NCBI GenBank assembly: GCA_039801905.1
Contig: JBDRVQ010000014.1
Span: forward strand, 1 to 44,612
Origin: a candidate division WOR-3 bacterium
Lineage (GTDB): Bacteria > Hydrothermota > Tepidihabitantia > Tepidihabitantales > JBDRVQ01
Length of the DNA: 44,612 nt
Direction: 5' to 3'
A program made the position numbers and the translations under genes. The notes beneath the pieces are model-generated. The model was not told the DNA's origin. It was given only the letters and a program-made list of their open reading frames with translations, and did not search any database. Shown in pieces: positions 1 through 44,612 of the stretch. Within the stretch, counting starts at the first letter, position 1. Each line of letters starts with the position of its first letter.

Positions 1-2
1 AC

Positions 3-965
3 CGTTGTCCAGTAATTCCTTTACTCACCTCCTTTTCGGCAAAGGTGGCAGGGATGAAATTAAGGGAATATTCTACCAATGGCAAAGCGATGGCGAAGGC
101 ACAGATTATCGCCTGGGAAGAATTTGGTTGTGATGCCACTAACATTTTCTCCGAAGTGGGGATAATTGCGGAAGCGCTCGGTTCGGAATTCTTCTATCCG
201 GAAGATGATCTGCCCGTCCTTAAAACCCCCGCCCTTAATAGAAAAAATATTAAAGAACTTAAAATACCAGACCCTCATGCCACCGGGAGGTTGCCTGTCT
301 ACTTAGAGGCGATTGAACTTACTTATCAAACACTCGGTGATCGGGTGCCAATTCTGGCTTATCTGCCCGCTCCTTTTACTACGGCTATGTTCCTTATTAA
401 TCCGGAAGAATTTCTCATCAATACCATTCAGAATCCTTCTCTGGTGAAAGATCTCCTGGAAGTCTCTTTGCAAGCGGCGATAGAATTTTCCTCTGCCATA
501 ATTGATGCTGGTGGCTTGCCAATCATTGTTGACCCTCTGGCTTCCACCAGTGTAATCAGTCCCAAGGCTTTTAAGGAATTTGCCCTTCCTTATGAAAGGG
601 GACTGATAAATTTTCTCCATCGCTATGACCTTGATTGTATTCTTCACATCTGCGGTGATACCGAACCAATTCTCGATCTCCTCCCGGAGACGAACGCGGA
701 CCTCATCAGTTTGGATAAAGTGCCGATGAGTCTCATTTGCGAGAAACTGGGAAGGAAGATGCGAATTATTGGAAATTTCCCACCAACCAATCTTATCTTC
801 TCTTCGCCCGAGGCAATTAAGGAAGGGGTGAAAGAGATGGTGAAAATTGGCCGGAAAGCGGAAAAGGGTTATATCGCCGCCACCGGTTGTGAGGTTCCGA
901 TTAAAACCCCAAAAGAGAACCTTATGGCATTCGTAGAAGGGGCTAAGGAGGCAGGATGGTATTAG
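3..965 (+). CDS. UroD/MtaA-family cobalamin methyltransferase (5' partial)
   Basis: The reading frame is open to the left edge, so the start lies outside the window; about 320 residues are visible and the first ones already match the family fold. The sequence has a zinc-site pattern of corrinoid:coenzyme methyltransferases: His-x-Cys in HICGD (nt 645-653) and a distal Cys in ATGCEVP (nt 888). This pattern separates MtaA/MtbA/CmuA-type methyltransferases from true uroporphyrinogen decarboxylases, which use no metal. The likely role is methyl transfer from a corrinoid protein to a thiol or other acceptor in the cytoplasm. It overlaps the next gene by 10 bp, so the two are co-translated. The substrate cannot be read from the sequence; partner corrinoid and substrate-specific genes would be upstream, outside the window. 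Confidence 0.8.
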   Translation, partial: RCPVIPLLTSFSAKVAGMKLREYSTNGKAMAKAQIIAWEEFGCDATNIFSEVGIIAEALGSEFFYPEDDLPVLKTPALNRKNIKELKIPDPHATGRLPVYLEAIELTYQTLGDRVPILAYLPAPFTTAMFLINPEEFLINTIQNPSLVKDLLEVSLQAAIEFSSAIIDAGGLPIIVDPLASTSVISPKAFKEFALPYERGLINFLHRYDLDCILHICGDTEPILDLLPETNADLISLDKVPMSLICEKLGRKMRIIGNFPPTNLIFSSPEAIKEGVKEMVKIGRKAEKGYIAATGCEVPIKTPKENLMAFVEGAKEAGWY

Positions 966-1690
966 GAATTGATATTGGTGCTTGCTACACCAAAGGGGTA
1001 TTATTGGCGGAGGATGGGATTAAAGATAAAGTTGTAATCAAGACCGCCTTTCAACCCCAATTGGCAATTGAAGAGGTGAAAAAGAGGTTAATCGGCTACA
1101 AAAAAATAGTGGCGACGGGTTATGGGAGAAATTTAGTGACCGATGCCGATTTGATAATCACCGAGATTACCGCTTTTGCCCGGGGCGCTTCTTACTTTAA
1201 TCCGAAGGTGAGGACAGTTATTGATATTGGGGGACAAGATAGTAAGATTATAAAAGTGAAAGGTGGTAAGGTAGAGAAGTTCGTAATGAATGATCGCTGT
1301 GCCGCGGGCACCGGGAATTTCATTGAAAAGATTGCCCAATCCTTAGGGTTAACCCTTGAACAGTTCGGCAATTTAGCAGCCGAATCTTACCAACCGGAGA
1401 TGATCGATTCCCTTTGTGTCGTGATGGCGGAAACTGAAATCCTGAGTCTAATTAGTGAAGGAAGGAGGATAGATGATATTGCCGCTGGGGTTTGTGAGGC
1501 GGTCATCCGCAGGATTTTGGGGATTGGGGGGACGATTGGGATTGAAAAACCAATCTTCTTTTGTGGGGGAGGGGCAATCAATCCGGGATTGGTTAAGGCG
1601 ATAAAAAGGGTCATGGGAGAAGTAATCATTCCCGAATTCCCCCAATTCATTGGCGCTTTTGGAGCTGCCCTCTCCGCACAATCAGGATAG
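956..1690 (+). CDS. BadF/BadG/HgdC-type ATPase activator
   Basis: This 244-residue protein belongs to the ASKHA-fold activators of the 2-hydroxyacyl-CoA dehydratase / benzoyl-CoA reductase type. The first phosphate loop is DIGACYTKG (residues 6-14), the second is DIGGQDSKI (90-98). Cys115 in NDRCAAGTG and Cys154 in SLCVVMAET are the positions that hold the [4Fe-4S] cluster shared between the two subunits in HgdC. Known members use ATP hydrolysis to drive a low-potential electron into a partner enzyme. Here the gene overlaps a MtaA-like methyltransferase by 10 bp, so I infer that it reactivates a corrinoid protein or feeds electrons to an upstream dehydratase-like partner. The ATG at 956 gives the expected family length (about 250-260). 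Confidence 0.85.
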   Translation: MVLGIDIGACYTKGVLLAEDGIKDKVVIKTAFQPQLAIEEVKKRLIGYKKIVATGYGRNLVTDADLIITEITAFARGASYFNPKVRTVIDIGGQDSKIIKVKGGKVEKFVMNDRCAAGTGNFIEKIAQSLGLTLEQFGNLAAESYQPEMIDSLCVVMAETEILSLISEGRRIDDIAAGVCEAVIRRILGIGGTIGIEKPIFFCGGGAINPGLVKAIKRVMGEVIIPEFPQFIGAFGAALSAQSG

Positions 1691-1729
1691 AGTTCCAACA
1701 TTTCTATTTTCCTCATCATCAATAAAAAA

Positions 1730-1759
1730 GGAGGGGAAGAGAAACTTCTCTTCCCCTCC
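1730..1759. terminator. Bidirectional intrinsic terminator
   Basis: A perfect inverted repeat pairs GGAGGGGAAGAG with CTCTTCCCCTCC (outer arms 1730-1741 and 1748-1759), with further A-T pairs inside. Six A residues at 1724-1729 become a U-tract for minus-strand transcription, and a U-rich stretch follows at 1761-1770 on the plus strand. It sits between the convergent ends of the ATPase activator gene and the secreted protein gene and can stop both. Confidence 0.85.
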
Positions 1760-1768
1760 CTCTATATT

Positions 1769-3499
1769 TTAATGGAGGACGACTTTGCGGTTGTAGGTTT
1801 CGGTTGGGGTTCTTAACTGGAAGATATAAATACCAGCGGGTAGGGCATCCCGACCGATTTCTAAGATACCGCTATTGGCTCTCGCATCAGAACTCTCATA
1901 GAACTTCTTCACTTCCCGGCCAATGGCATCGTAAAGGGCAATCTTCACCGGTGTTTCGTTTCTTACCTGCCAGCGCACCTTCACGACAGTTCCCGGATTG
2001 GGATAGGTTTCTACCTCAAAGATGGGCTTGGCTGGTATATCTTCAATGGCGGTTACGCCGCCAACCGCCACCGCGGTAAAGAATTCTCCCTGACCCCAAA
2101 GGTACCAATAACCAGGGGCACCGAAATAGGACTTTTGACGAGTGGTGACATTATCGGCTAAGGTTGAAGGATGGCCACTGGCACTTCTCGGGGCAACTGA
2201 AACCCAGAAATCACCAGAGGTGATGGTTGGGGGATTGGTGACATCATGTTCAATCACCAAGGGATAACTGACCGCCTTTATCGTATCCGATTCGTAAAGT
2301 AAAGTCTGACCGTCATTGGCGTAAATTTTGAATTGGAAAGCGCTATCCGGCCAGGGGGCTTGGGAATGATAGTAGAACTGATGTCTTAACCTCTGGATGC
2401 GGAAGGGATAACTCTGGCCAAAATCAGAAGGCGTGAACTTCACCGCCCTTTCCGAACCAGCCCAGGTGACCCAGTATGGGTTATTCCAGTTAGCATAAGT
2501 GAGCCAACGGGCAACACCAATCGTCTTCTTAATTGTGTCATCTTTCCGGAACTGGTCAAGGGCGTATTCGTGCCAGACGGTCAGTTTGTAATTGCCGGCG
2601 GTATCCGGAATCCGCCAGCCCGGGGAGAAGGTGATCTGCTGACTGGCGCGTCGGGCGAGGGCGGTTGAGGTTGTCTCATTCACATCCTGATAGAAATAAC
2701 CCAAAGGACCGGTGATTTGTAACTTAACCGGGACACCGCGCGGAACGGTGTCTAAACCCATATTCCGGACACTTGCCCTTAGAGTGAGGGTGATGCGGGG
2801 GATAGTGTCAAGGGGTAAGTTGCCAAAGATGATGGAAGCCAAATTCTTATTCTGGGGTGTCCAGTCAATTACCGGGCGGAGGAGCCATTCTCCGGCTCTC
2901 TTATCCGGAGAGAAATCACCACCTACCACCTGCCACTCCACATTGTCCGGGGCGTTGTCATAACGGTCAATCCCTAAACCGGGACAAAGAGGATAAGAAT
3001 CCGCCTGGACATAGAAGAGATAGAAAGGACCGGTGATTGGGATGTTGATTGTCGCATAATTCCAGGCACCTCTGGTACCGGAAAGGGTCTCGGAGGCAAA
3101 GAGTTGGGTTCGGGGGGCACCATTTGGACCATCATCATCATAGACCTTAATGAGATAGCGGTTACCACCGGGAACGGGCCAACTGGCATCCCAGAGATAA
3201 AGGAGGGCACCATTCAGGGTGACATTATCCGCCGGTGGGATAAATTTCACTCCCCAACCATTTCCCTGCCGGTACCAGACCCAGGCATTCGCTGCACTCC
3301 GGTCATCATAAAAGAGGGTGTCAACATCTGGGGAATCGTTCGGTTCGGCGGGAGGAAATTCCGTAAGGTGAGGAGTCGGAAAAGGATTTTCAATCGCGAT
3401 TCCCTCTTGAGGGTACTGAAGCCACTTTATTTCTTCCCCCTTTGCCGTTCCGGCAAAGGCAAGAAAGATAAATAAAGAAAGAGTAATATATTTATACAT
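1769..3499 (-). CDS. Secreted protein with type IX-like C-terminal sorting domain
   Basis: The 576-residue product starts with a signal peptide (KYITLSLFIFLAFAGTAKG, cleavage near residue 21). The last 80 or so residues form a C-terminal sorting-type domain: a YPNPG motif, then ALYDAIGREV, then LPAGIYIFQL and a final RKVVLH. This arrangement is known from cargo of the type IX (Por) secretion system and related FCB surface proteins. The middle part is rich in beta-strand patterns with repeated 'VGP/SGDFWVSV' style jelly-roll segments, but I recognise no enzymatic motif. An AGGAGG ribosome site lies 6 nt before the ATG. The gene ends at a strong terminator and seems monocistronic. Function is probably extracellular or cell-surface; no substrate can be named. 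Confidence 0.8.
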   Translation of the reverse strand: MYKYITLSLFIFLAFAGTAKGEEIKWLQYPQEGIAIENPFPTPHLTEFPPAEPNDSPDVDTLFYDDRSAANAWVWYRQGNGWGVKFIPPADNVTLNGALLYLWDASWPVPGGNRYLIKVYDDDGPNGAPRTQLFASETLSGTRGAWNYATINIPITGPFYLFYVQADSYPLCPGLGIDRYDNAPDNVEWQVVGGDFSPDKRAGEWLLRPVIDWTPQNKNLASIIFGNLPLDTIPRITLTLRASVRNMGLDTVPRGVPVKLQITGPLGYFYQDVNETTSTALARRASQQITFSPGWRIPDTAGNYKLTVWHEYALDQFRKDDTIKKTIGVARWLTYANWNNPYWVTWAGSERAVKFTPSDFGQSYPFRIQRLRHQFYYHSQAPWPDSAFQFKIYANDGQTLLYESDTIKAVSYPLVIEHDVTNPPTITSGDFWVSVAPRSASGHPSTLADNVTTRQKSYFGAPGYWYLWGQGEFFTAVAVGGVTAIEDIPAKPIFEVETYPNPGTVVKVRWQVRNETPVKIALYDAIGREVKKFYESSDARANSGILEIGRDALPAGIYIFQLRTPTETYNRKVVLH

Positions 3500-3517
3500 A
3501 CTTTCCTCCTAACTAAA

Positions 3518-3545
3518 ATTTTAGCAATTTTGAGGAAAAAGTCAA
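3518..3545 (-). promoter_or_regulatory. Promoter of the secreted protein gene
   Basis: On the minus strand TTGACT (3540-3545) and TAAAAT (3518-3523) are separated by 16 nt. Transcription would begin a few nt downstream, leaving a short leader that carries AGGAGG (3505-3510). This is one of the promoters in the window that does have a ribosome site. Confidence 0.65.
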
Positions 3546-3579
3546 TAAGCCGGTTTTCATCAAAAATATCTTATCCGCC

Positions 3580-3678
3580 TCAGAATGATCCACCTCCACC
3601 GAAAGTATCTACCGGGAAGGCGATTTGTACCGAAGATGGTTTAAGTTGATCGGTGGCCCGAGTATCACTCATACTCAC
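3580..3678 (-). pseudogene. Possible remnant of a secreted-protein C-terminus
   Basis: A short minus-strand frame (GTG at 3678 or ATG at 3672, stop TGA at 3580-3582) encodes about 31 residues ending in a Gly-rich tail (DTFGGGGSF). The frame stays open upstream to about position 3705 without a start, and its amino-acid composition looks protein-like. It lies between a functional promoter (3518-3545) and the start of the dispersed element. It could be the truncated 3' end of a lost gene or chance; the evidence is weak. Confidence 0.2.
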
Positions 3679-3799
3679 AAACGGAGAGGGAAAAATATAT
3701 ACCCCAATAATAAGTTATTGTAAATTAAAGACTTATAAAAAAGGGGGGAAATTTAGTGTCAGAAATTGGGGGGTATTTCCGTATTTATTATAGAGGGCT

Positions 3800-3946
3800 A
3801 TGAAGAAGTTAATTATTAAGGGTTTTGCCTTTTTGGGTGTTATAGAGAAGAAGGGTTTCCTAAGTTATTGGGTTCTAATCCCGACCCTTATATTTAATTA
3901 TTGGAAGAGAGATTTAAGGAGGTATTATCGGGTAATTAAGACTTAA
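3800..3946 (+). other. Small reading frame conserved between both element copies
   Basis: An ATG at 3800 opens a 48-codon frame inside the element's conserved part; it begins MKKLIIKGFAFLGVIEKKGF and contains a WVLIPTL segment. Copy B has the matching frame at 21494-21622, with the same start and the same 30-residue core. After that core the two copies diverge through indels and end at different stops. Differences between the copies are a mixture of silent and replacement changes, so coding is not proven. GAGGG sits 3 nt before the ATG, too close for a normal ribosome site, and TATTAT lies further upstream. Confidence 0.25.
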
Positions 3947-4038
3947 CTAAAAGGGCATTAAATCATAAGAACTTTATTAGATAAGAAAGGAGGGGTTTAT
4001 TTTTATAAAAAGGGGTGTAGCATACAGGGGATGGTATC

Positions 4039-4266
4039 GGGGATTTAACGGAAGGCATAGTATAAGGCATAATTTTAGCCTTAATCGGAGATTTAATAAA
4101 TGGTTTAATTGAGAATTTAATAAATAGTCTAAGAAAGGTTATAACCGGAGGTATAATTAAAAGCCTAATTGAGAGTTTAATAGAAGAGATAAGAAAGAAT
4201 TTAATCCTCTCTCTAACTATGGATTTAATCCGAAGGGAAAATGAGAGCCTAATAGCAAATGGTTAG
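4039..4266 (+). repeat. 12-bp phased degenerate tandem array (copy A tail)
   Basis: The segment divides into 19 units of exactly 12 bp with no slip. Positions 8-10 of the unit are TAA in 16 units (1, 3-16 and 18) and TAG in unit 2; the consensus is NNNGGTYTAATN. Units differ freely at the first three positions. Read in the frame of unit position 1, each unit encodes x-[GSNE]-[LI]-[IRT]; this frame has a stop (TAA at 4063-4065), then stays open for 66 codons to TAG at 4264-4266 but has no usual start codon until near its end. Confidence 0.85.
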
Positions 4267-4469
4267 TGGAAAAGGATAATCTTTTCTCTTGGAGTAGAGC
4301 CTTCACTTTCCAAATGTAATAGGAAGCCGTAGACAATGCCCATAATAATTGTCCAGAGGAAGGTACTCTTGGCAGCCGGGGATAGAAGGGTATCAAAAGC
4401 CAAAGATAGAAAGGATGATGCCCAGAGTTTTAGGGCGCTGATGCCAATTATTATTTTTACCTTGATAGT
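4263..4469 (-). pseudogene. Possible remnant of a small membrane protein gene
   Basis: On the minus strand a 68-codon frame runs between stops (TGA at 4470-4472, TAA at 4263-4265). It encodes a protein-like hydrophobic sequence (for instance SALKLWASSFLSLAFDTLLS and FLWTIIMGIVYGFLLH) but has no ATG, GTG or TTG at a sensible position. Its stop codon falls exactly at the end of the 12-bp array of copy A. It may be a 5'-truncated or frameshifted gene, or use an unusual start. No family recognised. Confidence 0.3.
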
Positions 4470-4521
4470 TCATTAATTCTATTTCAGCAAAAGATTTCCC
4501 AATGTCAATATCCCTGCGGAT

Positions 4522-4549
4522 TTGACATCGGGTTATTATTTAGTAAAAT
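4522..4549 (+). promoter_or_regulatory. Leaderless-type promoter of the purine phosphorylase operon
   Basis: TTGACA (4522-4527), a 16-nt spacer and TAAAAT (4544-4549) are followed by 5 nt and then the ATG at 4555. Transcription should start at or within a base or two of the A of the ATG, giving an mRNA without leader or ribosome site. Confidence 0.7.
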
Positions 4550-4554
4550 TAAAG

Positions 4555-5367
4555 ATGAAAAATTGGCTTGAAGAGGCTGGGCAAAAGATTCGCTCGCTAA
4601 CGAGTTTTAAGCCAGAAGTCGGGATAATCTTAGGAACCGGTCTGGGGAGGTTGGCGAGGGAGATTGAGGAAGTAAAAGTTATTCCCTATTCAGAAATTCC
4701 CCATTTTCCAAAACCAACGGTTGAGAGCCATACCGGAAGGTTAATCTTCGGTTATGTGAAGAAAAGGCCGGTCTGTGCCTTTGAGGGTCGGTTCCATTTT
4801 TATGAAGGATATTCTATGTTTGAGATTACCTTACCGGTGCGGGTGATGAAGAAACTGGGAGTGGAGAAAATGATCGTTTCTAATGCCGCGGGCGGCTTAA
4901 ATCCCCTTTTCCAACCCGGAGATATTATGGTGATAACTGACCATATCAATTTTCTTCCGGATAACCCACTCCGGGGTCTTACCGACCCGGAATTTGGTCC
5001 GCGCTTTCCGGATATGTTTCAGTGCTATGATCCGAAATTGATCGCCTTAGCCGAGGAGGTGGCTCTGGAATTGAAGATACCTTTAAGAAAGGGGGTTTAT
5101 ATCGCCGTCCCCGGTCCGAATCTTGAGACCGCGGCGGAATACCGACTCTTCCGACAGTTCGGGGCGGATGCGGTTGGGATGTCAACCGTACCGGAGGTAA
5201 TTGTTGCCCGGCAGGTGGGAATTAAGGTTTTGGGTTTTTCGGTGATTACCGATATGGGACTACCCGATGCCTTAAAGCCGGTTGATTTGAAAGAGATTCT
5301 CCATAATGCCAGTAAGGCAGAACCGAAATTGACCAGTTTGATTAAAGAGGTGATTGGGAGATTGTGA
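4555..5367 (+). CDS. Purine nucleoside phosphorylase
   Basis: The 270-residue product matches trimeric purine nucleoside phosphorylases, which split purine nucleosides with phosphate to free base and pentose-1-phosphate in salvage. Family motifs visible in order are GIILGTGLGRL (phosphate loop), VESHTGRL, EGRFHFYEG, SNAAGGLNP, TDHINFLPDNPLRG, and VGMSTVPEVIVARQ near the C-terminus, the last being the PNP/MTAP signature. Absence of MTAP-specific context leaves the substrate (inosine/guanosine versus methylthioadenosine) somewhat open, but the VGMST-E region favours PNP. I chose the ATG at 4555 over an in-frame TTG at 4522, because the TTG is part of the -35 box. It is the first gene of an 11-gene operon. 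Confidence 0.88.
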   Translation: MKNWLEEAGQKIRSLTSFKPEVGIILGTGLGRLAREIEEVKVIPYSEIPHFPKPTVESHTGRLIFGYVKKRPVCAFEGRFHFYEGYSMFEITLPVRVMKKLGVEKMIVSNAAGGLNPLFQPGDIMVITDHINFLPDNPLRGLTDPEFGPRFPDMFQCYDPKLIALAEEVALELKIPLRKGVYIAVPGPNLETAAEYRLFRQFGADAVGMSTVPEVIVARQVGIKVLGFSVITDMGLPDALKPVDLKEILHNASKAEPKLTSLIKEVIGRL

Positions 5368-6467
5368 GGATATTTTCCCTTTTTCTCTTGATCAGTCTCC
5401 TCCTCTGTGCCCGGAGGAAGACACTGGAAATGGTGGAACCGGTTGATTCCCTCTTCCAGAAGGGTATTGAATATCTCAATCAAAGAAAATATAAAGAGGC
5501 GGAAAGGGTCTTCAATCAGATAATCTATCACCATCCGGGAAGTGCCTATCTGGCGGATGCCCAATTTTTTTTAGCCGAAACCTATTATCAGAAGAAGGAT
5601 TACCAATTAGCGAAGGAGGAATTCTCTTTCTTCTTAAAGAACTTTCCGGCAAGTAAATATCAGGAGGAGGCGAGTTATAAATATGCCCGTTCCTTTCTTC
5701 TCTCTCTCCCCAAAATTACTAAGGACCAAGAAGAGATTTTGGAGTTAAAGGAGTTTATCCTTGATTTTAAGGAGCAAAGAGAAAATTCTTCCTATCTTCC
5801 CCAGATGGAGAGCCTCCTTTTAGAGGTTAGTAATCGGTTAGCAGAGAAGGAATTTGCCGCTGGGCTTTTGTATTACAAGGCAGGAGAATGGCAATCGGCT
5901 CAAGTCTATTTTGAGTATGTGAGTAAGGAATTTCCTAATACCGAGGCTGCCTTAGAAGCCAAATATCTCTTAGGAGAGATTTGCTGGCGCAACGGGGAGA
6001 GGGAGAAGGCAAAAGAGATTTTTGAGGAGTTACTGGCTAAGCCGATAAAGGAGGAGAGGAAGAAGAGGATAACTAAAGTTCTGGCAGGTTTGCCGACTCC
6101 TGTAGTAGTAAAACCACCAGAAGAACCACCCGTCAAGTCGAGCGTCAAATTAGAAGCCGTTTATTTTGACCTTAATGAATCAAACATCAGACTTGAAGAT
6201 ACTGTGATTCTTAAAAAGAATGCCGAGATCCTAAAACAGCACCCCGACGTAAAAGTTACAATAGAAGGTCATTGTTGTCCCCTCGGTACTTCCGAATACA
6301 ATATCCACCTTGGATTGAAAAGAGCAGAATTTGTAAAGAATTATTTGGTGAAACTCGGGATTGATGCTGACCGACTTAAAATTATTTCCTACGGCGAAGA
6401 GATGCCCGTAACATCGGATGAGAAAGAATATTGGAAGAATAGAAGATGCGAATTTAAAATAGAATGA
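5364..6467 (+). CDS. TPR-repeat protein fused to OmpA/Pal domain
   Basis: A GTG at 5364 overlaps the previous stop by 4 bp and gives 367 residues. The first 15 residues are a hydrophobic export signal ending in SLLLC, which could be a weak lipobox with acylation at Cys15. Residues about 28-235 are tetratricopeptide-like repeats of the BamD/YbgF kind (ERVFNQIIYHHPGSAYLADA, KEEFSFFLKNFPASKYQEEA, ALEAKYLLGEICWRNGEREKA). A Pro-rich linker leads to an OmpA-family peptidoglycan-binding domain (about 258-367) with YFDLNESNI, IEGHCCPLGTSEYNIHLGLKRA and ISYGEE. The protein probably sits in the periplasm, tethering outer membrane to peptidoglycan like Pal, with an added scaffold part. Codon choice in the OmpA part looks different from the TPR part, hinting at a domain joined later. 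Confidence 0.75.
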   Translation: MRIFSLFLLISLLLCARRKTLEMVEPVDSLFQKGIEYLNQRKYKEAERVFNQIIYHHPGSAYLADAQFFLAETYYQKKDYQLAKEEFSFFLKNFPASKYQEEASYKYARSFLLSLPKITKDQEEILELKEFILDFKEQRENSSYLPQMESLLLEVSNRLAEKEFAAGLLYYKAGEWQSAQVYFEYVSKEFPNTEAALEAKYLLGEICWRNGEREKAKEIFEELLAKPIKEERKKRITKVLAGLPTPVVVKPPEEPPVKSSVKLEAVYFDLNESNIRLEDTVILKKNAEILKQHPDVKVTIEGHCCPLGTSEYNIHLGLKRAEFVKNYLVKLGIDADRLKIISYGEEMPVTSDEKEYWKNRRCEFKIE

Positions 6468-6514
6468 CATGAAAATATGAATTTGTCTTTTTGAGTTTTG
6501 GAATTAGGTATATT

Positions 6515-7114
6515 ATGAGGAAAAAAGGGATAATAGTGCAACGGATTGGCATCTTCGGTGGCAGTTTTAATCCGATTCATAATGGTCATCTGATTGTCGC
6601 GGAAGAGGTGCGAGAGAAGTTGAGATTGGATAAGGTTCTCTTCCTTCTCTCCTTTAACCCACCGCACAAGCGGAAAGTTCTCCCTTATGAGGACCGGAAG
6701 GCGATGCTCCTTCTGGCAATTGCTGGAAATCCCTATTTTTCCCTCTCGGAAATAGAAAGGGAAAGAGGCGGGAAGTCCTGGACGGTTGACACCTTAAAAG
6801 ATTTAAGGAAACGCTATCCCCAAGACCGACTATTTTTAATTATCGGGAGTGACCAGTTTCGGGAGTTAGGGAGTTGGAAAAATCCCAAAGAGTTATTTAA
6901 GTGGGCGGAGGTCTGGGTGATGAGGAGACCGGGCGCGGAAATTGACCGAAGACTACGGCGCCGCTTTCCCCGGGTGAAGATTTTGAATGTCTCCCAGATT
7001 GATATCCGGGGGAGGAAGATAAGGGAGAAGATAAGAAAAGGTCTTTCCGTTCGGTATCTTTTGCCAGAAAAGGTTTATGAATATATTTTAGAAAAAGGTC
7101 TTTTTAAGGAGTAG
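6515..7114 (+). CDS. nadD: Nicotinate-nucleotide adenylyltransferase
   Basis: The product adenylates nicotinate mononucleotide with ATP, a late step of NAD synthesis. The nucleotidyltransferase signature GIFGGSFNPIHNGHL near the N-terminus carries the HxGH motif, and the C-terminal region has DIRGRKIREKI and LLPEKVYEYI, equivalent to the ISSTxIR motif of NadD. Length (about 199 residues) is normal. The start is uncertain: ATG at 6515 follows TATATT directly, while the GTG at 6536 would begin at QRIGIFGG, which is closer to typical family starts. It is separated by 47 bp from the upstream gene, so it may have its own promoter. Confidence 0.88.
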   Translation: MRKKGIIVQRIGIFGGSFNPIHNGHLIVAEEVREKLRLDKVLFLLSFNPPHKRKVLPYEDRKAMLLLAIAGNPYFSLSEIERERGGKSWTVDTLKDLRKRYPQDRLFLIIGSDQFRELGSWKNPKELFKWAEVWVMRRPGAEIDRRLRRRFPRVKILNVSQIDIRGRKIREKIRKGLSVRYLLPEKVYEYILEKGLFKE

Positions 7115-7116
7115 TT

Positions 7117-7440
7117 ATGCTAATACTTTATCTCTTAATTTTTTTCTCTGGGCTTTATGCCCAAGGGCAACAGCCGGTGAACCCTTTTGCTTCCCTTTTC
7201 CCTTTACTTCTCATAATTTTGGTCTTCTATTTCCTCTTGATCCTACCCCAGCAGAGGAGGCAGAAGAAACATCAGGAGATGATCGCCAGTATCAAAAGGG
7301 GCGACCGGGTCGTCACCGCGGGTGGCATCCACGGTGTGGTCTCCGAGGTAAAGGAAAATACCTTCATCATTAAGGTTGATGAGAATACCCGGATTGAGGT
7401 GGAGAAGAGTGCTATTTCTTATAAAAAGAGCGCTTCTTAA
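7117..7440 (+). CDS. yajC: Sec translocase accessory subunit YajC
   Basis: The 107-residue protein has one N-terminal membrane helix (about residues 18-43, with the PLLLIILVFYFLLILPQQRR stretch) followed by a small basic cytoplasmic domain with KRGDRVVTAGGIHGVV and VDENTRIEVEKSAI. This is the standard YajC arrangement; in known bacteria it joins SecDF at the SecYEG translocon. The hydrophobic N-terminus (LYLLIFFSGLYAQG) is longer than in many homologues and may be a signal-like first helix. SecD and SecF are not next to it here. It begins 2 nt after nadD stops and ends just before def. Confidence 0.87.
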   Translation: MLILYLLIFFSGLYAQGQQPVNPFASLFPLLLIILVFYFLLILPQQRRQKKHQEMIASIKRGDRVVTAGGIHGVVSEVKENTFIIKVDENTRIEVEKSAISYKKSAS

Positions 7441-7947
7441 ATGGTGAGGAAAATTCGGATATTTGATGATCCAATCCTCCGGCAGCGGACGAAGGAGGTG
7501 GCAAGGATTGATGAGGAGATTCGGGGGTTAATTGCCGATATGAAAGAGACCGCTCAGAGCTGTGAGGCACTCGGTTTGGCAGCAAATCAGGTGGGAGCCA
7601 ATTATTCCCTCTTTCTCCTTCGCCTCCCCCAATCAGAAAAGGAAGATTTCTTGGTGGTGATTAATCCGAAAATCATTAAGGAGGAGGGGAGGATAGAAAA
7701 GGAAGAAGGTTGTCTCTCCCTCCCCGGAATTGAAGAGGTGATTTGCCGACCGGGCTTTTTGGTTGTTGTCGGGTGGGATGAAGAGGGAAAGGAGAAGAGG
7801 TTTGAATTTGCCGGGATTTTAGCCCGGGCGGCAAAGCACGAAATCGACCACTTAGAAGGGAAACTCTTCATTGATTATTTGGGTCCAATTCGGATGCGCT
7901 TTCTGGAGAGCCGGTTAAAGGAGTTAAAGGAAAAGAGAAAGGGATGA
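7441..7947 (+). CDS. def: Peptide deformylase
   Basis: The 168-residue enzyme removes the formyl group from N-terminal Met of new proteins. All three motifs are present: GLAANQVG (motif 1), EGCLSLPG (motif 2, metal Cys) and HEIDHLEG (motif 3, two metal His and the catalytic Glu). The start ATG follows directly after the yajC stop. It overlaps fmt by 4 bp, so the deformylase and the formyltransferase are produced from the same message, which is a common pairing. Confidence 0.95.
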   Translation: MVRKIRIFDDPILRQRTKEVARIDEEIRGLIADMKETAQSCEALGLAANQVGANYSLFLLRLPQSEKEDFLVVINPKIIKEEGRIEKEEGCLSLPGIEEVICRPGFLVVVGWDEEGKEKRFEFAGILARAAKHEIDHLEGKLFIDYLGPIRMRFLESRLKELKEKRKG

Positions 7948-8873
7948 TGAAGATTGCTTACTTTTCTGGGGACGAAGAGACATTACCAATTTTAGAACGT
8001 CTGGCTGAGGAGGGGGAGGTTAGGGTTTTAGTTACCCAGCCCCCAAAACCGAAGGGGAGGGGATTAAAACTCCTTCCCTCGCCTCTGGTCCTCTTTGCTC
8101 AAAAGAAGGGGATTAAGCCTCTCTTCCCCAAAGACCCCAACGCTTCTGAATTTATTGAGATTTTAAGAAAGGAGGAGATAGAGGTTGGGGTTTTAGTTTC
8201 CTTCGGGCACATCATAAAATCGGAATTATTAAATCTCTTCCCCAAGGGTTTCATTAATCTCCATCCTTCCCTTCTTCCCAAATACCGAGGACCGGCTCCA
8301 ATTCAAAGGGCAATTTTAGCCGGGGAAGAGAAAAGCGGCGTGACAACAATTTTTATGAACGAAGGGATTGATGCCGGACCGATAATTGAACAGAGAGTGG
8401 TAGAAATTGGGAGAGGTGAGACTTATGGTGATTTGAAAAAGAAGTTATTTTTAATCGGGGCGGATCTCCTTTTAAGCACCCTCCGCTTGATTAAGGAGGG
8501 GAGGGTGAAACCTTTGCCGCAGGATGAGGGAGAGGCAACTTATGCCCAAAAGATAAAGAAAGAGGAGTTAGTCATCTCCTGGGAAAGGGAGAGGGATTTC
8601 ATTCACAATCAGATTCGGGCATTTTCCCCAAAGCCCGGGGCCTTCACCTCCTTTCGGCAGAAAAAGGTAATCATTCTCAAATCGGAAATTCCCAAGAATG
8701 ATTCTGATTTAGAAGAACCCGGCGCGATTATCATTTCGGGAGGCGATTTATTCGTCGGCACAAAAAAAGGCTTATTGAAGATAAAGGAGTTGAAGGTAGA
8801 AGGAAGGGGAATAGTTTCCGGTCGGGATTTTGTTAACGGCTATAAGCCAAAAGTTGGGGAGAAGTTTGAATGA
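7944..8873 (+). CDS. fmt: Methionyl-tRNA formyltransferase
   Basis: The 309-residue enzyme formylates initiator Met-tRNA using 10-formyltetrahydrofolate. Catalytic signature residues are seen in FINLHPSLLPKYRGPAPIQ (Asn and His of the active site) followed by MNEGIDAGPII with the Asp. The C-terminal part (from about residue 205) is the tRNA-binding OB-like domain, with IRAFSPKPGAFTSF. The ATG overlaps the def stop (ATGATGA), and an alternative ATG lies one codon further on. Length is typical. Confidence 0.95.
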   Translation: MMKIAYFSGDEETLPILERLAEEGEVRVLVTQPPKPKGRGLKLLPSPLVLFAQKKGIKPLFPKDPNASEFIEILRKEEIEVGVLVSFGHIIKSELLNLFPKGFINLHPSLLPKYRGPAPIQRAILAGEEKSGVTTIFMNEGIDAGPIIEQRVVEIGRGETYGDLKKKLFLIGADLLLSTLRLIKEGRVKPLPQDEGEATYAQKIKKEELVISWERERDFIHNQIRAFSPKPGAFTSFRQKKVIILKSEIPKNDSDLEEPGAIIISGGDLFVGTKKGLLKIKELKVEGRGIVSGRDFVNGYKPKVGEKFE

Positions 8874-9574
8874 AGTGGTTCCGTTTCTTTTTGGGGATAG
8901 TTTCCGGTTTTTTGCTGACCCTTTTTTTAATCAACTTTCTAATTATGCCGATGCTCACCAAAAGCCAAAAGGTGATTGTTATGCCCGATCTGATTGGGAT
9001 GGGAGAAGCGGCGGCAGAGAGTTTATTAAAGAATTTTGGTTTGGAGATCGGCGAGAAGCGTTGGGCGTTCAGTTTGGAATATTCCGAAGGGAAGGTGATT
9101 GCCCAGAATCCCCGTCCCCGAATTAAGGTGAAAAAGGGAAAGGTGGTGGAGATAACTTTAAGCAAAGGGAGGGGGAAGGCAATCGTACCCGATTTCTCCG
9201 GCAAAAAGGTTTCGGAATTTCTTGAGGCTTTGGCACTGGTTGGTTTGGAGGCGAAGTTGGAGACGGTTTACGGCGAAAACGAAGGAGAGGTAAAGAACTG
9301 TATCCCCGGACCGGGAAGTGTCTTAGAGAAGGGAAGTGTTGTCCGGGTTTTGGTGGTAAAGAGAGAAGGTTTTGTTTTGATGCCCCGACTCGTCGGTTTG
9401 AAATTAGAAGAGGCGCGGCGAGTGCTTGACAGTTTGGGTTTGGTCTTAGAGGAGGTGCGGGAGAAGGAAGGGGAGGAAGAGGCAGGAACGGTGATTTTCC
9501 AATATCCCGAAGAGGAGATGCGGGTCCGGATTGGGGGAAAGGTAGTTTTAGTTCTAACGAAAGGGAAGAGATGA
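8870..9574 (+). CDS. Membrane-anchored PASTA-domain protein
   Basis: The 234-residue product has one N-terminal membrane helix (about residues 5-29), then three PASTA domains: residues about 39-104 (MPDLIGMGEAAAESLL...), 105-168 (VPDFSGKKVSEFLEAL...) and 169-234 (MPRLVGLKLEEARRVL...). PASTA domains bind peptidoglycan fragments in the kinases and penicillin-binding proteins where they were described. There is no kinase or transpeptidase domain here. It overlaps both neighbours by 4 bp, so it is firmly within the fmt-rpe operon. The likely role is a periplasmic cell-wall sensor or scaffold; this is inference. Confidence 0.82.
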   Translation: MKWFRFFLGIVSGFLLTLFLINFLIMPMLTKSQKVIVMPDLIGMGEAAAESLLKNFGLEIGEKRWAFSLEYSEGKVIAQNPRPRIKVKKGKVVEITLSKGRGKAIVPDFSGKKVSEFLEALALVGLEAKLETVYGENEGEVKNCIPGPGSVLEKGSVVRVLVVKREGFVLMPRLVGLKLEEARRVLDSLGLVLEEVREKEGEEEAGTVIFQYPEEEMRVRIGGKVVLVLTKGKR

Positions 9575-10215
9575 AGATATCGGGTTCTATTCTTAATGCT
9601 AACTTTTTAATTTTGGCTCAGGAGATTGAAAAGGCGGAAGCGGCGGGAATTGATTCCTTCCACTTGGATGTGATGGATGGCCACTTTGTACCGAATCTCA
9701 GTTTTGGGACGACGGTTGTTAAGGCGATAAGGAAGATCGCCACCAAACCCATCTTTAGCCATCTGATGGTCTTTGAACCAGAGAAGATGTTGGAATGGTT
9801 TCTGCCGGATTCGGACGGGGTTATTTTTCACATTGAGGCGACAAAGAGGGTTAAGGATTGTATTCGCTTCATCCGTCGGGCAAAACGACTTTGTGGGATC
9901 GCCTTAAACCCCAATACCCCCCATACCCTTATTTTACCTTATCTTAAAGAAGTGGACGACGTTTTGGTGATGAGTGTCCAGCCGGGTTTTGGGGGGCAGA
10001 AGTTTATGCCCGCGGTTCTGGAAAAGATTAGAAAGATAAAGGAGGTAGGGAAGGAGAAGAAACTCTCTTTTATCGTTTCCGTTGATGGGGGGGTGAATGA
10101 TGAGAATCTACCCCTTCTGAAAGAAGTGGGGGTGGATATGGTGATTGTTGGTACCTTTCTCTTCCGTTCCCCAGATTATAAAAAGACGATAGAGAGGTTA
10201 AGATGTTTGATTTAA
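9571..10215 (+). CDS. rpe: Ribulose-phosphate 3-epimerase
   Basis: The 214-residue TIM-barrel enzyme interconverts ribulose-5-phosphate and xylulose-5-phosphate. Family motifs are SGSILNANF at the first strand, HLDVMDGHFVPNLSFG (metal ligands His and Asp), SHLMV, MSVQPGFGGQKF and VDGGVNDEN followed by VGTFLF (phosphate binding). In place of the common SIL(S/A)ADF this protein has SILNANF. The rpe/ffh overlap is 13 bp, and the PASTA gene overlaps the start by 4 bp. Length and start are typical. Confidence 0.94.
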   Translation: MKISGSILNANFLILAQEIEKAEAAGIDSFHLDVMDGHFVPNLSFGTTVVKAIRKIATKPIFSHLMVFEPEKMLEWFLPDSDGVIFHIEATKRVKDCIRFIRRAKRLCGIALNPNTPHTLILPYLKEVDDVLVMSVQPGFGGQKFMPAVLEKIRKIKEVGKEKKLSFIVSVDGGVNDENLPLLKEVGVDMVIVGTFLFRSPDYKKTIERLRCLI

Positions 10216-11492
10216 TCTCGGATAAATTTCTCAAATTACAGAGGAAAATTTTTGGTTACGGGAAGTTGACCCCAAAGGAGATTGATGGTTTTTTAAGGGA
10301 GGTGCGGCTTCTCTTATTGGAGGCAGATGTCAATTATAAGGTGGTGGGTGAGTTTATTAAAAATTTGGGTGAGAGTTTGGCAAAGGAGAAGGTTACCGAG
10401 GCGATTAGACCGGGAGAGTTATTAAGGGTCATTCTTTACAAAGAGATGGTTCGCCTCTTGGGTGAGAAGCCGGTGAAATTAGAATTCAAGGCTCGACCCC
10501 TCATCATCGCCTTAGTTGGTCTTCAAGGTACTGGTAAGACCACAACCGCTGCCAAGTTAGCTTTTCGCTTTAAAAGAGAGAGACCGATGCTGGTCGCCTG
10601 CGACCCCAAGAGACCAGCCGCTTCGGAACAATTGGCGATTTTAGCTCAAAGGGTGGGGGTTGATTTCTTCCCGGTAAAGGAGACAGCGCTCATTTCTGCG
10701 CAGGAGGCTTTAAGGGAAGCCAATTCTCGGGGGAATAATCTCATAATTTTGGATACCGCTGGCCGGCTGCACATTGATGAAGAGTTGATGGCGGAATTGA
10801 GAACGATGAAGGAGAGAATAAAGCCCCATTATCTTCTCTTAGTTGTTGATGCGATGGTCGGTCAAGATGCGGTCGCTCAGGCAAAAGAATTTCAGGAGCG
10901 TTTAGGAATAAATGGTTGTATTATGACGAAATTGGATGGCGACGCCCGAGGCGGTGCCTGTCTTTCGGTGCGGATGGTAGCGGGTGTGCCCATCTATTTT
11001 GCCGGAGTGGGGGAGCGGATTGAAGATTTGGAAGAGTTTTATCCCGACCGCATCGCCAGTCGGATTTTAGGGATGGGTGATATAAAATCTCTGGTGGAGA
11101 AAGTGGAAAGTAAGATGGAGGTGGAAGAGCAGAAGAAGATGGCGGAAAAGTTTATAAAAGGGGAATTGGACTTTGAAGATTTACTCTCCCAGTTAAGGGC
11201 GATTCAGAAGATGGGCTCCATTTCCAAACTTCTTTCTATGGTGCCGGGGATGAAAGGGATAGAAGTTGACGAAAAGGAGATAAAACGGATTGAGGCGATA
11301 ATCCTCTCTATGACCAAAGAGGAGAGGAAAAATCCAGGAATCATTGACGGCTCCCGAAGGAGGCGCATCGCCTTAGGAAGCGGTACCACGGTGGAAGAGG
11401 TGAACCGGGTACTTAAAGAGATGAAGATGTTTAAGGAGATGGCAAAGAATTTAAAGAAATTTAAGGGTTTGCCTTTTGGTAAGTTCTTTTAA
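10203..11492 (+). CDS. ffh: Signal recognition particle protein Ffh
   Basis: The 429-residue GTPase binds signal sequences of membrane proteins on ribosomes. The N domain (to about residue 95) is followed by the G domain with GLQGTGKTTTAAKLA, DPKRPAASEQL, DTAGRLHIDEEL and TKLDGDARGGA, then the Met-rich M domain from about residue 295 with IQKMGSISKLLSMVPGMKG and the RNA-binding GSRRRRIALGSGTTVEEV. The SRP RNA was not found in the window. The gene starts inside rpe (13-bp overlap) and ends 2 nt before rfbD. Confidence 0.96.
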   Translation: MFDLISDKFLKLQRKIFGYGKLTPKEIDGFLREVRLLLLEADVNYKVVGEFIKNLGESLAKEKVTEAIRPGELLRVILYKEMVRLLGEKPVKLEFKARPLIIALVGLQGTGKTTTAAKLAFRFKRERPMLVACDPKRPAASEQLAILAQRVGVDFFPVKETALISAQEALREANSRGNNLIILDTAGRLHIDEELMAELRTMKERIKPHYLLLVVDAMVGQDAVAQAKEFQERLGINGCIMTKLDGDARGGACLSVRMVAGVPIYFAGVGERIEDLEEFYPDRIASRILGMGDIKSLVEKVESKMEVEEQKKMAEKFIKGELDFEDLLSQLRAIQKMGSISKLLSMVPGMKGIEVDEKEIKRIEAIILSMTKEERKNPGIIDGSRRRRIALGSGTTVEEVNRVLKEMKMFKEMAKNLKKFKGLPFGKFF

Positions 11493-11494
11493 GA

Positions 11495-12325
11495 ATGAAG
11501 GTATTGGTGACAGGTGCCAAGGGGATGTTGGGTCGGGAATTGGTCCTCTACTTAAAAGAAAAAGACTTTCTGGTCATCGGTTGGGACTTACCAGAATGGG
11601 ATATCAGAAAGAGGGAAGTGACGGAAAAGTTAATTGAGGAGAGACCAGAAGGGATTGTCCATTTAGCCGCCTTTACGGATGTTGATGGGGCGGAGGTGAA
11701 AAGAAAAGAGGCTTATGAGACAAATTTTTTGGGCACAGCAAATCTGGTGGCGGCAGCCGAGAGGATTGGCGCGAAGTTTCTCTACTTGAGCACCGATTAT
11801 GTTTTTGACGGAAAGAAAACGACCCCTTATTCCGAAGAGGATGTCCCCAATCCGCTCAATTACTACGGCGAGACGAAATATCTCGGAGAGATGGTGGTGA
11901 AAAGGTTAGAAAGATTTTTTATCCTGCGCACCGCCTGGCTTTACAGTCGGGAGGGGAGAAATTTTGTTAATACGATTAAGGAGAAAATGGCGCGGGGGGA
12001 AGAGATTAGGGTAGTTGACGACCAAATCGGTTCACCCACCTACACTAAAGATTTATTGGAGCCGATTTTTGATTTATTGCAAAGCGAAGCCTATGGTATC
12101 TACCATATCACCAATTCGGGTTTCTGTTCTTGGTTTCAGTTCGCTTGTGAGATTGGAAGAATTTTGGGAAGAAAGGAGATAAAACCAATCAAAAGCGAGG
12201 AAGCGGGTCGTCTTGCCCGAAGACCAAAATATTCGGTCTTGGATAATAGTAAATACCAAAGGGTATTCGGGAAGAAGTTGCGTCCTTGGCTAGAGGCGCT
12301 TGAAGAATGCCTAAAAGAGGGTTAA
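11495..12325 (+). CDS. rfbD: dTDP-4-dehydrorhamnose reductase
   Basis: A 276-residue short-chain dehydrogenase/reductase of the RmlD family. It has the NAD(P) motif TGAKGMLGREL at residues 6-16, the LSTDYVFDG segment and the YYGETKYLGE catalytic Tyr-x3-Lys, plus DQIGSPTYTKDL typical of RmlD. The known reaction is the last step of dTDP-L-rhamnose synthesis for surface polysaccharide. No rfbA, B or C is nearby, so this is either part of a split pathway or a related sugar reductase. It overlaps the Nudix gene by 19 bp. Confidence 0.85.
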   Translation: MKVLVTGAKGMLGRELVLYLKEKDFLVIGWDLPEWDIRKREVTEKLIEERPEGIVHLAAFTDVDGAEVKRKEAYETNFLGTANLVAAAERIGAKFLYLSTDYVFDGKKTTPYSEEDVPNPLNYYGETKYLGEMVVKRLERFFILRTAWLYSREGRNFVNTIKEKMARGEEIRVVDDQIGSPTYTKDLLEPIFDLLQSEAYGIYHITNSGFCSWFQFACEIGRILGRKEIKPIKSEEAGRLARRPKYSVLDNSKYQRVFGKKLRPWLEALEECLKEG

Positions 12326-12714
12326 AGAAATTCCCCCGACTGGCGGTTGATATTATCATTGAGTATCAGGGAAAGATTGTTCTGATCAAAAGGAAAAATT
12401 ACCCTTTCGGTTGGGCACTACCCGGGGGATTTGTGGAATACGGGGAGAGTGTGGAAGAAGCAGCAAGAAGGGAGGCAAAGGAAGAGACCGGTCTTTTGGT
12501 TAGAAATTTGAAGCAGTTTCGTACCTATTCCGATCCGCAGCGCGATCCAAGATTTCATTGCGTTTCGGTCGTCTTTACTGCTCAGGGGGTGGGGAAGTTG
12601 AAGGCGAGGAGTGATGCCCAAGATGTTGGATTATTTACCAAAGAGACCCTTCCCAAAGAGATCGCCTTTGATCATAGGAAGATACTCTCCCACTACTTTC
12701 AGAAGAAGATTTAA
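12307..12714 (+). CDS. Nudix hydrolase
   Basis: The 135-residue protein carries a complete Nudix box: G-FVEYG-E-SVEEAAR-REAKEETGL. Preceding strands (DIIIEYQGKIVLIKRKNYPFGWALPGG) resemble ADP-ribose pyrophosphatase and MutT-like housekeeping enzymes; a C-terminal AFDHRKIL is like ADP-ribose/NADH-type members. The exact nucleotide substrate cannot be told from sequence. It starts 19 bp inside rfbD, and its 3' end overlaps by 4 bp the convergent glutamine amidotransferase gene. It closes the plus-strand operon. Confidence 0.88.
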   Translation: MPKRGLKKFPRLAVDIIIEYQGKIVLIKRKNYPFGWALPGGFVEYGESVEEAARREAKEETGLLVRNLKQFRTYSDPQRDPRFHCVSVVFTAQGVGKLKARSDAQDVGLFTKETLPKEIAFDHRKILSHYFQKKI

Positions 12715-13313
12715 CGAAAGCACCTTCTCTTTTGGACCACTTCTTTATAAAAATTTTCTAAAATCCTTTCCCCAATCAAGCCGGAACGTTCAATATGAAA
12801 CTGGACCCCATAAAGGGGTTTACTGATATGGCGGATTGCCTCCACCGGACAACTGGGGGAAGTGGCGATGATTAAAAAACCATGCCCTTCTAAATTCTCC
12901 GGTTCCACATACTCCTGGTGGGATTCAAAAACTCTAATCTCCGGCGGTAACCCTTTGAAGATATCCTTAAAATCAATTATGGTGACAATCTCTTCTCCTT
13001 TCACCTCGGTTCCGGGTTTTACTTGGGCACCAGCGGCGAAGGCTAAAATTTGGTGGCCATAACAGATACCCAGGGTGGGTAAGGTTAGGGTTTGGAGGAA
13101 GGTCAAATAGGAATGGGAATAACAACCCTTAGAGATTAAAGCCGGAGAACCGGAAAGGATTAAACAATCATAGTCATAAATCTCTTCACCTTTGGCAAAG
13201 ACTTTCGCATCCGGAATCACCTCGTATTCGCTAAACTTCTTTACCAAATCAATATAAGGCTGAATCTTATTTTCCGGGTCAGCGTGATAGGAATTGACGA
13301 TTAGGGTCTTCAT
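12711..13313 (-). CDS. Class I glutamine amidotransferase-like protein
   Basis: The 200-residue protein is a stand-alone GATase1 domain. The nucleophile elbow is LGICYGHQ (Cys84), and the His-x-Glu of the triad lies in YGVQFHIERS (His173, Glu175). The overall pattern resembles the amidotransferase half of GMP synthase (GuaA) or the small subunit form, but no synthetase domain follows. It overlaps dppA by 4 bp at its start. It is the last gene of the pheT-rny-glnA operon, so it may use glutamine made by the adjacent GlnA product; the acceptor is unknown. Confidence 0.8.
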   Translation of the reverse strand: MKTLIVNSYHADPENKIQPYIDLVKKFSEYEVIPDAKVFAKGEEIYDYDCLILSGSPALISKGCYSHSYLTFLQTLTLPTLGICYGHQILAFAAGAQVKPGTEVKGEEIVTIIDFKDIFKGLPPEIRVFESHQEYVEPENLEGHGFLIIATSPSCPVEAIRHISKPLYGVQFHIERSGLIGERILENFYKEVVQKRRCFR

Positions 13314-14140
13314 TTGTAAAACTCCCGAGCAGCTAAACCCAAGATCGCAGAAAGCCTAATTATTTTATTCACCTCAATTATATCCTTCGCTTTATATGAG
13401 ACCACTCGACCTGAAGTTCTTCTACTCTCCGGGATTAGGGAGGCGAGATCGGCACCAGCGGTATTGAGGAAGGTCATCTCTAAGCGGCAGGGGGAAGAGA
13501 AGTTAAAAGGTTTCACCTTTTCCTTTCGGGCGATGGCTAATTTCGTCTTCTCTTTCAGTTCCCCGACCACCTCTTCCCAGGGCCTGTTTAGAGCACCGTA
13601 ACGGGAGAAACTATATTTGGTGATGACCGTTGTGATCTGAGGGTTAATCTCTTTCTTCACCTCCGCCACTAACTTATCGTCCCCTGCCACAAAGAGGAGG
13701 GGGATACCAAAATGGCCAGCGAGAGCGGCATTGAGCAAGGATTCGCTAATCTCCTGGCCGTTAATCTTGATAGAATAAAAGGTTTGGGAGGAATAGGTAT
13801 GGTCAAGGGTGGAGAAGGGTTCTCCAGCCTTGGCGTGATAACCTAAAAAGAAGAGACCGTCAAATCCCTTTTCTATCCCCTCAACCATCCCTAAGTTTCT
13901 GGGTACTCCCCGGAAGAGGAAGACCTTAGGTGGAAGTTCGGGGAATGGGATATTATGCCCCCAGGCGTGGGCATCACAGATTACTACCTTTTCCAAATCC
14001 CCAACTTCTTCCATACCTGAAATCACTGCTTTCAGACACTCCATAATTATCTTCTGGTATTGAGGGAAGTTGGTTTCGTAGTCTTCCCAGGAGACGACTC
14101 CCGGCATCCCTTCTAAGTCAAAAGAGATAAAGAATCTCAT
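13310..14140 (-). CDS. dppA: D-aminopeptidase of the DppA family (M55)
   Basis: The 276-residue product matches the M55 zinc peptidases that cleave D-Ala-containing peptides. Metal ligands are in SFDLEG (Asp8, Glu10), DAHAWGHN (Asp56, His58) and LGYHAKAG (His102), followed by the LDHTYSS segment with the conserved His114. In Bacillus DppA helps use peptides from wall turnover. It overlaps folE2 by 4 bp upstream and the amidotransferase by 4 bp downstream. The gene symbol reflects family membership only; no dppBCDE transporter genes are present. Confidence 0.85.
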   Translation of the reverse strand: MRFFISFDLEGMPGVVSWEDYETNFPQYQKIIMECLKAVISGMEEVGDLEKVVICDAHAWGHNIPFPELPPKVFLFRGVPRNLGMVEGIEKGFDGLFFLGYHAKAGEPFSTLDHTYSSQTFYSIKINGQEISESLLNAALAGHFGIPLLFVAGDDKLVAEVKKEINPQITTVITKYSFSRYGALNRPWEEVVGELKEKTKLAIARKEKVKPFNFSSPCRLEMTFLNTAGADLASLIPESRRTSGRVVSYKAKDIIEVNKIIRLSAILGLAAREFYK

Positions 14141-14955
14141 AATCCCTTCCTCTCCTCTTTTGGTAATGGTTTAACCTTTTTCTCAATCGCCGCATAGGCG
14201 TTATGGTTATGAATTGATTCTTGGCTTTCTACTTCTAAGGAATACCAAATGATATCGGGATGATTCTCTAAGCGGTCAGCAACGTTGCGGGCGACATCTT
14301 CCACGAAAGTTGGATTCTGGTAGGCATTTTCCGTCACATATTTCTCATCCTCTCGTTTTAAGAGGGAATAGACCGGAGAGGAGGCACAATCTTCAATCAG
14401 AGCGATTAGGTCTTCTAACCAGAGGAAGCCTTTGAATTTCACTAAGACCCGAATTTCTCCTCTCTGATTATGAGCCCCCTTTTCGGAGATTTCCTTAGAA
14501 CAGGGGCAGAGAAGATTTACCGGAACCGTAACCCCCATATAAATTGTGATTTTATCTTTGAGGAAGGTGTCCGTTTCTAAAAAACCGATAAATCGGCACT
14601 GGTATTCCATAAGTCCTTTGGCTTGGGAGACGGGAGCCTCTTTCTCTATGAAGTAAGGAAATTGGAGTTCAATGTGGGCCGCCGAAGAGTTGAGGGATTC
14701 TTTGATCGCCTTTAAGATCTTACCGATATTGGTAATGGCGATTTCCCGATGGAAGCGGTTGAGAATCTCCACAAATCTTGACATATGAGTCCCTCGGAAG
14801 TTATGGGGGAGGTCGGCGTAGATGTTGATGGTGGCGACGGTGTGTTGACTCTTATGTGCCTTATCCCGGAGACGGATGGGGTATTTTAGCCCCTTAATCC
14901 CAACTTTATCAATTGGGAAATTAAGGGTACCTTTTTCGTTTTGCACGTCCCTCAT
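14137..14955 (-). CDS. folE2: GTP cyclohydrolase FolE2
   Basis: The 272-residue protein is a type IB GTP cyclohydrolase (FolE2/MptA), which forms 7,8-dihydroneopterin triphosphate for folate or queuosine. The active-site region VPVNLLCPCSKEIS (Cys150 and Cys152) followed by GAHNQRGE (His162) is characteristic, as are FRGTHMSRFVE and NPTFVEDVARN. The family works with several metals and often replaces the zinc-dependent FolE when zinc is low. The gene lies 1 nt after glnA and overlaps dppA by 4 bp. No Zur-like site is visible. Confidence 0.92.
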   Translation of the reverse strand: MRDVQNEKGTLNFPIDKVGIKGLKYPIRLRDKAHKSQHTVATINIYADLPHNFRGTHMSRFVEILNRFHREIAITNIGKILKAIKESLNSSAAHIELQFPYFIEKEAPVSQAKGLMEYQCRFIGFLETDTFLKDKITIYMGVTVPVNLLCPCSKEISEKGAHNQRGEIRVLVKFKGFLWLEDLIALIEDCASSPVYSLLKREDEKYVTENAYQNPTFVEDVARNVADRLENHPDIIWYSLEVESQESIHNHNAYAAIEKKVKPLPKEERKGL

Positions 14956-14956
14956 T

Positions 14957-16261
14957 TTAGTAAAGTTGAAGATACTTTTCCAATTCCCAAGGGGAAACCT
15001 GAAGACAATACTCCTGCCATTCCCGCATCTTAATCTCTTGATACTTCTGGAAGAGGTATTCCCCTAAGGTTTCCCTCGCCAGTTTACTTTGGCTAAAATA
15101 TTCTAAGGCTTCAAATAGGGAACGGGGCAAGGTGTCTAGTTCCCTTTTTTGAGAAATCCCCTCCCAGTTATAGACATTCTCTTCCACGGGTGGGGGAGGG
15201 GTGAGTTTTTGTTCTATCCCTTCCAGTCCCGCTTTGAGCATCACCGCGAAGGCTAAATAGGGGTTGCAACTGGCATCCGGCGAACGTAGTTCAATGCGGG
15301 TATTCAGGATCTTTTTCGGACTAATTTTGGGCACCCGGATTAAAGCGGAGCGGTTCATCTGCCCCCAGCAGATATAAACGGGTGCTTCAAAACCAGAGAC
15401 GAGTCTTTTGTAGGAGTTGACGATGGGGGAGAGGACAGCGGAAATCTCTTTGACATACTTTAACTCTCCTGCTAAAAATTGGTAGGCGATCGTTGAGAGA
15501 CCATAGGTATCCTTTGGCTCGGCAAAGATATTTTCTCCCTTAGAGAAGAGACTTTGGTGGAGATGGAGACCGGAGCCTGGTTTGCCAAATAGGGGTTTGG
15601 GCATGAAGGTGGCATAGAGCCCTTTCTCCTGGGCAACCTTTTTGATAATCACCTTAGCAGTTATTAAGTTGTCTGCCATCTTTAGCGCCTCGGTATATTT
15701 TAAGTCAATCTCCTGTTGCCCCGGTCCGACCTCGTGATGACCGGCTTCGGCTTCAATATCCAGAAAGGAAAGTTGGTTAGAAATCTCCCTGCGGAGTTCT
15801 AAGCCCGAGTCCCCCAAGAGGTCAAAATAACCAACTTGGTCCTGAGGAAAATTGAGACCCTTTTCGGGACGGAAGAGATAAAATTCCAATTCCGCCCCGA
15901 CCATATATTCATAACCGAGACGCCGAGCCGATTTTGTCATCTCCTTCAAGATGTAACGGGGATCGCCAACAAATGGTTCGTAATTCGGGGCGAAGACATC
16001 ACAAATGAGCCGGGCGGTCTTCACTTCGGAGTTGGGGAGAATGGCAAAAGTCTCCGGGTCGGGCCGGAGGTACATATCACTCTCCGAGATGCGACCGAAT
16101 CCTTCAATGGAAGAGCCATCAAACCAGATTCCTTCTTCTAAAACCTTTGCCATCTCGGAGGCGGGGATGGTCAAGTTTTTCACCGAACCCAGGATGTCCG
16201 AAAACCAGAGGTCAATAAAATAGATCTTCTCTTCCCTTATCCGATTTAGGATTTCAAGCAT
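14957..16261 (-). CDS. glnA: Glutamine synthetase type I
   Basis: This 434-residue enzyme makes glutamine from glutamate, ammonia and ATP. The N-terminal domain contains VLEEGIWFDGSSIEGFGRI, the catalytic domain has GAELEFYLF, EAGHHEVGPGQQEIDLKYTEAL, MPKPLFGKPGSGLHLHQS and NSYKRLV, and the RIELRSPDASCNPYLAFAV motif is near the end. The length (434) and lack of the adenylylation Tyr loop seen in GSI-beta fit the GSI-alpha, Bacillus-like form. The start overlaps ymdB by 8 bp. No nitrogen regulator gene is nearby. Confidence 0.93.
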   Translation of the reverse strand: MLEILNRIREEKIYFIDLWFSDILGSVKNLTIPASEMAKVLEEGIWFDGSSIEGFGRISESDMYLRPDPETFAILPNSEVKTARLICDVFAPNYEPFVGDPRYILKEMTKSARRLGYEYMVGAELEFYLFRPEKGLNFPQDQVGYFDLLGDSGLELRREISNQLSFLDIEAEAGHHEVGPGQQEIDLKYTEALKMADNLITAKVIIKKVAQEKGLYATFMPKPLFGKPGSGLHLHQSLFSKGENIFAEPKDTYGLSTIAYQFLAGELKYVKEISAVLSPIVNSYKRLVSGFEAPVYICWGQMNRSALIRVPKISPKKILNTRIELRSPDASCNPYLAFAVMLKAGLEGIEQKLTPPPPVEENVYNWEGISQKRELDTLPRSLFEALEYFSQSKLARETLGEYLFQKYQEIKMREWQEYCLQVSPWELEKYLQLY

Positions 16262-17033
16262 CTTCTGGTTCTTGAATCCTTTTGATTAGATTTGCCCGCC
16301 CCGTCTCCTCTTCAATTTCTAAATAGACACCTAAGAGTTTGATATTTGTAGTGGCGGGTTCTAACCGGTAGGGGAGACCGGTTAAGATTCTTCTGAGGGA
16401 GGTTTCAATCTTCATCCCCAAGACCGAATCTAAGGCGCCACACATCCCGATATCGGTGATGTAAGCAGTCCCTTTCGGTAGAATTCTTTCGTCGGCGGTT
16501 GGGACGTGAGTATGGGTACCGATGACCGCTGAGACCTCACCATCCAGAAACCAACCCATCGCCACCTTTTCGGCAGTTGCCTCGGCGTGGAAATCAACAA
16601 CTATCACCTTCGTCTTTTCCCGGAGGGAAAAGAGAACTTCTCGGATCTTCTGGAAGGGGCAGTCAACCGGTCTTAAAAAGACCCGGCCTAAGAGGTTGAC
16701 TACCGCGATTTTCTTTCCGTTGCGGTTAAAAATTTGGTAACCATGACCCGGAGCACCCGGGGGAAGATTCAAGGGCCGGAGGATACGGGTTTCCGTCTCT
16801 AAGAAAGGGATTAATTCCTTGCGGTCTAAGAAATGGTCGCCCAGAGTGAGACAGTCAACTTTGGTGAGGAGTTCGGTAGCAACACTTGGGGTGAGGCCAA
16901 AACCGCCCGCGGCATTTTCGGCATTGGCGATAATGAAATCCGGTTCGTATCTTTCTCTCAGGCGTTCCATATGGTCAAATATTGCCTGCCGACCCGGTTT
17001 GGCACAGATATCGCCGAGAAAGATAATTTTCAT
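16254..17033 (-). CDS. ymdB: YmdB-family metallophosphoesterase
   Basis: The 259-residue enzyme belongs to the YmdB phosphoesterases, shown in Bacillus to hydrolyse 2',3'-cyclic AMP and affect biofilm and motility choice. Metal-binding and catalytic motifs are FLGDICAKPGR, NAENAAGG, TLGDHFLDR, VDFHAEATAEK and GTHTHVPTADE. The gene comes 3 nt after rny, a pairing very common in bacteria. RNase Y produces ends which may be further handled by YmdB; this link is established by synteny and partly by experiment in Bacillus. Confidence 0.92.
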   Translation of the reverse strand: MKIIFLGDICAKPGRQAIFDHMERLRERYEPDFIIANAENAAGGFGLTPSVATELLTKVDCLTLGDHFLDRKELIPFLETETRILRPLNLPPGAPGHGYQIFNRNGKKIAVVNLLGRVFLRPVDCPFQKIREVLFSLREKTKVIVVDFHAEATAEKVAMGWFLDGEVSAVIGTHTHVPTADERILPKGTAYITDIGMCGALDSVLGMKIETSLRRILTGLPYRLEPATTNIKLLGVYLEIEEETGRANLIKRIQEPEDA

Positions 17034-17036
17034 CGG

Positions 17037-18593
17037 TTAGTGGGCATAACCAATGGTCTTCTTTTCTCGGATTACTGAAATCTTAATTGTTCCGGGGTAT
17101 TTTATCTCCTTCTCGTAGGCATCAATCACCTTTTGTAAGATTATAGCAATCTCAGCGTCGGAGACCTTTTCCGGATCAACCAGAATCCTCACTTCGCGCC
17201 CCGCCTGCATAGCATAAGCCTTTTCTACGCCCGGAATGGTGGAGGCGATCTCTTCTAATTTGGTGATCCTTTTGATATAGGTCTCATAACTCTCCCGCCG
17301 CACTCCGGGTCGGGAGCCGGAGATGGAATCCGCCGCCGCCACTAAGAAGGAGTAGGGGTTAGTAAAGGGAACCTCTTCGTGGTGGCTGGCAATGGCGTTA
17401 ACGATTATCTCATCTTCATTGAACTGTTGGGCAATGGCGGCACCAATCTGGGCATGGGTTCCTTCCTGATTGCGGTCAGCGATTTTGCCGATATCGTGGA
17501 GGATACCCGCCCGGCGGGCAAGAGCCGGATCAAGTTTTAACTCACTCGCCATAATTGCTGCCAAGTGGGCAACCTCCTTGGAGTGGAGAAGAAGGTTTTG
17601 GCCATAACTACTTCGGAATTTCATCTTGCCGATATAGGAGAGGAGTTCCGGATGGATGCCGACCAAACCTAACTCTATGGCGCAGGCTTCACCCTCTTTC
17701 TCCACGGCGGTGGCGATCTCCTTCTTTGCCAATTCAATCACTTCCTCAATTCGGGCGGGGTGAATCCGACCATCGGCAATTAGTTTCTCCATCGCTAATT
17801 GGGCAATCGCCCGGCGCATCGGGTCAAATGAGGAAAGGGTAATTACCCCCGGGGTATCGTCAATGATTACTTCCACCCCGGTGAGATTTTCAAAGGTTCG
17901 GATATTTCTTCCTTCCCGGCCGATGATCCTCCCTTTGATCTCTTCGGAGGGGATGGAGACGACACTCACCGTTGATTCTTGGGTTTGGGAGACCGCACAC
18001 CGCTGAATTGCCTGGAGGATAAATTCCCGAGCGTTCAATTCCGCGGCTTTTATCGCCTCTTCCCGCATCTCTTGGAAGAGTTGCGCCGCTTCCAGTTTTA
18101 CCTTCTCTTCTAAGGTTTTTAAAATTTCCTTCCTTGCCTGTGCTTCATCAATATTGGCAATCCGCAGGAGGCGCTCGTTCGCTTCTTTAATTAGTTGGTC
18201 TAAACGCTCCCCCTTCACCTTAATCGTCCGCTCTTTTGTCTCCTGTTCCCTTTCCCGGCGCAAGAGGACATTTTCCTTCGCCTCCAATTCTTTTTTCCAG
18301 TCGCGCAGACTAAATTCCCGTTCCGAGAGTTCCTTCTCCCATCTTTTTAACTCTTCCTTCTTTTTTTCTAAGAGGAGAAGATTTTCTTCCCTCTCTCTTT
18401 TTAAGTTCTCCTTAGTTTCCCTTTCTATCCGTTCTTTATATTCTTTAACCTCTCTCTTTGCCTCTTCTAAGATGCTCTCCCGTCTCTTTTCTATATCTTT
18501 CAATTTCTGGTTGAATACCCTCTGGTTAATTAGGTAACCAAAGGCAAAACCAATGAGACAAGCCAAGATAAACAGAAATAAAGGCGTTACCAT
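17037..18593 (-). CDS. rny: Ribonuclease Y
   Basis: The 518-residue protein is the membrane-bound endoribonuclease that starts mRNA decay. In order: one N-terminal membrane helix (residues about 4-22), a long charged coiled coil (about 25-190), a KH domain with IKGRIIGREGRNIRTFENLTG, and an HD domain with GILHDIGKI and AIASHHEE, then a C-terminal domain ending RISVIREKKTIGYAH-like (SVIREKKTIGYAH). I placed the start at the ATG at 18593, because GGAGG lies 6 nt upstream; an upstream in-frame start at 18710 would add 39 residues encoded by the RNA gene region and is rejected. ymdB follows directly. Confidence 0.93.
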   Translation of the reverse strand: MVTPLFLFILACLIGFAFGYLINQRVFNQKLKDIEKRRESILEEAKREVKEYKERIERETKENLKREREENLLLLEKKKEELKRWEKELSEREFSLRDWKKELEAKENVLLRREREQETKERTIKVKGERLDQLIKEANERLLRIANIDEAQARKEILKTLEEKVKLEAAQLFQEMREEAIKAAELNAREFILQAIQRCAVSQTQESTVSVVSIPSEEIKGRIIGREGRNIRTFENLTGVEVIIDDTPGVITLSSFDPMRRAIAQLAMEKLIADGRIHPARIEEVIELAKKEIATAVEKEGEACAIELGLVGIHPELLSYIGKMKFRSSYGQNLLLHSKEVAHLAAIMASELKLDPALARRAGILHDIGKIADRNQEGTHAQIGAAIAQQFNEDEIIVNAIASHHEEVPFTNPYSFLVAAADSISGSRPGVRRESYETYIKRITKLEEIASTIPGVEKAYAMQAGREVRILVDPEKVSDAEIAIILQKVIDAYEKEIKYPGTIKISVIREKKTIGYAH

Positions 18594-18652
18594 TTTTTCC
18601 TCCAAAAGAAACTCCCCGCTTGTGTCGTGTCGGTAGCGGTCTCTGAACCTAA

Positions 18653-18829
18653 AAAAATAAGTGGGTGCCTTAAAGATGCGTCCTGCTTTTCTCAACTCGG
18701 GAGTAAGCATTCGGCATCGGCATCCGGCTCCCTTTCTTTAGGTGTTGGCTCAAGACCTTTTAACCGATCACGCACACCGCAGGGAGCAAACAGCACCAAA
18801 TTTCCAATGAGCAATTCCTAATCTTTCTT
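18653..18829 (-). ncRNA. ssrS: Probable 6S RNA
   Basis: A 245-bp gap between a small coiled-coil gene and rny holds a minus-strand RNA of about 177 nt, bounded by a strong promoter (18836-18864) and the U-rich TTATTTTTTT at 18660-18651. The size equals that of known 6S RNAs. It can form a closing stem (GGTGC with GCACC, TGC-TCC with GGA-GCA), then an open central part, then internal helices GGTGT/ACACC and GGGAG/CTCCC. Synteny (pheT, zapA/zapB-like gene, RNA, rny, ymdB) is where 6S RNA is found in several phyla. Known role: binds housekeeping RNA polymerase like an open promoter. I could not run a covariance model, so the assignment stays probable. Confidence 0.65.
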
Positions 18830-18835
18830 CAATTT

Positions 18836-18864
18836 ATTTTAGAAGAATTTTTCTATCTTGTCAA
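18836..18864 (-). promoter_or_regulatory. Promoter of the probable 6S RNA
   Basis: TTGACA (18859-18864), a 17-nt spacer and TAAAAT (18836-18841) on the minus strand. The promoter lies inside the last codons of the upstream coiled-coil gene. Predicted start is near 18829, which puts the 3' U-tract 177 nt downstream. Confidence 0.7.
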
Positions 18865-19033
18865 GGAGGCCTTTCAGTTTCTTTTTCAATTTTTCGTCCC
18901 GCTTCTGGAAGAAGTTTATCATCTCCCGGAGGCGGCGGTTTTCCTCCCGCAATCTTTTCAATTCGGTGCTCAGGTAGGTAATTTTTTCGGAAAGGGATTT
19001 GAGATCTTCTTCTTGATTAGACGGCGATTTCAT
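18839..19033 (-). CDS. Small coiled-coil protein in the ZapA/ZapB position
   Basis: The 64-residue product is almost wholly a charged coiled coil (heptads from about residue 10: LKSLSEKITYLSTELKRLRE then ENRRLREMINFF) with a basic C-terminus. It overlaps pheT by 4 bp. In many bacteria the gene following pheT encodes ZapA or a ZapB-like cell-division coiled coil, and this position is my main reason for suggesting that role. The sequence itself lacks the ZapA N-terminal beta-hairpin, so it is ZapB-like at best. Its 3' end carries the promoter of the downstream RNA. Confidence 0.65.
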   Translation of the reverse strand: MKSPSNQEEDLKSLSEKITYLSTELKRLREENRRLREMINFFQKRDEKLKKKLKGLLDKIEKFF

Positions 19034-21273
19034 CTCTGACGTAATTTTCCTTGAAACTGATTGGTGATGGCCGCCACAATCTCTTTTAAGATCTCTTCGC
19101 TCTTTTCCGAAGGGGGGAGGGTGATTCTGATGCCCAAGTTCTTCTCTTCAGGAGGGAGCGGCGGACCGAAGAAGTGGTCAAAAATTTCACAACGGATAAT
19201 CTTATCCCCAAATTTCTCCCTCACTAATTTTAAGACCTCCTGCGCCGGAACTTTTTTCGCCAGGAGGAAGGAGAAGTCGCGGACCACCGGCAGCCAATCG
19301 GGGATTGGCTGATAGAACTTTCTTTTCGGGGCGAGGAAGTGAAGGAGGGAGATTTCCCCAAACCAGATGGGATTGTCAATATCATAAGGCTTCAGAATCT
19401 TTTCGTTGAGGAGACCAAGAAAACCGATCTCTTCTTTTATCCTGAGGACCATCCCTTCTCCCGGAGCAAAGAAGGGAAGATCGGTGGGTAGGAACTCTAC
19501 TTCCGAAAAAGAGAGGAATTCTAAGAGGGAGGTGAAGATACCTTTGAGGTCAAAGATGTCGTATTCTATTTTCTCCTTCTGCCAGAAGAGGGGGGTGGGA
19601 GCGCCGGCTAAGGCAAGAGCCAAATGGTATTCCTCTTCTCCATTTTCGAGATAGACCTTGCCGATCTCAAATATCCTCAAATCTCTCCTTCCGTTCCGGA
19701 AGTTATGGCTCATCACCGGTAAGAAGGTGGGAAGGAGGAAGGGACGCAAAAGGGTGAGGTTCTTATTGAGGGGGTTTTGGATTTTGAGATAGGAGTTGAT
19801 TCCTAAAAATTTAACGGTCTCTTCATTAGTAAAACTTGTGGTCTTCACTTCGGAGAAGCCGTTATTTATTAAAAAGAGGCTCAACTGGACAATTCCCTTT
19901 TCGGTAATATCCCTCTCCCCGGCTTTTGAACCTTTGAGAGAAAATTTCTCGGGGATGTTTTCGTAGCCGTAGAAACGAGCGATCTCTTCAATGAGGTCAA
20001 TCTCTTCTTTAATATCCTTCCGGTAGGAAGGGATTTTTACTTTAATCTTTCTCTTCCCCTGCGGGGAAAATCCCATTCTCTTTAGGGCATTGAAAATAGA
20101 GTTATTATCAATCTCTACGCCCAAGACCTGAGAGACTTTTAGGGAGGAGAGGGAAAGGCTTTTCCTTTTTATCTTCTCTACCTGACCAATCATTCCTTTG
20201 TGAACCTTTCCCCCGGATAAATGGGCGATGAGAGAGGAGGCAAAATCAATTGCGGCTTTTAATTTTTCTTCGTCAATTCCCAATTCAAACCTCCGGCTCG
20301 CCTCGGTGCGCAAACGGAGGGAAAGGGAACCCTTCCTAATTACTGAGGGGTGGAAATGGGCACATTCTAAGAAGACCTTTTTGGTCCCGGCCACAATTTC
20401 CGAGTTGGCACCACCCATTATCCCGGCGATGGCGATCGGCCGTAAAGAGTCGGCAATGACTAAAATATCTGGGGAGAGTTCTCTCTCTTCGCCGTCAATC
20501 GTCTTTATTTTCTCTTTTGGTTTTGCCCGGCGGACAATTATTCTTTCCCCAAAGACCCGATTTAGGTCAAAGGGGTGGAGGGGTTGACCATATTTGAGGA
20601 GGGTGTAGTTGGTGGCATCAACGACATTGGAATGGGGGCGAATTCCGGAGACAAAGAGCCGCCACTGGAGGGAAAAGGGGGAAGGGGCGATTTGGACTTC
20701 CGAGATTATCCGACCGAGATAAGAGGGGCAATCAGTAGAATTTTCAATCTCCAATTTGATTAAAGAAGTGGTTGGTGGTTCAATTTCGGTAGGGATTTCT
20801 GTCTCTTCTTCTCTCACTCCACAATCTAAGAAGATTGCCAATTCTCGGGCGATACCAGAGATTGATAAAAGGTCACCCCGGTTAGTGGTTGTCTCTAAAT
20901 CTAAGACATAGTCATCAAGGAGGTTATTTAGGTTTTCCCCTAAGGGGAATTCTTGATCTAAAATAATCAACCCGTTTCCGAAATTAATCTCTTCACCGGT
21001 CAGAATCTTCTTATTTTGGCGGCGGAAGCCAATTTTATCTTTCACCTTTACGCCGGTTATCTTCTCCACCTTCTCTTCCTCTTTGCCCAAAGAGAGGGTA
21101 AGATGGTTTTCGGTGATCTCCGTAATCTCGGCAACTTGAAAGCCATCAAGTAATTGACCATAATTTAAGATATTTTCTACGGCAATTCCTTTTTCCGTTA
21201 AAATTTGGGCGATTTTGGGTAGGTCTTCTTTTATCTCTAAGATTTCTTTTAGCCAGCGAAAGGAAAGTAGCAT
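19030..21273 (-). CDS. pheT: Phenylalanine-tRNA ligase beta subunit
   Basis: The 747-residue subunit has the N-terminal helix-turn (LSFRWLKEIL), a reduced EMAP/OB tRNA-binding domain (residues about 40-105), B3/B4 editing domain (RPHSNVVDATNYTLLKYGQPLHPFD), B5 domain, the catalytic-like core (IEIGKVYLENGEEE region) and a C-terminal ferredoxin-fold anticodon-binding domain (PDWLPVVRDFSFLL onwards). Typical bacterial PheT has about 790-800 residues, so the protein is somewhat short, mostly in the OB domain. The alpha subunit gene pheS is not adjacent; pheT starts its own operon from a leaderless-type promoter. Confidence 0.93.
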   Translation of the reverse strand: MLLSFRWLKEILEIKEDLPKIAQILTEKGIAVENILNYGQLLDGFQVAEITEITENHLTLSLGKEEEKVEKITGVKVKDKIGFRRQNKKILTGEEINFGNGLIILDQEFPLGENLNNLLDDYVLDLETTTNRGDLLSISGIARELAIFLDCGVREEETEIPTEIEPPTTSLIKLEIENSTDCPSYLGRIISEVQIAPSPFSLQWRLFVSGIRPHSNVVDATNYTLLKYGQPLHPFDLNRVFGERIIVRRAKPKEKIKTIDGEERELSPDILVIADSLRPIAIAGIMGGANSEIVAGTKKVFLECAHFHPSVIRKGSLSLRLRTEASRRFELGIDEEKLKAAIDFASSLIAHLSGGKVHKGMIGQVEKIKRKSLSLSSLKVSQVLGVEIDNNSIFNALKRMGFSPQGKRKIKVKIPSYRKDIKEEIDLIEEIARFYGYENIPEKFSLKGSKAGERDITEKGIVQLSLFLINNGFSEVKTTSFTNEETVKFLGINSYLKIQNPLNKNLTLLRPFLLPTFLPVMSHNFRNGRRDLRIFEIGKVYLENGEEEYHLALALAGAPTPLFWQKEKIEYDIFDLKGIFTSLLEFLSFSEVEFLPTDLPFFAPGEGMVLRIKEEIGFLGLLNEKILKPYDIDNPIWFGEISLLHFLAPKRKFYQPIPDWLPVVRDFSFLLAKKVPAQEVLKLVREKFGDKIIRCEIFDHFFGPPLPPEEKNLGIRITLPPSEKSEEILKEIVAAITNQFQGKLRQR

Positions 21274-21279
21274 CTAAAA

Positions 21280-21307
21280 ATAATAATCCCCTTTTTCTAA
21301 ATGTCAA
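21280..21307 (-). promoter_or_regulatory. Leaderless-type promoter of pheT
   Basis: On the minus strand TTGACA (21302-21307), a 16-nt spacer and TATTAT (21280-21285) are followed by TTTTAG and the ATG at 21273. No ribosome site fits between the -10 box and the start. It drives the pheT-rny-glnA unit. Confidence 0.7.
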
Positions 21308-21493
21308 ATGCAACCGTAAGGCTTTTCAAGAAAACTTGGGCAAAATCTTTAATAGGCAAAATTCTCGCCCGAAAATCCTTTTAATAAAACCTCTGGCGAT
21401 AGAAGAAAAGTTATTGTCGGTTAAAGACTTATAAAAAAGGGGAAATTTAGTGTCAGAAATTGGGGGGTATTTCCGTTTTTATTATAGAGGGCT

Positions 21494-21622
21494 ATGAAGA
21501 AACTAATTATTAATGATTTTGCCTTTTTGGTTCTTATAAATAAGAAGGGTTTCCTAAGTGATTGGGTTCTCATCCCAACCCTTATGAGAAGAGAGATTAA
21601 GGAGGGGTTATCGGGTAATTAG
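21494..21622 (+). other. Small reading frame in element copy B
   Basis: A 42-codon frame begins MKKLIINDFAFLVLINKKGF and contains DWVLIPTL, equivalent to the frame at 3800-3946 in copy A. The two share start and core but differ after a small indel. Coding status is unproven. Confidence 0.25.
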
Positions 21623-21714
21623 GAGTTAACGAAATGGCGTTAATCACGAGATTTTTATCAAACAGGAGGGGTTTATCTTTATAAAAAGGGGTGTAGCATA
21701 CAGGGGATGGTATC

Positions 21715-21942
21715 GGGGATCTAATGGAAAGTCTAATTAAGGGTTTAATAATTGGTCTAATTTCAGGTCTCATTAAGGAGCTAAAAATAAGGATAAAAGT
21801 AGGAGTAATAAGAAGAATAATCGTAAAGGTAATTTAGGGCTTAATTGGAAGTTTAAGCCTTGGTCTAATTGGTGATTTAACGAGGAACCCAATTGATAGT
21901 TTAAACGGGAGCCTAAATATCGGCTTAAACGACCCCTTTTTC
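21715..21942 (+). repeat. 12-bp phased degenerate tandem array (copy B tail)
   Basis: Nineteen consecutive 12-bp frames, of which the first 18 fit the unit NNNGGTYTAATN; TAA occupies unit positions 8-10 in 16 of those 18. In the frame of unit position 1 the array encodes x-G-L-I tetrapeptides. An ATG at 21724 opens a 37-codon frame to TAG at 21835-21837, giving a hydrophobic, basic peptide (MESLIKGLIIGLISGLIKEL then a K/R/I/V-rich end). Unit 5 (TCAGGTCTCATT) breaks the TAA but keeps Gly-Leu-Ile. Confidence 0.85.
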
Positions 21943-21943
21943 T

Positions 21944-22453
21944 CTACCAAAAGTTATAATGGACCCTTGATTCCTGATAGCGATCTTCTCTCTCCTTCCT
22001 CTCTGCGGGATAGCCAATTGCCACCAAAGAGACCGGGATGATATTTTCGGGAAGGGAGAAGAGTTTGCGGAAGGGGTTAATCCTCTCTTCCCTTGGATAG
22101 ACGCCGAGCCAGACCGCACCCAAACCTTGGGCGTGAGCGGCCAGAAGAAGGTTCTGGGTGGCAGCGGAACAATCCTGAACTAAATAGCCTTCGTGATTAA
22201 CCAGGCGCAAATCCCCACAAACTAAAATGGCTAAGGGTGCTTCTTTCACCATCTGGGCATAGGGATGTATTTTTGGGATTTGGTCAAGAAGTGAACGGTC
22301 GGTGATAACGATGAAGTGCCAGGGTTGTTCGTTGCGGGCAGAAGGCGCAGCCATCGCGCAGGTTAAAAGTTCTTTTATTACCTCTTTGGGGATTGGTTCT
22401 CTTTTATACTTTCTGATACTTCTTCGGGTTAGGATACATTCAATCGCTTCCAT
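21944..22453 (-). CDS. Nitroreductase family protein
   Basis: The 169-residue protein is an FMN-binding nitroreductase-fold oxidoreductase. Key sites are TRRSIRKYKREPIP (FMN phosphate-binding Arg-Arg-Ser), CAMAAPSARNEQPWHF (FMN contact), and GAVWLGVYP near the end. The start is the ATG at 22453, chosen because AGGAGG lies just upstream. It follows capA by 10 bp in the same direction and is paralogous to the protein at 23776-24285, with which it shares length. Its stop codon is next to the end of element copy B. Substrate unknown. Confidence 0.85.
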   Translation of the reverse strand: MEAIECILTRRSIRKYKREPIPKEVIKELLTCAMAAPSARNEQPWHFIVITDRSLLDQIPKIHPYAQMVKEAPLAILVCGDLRLVNHEGYLVQDCSAATQNLLLAAHAQGLGAVWLGVYPREERINPFRKLFSLPENIIPVSLVAIGYPAERKEREDRYQESRVHYNFW

Positions 22454-22463
22454 AATTTTCCTC

Positions 22464-23582
22464 CTATTCAAATTCTTGAAAGCCAATCTCTAAATTATTG
22501 ATATGCCTTACTGTCTCTTCGTATGCCTCCTTCATTCTTTTGTATTCCTTAGTTTTAAGATACTCTAACTTACCTTCTTCATAAAGTTTCAATGCTTTTT
22601 TTAACGGCAAGATCTTGAATCGGTATTTACCATCCTCTTCGTATTTGGCAATCCAAACTGGCAGATAATTTATCTCTTTCAATTCGGTCTTATCTTTCTC
22701 TTTAATGATTTTGTATCTGAGAATAATTCCGGTATCGGTGAAACGCATCCTCTGGCCACAGAAAAAATTGCCTAAGGAATAGGCACAATAGACCTTTCTG
22801 CCGTTGGGCAGATTTAATAACTCTACTGGTTGGATGACGTGGGGATGGGAACCGATGATTAAATCGGCACCACTTTCGGCAACGAAGCGGACAATTCTTT
22901 TCTGTTCTTGATTTGGTCTTCTCTGGTATTCTATCCCAAAATGGAGGGCAACAATGACAAAATCCGATTTCTCTTTCGCCTTTTTAATATCTTCCTTAAT
23001 TTTTAAGGTATCAATGAGATTGACCATCCAGGGTTTGGGAATTGGGATACCGTTTGTGCCATAGGTATAACTCAAAAATGCTATTTTTAAGGAGCCCTTC
23101 TCAAAGATAAATATCTCTTTACTCTCCTCTTCGGAGGTGTAGGCACCGACTTGAGAGATGCCGTATCCTTTTAAGATCTCGGCGGTCTTTCTTAAACCTT
23201 TCTCACCGTAGTCTAAGGTATGGTTGGTGCGGAAGAGAAGGGAAAAACCGGCTTCTCTCATTGTCCGGGCTAAATCTTCTGGTGTTTTGAATAACGGATA
23301 ACCAGTATAAGGTCCAATTGTATCCAAAGCGCCGCCAAACCAGGCAGTGGCTAAATCAACTTCTTTCAAGTAAGGGCTAATTTCAGAGAAGGCAGGGGAG
23401 AAGTTGTAGGTCTTTTTTTCAAAGAAGGCATTTAAGACACTTTTGTGGATGAAGATATCGCCGACCGAAGCGATAGTGACTGTTATTTCCTTTTTTAACT
23501 CCTTTCTTGTTTTTTGCCGGGGGAAGAGGGAGAAGGTTAAGACACTGAGGAGGATTACCAAAAAGAGAATTCCTTTTCTCAT
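22464..23582 (-). CDS. CapA-family (poly-gamma-glutamate/capsule) metallophosphatase-like protein
   Basis: The 372-residue product begins with a signal anchor (MRKGILFLVILLSVLTFSLF). The rest is the PGA_cap domain of the calcineurin-like fold: VGDIFIHKSV at the first strand, RTNHTLDYGEKG (equivalent to NNHxxD), ALHFGIEYQRRPN and GSHPHVIQPVE, all expected metal-site regions. Family members act in poly-gamma-glutamate or other envelope polymer handling, but no capBC genes are nearby. The start at 23582 is supported by a promoter whose -10 box ends 5 nt earlier; an upstream in-frame ATG would lie in that promoter. Confidence 0.85.
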   Translation of the reverse strand: MRKGILFLVILLSVLTFSLFPRQKTRKELKKEITVTIASVGDIFIHKSVLNAFFEKKTYNFSPAFSEISPYLKEVDLATAWFGGALDTIGPYTGYPLFKTPEDLARTMREAGFSLLFRTNHTLDYGEKGLRKTAEILKGYGISQVGAYTSEEESKEIFIFEKGSLKIAFLSYTYGTNGIPIPKPWMVNLIDTLKIKEDIKKAKEKSDFVIVALHFGIEYQRRPNQEQKRIVRFVAESGADLIIGSHPHVIQPVELLNLPNGRKVYCAYSLGNFFCGQRMRFTDTGIILRYKIIKEKDKTELKEINYLPVWIAKYEEDGKYRFKILPLKKALKLYEEGKLEYLKTKEYKRMKEAYEETVRHINNLEIGFQEFE

Positions 23583-23587
23583 TCCCA

Positions 23588-23615
23588 ATTCTAATTTCCG
23601 ATGCGTTCTTGTCAA
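23588..23615 (-). promoter_or_regulatory. Leaderless-type promoter of the capA-like gene
   Basis: Minus strand TTGACA (23610-23615), 16-nt spacer, TAGAAT (23588-23593), then TGGGA and the ATG at 23582. It lies back to back with the tRNA promoter. Confidence 0.7.
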
Positions 23616-23656
23616 TCCCTTAGGGTTTATTTTCTCAATTACTTTTTCATCAAGTA

Positions 23657-23685
23657 TTGACTTTCTTCCTTACTATTTTTATAAT
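23657..23685 (+). promoter_or_regulatory. Promoter of tRNA-Arg and the nitroreductase gene
   Basis: TTGACT (23657-23662), 17-nt spacer and a perfect TATAAT (23680-23685), with 7 nt to the first base of the tRNA. The transcript therefore begins at or next to the mature tRNA 5' end. Confidence 0.75.
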
Positions 23686-23692
23686 TCTTTAT

Positions 23693-23765
23693 GCGCCTGT
23701 AGCTCAGTGGATAGAGCGGCGGACTCCGGATCCGCAGGTCGCGCGTTCAAATCGCGTCAGGCGCT
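23693..23765 (+). tRNA. tRNA-Arg (anticodon CCG)
   Basis: A full cloverleaf is seen: acceptor GCGCCTG/CAGGCGC, D-stem GCTC/GAGC, anticodon stem GCGGA/TCCGC with loop CTCCGGA (anticodon CCG at 23726-23728, reading CGG), variable loop AGGTC and T-arm GCGCG-TTCAAAT-CGCGT. CCA is not encoded. The discriminator base would be T (23765), unusual for arginine tRNA, and it is the first of a run of six T. A nitroreductase gene begins 10 bp after. Confidence 0.95.
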
Positions 23766-23775
23766 TTTTTCTTTT

Positions 23776-24285
23776 ATGGAATTTTATGAGGTGATTAAAA
23801 GAAGGCGGAGTGTCCGTTCTTATAAGCGAGACCCAATCCCCGAGGAGGTTCTTAATAGAATCTTAGAAGCGGGTCGGCTTGCCCCTTCCGCTAAGAATTT
23901 ACAACCATGGCGTTTTTTAGTGATTCGGGATAGAGAGATAATTGAGAGGTTAGTGCCGGCGATGAGAAATCAGAGATTTATTGCCGAGGCACCAATCCTT
24001 CTTGGGGTGGTTGCCTTAGAAAAAGAAGCCTGGGGAAGGATGGGTGGTTATTGGGCATCTTATCCGGTTGATTGTGCCATCGCCTTAGAGCATATCATCT
24101 TAGCGGCGACCGCGGAAGGTTTGGGGACCTGTTGGATTGGTGCCTATGATGAGAAGGAGGTGGCGAAAATCTTAAACTTAAAGGAAGGGGAAAAGCCCAT
24201 CGCCTTTACCCCCTTAGGCTATCCGAAGGAATTGCCACAAGAGAGGGGTCGGAAGTCCTTTTCCGAGGTTGTAAGGTATATTTAA
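23776..24285 (+). CDS. Nitroreductase family protein (second copy)
   Basis: This is a 169-residue FMN-dependent nitroreductase-like protein: KRRRSVRSYKRDPIP, GRLAPSAKNLQPWRFLV, and GLGTCWIGAYDEKEV. I place the start at the ATG at 23776, since the open frame upstream runs through the tRNA. No ribosome site can lie in the 10-nt space from the tRNA, so translation must start on a processed or tRNA-linked message. It converges with rimI with a 4-bp overlap. Paralogue of 21944-22453; substrate unknown. Confidence 0.83.
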   Translation: MEFYEVIKRRRSVRSYKRDPIPEEVLNRILEAGRLAPSAKNLQPWRFLVIRDREIIERLVPAMRNQRFIAEAPILLGVVALEKEAWGRMGGYWASYPVDCAIALEHIILAATAEGLGTCWIGAYDEKEVAKILNLKEGEKPIAFTPLGYPKELPQERGRKSFSEVVRYI

Positions 24286-24722
24286 ATTTTCTTCTCATAG
24301 ATTAAGGCGTCTTCGCCGTCTTCGTAGTAGCCCTTGCGGGTATAGGTGAAGGTGAAGCCAAACTTTTCATAAAATCTCTGAGCGGGAAGGTTACTCTTTC
24401 TCACTTCCAGATAGATACTCTTTATCCCATTCTCCTGGGCAATCTTTAACATCTCGTTCATTAGGGCGCTGCCAATCCCCTGACGCTGATAACCTTTTTT
24501 TACAGAGATATTTGCCAGATGGAATTCGTCTAAGGCTTGTAAGATGATAATATAACCCAAGACCAACCCTTTTTTCTTTGCCACCAGGCAATAGGCGGAT
24601 TTTCGGTTGAGGTCAGAAAGAAAGATCTCTCTCTTCCAGGGAAACTTAAAGTTTTCCTTTTCAATTTCTAACACCCCGTCTAAATCCTTTTCGGTCATCG
24701 GGCAGATCTCTATCTCAGGCAT
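24282..24722 (-). CDS. rimI: Ribosomal-protein-alanine N-acetyltransferase RimI-like
   Basis: The 146-residue GNAT acetyltransferase has the acetyl-CoA loop VKKGYQRQGIGSALM and the later YLEVRKSNLPAQRFYEKFGF and RKGYYEDGEDALI blocks typical of RimI, which acetylates ribosomal protein S18. AAGGAG lies just before the ATG at 24722. It ends the lysS operon, 9 nt after selA. Related GNAT proteins can have other targets, so the precise substrate is inferred. Confidence 0.85.
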   Translation of the reverse strand: MPEIEICPMTEKDLDGVLEIEKENFKFPWKREIFLSDLNRKSAYCLVAKKKGLVLGYIIILQALDEFHLANISVKKGYQRQGIGSALMNEMLKIAQENGIKSIYLEVRKSNLPAQRFYEKFGFTFTYTRKGYYEDGEDALIYEKKI

Positions 24723-24731
24723 GTTTTCTCC

Positions 24732-26105
24732 TTATGAGAGGATGCGGAGGAGGGTCTCCTTAACAATCTTTACCTCATCCTTTCTGATCGTTCGGAAGTC
24801 TAAGATGTACCGTTCATCTTCTATCCGACCGAAGATGGGTATTGGTTCCTGGCGAAGGAGGTCGGCTAATTTTTCCGCAGAAAATTTTTTGGGCCGAATC
24901 GCCAGCCCCTTGCTGGGTAGTTTTGCCAATGCCAAGGAACCGCCACCGACCAGAGAAAAGGTATCAATAATTTCGCTTTCCACCCCGGGTAAATTTTTTA
25001 ATACTCTCTTCACCTCCTTTACCTTCCTTTCAATCTCCTCTATCTTCTGGGTCAAGAGGTTTAAGACCGGATGCTCCCTTTTTAATCTCTCTTCGTCTAA
25101 GAAGAGTCTTAAAGTTGCCTCCATTACGGCAAAGGTCATCTTATCGCAACGGAGGGCTCTGGTTAATGGGTTTTTCTTTATCCGGTCAATCAGTTCTTTT
25201 TTGCCCACAATCACCCCGGCTTGGGGACCACCTAAAAGTTTATCGCCGGAGAAGAGGCAGAGGTCGGCTCCTTCTTTGATGCTTTCTTTGACTACCGGCT
25301 CTTTGGGCAGACCGTATCGGGAAAGGTCAATCAAGGCACCACTTCCCAAATCGTGAATTACCGGAAGATTAAACTCTTTACCCAATGAGATTAGTTCTTT
25401 CAATGCCACTTCCTTGGTGAAGCCGATAATTTCGTAGTTACTTTTATGCACCTTTAAGATTAAGGCGGTATTGGGATTAATCGCCTCCCGATAGTCCCGG
25501 AGATGGGTGCGGTTGGTGGTTCCCACTTCCACCAATTTGGCGCCGCTCTGCGCCATCACATCCGGAAGCCGGAAGGCACCACCGATTTCAATCAATTCTC
25601 CCCTTGAAACAATCACTTCTCTCCCTTTCGCCAGGGTATTTAAGACCAGAAGGGTCGCTCCGGCATTATTATTGACGATCATCCCACTTTCAGCACCGGT
25701 GAGGATTTGTAATAGTTTCTCAATGTGCCGGTAGCGCGAGCCCCTCCTTCCCTTCTCGTCAATCTCCAAATTACAGAAGTTCTCGGTCACTGCCATTAAG
25801 GCATTTTGGGCAACCTTAGGGATTGGTGCCCGCCCGAGACCGGTATGTAAGATCACTCCTAAACCCTGAATCGCCCGCCGCAAGGAAGGGGAGGCATTCT
25901 TCTTCACATTGGACAAGATCTTTTCCAGTGAGATTTCCTGCACCTTCCCTTCCTCTATCCCCCGGCGCAGATTTTCTAACTCCCCCCTCAAAAGGAAGAG
26001 GATCAACTCTTTTGGGGATTGGGTTAAAAGTTCTTTCACCCCTTCGGTTTCAAGGATTTTCGCCACCGAAGGTATTTTTCTTAAAAGTTCTTCTTTATTG
26101 GCCAT
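24732..26105 (-). CDS. selA: L-seryl-tRNA(Sec) selenium transferase
   Basis: The 457-residue PLP enzyme turns Ser-tRNA(Sec) into Sec-tRNA(Sec) with selenophosphate. Visible motifs are the N-terminal domain LLRKIPSVAKILE, then GLGVILHTGLGRAPI, VNNNAGATLLVL, EVGTTNRTHLRDY, VHKSNYEIIGF, HDLGSGALIDL and the PLP lysine in LFSGDKLLGGPQAG. The start ATG at 26105 overlaps mcsB by 11 bp. selB, selC and selD are not in the window, and I found no in-window gene with an internal TGA that clearly encodes selenocysteine. Confidence 0.93.
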   Translation of the reverse strand: MANKEELLRKIPSVAKILETEGVKELLTQSPKELILFLLRGELENLRRGIEEGKVQEISLEKILSNVKKNASPSLRRAIQGLGVILHTGLGRAPIPKVAQNALMAVTENFCNLEIDEKGRRGSRYRHIEKLLQILTGAESGMIVNNNAGATLLVLNTLAKGREVIVSRGELIEIGGAFRLPDVMAQSGAKLVEVGTTNRTHLRDYREAINPNTALILKVHKSNYEIIGFTKEVALKELISLGKEFNLPVIHDLGSGALIDLSRYGLPKEPVVKESIKEGADLCLFSGDKLLGGPQAGVIVGKKELIDRIKKNPLTRALRCDKMTFAVMEATLRLFLDEERLKREHPVLNLLTQKIEEIERKVKEVKRVLKNLPGVESEIIDTFSLVGGGSLALAKLPSKGLAIRPKKFSAEKLADLLRQEPIPIFGRIEDERYILDFRTIRKDEVKIVKETLLRILS

Positions 26106-27156
26106 TACCCAGATAGAGCCGGACCAAAGCGGCTCTCTTCTCATCCCGTTCCTTTTCGTCCATCTCCTGATTATAATAGATTTGGAGGTTAGCGGGTCGG
26201 GTGAGGATTAAAAGGGTGTTAATCTTTTTCAGGTCAACATCTTTAATGAGATTTAGGTTAATGCCGAGCCGAACTAAGAGGAGGAGATTGGTCGCCTCTT
26301 CGGAGTTGAGGAGGCGACTATTCTTCAAGATGGCATAAGAACGGAAGATTTTATCTTCCAGCGCTGCGCGGAAATTCTTTAATAAAAATTCCCGCGCCTT
26401 CATCTCGTAATCTAAGATCTGCTCCCCAATCTTTGTCACCTTCTCTAAGATCTCTTCTTCAGAGAGACCGAGGGTAATCTGATTGGAGATTTGGAAAAGA
26501 TTGCCCTTGGTCTCCGTACCTTCCCCATAAATCCCGCGGACGGTGAAACCGAGTTCTAAGAGGCTGCGCAAGACCTTTTCCATCTCCTTGGTGATCACTA
26601 ATCCCGGGAGGTGGATAAAGAAGGAAGCCCTCATTCCGGTTCCGACATTGGTGGGGCAGGCGGTTAAAAAGCCAAGTTCCGGAGAGAAGGCGAAGGGAAT
26701 AACTTCGGCTAAGAGGTTATCCAATTTTTCTATCTTCTGGTAGGCGGTGTATAAATCCATTCCCGAGGTTAGGGATTGTAACCGGAGGTGATCTTCTTCG
26801 TTGACCAGAATACTTTCCGTCTCGTCACTCTTCACATAGATTCCCCTCTCCAGGCGGGAGTGAGCAAAATCGGAGGGGATGAGATGGCGTTCTTTGAGGA
26901 AGTTCAATTTTAAGGGGGAGAGTTCCTTTTCCCTTAGGAAATGACCTTCTTTGAGGAGGCCCTTCTTCTCAAGCGCCTCCTTCACCATCTCTAATACCTT
27001 CTCTTTTTCCCGCTTTTCCGCCCGGGTGAGGAATGGTATCCCTTTAATATTCCTTGCCAGGCGGATGCGGGAAGAGATGACTATCTCCGATCTTGGTCCT
27101 TCGGGTAAAAGCCATTTCCCAATCGGATTACCTTCGGGAATTATCTCTTTACTCAT
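26095..27156 (-). CDS. mcsB: Protein-arginine kinase McsB
   Basis: The 353-residue protein has the phosphagen-kinase fold that phosphorylates protein arginines and marks them for ClpCP in Bacillus. Signature segments: VISSRIRLARNIKG, LVNEEDHLRLQ, FLTACPTNVGTGMRAS (the active-site Cys region) and RGIYGEGTE. Length is typical. It overlaps mcsA by 8 bp upstream and selA by 11 bp downstream. CtsR and ClpC genes, which flank mcsAB in Firmicutes, are absent here. Confidence 0.93.
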   Translation of the reverse strand: MSKEIIPEGNPIGKWLLPEGPRSEIVISSRIRLARNIKGIPFLTRAEKREKEKVLEMVKEALEKKGLLKEGHFLREKELSPLKLNFLKERHLIPSDFAHSRLERGIYVKSDETESILVNEEDHLRLQSLTSGMDLYTAYQKIEKLDNLLAEVIPFAFSPELGFLTACPTNVGTGMRASFFIHLPGLVITKEMEKVLRSLLELGFTVRGIYGEGTETKGNLFQISNQITLGLSEEEILEKVTKIGEQILDYEMKAREFLLKNFRAALEDKIFRSYAILKNSRLLNSEEATNLLLLVRLGINLNLIKDVDLKKINTLLILTRPANLQIYYNQEMDEKERDEKRAALVRLYLGNGQ

Positions 27157-27637
27157 CTTTCGTTTCGTAGCGCTTTAAGGCATCACGAATGTTAGCGGCT
27201 CTTTCGTAATCTTCTTGGGCAATCGCCTCTTTCAGTTCCTGGCGGAGTTTTTCAATGAGGAAGCGGTTTTTAATTTCCTTTCTCTCCTTCGGCTTTTTTC
27301 CGATATGGCGGGTGCTGTGGTGGAGTTCTTGGATGATGGGGAGGAGTTTCTCCTTGAAGGCGGTATAGCATTCTTCGCAACCCAACTTTCCTAAGGACTT
27401 AAAATTGGCAAAGGTCATTTGGCATTTCGGGCAGACGAGTCGGGTATCCTCCTCTATGATCTTCTTCTTCAATTCCGCCAGAATCTGGAGGAGGGTTTTC
27501 AATTCCTTCGGACTGATAATCCCTTTTGCCTGGGCACACTTCTCGCAGAGGTTCAGTTCCACCATTTGGCCATGCTCATCAATACGGCTTACCTTATGAA
27601 CCGCAGGCCTTTTCTGACAGAGATCACACTTTTTCAT
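27149..27637 (-). CDS. mcsA: McsA, zinc-binding activator of McsB
   Basis: The 162-residue protein has four CxxC pairs (CDLCQKR at the start, LCEKCAQ, CPKCQMTF and CEECYTAF) making two zinc-binding units, then a C-terminal UVR domain (EKLRQELKEAIAQEDYERAA). This is the standard McsA layout, needed to activate the arginine kinase encoded next. It overlaps lolD by 14 bp at its start. Confidence 0.93.
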   Translation of the reverse strand: MKKCDLCQKRPAVHKVSRIDEHGQMVELNLCEKCAQAKGIISPKELKTLLQILAELKKKIIEEDTRLVCPKCQMTFANFKSLGKLGCEECYTAFKEKLLPIIQELHHSTRHIGKKPKERKEIKNRFLIEKLRQELKEAIAQEDYERAANIRDALKRYETKDE

Positions 27638-28310
27638 TAAAAAGCCTCCCGTCTCTTAAATAATAAACGGTATCCACAATCTCTTTCACCCGCTCGTTAT
27701 GGCTCACCAGAAGCATCGTGGTCTTCTTCTTTTGGTTCAATTGCTTAAGAAGGGATAGGAGGTTTTCACTACTTTCCTGGTCAAGATTGCCGGTAGGCTC
27801 ATCTAAAAAGAGGCAGAGGGGTTCGGTGATTAAAGCCCGAGCGAGTGCCACCTTCTGCTTTTCGCCCCCGGAGAGTTCTTCTGGTTTATGGTGCATCCTT
27901 TCGGCAATTCCCACTTCGGAAAGGATACGCGCCGCCTTCTCTTTTATTTCGGGGATTTTACCGTTTTTGATGAGGAGGGGGAGCATCACATTCTCTAAGG
28001 CGGTGAATTCCGGTAAAAGGTAATGGAATTGGAAGAGGAAGCCGATTTTCTGGTTGCGGAAGAGGAAAAGTTCCTCTTCGGAAAGGGTGGAGATTTTTTG
28101 CCCGGCAAAGAGGACCTCACCGGCGGTCGGTCGGTCAAGACCGGAAAGGATATAAAGGAGGGTTGATTTTCCCGAACCCGAAGGTCCGAAGATCCCCACT
28201 ATCGCCCCCTCCGGAATGGAGAGGTTGATCCCTTTAATCACCTCCAAAGCCCCCGATCTTAGAGGAAAGGATTTCTTAATACCTATCCCTTCAATCAGCG
28301 TTCTATTCAT
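27624..28310 (-). CDS. lolD: Lipoprotein-releasing ABC transporter ATPase LolD
   Basis: The 228-residue ATPase has Walker A GPSGSGKST, Q-loop LFQFHYLLPEFTALENV, signature LSGGEKQKVALARAL, Walker B CLFLDEPTG and the H-loop LLVSHN. The LLPEFTALENV stretch and the adjoining LolC-like permease support the LolD/MacB subfamily. In diderms this complex moves lipoproteins out of the inner membrane. It overlaps lolC by 8 bp. Confidence 0.92.
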   Translation of the reverse strand: MNRTLIEGIGIKKSFPLRSGALEVIKGINLSIPEGAIVGIFGPSGSGKSTLLYILSGLDRPTAGEVLFAGQKISTLSEEELFLFRNQKIGFLFQFHYLLPEFTALENVMLPLLIKNGKIPEIKEKAARILSEVGIAERMHHKPEELSGGEKQKVALARALITEPLCLFLDEPTGNLDQESSENLLSLLKQLNQKKKTTMLLVSHNERVKEIVDTVYYLRDGRLFNEKV

Positions 28311-29496
28311 ACCTCAATGCCTCGGTGGGGATGAGTTTTGCTGCCTTCCTTGCGGGGTAGATTGTCGCTAGGATGGCAATTGCTAAGGAGAGGCAGAAGG
28401 TGATAAGGAAGTCGGAGGTTTGGAGGAGGGTGGGGAGGCGCTTTATGAAATAGACATCACCCGGCAGGCGAATGAATTGGTAGCGGGAGAGAAGGAAGGA
28501 GACGATAAATCCCAAAATCACTCCCAAGGTTGAGCCAATCGTACCTAAGAGGGAACCAAAAAGAATAAAGGTCTTTGTGATGCGGGAGGTTTTAACCCCC
28601 ATCGCCTTTAAGATACCGATCTCCTTTGTCTTCCGGATGACCATCAGGGTTAAGATGGCGATGATATTAAAACCGGCGACGAGGACGATTAAGGTGAGAA
28701 CGATAAAGGTGACAATCTTTTCCAAGCGGAGGGCGGTAAAGAGGTTTTTATTGAGGGTTATCCAGTCAAGAGATTGGAAACCAGAACCTAAATTGGCTTT
28801 AATCTTTTCTCCGATTGACCTTGCCTTATAGATATCCCCAACCTTCACTTCAATCCCAGAGACCTGGTCTTTGAGGTTTAAGAACTCCTGCATATCATCA
28901 AGGGAGAGGTAAACGAAGGAGGCATTGTAGTCATACATCCCGCAGTCAAAGATGCCATTCACCTTATACTCGCGGGCGACCGGTAATTCTCCCAATGGGG
29001 TTTTGATGCGGTGGGTAGGGGAGACCAAAGTCAATTTATCACCAACCTTCACCCCGAGGTTATTGGCTAACTCAATCCCCAGGACCACGCCATTTTCTGA
29101 AAAGTCAAAATGGCCACTGACGATTGACTTATCAATTTCGGTAATTTTTCTTTCCGCCTCGGGCAAAATCCCTCTTAGGACTACCCCATCCGAGGCGGCA
29201 TTTGATTTGATTAATGTCTTGGCATAAAGAAAAGGGGCGGTATGTAAAACCTCGGGGAGGGTTTTAATCTTTTCTTCAATTTCCGAGAAGTTTGTCATTG
29301 GTTCGTAGCGGTAGCGGGTGATGACGATGTGGGGGGTGGCACCAAGGATTCTTTTCTTTAACTCCTGATGGAAACCGTTGATTACCGAGAGGACGACGGT
29401 AATTGCTGCGACCCCGACCGCAATCCCCAGGATGGCGATTAGAGATACCCCCTTTTTTGCTTTGAGGTAGCGTCGGGCGAGAAATAGTTCTAACAT
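28303..29496 (-). CDS. lolC: Lipoprotein-releasing ABC transporter permease LolC/LolE
   Basis: The 397-residue protein has the four-helix layout of LolC/LolE: one N-terminal helix after FLARRYLKAKKGVSLIAILG, a large periplasmic domain (about residues 50-260), and three C-terminal helices. The motif RKTKEIGILKAMG after the second helix is characteristic. Only one such permease gene is next to lolD, so a homodimeric (LolF-like) complex is plausible. It overlaps lysS by 7 bp. Confidence 0.9.
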   Translation of the reverse strand: MLELFLARRYLKAKKGVSLIAILGIAVGVAAITVVLSVINGFHQELKKRILGATPHIVITRYRYEPMTNFSEIEEKIKTLPEVLHTAPFLYAKTLIKSNAASDGVVLRGILPEAERKITEIDKSIVSGHFDFSENGVVLGIELANNLGVKVGDKLTLVSPTHRIKTPLGELPVAREYKVNGIFDCGMYDYNASFVYLSLDDMQEFLNLKDQVSGIEVKVGDIYKARSIGEKIKANLGSGFQSLDWITLNKNLFTALRLEKIVTFIVLTLIVLVAGFNIIAILTLMVIRKTKEIGILKAMGVKTSRITKTFILFGSLLGTIGSTLGVILGFIVSFLLSRYQFIRLPGDVYFIKRLPTLLQTSDFLITFCLSLAIAILATIYPARKAAKLIPTEALRYE

Positions 29497-31124
29497 CTCT
29501 CTTTCTCCCGCAATTGGGGGAAGGGGATTACATCCCGAATGGTGGCGGAGGTGGTAAAAAGCATTACGATCCGGTCAATCCCTAAACCCAAACCCGCGGT
29601 GGGCGGCATTCCGTATTCTAAGGCGGAGAGGAAATCCTCATCTAAGACGCAATACTCTTCTTTTTGGGCGATAAGTTCTAAGAAACGTTCCCTTTCCCGG
29701 ATTGGGTCATTCTCTTCGGAGAAGGCATTGCCCAGTTCCATACCGCAGACGATTGGTTCAAAGCGCTCCACCAAATCCGGATTTTCCCGATGGACCTTTG
29801 CCAGAGGGGTGGTAATTCTTGGATGGTCATAAACAAAGGTTGGTTGGATCAGTTCCGGTTGGACGAGAGAGGAGAAGAGTTTATCTAAGAGTTTGGCTTT
29901 GGTTGGTCTCTCGCCAACTTCCAAGCCTAAATCCTTAGCGCATTTTATCAATTCGCCCAGGGAGAGGGAAAGAGGGTCTTTGCCTAATTTTTTTGCCAGG
30001 GCGGGGATAAAAGGGATTCTCTGAAAAGGAGGGAGGAAATCAATCGCCATCTCTTTTACCGCGGAGAGAATCTCCTCTAAGAGATTTGGGGAAAGTTTCT
30101 CCCCTTTCTTTGCCACCAAGGAAGAGATCCCTTCTTCTTTCTTCTTGGTTAGGAGTTTAGCTACCTCCCAGGCGAAGTTGAAATAATCTTCCCTCTCCTC
30201 TCCCTTCACCCCTTGGGATTGGAGAATTGACTCAATCTTCTTTTCCGATGGGTAATAAATTTTATAACCTCCGGTCAGTTCTTTTGCTAAGTAGCGAAAG
30301 AGTTCTTCAGTCATCACCATAAAGTCCTTATAATCCTTATAAGCCTCATAGATTTCCACTTGCGTGAATTCGGGACTATGGAAGCGGTCAATTCCTTCGT
30401 TGCGGAAGTCCTTGCCAATCTCAAATACCTTTTCTAAACCACCAATAATTAGCCTTTTGAGGTAGAGTTCATCGGAAATTCGTAAAAACATCTCCTGTTC
30501 TAAGGCGGAGTAATAGGTCTTAAAGGGTTGGGCGAAGGCACCACCATAGATTGGTTGGAGGATGGGAGTCTCCACTTCCACAAAACCTTTCTCTAAGAGG
30601 AAGTTCCGGATGAGATTTATGATCTCCATCCTCTTGATGATAATTTCTTTCGCTTCCGGATTGGTGATGAGGTCTAAATAGCGGAGCCGGTAGCGTTTCT
30701 CAATATCTTTTAAGCCGTGCCACTTTTCCGGTAAAGGACGGAGGGATTTGGCTAATAGGGAAAGGTCTTTTACCAGAACGGTAATCTCCCCGGTCTTGGT
30801 CTTGAAGACCTCACCGCTGACACCGATAAAGTCTCCCAGGTCTAAGAGGGAAAGGATTTCGTATCTCTCTTTCAGCACATCCTGGCGGAAATAAATTTGG
30901 ATATCTCCGCTGCCATCGCGGATGTGACAGAAAGAGGTCTTGCCGTGGTCGCGGCGGGTCATTATCCGTCCCGCAACTTTAACCTCGTCCCTTCCTGCCA
31001 ATTGCTCAAAATTTTCTTTAATCTGCTGAGTGGTATGGGTGCGGGTGTAGGCATAGGGAAAGGGGTTAAGATTCATACCCCGAATCTTCGCCAATTTCTC
31101 GTAGCGGGCACTCTCTTCTGTCAT
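29490..31124 (-). CDS. lysS: Lysine-tRNA ligase, class II
   Basis: The 544-residue enzyme has an N-terminal OB anticodon-binding domain (residues about 45-125), class II motif 2 (FRNEGIDRFHSPEFTQVE, residues 240-257) and motif 3 (GLGLGIDRIVML, 511-522), plus PLAKVHRENPDLVERFE typical of LysS. It is about 50 residues longer than usual because of an insertion at residues about 293-360, between KIYYPSE and IDFLPPFQRIPF, rich in Lys and Glu. It is the first gene of the lolCD-mcsAB-selA-rimI operon. Confidence 0.93.
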   Translation of the reverse strand: MTEESARYEKLAKIRGMNLNPFPYAYTRTHTTQQIKENFEQLAGRDEVKVAGRIMTRRDHGKTSFCHIRDGSGDIQIYFRQDVLKERYEILSLLDLGDFIGVSGEVFKTKTGEITVLVKDLSLLAKSLRPLPEKWHGLKDIEKRYRLRYLDLITNPEAKEIIIKRMEIINLIRNFLLEKGFVEVETPILQPIYGGAFAQPFKTYYSALEQEMFLRISDELYLKRLIIGGLEKVFEIGKDFRNEGIDRFHSPEFTQVEIYEAYKDYKDFMVMTEELFRYLAKELTGGYKIYYPSEKKIESILQSQGVKGEEREDYFNFAWEVAKLLTKKKEEGISSLVAKKGEKLSPNLLEEILSAVKEMAIDFLPPFQRIPFIPALAKKLGKDPLSLSLGELIKCAKDLGLEVGERPTKAKLLDKLFSSLVQPELIQPTFVYDHPRITTPLAKVHRENPDLVERFEPIVCGMELGNAFSEENDPIRERERFLELIAQKEEYCVLDEDFLSALEYGMPPTAGLGLGIDRIVMLFTTSATIRDVIPFPQLREKERC

Positions 31125-31135
31125 AATATTCTATT

Positions 31136-31163
31136 AATATACCCCAAGGTTTTCGGTTGTCAA
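31136..31163 (-). promoter_or_regulatory. Promoter of the lysS operon
   Basis: Minus strand TTGACA (31158-31163), 16-nt spacer, TATATT (31136-31141), 11 nt to the ATG at 31124. The leader would be only about 4 nt and no Shine-Dalgarno sequence is present. Confidence 0.65.
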
Positions 31164-31217
31164 TTCCTGATTAAGCCTTGATTATTTCCTTACTTATAAA
31201 AATAGACCTCCCCTTTT

Positions 31218-31250
31218 TAGAAATAGATTTCCCTATTTATTCTATTTCTA
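31218..31250. repeat. Perfect 10-bp inverted repeat
   Basis: TAGAAATAGA (31218-31227) and TCTATTTCTA (31241-31250) pair perfectly across a 13-nt loop. It lies 28 bp after the stop of the sorting-domain gene and 55 bp upstream of the lysS -35 box. There is no clear U-tract, so it may be a weak terminator of the minus-strand unit or a protein-binding site. Confidence 0.5.
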
Positions 31251-31277
31251 ACCCAGAGAAGGGATTAGATTCTACCG

Positions 31278-31784
31278 TTAGAAGAGGACGAGTTTCTTCA
31301 CTGCCTTGTATCCGCCAGAAGAGAAGTGTAAGAAGTAGACTCCCCTTCTCAGTTTCTCTCCGGAGAAGGTAAAGGAATATATTCCTGGTTTCATTTTGGA
31401 AAAGGAGAGATTTCTTACCAGTTCTCCACAGGTATTGTAGATTGAGATTAAAACATCACCTTCCCTTGATAAGGAATAAGAGATTAGGGTATTCTTAGAG
31501 AAAGGGTTTGGTCTTATCGGGAAAAGTTCGGTCTTTAAGGGAAGTTTTTGGGTAGAGATTTCTTTCATGCCAACGAGGGCGGTATCAATCACCCAGAAAC
31601 CAATCTGAGCAACTTGATTGGTGCTTTGGATAATGCCGACTGCGGTCTGGGAGATTGAGACCTGGGCAGAGAGGTTACCGATACTGATCCTTGTGCCACC
31701 AGAACTTACCAAGTTCCAATCGCATTCGTATTGGGCATAAATTAAGGAAAAGATGCAGAATGAGATAATTGCTAACCTATTCAC
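31278..31784 (-). CDS. Small secreted protein with C-terminal sorting domain
   Basis: The 168-residue product starts at a GTG (31784) with GGAGG directly upstream. It has a signal peptide (LAIISFCIFSLIYAQ), a short central segment SIGNLSAQVSISQTAVGIIQ ... IGFWVID, and a C-terminal type IX-like sorting domain of about 80 residues (PIRPNPFSKNTLISYSLS, GDVLISIYNTCGELV, RGVYFLHF, final VKKLVLF). Very small size indicates a cell-surface accessory or stalk-like protein. It overlaps the end of the upstream head-repeat protein gene by 8 bp. Confidence 0.78.
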   Translation of the reverse strand: MNRLAIISFCIFSLIYAQYECDWNLVSSGGTRISIGNLSAQVSISQTAVGIIQSTNQVAQIGFWVIDTALVGMKEISTQKLPLKTELFPIRPNPFSKNTLISYSLSREGDVLISIYNTCGELVRNLSFSKMKPGIYSFTFSGEKLRRGVYFLHFSSGGYKAVKKLVLF

Positions 31785-34035
31785 CTTTCCTCCTTCTTTC
31801 AATCCCCTTTTCTATCTCTTCGGGTCTCCTTTTCATATCTTCGTATCTCTTTCTCCCTTCTGTGGTTCGGAAATCAATGCCACTTGCCTTTCCTTCCCGC
31901 TCTAGTTGCTCCATACAGCCAACAAGGAAGTCATCATCAAGCATCCTTCCTTTAAGTTCACCGGTCTTTGGTTGCTCAACGGGCATTAACCTTCTTATTG
32001 CCTCGGCTGAGACATCCTGCCGTTCACCGGTTACAAGCCAGTAGACTTTTGTTCCCGGCTTACCGCCAATGACAAAAGTATTGCCTTTAATATCTTCGGC
32101 AACATAGACATCAGAAGAGCCAACACCGGTCAACTGGATGTGTGGATTTCGGTTCAGGGCGGAGAAGTAATCAGGCAGTCTCACCTCCGCTTTGCCTGAG
32201 GCATCAAGGACAACACTGCCCCGATAGATATTGAGCATCTCCGGTCCTTCAATGAAGTAGTGGTTTAAAATCTTATTGTATGGGTCAAGGGGATGGTCAA
32301 TGGTAAAACTTCCACCGGCTTTGGAAAGTGTGCCGCAGCGAAGTTGATTGGAGGCGGTTGCGGCCTGGCCATTAAAGGCAGCGGAGTTACTATAAGTGGT
32401 TAGCACAACTGAGCGATTGCCGGTAGCAAAACTATAGAAGGCCAGAGCGGTATCTGCATAACCACCCGGCACTGTGGCGTAGGCATCTGCTAAGTTATTA
32501 CTACCACCACCAATTGAAGCACAGGCGTTGGCGGCGCTATTTTCCAAACCTCCAGCAACAGTAGAACCACTAAGACTTGTGGAGTTTCGGTATCCACCAC
32601 CGATCGTACTAAGATTCCCTACTGTTTTATTACCCGAACCACCGCCAATTGTTGAGTATTCACCCATTGCGGTATCACCAAAGCCCCCAGAGACTGTAGC
32701 AAAGTTATAAGCCAAATTTCCACTCCCGCCACCGATAACAGCGTAGTAGCCACTTATCCGGTTACTGCGTCCGCCACCGATGAAAGAGAATTTGTTATTC
32801 ACAGAATTCCCCCATCCACCAACAATCACTGCAAAAGAATCGTTTGCATCATCCCCAGCAGAATTTTGCCGACCGGAAAAAACTCCGGAAAAATTACCTA
32901 TCGCTGAATCTCTGTAGCCACCACCGACCGTAGAATGAATACCGGAGGCGGTGTTAAGAAGACCGCCTCCAACTGTGGAGTAATTGCCACTTATGGAGTT
33001 GTAATAACCACCACCAATCGTGGAATAGATGGCAGATATTCTATTTTCTTCACCACCACCAATCGTGGAATGATGAGAAGCAGCCGCTATGGTATTTGAC
33101 CCTCCTCCGCCAATAAAACCATAAGCGGAATTTACGGTATCTTGATAGCCACCGCCAATTGTAGCATATTCACCATTGGCGATATTGAGATAGCCACCAG
33201 AGACGGTAGCGGAAAAATCGCTTGCCACATTTGCCACACCGCCACCAATCGTTGATGCTTCACCACTTGCTTTATTAGAAGAACCACCGGCGATTGTCGC
33301 GAAGGCGCCGCTTCCCATATTCCGATAACCCCCGGCAACCGTACAATAAGAATAGTGCTGACCATTGGTCCCAGTGGTGCAAGCAAAACCAAGGTTTGTA
33401 TGGGTATAGCGGTAAGAGCCGTAAAGCATATTGTTAGAGCCACCCCGGGCAATACCCAATTGCCTTATTGTATAAAGGACCGAATCTGGTGTTCCCCGCA
33501 CCCAGGCATTATCACCACCAACTTCATCATTTCCTGGTGCCCAAGTTGTTCCGTTCCATTTTAAGACCTGACCCGTAGAAGCGCCCATCTGATTTAAGTA
33601 ATTTGTACTATCCGACCTTCTTGCAATATAAGAATAGGCGGAACTTGTAATTCTGACTCTTGGCGTCATTGCCGGATTGGGATTGACCTGCATCTCTAAA
33701 TATAAGTTGCCATCAAGGGGTAAAGAAGGAATTGGGTTGACACTTCCCAAAAGGGTATGGAAGAGACCGGCTCGGGTTTGAATTATTTGGGTTTCATTCC
33801 AGAAAGCAGTTCCCCCCGAAGGGACATTAAATAGGCGAAAGGTTACCGAATAGGAAGAATCCCGAACGGGATTACCTATATTATCGGTAATTTTACCTTG
33901 ATAGTTTAAGAGAAGGGGAATAGAGATTTGGTCGGTCTCAGGGAGTTGGGTATTTATCGGTTTTTCGTTCGGAAGAATAATATCTTTTGAACCAAAGGCA
34001 AGAAGAGATAAAAATAGGGGGAGATACTTAAACAT
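31777..34035 (-). CDS. Large repeat-rich surface protein with YadA-head-like repeats
   Basis: The 752-residue protein has a signal peptide (MFKYLPLFLSLLAFGS), an N-terminal domain found in fibre-type proteins (LLNYQGKITDNIGNPVRDSS), then about 20 head-like repeats of 14-20 residues with the core STIGGGxxNxxxG (residues about 230-560), as in trimeric autotransporter heads. A conserved C-terminal domain follows (AGGSFTIDHPLDPYNKILNH, VVLDASGKAEVRLPDYFSAL, GVGSSDVYVAEDI, GGKPGTKVYWLVTGERQD). The tail is very charged (RRPEEIEKGIERRRKGE). The ATG at 34035 is chosen for GGAGGTG just upstream. It is probably a trimeric fibre or surface structure. Confidence 0.8.
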   Translation of the reverse strand: MFKYLPLFLSLLAFGSKDIILPNEKPINTQLPETDQISIPLLLNYQGKITDNIGNPVRDSSYSVTFRLFNVPSGGTAFWNETQIIQTRAGLFHTLLGSVNPIPSLPLDGNLYLEMQVNPNPAMTPRVRITSSAYSYIARRSDSTNYLNQMGASTGQVLKWNGTTWAPGNDEVGGDNAWVRGTPDSVLYTIRQLGIARGGSNNMLYGSYRYTHTNLGFACTTGTNGQHYSYCTVAGGYRNMGSGAFATIAGGSSNKASGEASTIGGGVANVASDFSATVSGGYLNIANGEYATIGGGYQDTVNSAYGFIGGGGSNTIAAASHHSTIGGGEENRISAIYSTIGGGYYNSISGNYSTVGGGLLNTASGIHSTVGGGYRDSAIGNFSGVFSGRQNSAGDDANDSFAVIVGGWGNSVNNKFSFIGGGRSNRISGYYAVIGGGSGNLAYNFATVSGGFGDTAMGEYSTIGGGSGNKTVGNLSTIGGGYRNSTSLSGSTVAGGLENSAANACASIGGGSNNLADAYATVPGGYADTALAFYSFATGNRSVVLTTYSNSAAFNGQAATASNQLRCGTLSKAGGSFTIDHPLDPYNKILNHYFIEGPEMLNIYRGSVVLDASGKAEVRLPDYFSALNRNPHIQLTGVGSSDVYVAEDIKGNTFVIGGKPGTKVYWLVTGERQDVSAEAIRRLMPVEQPKTGELKGRMLDDDFLVGCMEQLEREGKASGIDFRTTEGRKRYEDMKRRPEEIEKGIERRRKGE

Positions 34036-34059
34036 AGACACCTCCGTATTTTCATAACT

Positions 34060-34088
34060 ATTATATAAAGAGAAATTCCTTTTGTCAA
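34060..34088 (-). promoter_or_regulatory. Promoter of the repeat-rich surface protein
   Basis: Minus strand TTGACA (34083-34088), 17-nt spacer, TATAAT (34060-34065). The message would have a leader of about 18 nt with a strong Shine-Dalgarno. A perfect palindrome GTGAATTTCAC (34091-34101) sits just upstream of the -35 box and could be an operator. Confidence 0.75.
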
Positions 34089-34125
34089 TAGTGAATTTCA
34101 CTTTCCGAGCGCAGGGAAATTAAAA

Positions 34126-34256
34126 AGAGTCGGGAAGGACTACGATTTCGGGTAATAAGGACTGGGTTGATTTAGGTGGGATGAATTGGTGGAGAGAGTA
34201 AATGGGTTACCCGAACTCGTAGTAAGCCAAGGTTTTTGGATGACCTTCCCGACTCT
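34126..34256. repeat. 131-bp fold-back element
   Basis: AGAGTCGGGAAGG (34126-34138) pairs exactly with CCTTCCCGACTCT (34244-34256). Directly inside, ACTACGATTTCGGGTAA (34139-34155) pairs with TTACCCGAACTCGTAGT (34207-34223) at 16 of 17 positions. The right arm carries a 20-nt insert with a small hairpin CCAA/TTGG. TAAAA flanks both ends (34121-34125 and 34258-34262). This could be a structured RNA or a small inverted-repeat (MITE-like) element. No gene in it. Confidence 0.7.
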
Positions 34257-34262
34257 CTAAAA

Positions 34263-34717
34263 TAGTAAATGCCTTGCACCATTTAATCTTGAATTGTAAA
34301 AGATTTAAAAAATTTGTCAAGGCAATTTCTCCCAACCATTCTATCCTCCTTACGAGACCTTTAACGGAAGAGGAAAGGAGACGAGCAACCGGTCTCTAAA
34401 TTAGAGAGAAGAAGAAACCTTTCTTCCCAGAAGGCATTGGGGAGGAAACTATGAGAGGAATCGGGGAAGGGATTAGGAGGATAAGCCCTGGGGAAAGTAG
34501 GGGAAAAAGTAAGGAAAAAAATGCCCCTTCTTACCCCCTAGGGATGCCGTAGGGGGAACTGACCCCTATCTTTTAAGTAAAATGGATTTAAGTTATTGAA
34601 AATGAAAGAGATAAGGCAATTTTTCGCTTAATAAAAAGTTATCTCATCAGATAATTTTTTTATTGCGGAAAGGTTTATTTTTATGCCCTTGTGAGATTGG
34701 CTGTTATAAAAGGGATA
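34263..34717. other. Gene-free interval with two hairpins
   Basis: No convincing gene lies here; the longest ATG frame is about 33 codons from 34451. The stretch 34420-34520 is strongly purine-rich (G and A) on the plus strand. A CCCCCTA/TAGGGGG hairpin is at 34534-34556, and a terminator-like hairpin TTATCT-CATC-AGATAA followed by seven T is at 34639-34661. The latter implies that something is transcribed on the plus strand here; no known RNA family was recognised. Confidence 0.5.
34639..34661 (+). terminator. Intrinsic terminator upstream of the flavodoxin gene
   Basis: Stem TTATCT/AGATAA with loop CATC, followed directly by a run of seven T (34655-34661). The stem is short and A/T-rich, so its strength is uncertain. 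Confidence 0.5.
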
Positions 34718-34745
34718 TTGACACTGCCCACTATTTTGGTAGAAT
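34718..34745 (+). promoter_or_regulatory. Leaderless-type promoter of the flavodoxin operon
   Basis: TTGACA (34718-34723), 16-nt spacer, TAGAAT (34740-34745), AGGTA and then ATG at 34751. The -10 box ends 5 nt from the start codon. Confidence 0.72.
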
Positions 34746-34750
34746 AGGTA

Positions 34751-35221
34751 ATGCGGATATTGGTTGTCTTCTATTCCCGAACCGGAAACACAAGGAAGGT
34801 GGCAGAAGCGATCGCTAACCAATTGGGATGTGAGATGGAAGAGATTTTTGATACGAAAAAGCGGGAAGGTTTTTTGGGCTATCTGGTTTCCGGTTGGGAT
34901 GCGGCTCGGGAAAAATTGACTGTCCTGAAAGAGATAAAGAAAGACCCAAAAGAATACGATTTGGTGATAATCGGCACACCGGTCTGGTTTTTCAATATCG
35001 CCACCCCAATCCGGACCTATATCGTGCAGAATAAAGACCGACTGAAAGATGTCGCCTTTTTTGTCACTTATGGCGGTTCCGGAGGCAAAGGGGTTTTGGA
35101 GAAGATGGCGCAACTTTCTGGGAAAAGACCGGTTGCCCTCCTCTCCCTAAGGGAGAAAGAGGTTCTCACCGGAGAGTTCCTTCCCAAAATAGAAAACTTC
35201 GTAGCGGGGCTGAAAGGATAA
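34751..35221 (+). CDS. Flavodoxin-like protein
   Basis: The 156-residue protein has the FMN phosphate loop SRTGNT (residues 9-14), the hydrophobic strand LVIIGTPVWFFNIATPIRTY and the VTYGGSGGKGVL segment typical of long-chain-like flavodoxin and NAD(P)H-quinone-reductase folds. A single-domain FMN electron carrier is likely, in the cytoplasm. It precedes, within 13 bp, a membrane-anchored protein and a CcdA-like gene, suggesting a role in electron delivery. Confidence 0.85.
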   Translation: MRILVVFYSRTGNTRKVAEAIANQLGCEMEEIFDTKKREGFLGYLVSGWDAAREKLTVLKEIKKDPKEYDLVIIGTPVWFFNIATPIRTYIVQNKDRLKDVAFFVTYGGSGGKGVLEKMAQLSGKRPVALLSLREKEVLTGEFLPKIENFVAGLKG

Positions 35222-35234
35222 AAGATTATCGCTG

Positions 35235-35840
35235 ATGAAGATTTTTCGGTGGCGGATGATCTTCCCTTTTCTTTTGATTATTTTCTTTCTTCTTTCTCTC
35301 CTCTTCTCCTTAAAGAAAAGTAAAACAGCCAAGAAGAATTTTAATCTGGTGGTTGATTCCTTAAACCGGGAGATAATCTTTTCCGGTTTTTTGCAGAAGG
35401 ATACGGGCTGGGTGCAACATCTGATTTATCTTGAAGGTTATAAGTGGCTAAAGAATAATTCGGCGATCGTTTCTTCTTTAAGACTCAAAGATTTTCAAGT
35501 TGCCTTTGCCAGCCTTGATTTCTATCTCTGGGATTCGCTCTGGCAGAGAACAGGGGGGAGGAAGGTTGACTTATTCATTGAAGATATCCCAGCGGAGAGT
35601 TTGGTGCTTACCGATGATAAATTAAATCTCGGAGATTTTATCTTTTTGGGTTCGCCAAATTTTGATCACTTCGCCTTGGAAGGGATTTATGCGGATTGTG
35701 AAAGGTGTCCAATCTTTGATAAAGAGAAGGAGATTTTTGAGAAGTTGTTCATTCGCCAATCGGGAAGGAGTGGTTATTATCTCAATAAAAAAAAGTTCCC
35801 CAAAAAGCAGGAATTAAAAATTATGGTGAAGATAAAGTAA
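35235..35840 (+). CDS. Conserved-looking membrane-anchored protein of unknown function
   Basis: I do not recognise this 201-residue protein with confidence. It has an N-terminal membrane helix (residues about 8-26), after which the sequence appears exported. The rest has aromatic-rich segments (YLEGYKWLKNNSAIVSSL, FASLDFYLWDSLWQRT), FIFLGSPNFDHFAL, a CxxC-like DCERCPIF (Cys155, Cys158) and a C-terminal lysine-rich part. The start ATG follows flavodoxin by 13 bp; the stop overlaps the CcdA-like gene by 1 nt. A redox or maturation role is inferred only from its neighbours and the two Cys residues. Confidence 0.6.
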   Translation: MKIFRWRMIFPFLLIIFFLLSLLFSLKKSKTAKKNFNLVVDSLNREIIFSGFLQKDTGWVQHLIYLEGYKWLKNNSAIVSSLRLKDFQVAFASLDFYLWDSLWQRTGGRKVDLFIEDIPAESLVLTDDKLNLGDFIFLGSPNFDHFALEGIYADCERCPIFDKEKEIFEKLFIRQSGRSGYYLNKKKFPKKQELKIMVKIK

Positions 35841-36451
35841 TGGACTATCTCCAACTCTTTCTTTTCGGTCTTATTACTTCTTTTGGACCCTGCCTCTTTC
35901 TGTGCGCTCCTCTAATTTTTCCTCTCATTTTTACCCAGCCCAAGTATTTTTCCCTTTTTTTTCTTCTTTTTCGTCTTTTCGCCTTTGTTGCCCTTTCCCT
36001 TTTAGTATTTTCTTTTGGTAATTTCCTTTTCCGATTTTTGGTCCCTAATCGGGGCTTAATTTCAATTATCGCTGGACTTTTTCTCTTCTTCCTTGGCTTC
36101 TGGTCATTCTTTGGCAAGGGCCATTTCTTTTATCCGAAAAGATTCCAATGGGAGAACCGTTATTTTTTCTCAATAATCTTGGGAATACTCTTTGGTCTTT
36201 TGCCCTGTCCTCCCACCTTAGCGGTCTTAACTTATCTTATGCTGGAAGGGAAGACTTTTCTCAATGCCGGATATATGGGTTTAGCCTTTGCCTTGGGTGA
36301 GATGATTCTTCCCCTCGCAATTCTCTTTTTCTCCCAACCCCTTCTTTATCGGATTCGGAATGAGAAGTGGCTTCAAATTTCCCCTTTTCTTTCTTTAATT
36401 CTCTTTTTCCTTATCGGTTTTCAGTTATTATTGAGAGGACTACCAAGATAA
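35840..36451 (+). CDS. CcdA/DsbD-type or SafE-like membrane protein
   Basis: The 203-residue protein has six predicted membrane helices. The first carries SFGPCLFLCAP (Cys18, Cys22) and a later one LLPCPPTLAV (Cys123), the paired-Cys layout of the CcdA/DsbD/SafE group that passes electrons across the membrane to exported proteins. The Cys pair fits CcdA better than a simple anion channel. It is the third gene of the flavodoxin unit. Its 3' end overlaps a convergent gene by 41 bp. Function is inferred from fold; the target is unknown. Confidence 0.65.
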   Translation: MDYLQLFLFGLITSFGPCLFLCAPLIFPLIFTQPKYFSLFFLLFRLFAFVALSLLVFSFGNFLFRFLVPNRGLISIIAGLFLFFLGFWSFFGKGHFFYPKRFQWENRYFFSIILGILFGLLPCPPTLAVLTYLMLEGKTFLNAGYMGLAFALGEMILPLAILFFSQPLLYRIRNEKWLQISPFLSLILFFLIGFQLLLRGLPR

Positions 36452-38636
36452 GACTAAAAAGTTTAAGAACGAGAACAAAACTCTGAGCACAAATGATGCC
36501 GAAGATGGGGATGAAAAGGAGGGAACCGAAAAAGGCAGAAAAGGCTCCACCGGTTAAATCGGCGGCGAAGAGAAGTCCAACACTTTCTCCAAGTTTACTT
36601 TGGGAGGAGAGGCAAAGGGAATTAGCCAAAGGAAACTGGAAGCCCAAAAATAAACCGGAAAGGAAAGCGGCGGCAAAGATGAGGATTTCGCCACCAATTT
36701 GGGTCAGCGGTAATTCGGTCAGGGTGAGAATCAGAAAGGAGAGGAGGAGGATGAATAACTCGTTAACTAATAAGAGGTATCTCTTCATCTTTTCCGGCCT
36801 TTGATTGGTAAGGAGGCGAAGGGAAAAGAAACCGCCCATCGTTGAGCCGAAAAGGAAGGAGGTGAAGAGGAGGGTTACCCGATTAAAGAGATAACCGAAA
36901 CGCATTTGGAAGAGGTTAATCAGAAGAATGCTCTCCATCATCCCCCAGAAGCCGGTGGCAAAGAGGATGAAGGGGATAAATCTCCTCTTCTGGTGTAAGG
37001 TAGAAAGAAGGGCGAAAAGGAAAAAGAAGAGAGGGAAAAGAAGATAAGGGGTAAATGGGGTATTTTCCATTCTTTGATAGATTTTAGGCAATTTTGGGGA
37101 AGAGAGGTTGGTCAAATAGATTAAACTCTTTAAGAAGCCTTTTGGTTTTAGGTCTTGATTTATCGCTTTGACTTGGCAAGTGTCAGATAAGATTTCTTCT
37201 AATTTTTGGTAATAATGGGGGGCGAGGCGCGTCTTTAAGTATTCACGAGAGAAGACCTTGGTGGATAAATTTCTTTTAAGAAGACGGGTTTGGAAGGTAT
37301 CCGGATTAAGTCCTTGTTCTTTAGGAGAGGCGATGTAGATATTGATATCACCAAAGATTAAATAGAGATAGGGAAAGCAACTCTTTAAGGTTTGGTAATG
37401 GGTTAAAATTAAATCGCGCAAGGGTTCGCTAATATAACTGAGGGAAGAAGGGGAGATGGTAACTAAAAGGCCATCTGCCTTCAATTTTTTCCGACACTCC
37501 CAATAAAACTCTTTGGTAAAGTAGCGATTGAAATTTAGGGTTAAAGGGAGGAGTTGGTTGATGATGATTAGGTCGTATCTTTTAGATGGGGAGGATGTTA
37601 AAAACTTCCGACCATCCTGATAAAAGAGATTAACGCGGGGGTCAAATAATTCCTCCCGAGTGAGTGGGAGGTTTAAGTTTTTATAGGCAGTAATTATTTT
37701 TGGGTCTAATTCCAGATAGTCCACACTGGTAATCGGATGTTTTAATATTTCTCTTATTAAGCCGCCAATCCCTTGACCGATGAGGAGGCAGGTTTTTGGT
37801 TGGGGATGGGCAAGAAGGGAGAAATGGGCTATTTCTTCAATAAAGGTAATCTCGGGATTGGGAACGGTGGAGATGGGAAAGCCATCATAGAATAGGGTGT
37901 ATTCCCCTTCCTTTTTGGTGATGGTAATATTGCCGTATTTGGTATTTTCGTAATGGGTAATTTTCTCCCCTTGCCACCAGAAGGAAAGAATCGTGGGGCG
38001 CAATTTTGGTTCTAAGAAAAAGAGAGAGGTAAAGAGGGAGAAAGGGAGGAGAAATAATTGGGAATGTTTTGGCTTTAAGAGAAAAAGGATGAAGAAGTTT
38101 AGGGCGGATAAGAGAAAGGCAATCCGAAAGGGGGTGAGATGGGGAAGGAGCAGAAAATAGAGGAAAATACCACCCAGGATTGTGCCTCCATTCTCTAAGA
38201 TGTAGGTCTTGCCAATTGGCGCAACTGCTTCCCTCTCTTCCTTTGCGGCAAGGATTTGGGTCGTGATGGGGAAGAGGGCGCCGTGAAGGAGACTTAAAGG
38301 GAGAACGGTAAAGAGGGAAAGGAGGAAGAGGTGGGGGAGGATTAGAATCTCCCCAAATGTAAGCCCAAAGATTTTTCGGGAAAAAAATAAGAGGAAGAGG
38401 GTTAGGGGAAAGAGTGAGGCGAAAAGAAGATTCGTGAGAAAGAAAGAGGGGAGAGGGTTATCCTTTAAGGTTTTGCTTAAAGAGAAAGAGCCGAGACTTT
38501 CCCCAATTACCCAGATACCCAAAATGAGACCAACCGCCATTTCGTTTCCCTGGGCGGTAGTTAAGATTGAACGGAGGAGAAGGATTTGGGCGGTGATGCC
38601 CGATAATCCCAGAAGGAGAATATAGAAGGGGAACAT
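36411..38636 (-). CDS. Membrane protein with spermidine-synthase-like domain
   Basis: The 741-residue protein has three parts: an N-terminal membrane part (about six helices, residues 1-195), a methyltransferase-fold domain of the spermidine synthase group (residues about 215-480, with CLLIGQGIGGLIREIL, YLELDPKIITAYK and DGRKFLTSSPSKRYDLIIIN), and a C-terminal membrane part of about six helices. Such fused 'spermidine synthase-like' transporters exist in many FCB and deep-branching bacteria, but no substrate is known. The catalytic Asp pattern of true spermidine synthases is only partly present. It overlaps the CcdA-like gene tail-to-tail by 41 bp. Own promoter 38642-38669. Confidence 0.75.
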   Translation of the reverse strand: MFPFYILLLGLSGITAQILLLRSILTTAQGNEMAVGLILGIWVIGESLGSFSLSKTLKDNPLPSFFLTNLLFASLFPLTLFLLFFSRKIFGLTFGEILILPHLFLLSLFTVLPLSLLHGALFPITTQILAAKEEREAVAPIGKTYILENGGTILGGIFLYFLLLPHLTPFRIAFLLSALNFFILFLLKPKHSQLFLLPFSLFTSLFFLEPKLRPTILSFWWQGEKITHYENTKYGNITITKKEGEYTLFYDGFPISTVPNPEITFIEEIAHFSLLAHPQPKTCLLIGQGIGGLIREILKHPITSVDYLELDPKIITAYKNLNLPLTREELFDPRVNLFYQDGRKFLTSSPSKRYDLIIINQLLPLTLNFNRYFTKEFYWECRKKLKADGLLVTISPSSLSYISEPLRDLILTHYQTLKSCFPYLYLIFGDINIYIASPKEQGLNPDTFQTRLLKRNLSTKVFSREYLKTRLAPHYYQKLEEILSDTCQVKAINQDLKPKGFLKSLIYLTNLSSPKLPKIYQRMENTPFTPYLLFPLFFFLFALLSTLHQKRRFIPFILFATGFWGMMESILLINLFQMRFGYLFNRVTLLFTSFLFGSTMGGFFSLRLLTNQRPEKMKRYLLLVNELFILLLSFLILTLTELPLTQIGGEILIFAAAFLSGLFLGFQFPLANSLCLSSQSKLGESVGLLFAADLTGGAFSAFFGSLLFIPIFGIICAQSFVLVLKLFSLILVVLSIITENR

Positions 38637-38641
38637 AGGCT

Positions 38642-38669
38642 ATTCTAAAAAAGGGGGAGGAAAAGTCAA
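38642..38669 (-). promoter_or_regulatory. Leaderless-type promoter of the spermidine-synthase-like gene
   Basis: Minus strand TTGACT (38664-38669), 16-nt spacer, TAGAAT (38642-38647), then AGCCT and the ATG at 38636. Confidence 0.7.
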
Positions 38670-38685
38670 ATTGGGAGGCGATTTC

Positions 38686-38713
38686 TTGATTTTTGGCTGG
38701 GGATTTATATAAT
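38686..38713 (+). promoter_or_regulatory. Leaderless-type promoter of the uracil methyltransferase
   Basis: TTGATT (38686-38691), 16-nt spacer, TATAAT (38708-38713), CAGTA and the ATG at 38719. The two divergent promoters fill the 82-bp gap. Confidence 0.7.
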
Positions 38714-38718
38714 CAGTA

Positions 38719-39834
38719 ATGTCAGTCATCCGAGAAGAGAGGATCTGCCCTTACTACCGAAACTGTGGGGGTTGTGATTATCAAGATATAGATTACAAAG
38801 AGCAGTTAGCAAGAAAGATGAGAATGATCAGGGAGTTTTTTCCCGGGCAAGAAGTGAGAATTTTCCCTTCCTCTCCTTTTCACTACCGCAACCGGATGGA
38901 CTTTGCCTTCTTTCCCGGAGGGATTGGCTTCCGGCGGAAAGGGCGCTGGGATAAATTTGTTGATGTGGAATATTGTCTTATCGCCAAAGAGAGGATTAAT
39001 CAACTTTTAAGGGAGGTGCGGGAATTTTTTAGGGACGCTGACCCCTTTGATGTGCGAAACCACACGGGAACCTTTCGCTACGCGGTCATCCGAAGTGTTT
39101 TCACTTCCAGTATTTCTTTCGTAATTAATCAAGATAGTAAGGAGAAAGAAAGGGCGAGAAAGATGGTTGAGGATTTTGCCTCTTTCACCTCAGCGGAAAA
39201 TATCTTAATTGTTGAAGTGCCTCCTAATACCGATGTGAGCATCGGGGATAAATATCGCCTCATTAAAGGGACGGACCTTCTATTAACTAAAATTAACGGG
39301 AAGGAGTTTTATTTTCACAGCCAGGGGTTTTTCCAGGTAAATGATGAACTGATACCCAGACTGCACCAATACGTGGCGGAGATTTTAGAAAGGTACGAGA
39401 CAAAATATGCCCACCTTCTTGACCTCTACGGCGGGGTGGGGGTTTTTGGGATTATGAATCGGGAAAGGTTCCGGTCGGTAATTGTTATTGACAACCATCC
39501 AGGCTCCTTAAATTTAGTAGAAAGAAATTGTGCCCTAAATAAGATAGAGCAAATCCAACCGGTATTATTGGAAGATAGAGAGATAAGAAAACTATCCTTG
39601 GAAAAACCCCTCTTTGTAATTGCCGATCCACCCCGGGCGGGTATCCATCCCAAGGCGCTCCGCTACTTAAACGGGATGAAGCCCGAATTACTAATCTATG
39701 TCTCTTGCCACTTTAAGCAATTGGTAAAAGATTTAGAAAAACTAACTAACTTCCAGATAAAATCCCTCGCCTTTTTTGACTTCTTTCCCCAGACAAAAAA
39801 TATGGAGTTGGTGGTGGAACTTAAAGGGTCATAG
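38719..39834 (+). CDS. RNA (uracil-5-)-methyltransferase, RlmCD/RlmD-type
   Basis: The 371-residue enzyme methylates uracil C5 in rRNA (or tRNA). It has a [4Fe-4S] cluster set: Cys10, Cys16, Cys19 (CPYYRNCGGCDYQ) and Cys86 (VEYCLIAK). The SAM domain shows FFQVN, LDLYGGVGVFG, the DPPRAGIHP catalytic block and the nucleophile Cys330 in IYVSCH. Unlike RumA of E. coli it has no N-terminal TRAM domain. The ATG directly follows a promoter, so the start is well supported. Confidence 0.87.
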   Translation: MSVIREERICPYYRNCGGCDYQDIDYKEQLARKMRMIREFFPGQEVRIFPSSPFHYRNRMDFAFFPGGIGFRRKGRWDKFVDVEYCLIAKERINQLLREVREFFRDADPFDVRNHTGTFRYAVIRSVFTSSISFVINQDSKEKERARKMVEDFASFTSAENILIVEVPPNTDVSIGDKYRLIKGTDLLLTKINGKEFYFHSQGFFQVNDELIPRLHQYVAEILERYETKYAHLLDLYGGVGVFGIMNRERFRSVIVIDNHPGSLNLVERNCALNKIEQIQPVLLEDREIRKLSLEKPLFVIADPPRAGIHPKALRYLNGMKPELLIYVSCHFKQLVKDLEKLTNFQIKSLAFFDFFPQTKNMELVVELKGS

Positions 39835-39858
39835 TCAAGATGAGCCCGAACGGTTTTA

Positions 39859-39903
39859 GAGGATATAAGTTGCTGGTTCGGTATTTGACCTTATGATATC
39901 CTC
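39859..39903. repeat. Hairpin after the methyltransferase gene
   Basis: GAGGATAT (39859-39866) pairs with ATATCCTC (39896-39903), and inside it AAG/CTT pairs with a bulge. No T-run follows directly; a second hairpin further on has one. Confidence 0.4.
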
Positions 39904-39954
39904 ATCGCACTTGCCTTTTAGAACGAACTGACCTTTTTAGAGGCCTTATTTGAG

Positions 39955-39977
39955 AAAGAGTGGCGCCACTTCTTTTT
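39955..39977 (+). terminator. Intrinsic terminator after the methyltransferase gene
   Basis: Palindrome AGTGGCGCCACT (39959-39970), which folds around GCGC, flanked by AAAG on the left and followed by TCTTTTT (39971-39977). It ends the transcript from 38719. Confidence 0.6.
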
Positions 39978-40010
39978 CTGATTTGACATTATAGCCAAGT
40001 GAATGAGCAT

Positions 40011-40039
40011 TTGACATAACTTCTTAACTTATCTATAAT
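40011..40039 (+). promoter_or_regulatory. Leaderless-type promoter of the small basic protein and HD hydrolase
   Basis: TTGACA (40011-40016), 17-nt spacer, perfect TATAAT (40034-40039), AGATA and the ATG at 40045. Another TTGACA-like box is at 39983-39988. Confidence 0.75.
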
Positions 40040-40044
40040 AGATA

Positions 40045-40221
40045 ATGGCGAGAGGAAAAAATCTGGGCTTTCGGATACCAAAGATAAATATTATTAAAGC
40101 CTTTACCCAAAAAAGAACCCACCGGCCGACAAGGGTGGTTAAGAAGGAGAAGTATCGGCGTGCCCAAGAGAAGGCGAAGTTAAGAAGAGAGTTGAAGGAG
40201 GAGAGTTATGGAGAGGAATGA
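40045..40221 (+). CDS. Small, very basic protein (58 residues)
   Basis: An ATG directly after the promoter (5 nt from TATAAT) opens a 58-codon frame, ending in TGA at 40219-40221 with a 14-bp overlap with the HD-domain gene. Residues 1-30 are mixed (GKNLGFRIPKINIIKAFTQK), after which the sequence is Lys/Arg/Glu-rich (RTHRPTRVVKKEKYRRAQ). No family recognised; perhaps RNA- or DNA-binding, by charge alone. The promoter and translational coupling to the next gene are the main evidence that it is real. Confidence 0.6.
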   Translation: MARGKNLGFRIPKINIIKAFTQKRTHRPTRVVKKEKYRRAQEKAKLRRELKEESYGEE

Positions 40222-40753
40222 GGCGTTAAATCTGGTGCGAGAGAAGGTGAAGAATGAGAATTTAAGGAAGCATATGCTGGCGACCGAAGCCTGTATGCGG
40301 AAATTGGCAAAATACTTCGGTGAGGATGAAGAAAGATGGGGGCTCTGTGGTTTGCTTCACGATTTAGACTATGATGAGACCGCCAAGACCCCCGAAGTCC
40401 ACGGTCTAAAAACGGTTGAGTGGTTAAAAGAAAAGGGGATAGAAGAAGGGATACTTTCTGCCATTTTGGCGCACAATTGCCATAAACCAACCGAGTCCCT
40501 ATTAGAAAAGGCTCTGTATGCGGTTGACCCTTTAACCGGTTTGATTGTCGCCAGTGCCTTGATGCATCCGGATAAGAAATTGAATAGTGTTGATAAGGAC
40601 TTTGTTTTAAGACGTTTCAAAGAGAAGAAGTTTGCCGCAGGCGCGAATCGGGAACAGATTAAAAGTTGTGAGGGGATGGGAATCTCCTTAGAGGATTTTG
40701 TAGAGATTTGTCTTAAGGCGATGCAAGAGATTGCGGCTGATTTGGGTTTATGA
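40208..40753 (+). CDS. HD-domain hydrolase
   Basis: The 181-residue protein is a predicted metal-dependent phosphohydrolase of the HD superfamily (COG2316-like). Motif residues are HMLATEACM, LLHDLDYDE (His-Asp), AHNCHKP and ALYAVDPLTGLIVASALM. An AGGAGG just before the ATG marks the start. Substrate unknown. It follows and overlaps the small basic ORF and precedes the copper-type ATPase by 40 bp. Confidence 0.82.
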   Translation: MERNEALNLVREKVKNENLRKHMLATEACMRKLAKYFGEDEERWGLCGLLHDLDYDETAKTPEVHGLKTVEWLKEKGIEEGILSAILAHNCHKPTESLLEKALYAVDPLTGLIVASALMHPDKKLNSVDKDFVLRRFKEKKFAAGANREQIKSCEGMGISLEDFVEICLKAMQEIAADLGL

Positions 40754-40793
40754 GATAAGTCTCTTTTAGGAGGCAATTTTTAATTATTGAAAA

Positions 40794-43055
40794 ATGAAAG
40801 TTACTGACCCGGTCTGCGGGATGAGAATTGAAGATAAGGAGGCAAAGGTAAAGTTGGTCTATCAGGGAGTCACCTATTACTTCTGCTCGGAATGTTGTAG
40901 GGAGGCTTTTATTGAAAATCCCTCATCTTTTATTAAGAAGGAATCGCCGGTTGGGGAGCGGGCAAAAGACCCAATCTGCGGAATGGTTATCCCCAAAGAG
41001 AGATCAATCAAGAAAGAGATTGGTGGCCGGACCTATTACTTCTGCTCGGAGAATTGCCTCCGGACATTTCTATCCCCGGAGAAAGAGATGAAGGCGATGC
41101 GAACCCGGGTGAGTATCGCCTTGACCGGGGTGGTGGCTTTAGCAATCCTTCGGGCGCTTTTCTTTTTGGGACTGGCGGCTGGAGCAACAGTCCTCACTTG
41201 GGTGCCGATTAAATCTCTCCCTTGGTTCAATGGTGGGATCTGGCTATTTATTATCACCACACCGATTATTATCTTTGGGGGCAGGGGATTTTTTCTTGGT
41301 GCCTATCAGGGAATTAAAAAGCGGGTTGCCAATATGGACCTTCTTATCGCCCTCGGCACATCAACCGCCTATCTTTACAGTGCCCTGATTGTTCTCTTCC
41401 CAAAAGTCTTACCGGTAAAGGAAAAGAATCTCTATTTTGAAGTGGCGGCAATCATTATTGCCTTTGTCCTTTTGGGAAGATATATGGAAGAGATAATTAA
41501 GAAGAGGAGTTCTTTAGCCATCCGAAAGTTGCTTGATTTGAAACCGCAGACCGCCCGGGTGATCAGGGAAGGAAGGGAAATTGAGATACCAGCGGAATCG
41601 GTTATGGTTGATGAAATTGTCGTGGTGAAACCCGGGGAGAAGATACCGACCGATGGGATAATTATTGAAGGCAATTCAACGATTGATGAGAAGATTTTGA
41701 CCGGAGAAAGTATGCCGGTGGAGAAGGGTGTGGGGGATGAGGTGATTGGGGGGACACTCAATAAGTTTGGCACATTTAAGTTTCGGGCAACCAGGGTCGG
41801 TTCGGAAACAACTCTCGCCCAGATCATTAAGATGGTAGAAGAGGCGCAAGGCACTACAGCACCCATTCAGAGATTGGCGGATAAGGTTGCTTCTTATTTC
41901 GTCCCGGCGGTGATTGGTATCGCCTTTCTTTCGGCTCTTATCTGGCTCCTTAAAGGAAATTCTACGACTGCGCTTTTATCGTTCGTGGCGGTCTTAATTA
42001 TTGCCTGTCCCTGTGCCTTGGGTATTGCTACCCCAGCCGCTTTGCTGGTGGGAGTTGGCAAGGGAGCGGAGATGGGGATTCTGATTAGAGGGGCAGAATA
42101 CTTGGAAAAGGCAGAGAAGTTAAAGACAATTGTCTTTGATAAGACCGGAACTTTGACCAAAGGGGAACCGGAGGTGAAAGAGATTGTCTCTTTCAATCAG
42201 GTTTCTACCAGAGAGATATTAAAAATGGCGGCAATTGCGGAAAAGGGCTCAGAGCATCCTTTGGCTCAGGCAGTCATTAAGAAGGCAAAACAAGAAGGGA
42301 TTGAGATTCCCGAAGCAGAAGGTTTTGAAGCAATCCCCGGCTATGGGGTTAAGGTTTTTTTAAATGGTAAAGAGATTCTGGCTGGCAACCGGAAATTAAT
42401 GGCGGAGATGGGAATTGCGCTCGGTGAGAAAGAGAAGATAATCTCCGATTTAGAAGAGAAAGGAAATACGGTTATGATTTTGGCAAAGGAAAAGGAGATT
42501 GTCGGTTTAGTGGCGGTGGCGGATACATTAAAAGAATTTGCCAAAGAGGCGATAGATGATTTGCGAAGAGAAGGATTAGAAATTTTTCTTTTAACTGGTG
42601 ACAATGAGCGGACCGCGCAGGCGATTGCCTCTCAGGTTGGTATCGGAAAAATTATTGCCAATGTCTTGCCCAAGGATAAGGCGAAAGTAATTAGCGACTT
42701 ACAAAATGCAGGTAAAGTGGTGGCGATGGTTGGCGATGGGATAAACGATGCCCCGGCACTGGCACAAGCGGATATTGGTATCGCAATTGGTAGCGGTTCG
42801 GATGTGGCAAAAGAGGCAGGCGGAATTATTTTGGTGAAGGATGACTTGCGGGATGTGGTGAAAGCGATAAGATTGAGCAAAAAGACGATGGGGAAGATAA
42901 AAGAGAATCTCTTTTGGGCATTTATCTATAACACCTTTGCGGTGCCGATTGCCGCCTTTGGACTACTCAATCCAATCGTTGCTGCGGCGGCGATGGCTTT
43001 AAGTTCCTTATCGGTGGTGACAAATTCTGCTCGGTTGCGATGGGTAAAGGTATGA
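40794..43055 (+). CDS. copA: Copper-type P1B ATPase with two N-terminal YHS domains
   Basis: The 753-residue pump has YHS metal-binding domains at residues about 1-47 (TDPVCGMRIEDKEA, YYFCSECCREAF) and 58-100 (KDPICGMVIPKE, YYFCSENCLRTF) in place of the usual heavy-metal-associated (HMA) repeats. The ATPase core has CPCALGIATPAALLVG (transport motif near residue 404), DKTGTLTKGEP (phosphorylated Asp near 449), SEHPLA, GDGINDAPALAQADIGIAIG and the C-terminal MALSSLSVVTNS. The CPC and MxxSS motifs fit Cu(I) export. No copper chaperone or regulator is adjacent. Confidence 0.88.
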   Translation: MKVTDPVCGMRIEDKEAKVKLVYQGVTYYFCSECCREAFIENPSSFIKKESPVGERAKDPICGMVIPKERSIKKEIGGRTYYFCSENCLRTFLSPEKEMKAMRTRVSIALTGVVALAILRALFFLGLAAGATVLTWVPIKSLPWFNGGIWLFIITTPIIIFGGRGFFLGAYQGIKKRVANMDLLIALGTSTAYLYSALIVLFPKVLPVKEKNLYFEVAAIIIAFVLLGRYMEEIIKKRSSLAIRKLLDLKPQTARVIREGREIEIPAESVMVDEIVVVKPGEKIPTDGIIIEGNSTIDEKILTGESMPVEKGVGDEVIGGTLNKFGTFKFRATRVGSETTLAQIIKMVEEAQGTTAPIQRLADKVASYFVPAVIGIAFLSALIWLLKGNSTTALLSFVAVLIIACPCALGIATPAALLVGVGKGAEMGILIRGAEYLEKAEKLKTIVFDKTGTLTKGEPEVKEIVSFNQVSTREILKMAAIAEKGSEHPLAQAVIKKAKQEGIEIPEAEGFEAIPGYGVKVFLNGKEILAGNRKLMAEMGIALGEKEKIISDLEEKGNTVMILAKEKEIVGLVAVADTLKEFAKEAIDDLRREGLEIFLLTGDNERTAQAIASQVGIGKIIANVLPKDKAKVISDLQNAGKVVAMVGDGINDAPALAQADIGIAIGSGSDVAKEAGGIILVKDDLRDVVKAIRLSKKTMGKIKENLFWAFIYNTFAVPIAAFGLLNPIVAAAAMALSSLSVVTNSARLRWVKV

Positions 43056-43060
43056 GAGGA

Positions 43061-43088
43061 TTGACTTTGAGAAGGAGAGCATTAAAAT
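43061..43088 (+). promoter_or_regulatory. Promoter of glyQ
   Basis: TTGACT (43061-43066), 16-nt spacer and TAAAAT (43083-43088) with 8 nt to the ATG at 43097. Leader of about one or two nt. Confidence 0.65.
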
Positions 43089-43096
43089 AAGTTGTT

Positions 43097-43975
43097 ATGA
43101 AAAAGGTAAAGACTTTTCAAGAGATCATCCTTACCCTTTATGACTTTTGGCAGAAGAGGGGTTGTTTAATCTTCTCCCCTTATAACTCCGAAGTTGGGGC
43201 AGGAACTTTTAATCCGGCAACATTTTTGCGCGTCTTAGATGATAAGCCCTGGCGGGTCTGTTATGTTGAACCGTCAAAGAGACCGAGGGATGGTCGTTAT
43301 GCCCAAAATCCTTTGCGGGTGCAACAGTTCTGGCAGATGCAGGTCATATTAAAACCGGTGCCGGATAATATCCAAGAGATTTATCTGAAAAGTTTGGAGG
43401 CGATTGGGGTCTCCTTAAAGGATAACGACATAAGATTCATTGAAGACGATTGGGAATCGCCAACGATTGGTGCTTGGGGTCTTGGTTGGCAGGTAGAGTT
43501 AAACGGGATTGAGATAACCCAATTCACCTACTTTCAACAGATGGGTGGAGTTGACTTAAAAGTTATCCCGGTGGAATTGACCTATGGCTTAGAAAGGATT
43601 GCGATGTTCATCCAGAAGGTTGATTCTATCTTTGATATTAAATGGGATAAAGATTATACCTGGGGCGATGTCTATCGGCAGAACGAAGAGGAGTTTTCCG
43701 TCTATAACTTAGAAGAGGCGGATATTCCTTTTCTCTTAAAGACCTTTGATGGTTACGAAAAGGAAGGGGAGAGGTTATTGGCAAAGAATCTTGTCTATCC
43801 GGGATACGATTGCGTCATTAAACTCTCCCATCTCTTTAATTTATTAGAGGCCCGGGGAGCAATTTCCGTTTCGGAAAGGACAAATTATATCGCTCGGATT
43901 AGGCGGTTGGCAAAACTCACCGCCACAAAATATTTGGAGAAGGTAAGATGCCACTCTACGAATATAGATGCTTAA
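43097..43975 (+). CDS. glyQ: Glycine-tRNA ligase alpha subunit
   Basis: The 292-residue subunit carries the class II core of the alpha2-beta2 Gly[91 protein letters not shown] and [13 protein letters not shown]. Length is typical. The beta subunit gene glyS, usually next, is not found here: the following gene is a zinc ribbon protein overlapping by 28 bp. GlyS must be elsewhere in the genome if this enzyme works. Confidence 0.95.
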
Positions 43976-44145
43976 ATTGTAAAAAGAAGTTTGAGATTTA
44001 CGCGACAATTTCCGAATACGACAAACTGAAAGTTTCTTGTCCTGCTTGTCAGAGTGAGAATATCCAAAGGATATTCAGCCGGATCAACATCAAGACCGAG
44101 AGCAAAACCGAAGAGTTTGGAGACTTGGAAGGTTTTGGGGAGTAA
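43948..44145 (+). CDS. FmdB-family zinc ribbon protein
   Basis: The 65-residue protein has a zinc ribbon: [19 protein letters not shown] with CxxC at residues 8-11 and [16 protein letters not shown] with CxxC near 31-34. The family is regulatory or of unknown function. It starts 28 bp inside glyQ. Confidence 0.82.
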
Positions 44146-44178
44146 GATTATCACTGAATTCAAAAAAGAAGGTGATCT

Positions 44179-44385
44179 ATGAAAAGATTTGAGGTCATTT
44201 TAACAAAATCGTATGTTGTTAAAATAAAAGCCGAAAACGGAAATGAAGCGAAAGAATATACGGAGTCATTTACGGGGGATATTCAAGATATTTCCCTGGA
44301 TAAAGATAGAAAAAAGTTCAGTTTTGAAATAGAGGATATTGAGTGTAAAGTAAATGAGGCTTTTGAGGCTAAGGAGATAGAATGA
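44179..44385 (+). CDS. Small protein of unknown function near a DNA methyltransferase
   Basis: The 68-residue protein begins KRFEVILTKSYVVKIKAENG and is then rich in Glu, Lys and Asp. It may be like the small DpnD/PcfM-type proteins, but this is uncertain. The gene and those after it are more A/T-rich than the rest of the window, suggesting a different origin. Confidence 0.45.
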   Translation: MKRFEVILTKSYVVKIKAENGNEAKEYTESFTGDIQDISLDKDRKKFSFEIEDIECKVNEAFEAKEIE

Positions 44386-44441
44386 AAGAAATAAAAACAC
44401 AGGTATTTTTAGGTGATGGCCGAGATATGAAACAGGTGTAA
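44382..44441 (+). pseudogene. 19-codon frame resembling a methyltransferase N-terminus
   Basis: Starts on an ATG overlapping the previous stop (ATGA) and ends TAA at 44439. The residues TQVFLGDGRDMKQV resemble the beginning of N4-cytosine/N6-adenine methyltransferases (a 'xxxGDxxxM' start) and the beginning of the next frame (HKLIIGNCMSMQEIP). It could be a short leader peptide, a duplicated gene remnant or a disrupted start of the same gene. Confidence 0.3.
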
Positions 44442-44442
44442 T

Positions 44443-44612
44443 ATGACCCATCATAAGTTGATAATTGGAAATTGTATGAGCATGCAAGAAATTCCTGATG
44501 AAAGTGTTCATTTAGTGTTAACATCGCCACCTTATTTTAACGCTCCCTTTGATTATAAAGGGTTATTTAAAAATTATGGTCAATATTTAGGTGTCTTAAA
44601 CAGAGTTGCTCG
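44443..44612 (+). CDS. DNA methyltransferase (3' partial)
   Basis: The frame from ATG at 44443 runs off the right edge after 56 complete codons. It contains IIGNCMSMQEIPDESVHLVLTSPPY (motif IV TSPPY at residues 27-31, here starting TSPPYFNAPFDYKG), which marks the SPPY group of DNA amino-methyltransferases (often N4-cytosine). It is probably part of a restriction-modification or orphan methyltransferase system extending past the window. Confidence 0.8.
   Translation, partial: MTHHKLIIGNCMSMQEIPDESVHLVLTSPPYFNAPFDYKGLFKNYGQYLGVLNRVA

What the first reader, a model, noticed from the sequence alone, without database searches (positions are those of the whole stretch)
4522..4557. Leaderless-mRNA promoter design shared by many genes
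The distance from the last base of the -10 box to the ATG is 5 nt for the purine phosphorylase, capA-like, flavodoxin, spermidine-synthase-like, uracil methyltransferase and small basic ORF genes, and 6 nt for pheT (promoters at 4522, 23588, 34718, 38642, 38686, 40011 and 21280). The -35 box is TTGAC[A/T] or TTGATT, with spacers of 16 or 17 nt. glyQ (8 nt) and lysS (11 nt) are close to this. None has a Shine-Dalgarno sequence, whereas internal operon genes and the two surface-protein operons do. Leaderless initiation as the main mode for first genes is known in a few lineages, but the strict 5-nt rule in a diderm of this kind is notable and would help gene-start calling.
Basis: partly seen in the sequence, partly recalled or inferred. 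Interest (0 to 1): 0.75.

Follow-up and report, generated by a model that had tools for sequence, protein, structure and literature searches.

The report
Widespread leaderless genes in uncultured bacterium
In this bacterium, which belongs to a poorly known phylum, about 40% of the genes that begin a transcription unit have a standard promoter placed so close to the start codon that the messenger RNA should begin at or within a few bases of AUG, with no ribosome-binding site; this way of starting genes is known elsewhere but seems not to have been described for this group.

Summary
All seven listed promoters are at the stated places. In 844 kb (half the genome), with starts called blind to promoters, 87 of 220 first-in-unit genes (39.5%) carry TTGACa-16/17-TAtaaT ending 5-9 nt before the ATG, against 3 of 380 operon-internal genes and ~1% of shuffles. 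A test without gene calling agrees: ATG follows TTGAC-TANNNT sites at gaps 5/6/7 in 53/34/26 cases, background ~6 each. "Strict 5 nt" is too strong: the mode is 5 (about half), then 6, 7, 8. Genes whose -10 lies 5-8 nt away have an SD in 4% of cases; genes with the same promoter 15-71 nt away in ~76%, and the 16S tail keeps its anti-SD. So one sigma-70-type promoter serves two modes set by its distance: leaderless (A of AUG at or near +1) and leadered with SD. "Main mode for first genes" is fair only as the largest single class. The trait extends through the order and class (up to 240 strict sites per genome); parts of the phylum lack the TTGAC form. Leaderless TANNNT genes are well known (Actinobacteria, Deinococcota and others), so this is a new member of a known kind. 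Transcript 5' ends were not available.

The parts
4522..4527 (+). -35 TTGACA of purine-nucleoside phosphorylase gene
4544..4549 (+). -10 TAAAAT, 5 nt before ATG 4555
   Evidence: PNP identity
4555..5367 (+). purine-nucleoside phosphorylase, leaderless first gene
34718..34745 (+). promoter TTGACA-16-TAGAAT, 5 nt before ATG 34751 (flavodoxin)
38642..38669 (-). promoter TTGACT-16-TAGAAT, 5 nt before ATG 38636 (spermidine-synthase-like)
38686..38713 (+). promoter TTGATT-16-TATAAT, 5 nt before ATG 38719 (RlmD-like methyltransferase)
   Evidence: HMM match from residue 2 supports start 38719
40011..40039 (+). promoter TTGACA-17-TATAAT, 5 nt before ATG 40045 (58-aa basic ORF)
21280..21307 (-). promoter TTGACA-16-TATTAT, 6 nt before ATG 21273 (pheT)
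43061..43088 (+). promoter TTGACT-16-TAAAAT, 8 nt before ATG 43097 (glyQ)
31136..31163 (-). promoter TTGACA-16-TATATT, 11 nt before ATG 31124 (lysS); short leader of a few nt expected
3505..3545 (-). contrast case: same promoter type (TTGACT-16-TAAAAT) 18 nt before ATG 3499, with SD AGGAGG in the leader (T9SS-tailed protein)
34039..34088 (-). contrast case: TTGACA-17-TATAAT 24 nt before ATG 34035, with SD GGAGGTG in the leader
23657..23685 (+). promoter TTGACT-17-TATAAT, 7 nt before the mature 5' end of tRNA-Arg(CCG)

Best explanation
These are ordinary housekeeping (sigma-70-type) promoters, TTGACa-N16-TAtaaT, placed so that the +1 position falls on or within about 3 nt of the A of the start codon; the mRNAs have essentially no 5' leader. 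Ribosomes would start them as leaderless mRNAs, recognising the 5'-terminal AUG without SD pairing (known elsewhere to favour 70S or IF2-assisted initiation). The same promoter placed 15 nt or more upstream yields a leader with an SD. The distance from promoter to ATG thus sets the initiation mode. Shown: promoter geometry, bimodal distance, mutual exclusion with SD, ATG preference, spread through the clade. Inferred: exact transcript 5' ends and the ribosomal pathway.
For: Peak of TANNNT at gaps 5-7 before divergent and isolated genes and none before tight operon genes. Caller-free ATG peak at gaps 5-8 after TTGAC-TANNNT, absent with wrong spacers and for GTG, TTG, CTG, AAG, ACG. De novo EM gives TTGACA (8.5 bits), TATAAT (6.0 bits), spacer 16 (86%), gap 5-8; 86 of 220 first genes against 2 of 220 shuffles and 5 of 380 tight genes (fixed cut-off 87/220 vs 3/380). 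SD in 4% of genes at gap 5-8 against ~76% at gap 15-71 (Fisher p ~1e-18). Anti-SD intact: GGATCACCTCCTTT. Strict pattern 157 sites against 1 for the reversed pattern and 11 for a gap shifted by 20. tRNA genes carry the same promoter, commonly 7-9 nt before the mature 5' end. Ortholog pairs with G003 tend to keep the placement (7/14 vs 5/30, p 0.03).
Against: No RNA data. A gap of 5 puts A at the 6th base after the -10, one short of the E. coli mode (general knowledge), so part of the initiation could fall inside the codon. The 76 first genes with neither strong signal are unexplained (miscalled starts, other sigma factors, weak SD). The genome is a 58-contig draft and only half was scanned gene by gene. 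The ortholog test is small.
Confidence: 0.93

Rival explanations
1. The AT-rich box before the ATG is a translation signal (S1-binding or Kozak-like, as in Bacteroidota) and transcription starts farther upstream.
For: Diderms of the FCB kind often lack SD, and A/T bias upstream of starts is known there (PMC6847099; PMC9581028). S1-domain proteins, including a six-domain one, are encoded.
Against: The box is tied to TTGAC at 16 bp and the same two-box element precedes tRNA genes, which are not translated. SD is in use in this genome.
Confidence: 0.03
2. Short-leader mRNAs: transcription starts 1-5 nt before the ATG for many of these genes, so they are near-leaderless rather than exactly leaderless. 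This can be true together with the main explanation.
For: Gaps of 7-11 exist (lysS 11, glyQ 8), and bacterial RNA polymerase can choose +1 over several bases (general knowledge).
Against: The mode at 5-6 places the A of ATG at the usual +1; no genes with a strong promoter have gap 0-4, as expected if +1 must not pass the A.
Confidence: 0.25
3. Chance: AT-rich intergenic DNA yields -10-like hexamers anywhere and the reader chose those near ATGs.
For: TANNNT alone is common (baseline ~3 per position in 126 genes).
Against: Shuffles, wrong spacers, shifted gaps, reversed patterns and operon-internal genes all lack the peak; E. coli shows none.
Confidence: 0.005

Closest known systems
TA-led leaderless genes of Actinobacteria (Mycobacterium, Streptomyces, Corynebacterium)
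   Same: TANNNT a few nt before the start codon, leader absent, SD genes coexist in the genome (PMC3160421; PMC3898074)
   Different: Here the -35 TTGACa is strong, with a near-fixed 16-bp spacer, and starts are almost only ATG (83 ATG, 2 GTG, 1 TTG); the genome is 44% GC
-10 region adjacent to ORFs in Deinococcus-Thermus
   Same: -10 motif next to the ORF, leaderless mRNA, coexistence with SD genes; about 30% of ORFs there (PMC12340547)
   Different: There the -10 motif alone suffices and a -35 enhances expression; here the -35 is nearly invariant. By our count about 17% of all genes here (118/688)
Mixed leaderless/SD genomes predicted by GeneMarkS-2
   Same: Leaderless and SD genes in one genome, predicted in 21.6% of representative bacterial genomes (PMC9581028)
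   Different: That paper describes the FCB group as having non-canonical AT-rich RBSs; this T9SS-bearing genome is a mixed leaderless/SD one

Membership tests
Leaderless (TA-led) bacterial genes | TANNNT -10 box about 12 bp (first T) upstream of the start codon, enriched over background | tested here: met
Leaderless (TA-led) bacterial genes | No SD in these genes | tested here: met
   4% with SD>=5 at gap 5-8, below the 18% background
Leaderless (TA-led) bacterial genes | Concentrated in first genes of transcription units | tested here: met
   87/220 first vs 3/380 tight
Leaderless (TA-led) bacterial genes | Transcript 5' end at the start codon | not testable with these tools
   no RNA data for this genome
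Leaderless (TA-led) bacterial genes | Translation of the 5'-terminal AUG without a leader | not testable with these tools
   needs ribosome profiling or reporter assays
Sigma-70-type promoters | TTGACA and TATAAT hexamers at a 16-18 bp spacing | tested here: met
   EM seeded softly with the consensus keeps TTGACA/TATAAT and learns spacer 16-17 from a flat prior
Bacteroidota-type SD-less initiation | SD absent from mRNAs genome-wide | tested here: not met
   SD>=5 in 39% of tight and 44% of non-leaderless first genes against 18% background, about 76% of genes with promoter gap 15-71

The most novel reading that the evidence does not exclude
A whole class of an uncultivated phylum uses a near-fixed minimal module (TTGAC, 16 bp, TANNNT, 5-8 bp, ATG) as its commonest gene start, and within the same phylum the leaderless mode persists while the -35 box changes (clades with TATAAT-ATG enrichment but no TTGAC), so gain, loss and change of leaderless promoters can be traced within one phylum.
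Probability: 0.5. Interest if true: 0.55.

Novelty: new member of a known kind. Interest (0 to 1): 0.42.

Why it matters
It extends abundant bacterial leaderless expression to a clade not named in the surveys read here, with a promoter strong enough to be found by eye. It gives a practical start-calling rule: an ATG 5-8 nt after TTGAC-16-TANNNT beats longer ORFs, and here a -35 TTG is itself a false PNP start. The clean split between leaderless and SD genes driven by the same promoter offers a natural comparison of the two initiation modes.

Tried and rejected
Conservation of the PNP promoter itself: in the relatives that could be read, the PNP start directly follows coding-like sequence with no such promoter, so this promoter is not conserved there. 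Secreted proteins preferring SD: trend only (42% vs 29% with a hydrophobic N terminus, p 0.11). Back-to-back divergent promoters with -35 boxes 1 bp apart as a clade-wide module: an exact pattern search found one site, in this genome only. The 6S 5' end as a calibrated +1: no clear -10 at the Rfam boundary.

Full report
CHECK OF THE SITES. The window is contig C14 of a 1.70-Mb draft genome in 58 contigs. Gaps between the last base of the -10 and the ATG are 5 (six genes) and 6 (pheT); glyQ has 8 and lysS 11, with identities confirmed by NCBIfam. Spacers are 16, except 17 for the small ORF. None of the seven has an SD of five or more matching bases. The two surface-type genes use the same promoter 18 and 24 nt upstream, with AGGAGG and GGAGGTG before the ATG.

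GENOME-WIDE TEST. I took 40 stretches of 20 kb plus the window (844,612 bases) and called genes with a coding-potential model that sees neither promoters nor SD (699 genes). Before divergent first genes, TANNNT shows 30, 18 and 9 hits at gaps 5, 6 and 7 (n = 126, typical background ~3); tight operon genes (n = 380) show no peak. A test that needs no gene calls: of 378 TTGAC-(15..19)-TANNNT sites, ATG follows at gaps 5, 6, 7, 8 in 53, 34, 26, 16 cases against about 6 elsewhere. GTG, TTG, CTG, AAG and ACG show no such peak, and wrong spacers are flat.

MODEL. A two-box EM on 220 first genes, softly seeded with the consensus boxes and with flat gap and spacer priors, converged on TTGACA (8.5 bits) and TATAAT (6.0 bits), spacer 16 (86%) or 17 (13%), gap 5 (0.31), 6 (0.18), 7 (0.11), 8 (0.05). 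With a fixed cut-off, 87 of 220 first genes (39.5%), 3 of 380 tight genes and 1.2% of shuffles qualify; over all genes 118 of 688 (17%) do. Ten more first genes could be rescued by another nearby ATG (control 3). Start codons of the leaderless set: 83 ATG, 2 GTG, 1 TTG.

TWO MODES FROM ONE PROMOTER. Among first and loosely spaced genes with a strong promoter, gaps 0-4 are empty, gaps 5-8 hold 95 genes (SD>=5 in 4%), gaps 9-14 hold 15 (none with SD), gaps 15-71 hold 45 (about 76% with SD) (p ~1e-18). The 16S rRNA ends GGATCACCTCCTTT, so the anti-SD is intact. IF3 and S1-domain proteins are encoded. About a third of first genes (76/220) show neither strong signal.

RELATIVES. TTGAC-N17-TANNNT-N5-7-ATG was counted in 147 genomes of the phylum and compared with the same pattern at gap 25-27. 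Own genome 157 against 11; same class for example G030 229/53, G028 196/20, G029 177/11; order family f3 lower (e.g. G002 55/20). A large part of the phylum (G057-G096) is at background. With TATAAT alone some of those still show a near-ATG excess (G093 138 vs 73, G095 45 vs 10, G078 43 vs 13), while other families show none (G046 365/367, G131 177/189). So leaderless placement may be wider than the TTGAC form; this is suggestive, not shown. E. coli processed the same way shows no excess (4 of 77, 6.8 expected). In G003, 76 of 168 first genes score as leaderless against 14 for the shifted gap; orthologs of leaderless genes keep the placement in 7/14 against 5/30 for other first or loosely spaced genes.

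tRNA GENES. Most tRNA genes that begin a unit carry the same promoter, commonly ending 7-9 nt before the mature 5' end, which supports that the element is a promoter and not a translation signal. RNase P RNA is present.

MECHANISM. A -10 ending 5-8 nt before ATG puts the A of AUG at or near +1. The simplest account is leaderless mRNA translated from the 5'-terminal AUG, with SD-led translation where the same promoter lies farther upstream. The transcript ends and ribosomal pathway are inferred.

COMPARISON. Leaderless genes with a TANNNT box about 12 bp (first T) upstream of the start are known in many bacteria, above 20% of genes in Actinobacteria and Deinococcus-Thermus (PMC3160421), experimentally supported in Deinococcus (PMC12340547), and predicted in 21.6% of representative bacterial genomes (PMC9581028). 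No paper linking leaderless mRNA to the candidate phyla I tried by name turned up among those listed, but the phylum here is not identified. Differences here: a near-invariant -35, a near-fixed 16-bp spacer and near-exclusive ATG. Verdict: real and ordinary in kind, apparently new for the clade.

Noticed in passing
window 18593-18788 (-): A 6S RNA (Rfam, 78.7 bits, 18609-18788) lies directly upstream of RNase Y; the RNase Y start is probably ATG 18593 with TTTTGGAGGAAAAA before it, not the longer ORF start at 18710, so 6S and rny may share a transcript.
   Followed up: partly
window 23657-23765 (+) and tRNA genes on C1, C10, C11, C18: tRNA promoters commonly end 7-9 nt before the mature tRNA 5' end, so tRNA precursors should have almost no 5' leader although RNase P RNA is present.
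   Followed up: partly
own genome C5:29653-29723, C8:5954-6024, C11:18038-18107, C11:23153-23223: Divergent leaderless gene pairs with 68-69 bp intergenic regions in which the two -35 boxes are 1-3 bp apart, the minimal packing of two such promoters.
   Followed up: partly
G057-G096 (other families of the phylum): TTGAC-type leaderless signal absent, but TATAAT close to ATG still enriched in several (G093, G095, G078), suggesting a different -35 or none.
   Followed up: partly
window 4522 and 38719-38896: Naive start calling goes wrong here: the longest PNP ORF starts at the TTG of the -35 box, and a coding-only caller starts RlmD 177 bases too late.
   Followed up: yes
bases just before ATG in leaderless genes of the own genome: In leaderless genes the base before ATG is T in 63 of 118 and C in only 4.
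   Followed up: no

What the first reader, a model, noticed from the sequence alone, without database searches (positions are those of the whole stretch)
34751..36451. Compact three-gene set: flavodoxin, unknown exported protein with CxxC, CcdA-like electron conduit
The genes share a promoter and are 13 bp apart or overlap by 1 nt. The unknown middle protein has an N-terminal helix, aromatic-rich segments and a DCERCP cysteine pair that probably faces outside; the third has the paired-Cys helices of CcdA/DsbD. A reducing pathway from cytoplasmic flavodoxin through the membrane to an exported cysteine protein is a reasonable idea, but such a flavodoxin-coupled route is not one I know as described.
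Basis: inference. Interest (0 to 1): 0.55.

Follow-up and report, generated by a model that had tools for sequence, protein, structure and literature searches.

The report
YdjY-like exported protein beside CcdA
Three tightly packed bacterial genes include a membrane protein of the kind that carries electrons across the cell membrane and a probably exported two-cysteine protein, which looks like a distant relative of the uncharacterised E. coli protein YdjY; the pair may form a reducing route to the cell exterior, while the neighbouring flavodoxin gene is probably not a fixed part of it.

Summary
The three ORFs are real. The middle protein matches no Pfam or NCBIfam family itself; my searches found its family in five genomes, with the CxxC invariant in all five. 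One relative, in MAG UBA9088, matches the NCBIfam YdjY-domain model (28.7 bits, E 9.5e-7, below the cut-off of 50), and an alignment places the CxxC on two of YdjY's three cysteines. I read it as a divergent, membrane-anchored YdjY-like protein. It lies directly beside a DsbD_2/CcdA gene, with a 1-nt overlap, in two of five loci: the window and UBA9088. In the other three genomes (one genus) it overlaps a sugar-transferase gene and DsbD_2 lies elsewhere. Flavodoxin is adjacent only in the window, and no homologue was detected in the other four genomes. In UBA9088 that place holds an activase and part of a double-cubane reductase, genes that also neighbour true YdjY genes in three genomes of the window's phylum. 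Best reading: CcdA reduces the CxxC of an exported YdjY-like protein; the target is unknown, with a weak contextual hint at selenium or sulfur. A flavodoxin-coupled pathway is not supported. Compact spacing is ordinary here.

The parts
34718..34745 (+). sigma-70-type promoter-like site (TTGACA-16-TAGAAT), 5 nt before the first ATG, so a leaderless or near-leaderless transcript is possible
   Evidence: consensus scan, 11 of 12 matches; 6 sites found against 3.2 +/- 1.9 expected, so only suggestive
34751..35221 (+). flavodoxin-family protein, 156 aa
   Evidence: Pfam Flavodoxin_4 42 bits (cut-off 24), Flavodoxin_5 40.2 (27), Flavodoxin_3 33.2 (27.5); homologues in 7 of 11 other genomes searched, not in the 4 of these that carry the middle gene
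35235..35840 (+). YdjY-like membrane-anchored protein, 201 aa (the 'middle protein')
   Evidence: no Pfam or relevant NCBIfam match for this copy; 37-45% identical to four relatives; the UBA9088 relative matches NF040466 ydjY_domain at 28.7 bits, E 9.5e-7, cut-off 50
35256..35312 (+). hydrophobic N-terminal helix of the middle protein (residues 8-26)
   Evidence: hydropathy; helix 4-30 in the model
35697..35708 (+). CxxC (C155-E-R-C158) of the middle protein
   Evidence: both Cys invariant in 5 of 5 rows; aligned to the second and third of the three conserved Cys of six YdjY rows
35840..36451 (+). CcdA/DsbD_2-type thiol-disulfide electron conduit, 203 aa, about 6 TM helices
   Evidence: PF13386 59.7 bits, E 4.8e-16; C18 and C123 invariant in 12 of 12 rows that I chose to align, window included; six hydrophobic segments

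Best explanation
The functional unit is the middle gene plus the CcdA gene. The middle protein is a divergent YdjY-family domain, held on the outer face of the cytoplasmic membrane by an N-terminal helix instead of YdjY's lipid anchor. Its CxxC is a redox-active dithiol. CcdA takes electrons from a cytoplasmic reductant, most likely the ordinary thioredoxin of the cell, through its paired TM cysteines and reduces that CxxC. The reduced protein then reduces an extracytoplasmic partner, which is unknown; gene contexts of true YdjY relatives weakly suggest selenium or sulfur compounds. The flavodoxin is a neighbour, probably co-transcribed, and not a conserved part. Shown by computation: the ORFs, the CcdA family, Cys conservation, adjacency in two distant genomes, and a sub-cut-off link to YdjY. 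Inferred: orientation, redox activity, the electron donor, the direction of flow and the target.
For: DsbD_2 match with C18 and C123, in hydrophobic segments 1 and 4, invariant in 12 of 12 chosen rows. CxxC invariant in 5 of 5 middle proteins and their only Cys in 4 of 5. Middle gene and CcdA gene overlap by 1 nt in the window and in L043; L043's composition fits another contig of its own bin best among those compared (GC 0.353 against 0.350, tetranucleotide correlation 0.78), so mis-binning is unlikely. YdjY kinship: NF040466 E 9.5e-7 for L043, alignment along the length with the CxxC on the YdjY Cys site, and model confidence of pLDDT 61 / pTM 0.56 without and 78 / 0.71 with YdjY rows (the query also changed from the window copy to L043, so this is not a clean control). 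Thioredoxin-family matches in all five genomes. Context: activase and part of a double-cubane reductase beside L043's pair; double-cubane reductase beside true YdjY genes in three genomes of the window's phylum, one genus.
Against: In 3 of 5 genomes (one genus) the middle gene is not beside CcdA but overlaps a sugar-transferase gene. The window copy and three other members match no YdjY model. Profile comparison with one YdjY gave 0.2% and with a narrow set of seven 7.7% probability, and my own narrow YdjY model did not find the family (L043 best domain 2.1 bits). The CcdA copies of the window and L043 are not shown to be sisters. The helix flanks are about equally charged, so orientation is unproven. 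No solved fold matched either model. Close packing is common in this window.
Confidence: 0.5

Rival explanations
1. One reading: cytoplasmic flavodoxin donates electrons directly to CcdA, which reduces the exported CxxC protein; the three genes are one pathway.
For: One apparent operon, with the best promoter-like site before the flavodoxin. In L043 the upstream place holds an activase and part of a double-cubane reductase, another low-potential electron source, so an interchangeable low-potential donor is conceivable.
Against: Flavodoxin adjacent in 1 of 5 loci; no homologue detected in the four other genomes with the middle gene. Related flavodoxins sit in other neighbourhoods. Close packing is common. 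Three paper searches that combined CcdA or DsbD with flavodoxin or ferredoxin and the passages read showed no flavodoxin-fed CcdA.
Confidence: 0.1
2. The middle protein is a cofactor or metal carrier (Fe-S, Cu, or a Se/S species held by the CxxC) rather than a dithiol relay, and CcdA only keeps its cysteines reduced so that they can bind.
For: YdjY is annotated as a 4Fe-4S-type protein and has three conserved Cys in the rows aligned, of which two align with the CxxC. A YedE-type putative selenium transporter is in the cluster of true YdjY genes (L120 tested).
Against: With only two Cys in 4 of 5 members a 4Fe-4S cluster within one chain is unlikely. The 4Fe-4S label of YdjY is weak: three Fer4-type Pfam models score 12.3-15 bits, under their cut-offs.
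Confidence: 0.25
3. The three genes are merely neighbours; the CcdA serves the cell's TlpA-like lipoprotein or other thiol partners, and the middle protein has a separate envelope task, as beside the sugar transferase in the sister family.
For: Dense gene packing. Thioredoxin and an AhpC-TSA/TlpA-like protein encoded elsewhere in the genome. Middle gene without adjacent CcdA in 3 of 5 genomes.
Against: The pair recurs with the same 1-nt overlap in L043, in another phylum set. The genome has a second CcdA-type gene (PF02683) beside a thioredoxin-domain protein, so this CcdA need not serve that partner.
Confidence: 0.25

Closest known systems
YdjY domain family (NCBIfam NF040466; E. coli YdjY, b1751)
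   Same: N-terminal anchor, the 'vvD..n.ev' start, a Cys site and the C-terminal part align along the length; one relative matches the model below its cut-off; members of both kinds sit beside double-cubane reductase or activase genes.
   Different: Two Cys (CxxC) instead of three (CxxCxxxC); hydrophobic helix without the lipobox-like Cys; beside CcdA in two loci, whereas E. coli ydjY lies between ydjX and ydjZ.
CcdA / DsbD_2 thiol-disulfide conduits with exported thioredoxin-like partners, for example the F. nucleatum ccdA-msrAB and ccdA-eTrx clusters (PMC12288474, passages read)
   Same: CcdA-type membrane protein encoded beside a probably exported Cys protein.
   Different: The partner here is not detected as thioredoxin-like by sequence, and no fold match was found.
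DsbD-based flavinylation clusters with DUF3570, DUF4266 and thioredoxin-like proteins (PMC8238504, passages read)
   Same: A DsbD-type conduit paired with an uncharacterised Cys-motif protein.
   Different: Those use PF02683 DsbD, ApbE and flavinylated proteins; here PF13386, and I recognised no such genes by eye among the neighbouring ORFs, of which only four were scanned.
Double-cubane reductase (DCCP) and its ATPase reductase, linked by others to selenium metabolism (PMC10418091, PMC5322559, passages read)
   Same: Activase and a C-terminal DCCP piece (117 bits, under the cut-off of 350) stand upstream of the pair in L043; DCCP over cut-off stands beside true YdjY genes in three genomes.
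   Different: Not beside the pair in the window; the window's genome has DCCP on another contig.

Membership tests
YdjY domain family (NF040466) | whole-protein score above the curated cut-off (50 bits) | tested here: not met
   28.7 bits for the L043 relative, no match for the window copy or the three other members
YdjY domain family (NF040466) | significant similarity to the model (E well below 0.001) for at least one close relative | tested here: met
   L043 member, 45% identical to the window copy, E 9.5e-7
YdjY domain family (NF040466) | three conserved Cys, C-x2-C-x3-C | tested here: not met
   only C-x2-C at this site in all 5 members; in six YdjY rows three Cys align in this motif
YdjY domain family (NF040466) | exported and membrane-anchored | tested here: inconclusive
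   N-terminal hydrophobic helix, flank charges about balanced
CcdA / DsbD_2 (PF13386) | score above the curated cut-off | tested here: met
   59.7 bits against 24.9
CcdA / DsbD_2 (PF13386) | one Cys in each of TM1 and TM4 | tested here: met
   C18 and C123 lie in hydrophobic segments 1 and 4 and are invariant in 12 of 12 chosen rows
CcdA / DsbD_2 (PF13386) | transfers electrons across the membrane | not testable with these tools
   -
flavodoxin | score above a Pfam flavodoxin cut-off | tested here: met
   Flavodoxin_4, _5 and _3 above cut-off; Flavodoxin_1 and _2 below
exported thioredoxin-like partner of CcdA | thioredoxin fold | tested here: inconclusive
   no sequence match and no fold match at E <= 0.001; absence of a match is not proof
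conserved three-gene flavodoxin pathway | flavodoxin gene beside the pair in other genomes | tested here: not met
   no homologue detected in 4 of 4 other genomes with the middle gene

The most novel reading that the evidence does not exclude
A low-potential cytoplasmic donor, flavodoxin here and a double-cubane reductase with its ATPase in UBA9088, drives a CcdA conduit that reduces a YdjY-like dithiol protein outside the cell, which in turn reduces selenium or sulfur species for uptake. This would be a new input to CcdA and a first function for the YdjY family.
Probability: 0.08. Interest if true: 0.75.

Novelty: new variant of a known kind. Interest (0 to 1): 0.36.

Why it matters
In the papers held here I found none on the function of YdjY: the search for its name listed 8 papers, none about it by title or abstract, and in the one whose passages I read it appears only in an expression table. 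A divergent form whose gene overlaps that of CcdA gives a concrete, testable idea: YdjY-type domains may be extracytoplasmic thiol carriers fed by a CcdA/DsbD conduit. It would also add a partner with no detected thioredoxin similarity to the list of CcdA clients. The sample is small (five genomes, two adjacent pairs), so this is a lead rather than a result.

Tried and rejected
Flavodoxin as a conserved third partner: rejected as unsupported. Thioredoxin fold for the middle protein: no support. The second (L043 copy, 78): best Foldseek E 1.2, best VIA Z 3.4 (102 aligned, rmsd 4.4). Both are at noise level. YdjY kinship by direct profile comparison failed with a single E. coli YdjY, with seven YdjY rows and with my own narrow HMM; it rests on the broader NCBIfam model and on the alignment. 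In a whole-genome search the same model gives the L043 copy only 17.1 bits, E 0.003. Co-occurrence of double-cubane reductase: over cut-off in 22 of 147 genomes of the phylum, among them the window's genome and the three YdjY genomes, but in none of the three sister-family genomes with the middle gene, so it is context only. A tree of 17 CcdA-type proteins places L043 nearest to the window copy by path, but the window copy is a long branch and no supported group holds it. Viral contigs and plasmids: no relatives of the middle protein. Taxonomy of UBA9088: name not found.

Full report
What is there. Three + strand ORFs, 156, 201 and 203 aa, lie at 34751-36451 with a 13-nt gap and a 1-nt overlap. 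The best promoter-like site ends 5 nt before the first start codon. The first product is a flavodoxin, the third a DsbD_2/CcdA-type membrane protein, and the second has no Pfam match at E <= 1, only a weak irrelevant NCBIfam match (E 0.26), and no solved relative by sequence (best E 1.3). Dense packing is the rule in this window: 24 of 32 adjacent same-strand pairs in my ORF picking are 13 nt or less apart, so spacing alone says little.

Where the middle protein occurs. In 150 whole genomes of relatives it was found in 4 including the window's own. A profile search of 147 genomes of the phylum gave the same four plus four weak hits at E 0.02-0.09 that I did not count. None of the 18 other genomes in that MAG's phylum set had it at E <= 0.01. 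So five genomes are known from these searches; the pattern scan can miss diverged relatives.

Cysteines and topology. C155 and C158 are invariant in 5 of 5 and are the only Cys in 4 of 5; L043 has one more. A hydrophobic N-terminal stretch is present in all five, but the charges on its two sides are about equal, so the side of the CxxC is not given by sequence alone.

Gene neighbours. In L043 the middle gene is followed by a DsbD_2 gene with the same 1-nt overlap, and preceded by an acyl-CoA dehydratase activase and the C-terminal part of a double-cubane reductase near the contig end (117 bits, under the cut-off of 350 for a whole protein). I saw no flavodoxin there, and none was detected in that genome. 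The contig fits its bin by GC and tetranucleotides. In the three sister-family genomes, one genus, the middle gene overlaps the gene of a bacterial sugar transferase, near a polysaccharide-export SLBB gene (both tested in L025; the other two read alike), and DsbD_2 genes lie on other contigs. Of 12 genomes that I chose for the test, 8 including the window's have a flavodoxin homologue at E <= 0.001, but none of the four others that carry the middle gene does. By my reading of translated ORFs, not by an HMM, several of its relatives stand upstream of release-factor, methyltransferase and NAD-kinase genes (L099, L101, L103) or near a methionine-sulfoxide-reductase gene (L110, L111).

What family it is. 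Four of five members match no YdjY model, but the L043 member matches NF040466, YdjY domain, at 28.7 bits and E 9.5e-7, below the curated cut-off of 50 bits. MAFFT aligns the middle family with YdjY proteins along the length (13-17% identity of the window copy to the six YdjY rows), with the CxxC on YdjY's second and third Cys and one residue less between them. Direct tests with one YdjY, with a narrow set and with my own narrow HMM failed. I take that to show that those sets were too uniform, but it counts against until a broader profile comparison is made. Model confidence was higher with YdjY rows, though the query also changed. I put the kinship at about 0.85 by judgement. By the curated rule it is not a member, and it lacks one of the three conserved Cys.

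What true YdjY genes stand beside. In the phylum YdjY-domain genes occur in 3 of 147 genomes, one genus. In L120 they are clustered with a double-cubane reductase, an activase, a sodium/solute symporter and a YedE-type putative selenium transporter, all tested, and a methyltransferase by reading; L121 reads alike, and in the third genome (G060) the same kinds of genes are split over two contigs. The double-cubane reductase is over cut-off in all three genomes. Passages of PMC10418091 and PMC5322559 link the double-cubane protein, YedE and activases to selenium metabolism, mostly by gene context. In one sister-family genome the DsbD_2 gene lies about 2 kb from a selD gene (L097). These are hints at selenium or sulfur chemistry and no more.

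Mechanism. From what is established for CcdA/DsbD (passages of PMC8238504 and PMC12288474), the third protein should pass electrons from cytoplasmic thiols to an exported disulfide. The neighbour with an invariant CxxC and an anchor is the natural client. Thioredoxin-family matches exist in all five genomes, so the ordinary kind of donor is available and no flavodoxin input need be assumed. The genome has a second CcdA-type gene (PF02683) next to a thioredoxin-domain protein, so this copy may be free for another partner. The final acceptor is unknown.

Verdict. Observation confirmed. Interpretation partly supported: exported CxxC protein plus CcdA plausible, flavodoxin coupling not supported. 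The new element is the link of the middle protein to the uncharacterised YdjY family and its recurrence beside CcdA in a second lineage. I call it a new variant of a known kind.

Noticed in passing
window 31777-34101 (-): Large protein with many YadA-head-like repeats (motif named from recall); by reading, genes with a similar start stand beside DsbD_2 genes in L039 and L106.
   Followed up: no
window 36411-38636 (-): Fused MFS/spermidine-synthase-type protein, its gene overlapping the CcdA gene tail to tail; a gene of the same type lies within about 2 kb of the DsbD_2 gene in L096, with an AmmeMemoRadiSam radical SAM gene between.
   Followed up: partly
window 45-1690 (+): MtaA/CmuA-type methyltransferase followed by an acyl-CoA dehydratase activase, possibly part of a corrinoid methyltransferase cluster like those of PMC10418091.
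   Followed up: no
window 40794-43055 (+): P-type ATPase with two YHS-domain stretches.
   Followed up: no
window 34718-34753: The -10-like box ends 5 nt before the ATG, so the flavodoxin mRNA may be leaderless.
   Followed up: no
L130 5557-7596 (-), own genome contig C35: The window's genome has its own double-cubane reductase (469 bits) and, by reading, an activase next to it; I saw no YdjY-like gene nearby.
   Followed up: partly
L109 2538-4724 (+), own genome contig C33: Second CcdA-type gene (PF02683) beside a 407-aa thioredoxin-domain protein; by reading, a small CxxC thioredoxin and an arsR/arsC-like pair are also there.
   Followed up: partly
L120 5651-8058 (+): Two YdjY-domain lipoprotein-like genes with two other small ORFs between them; more than one YdjY copy also in G035 and G060.
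   Followed up: partly
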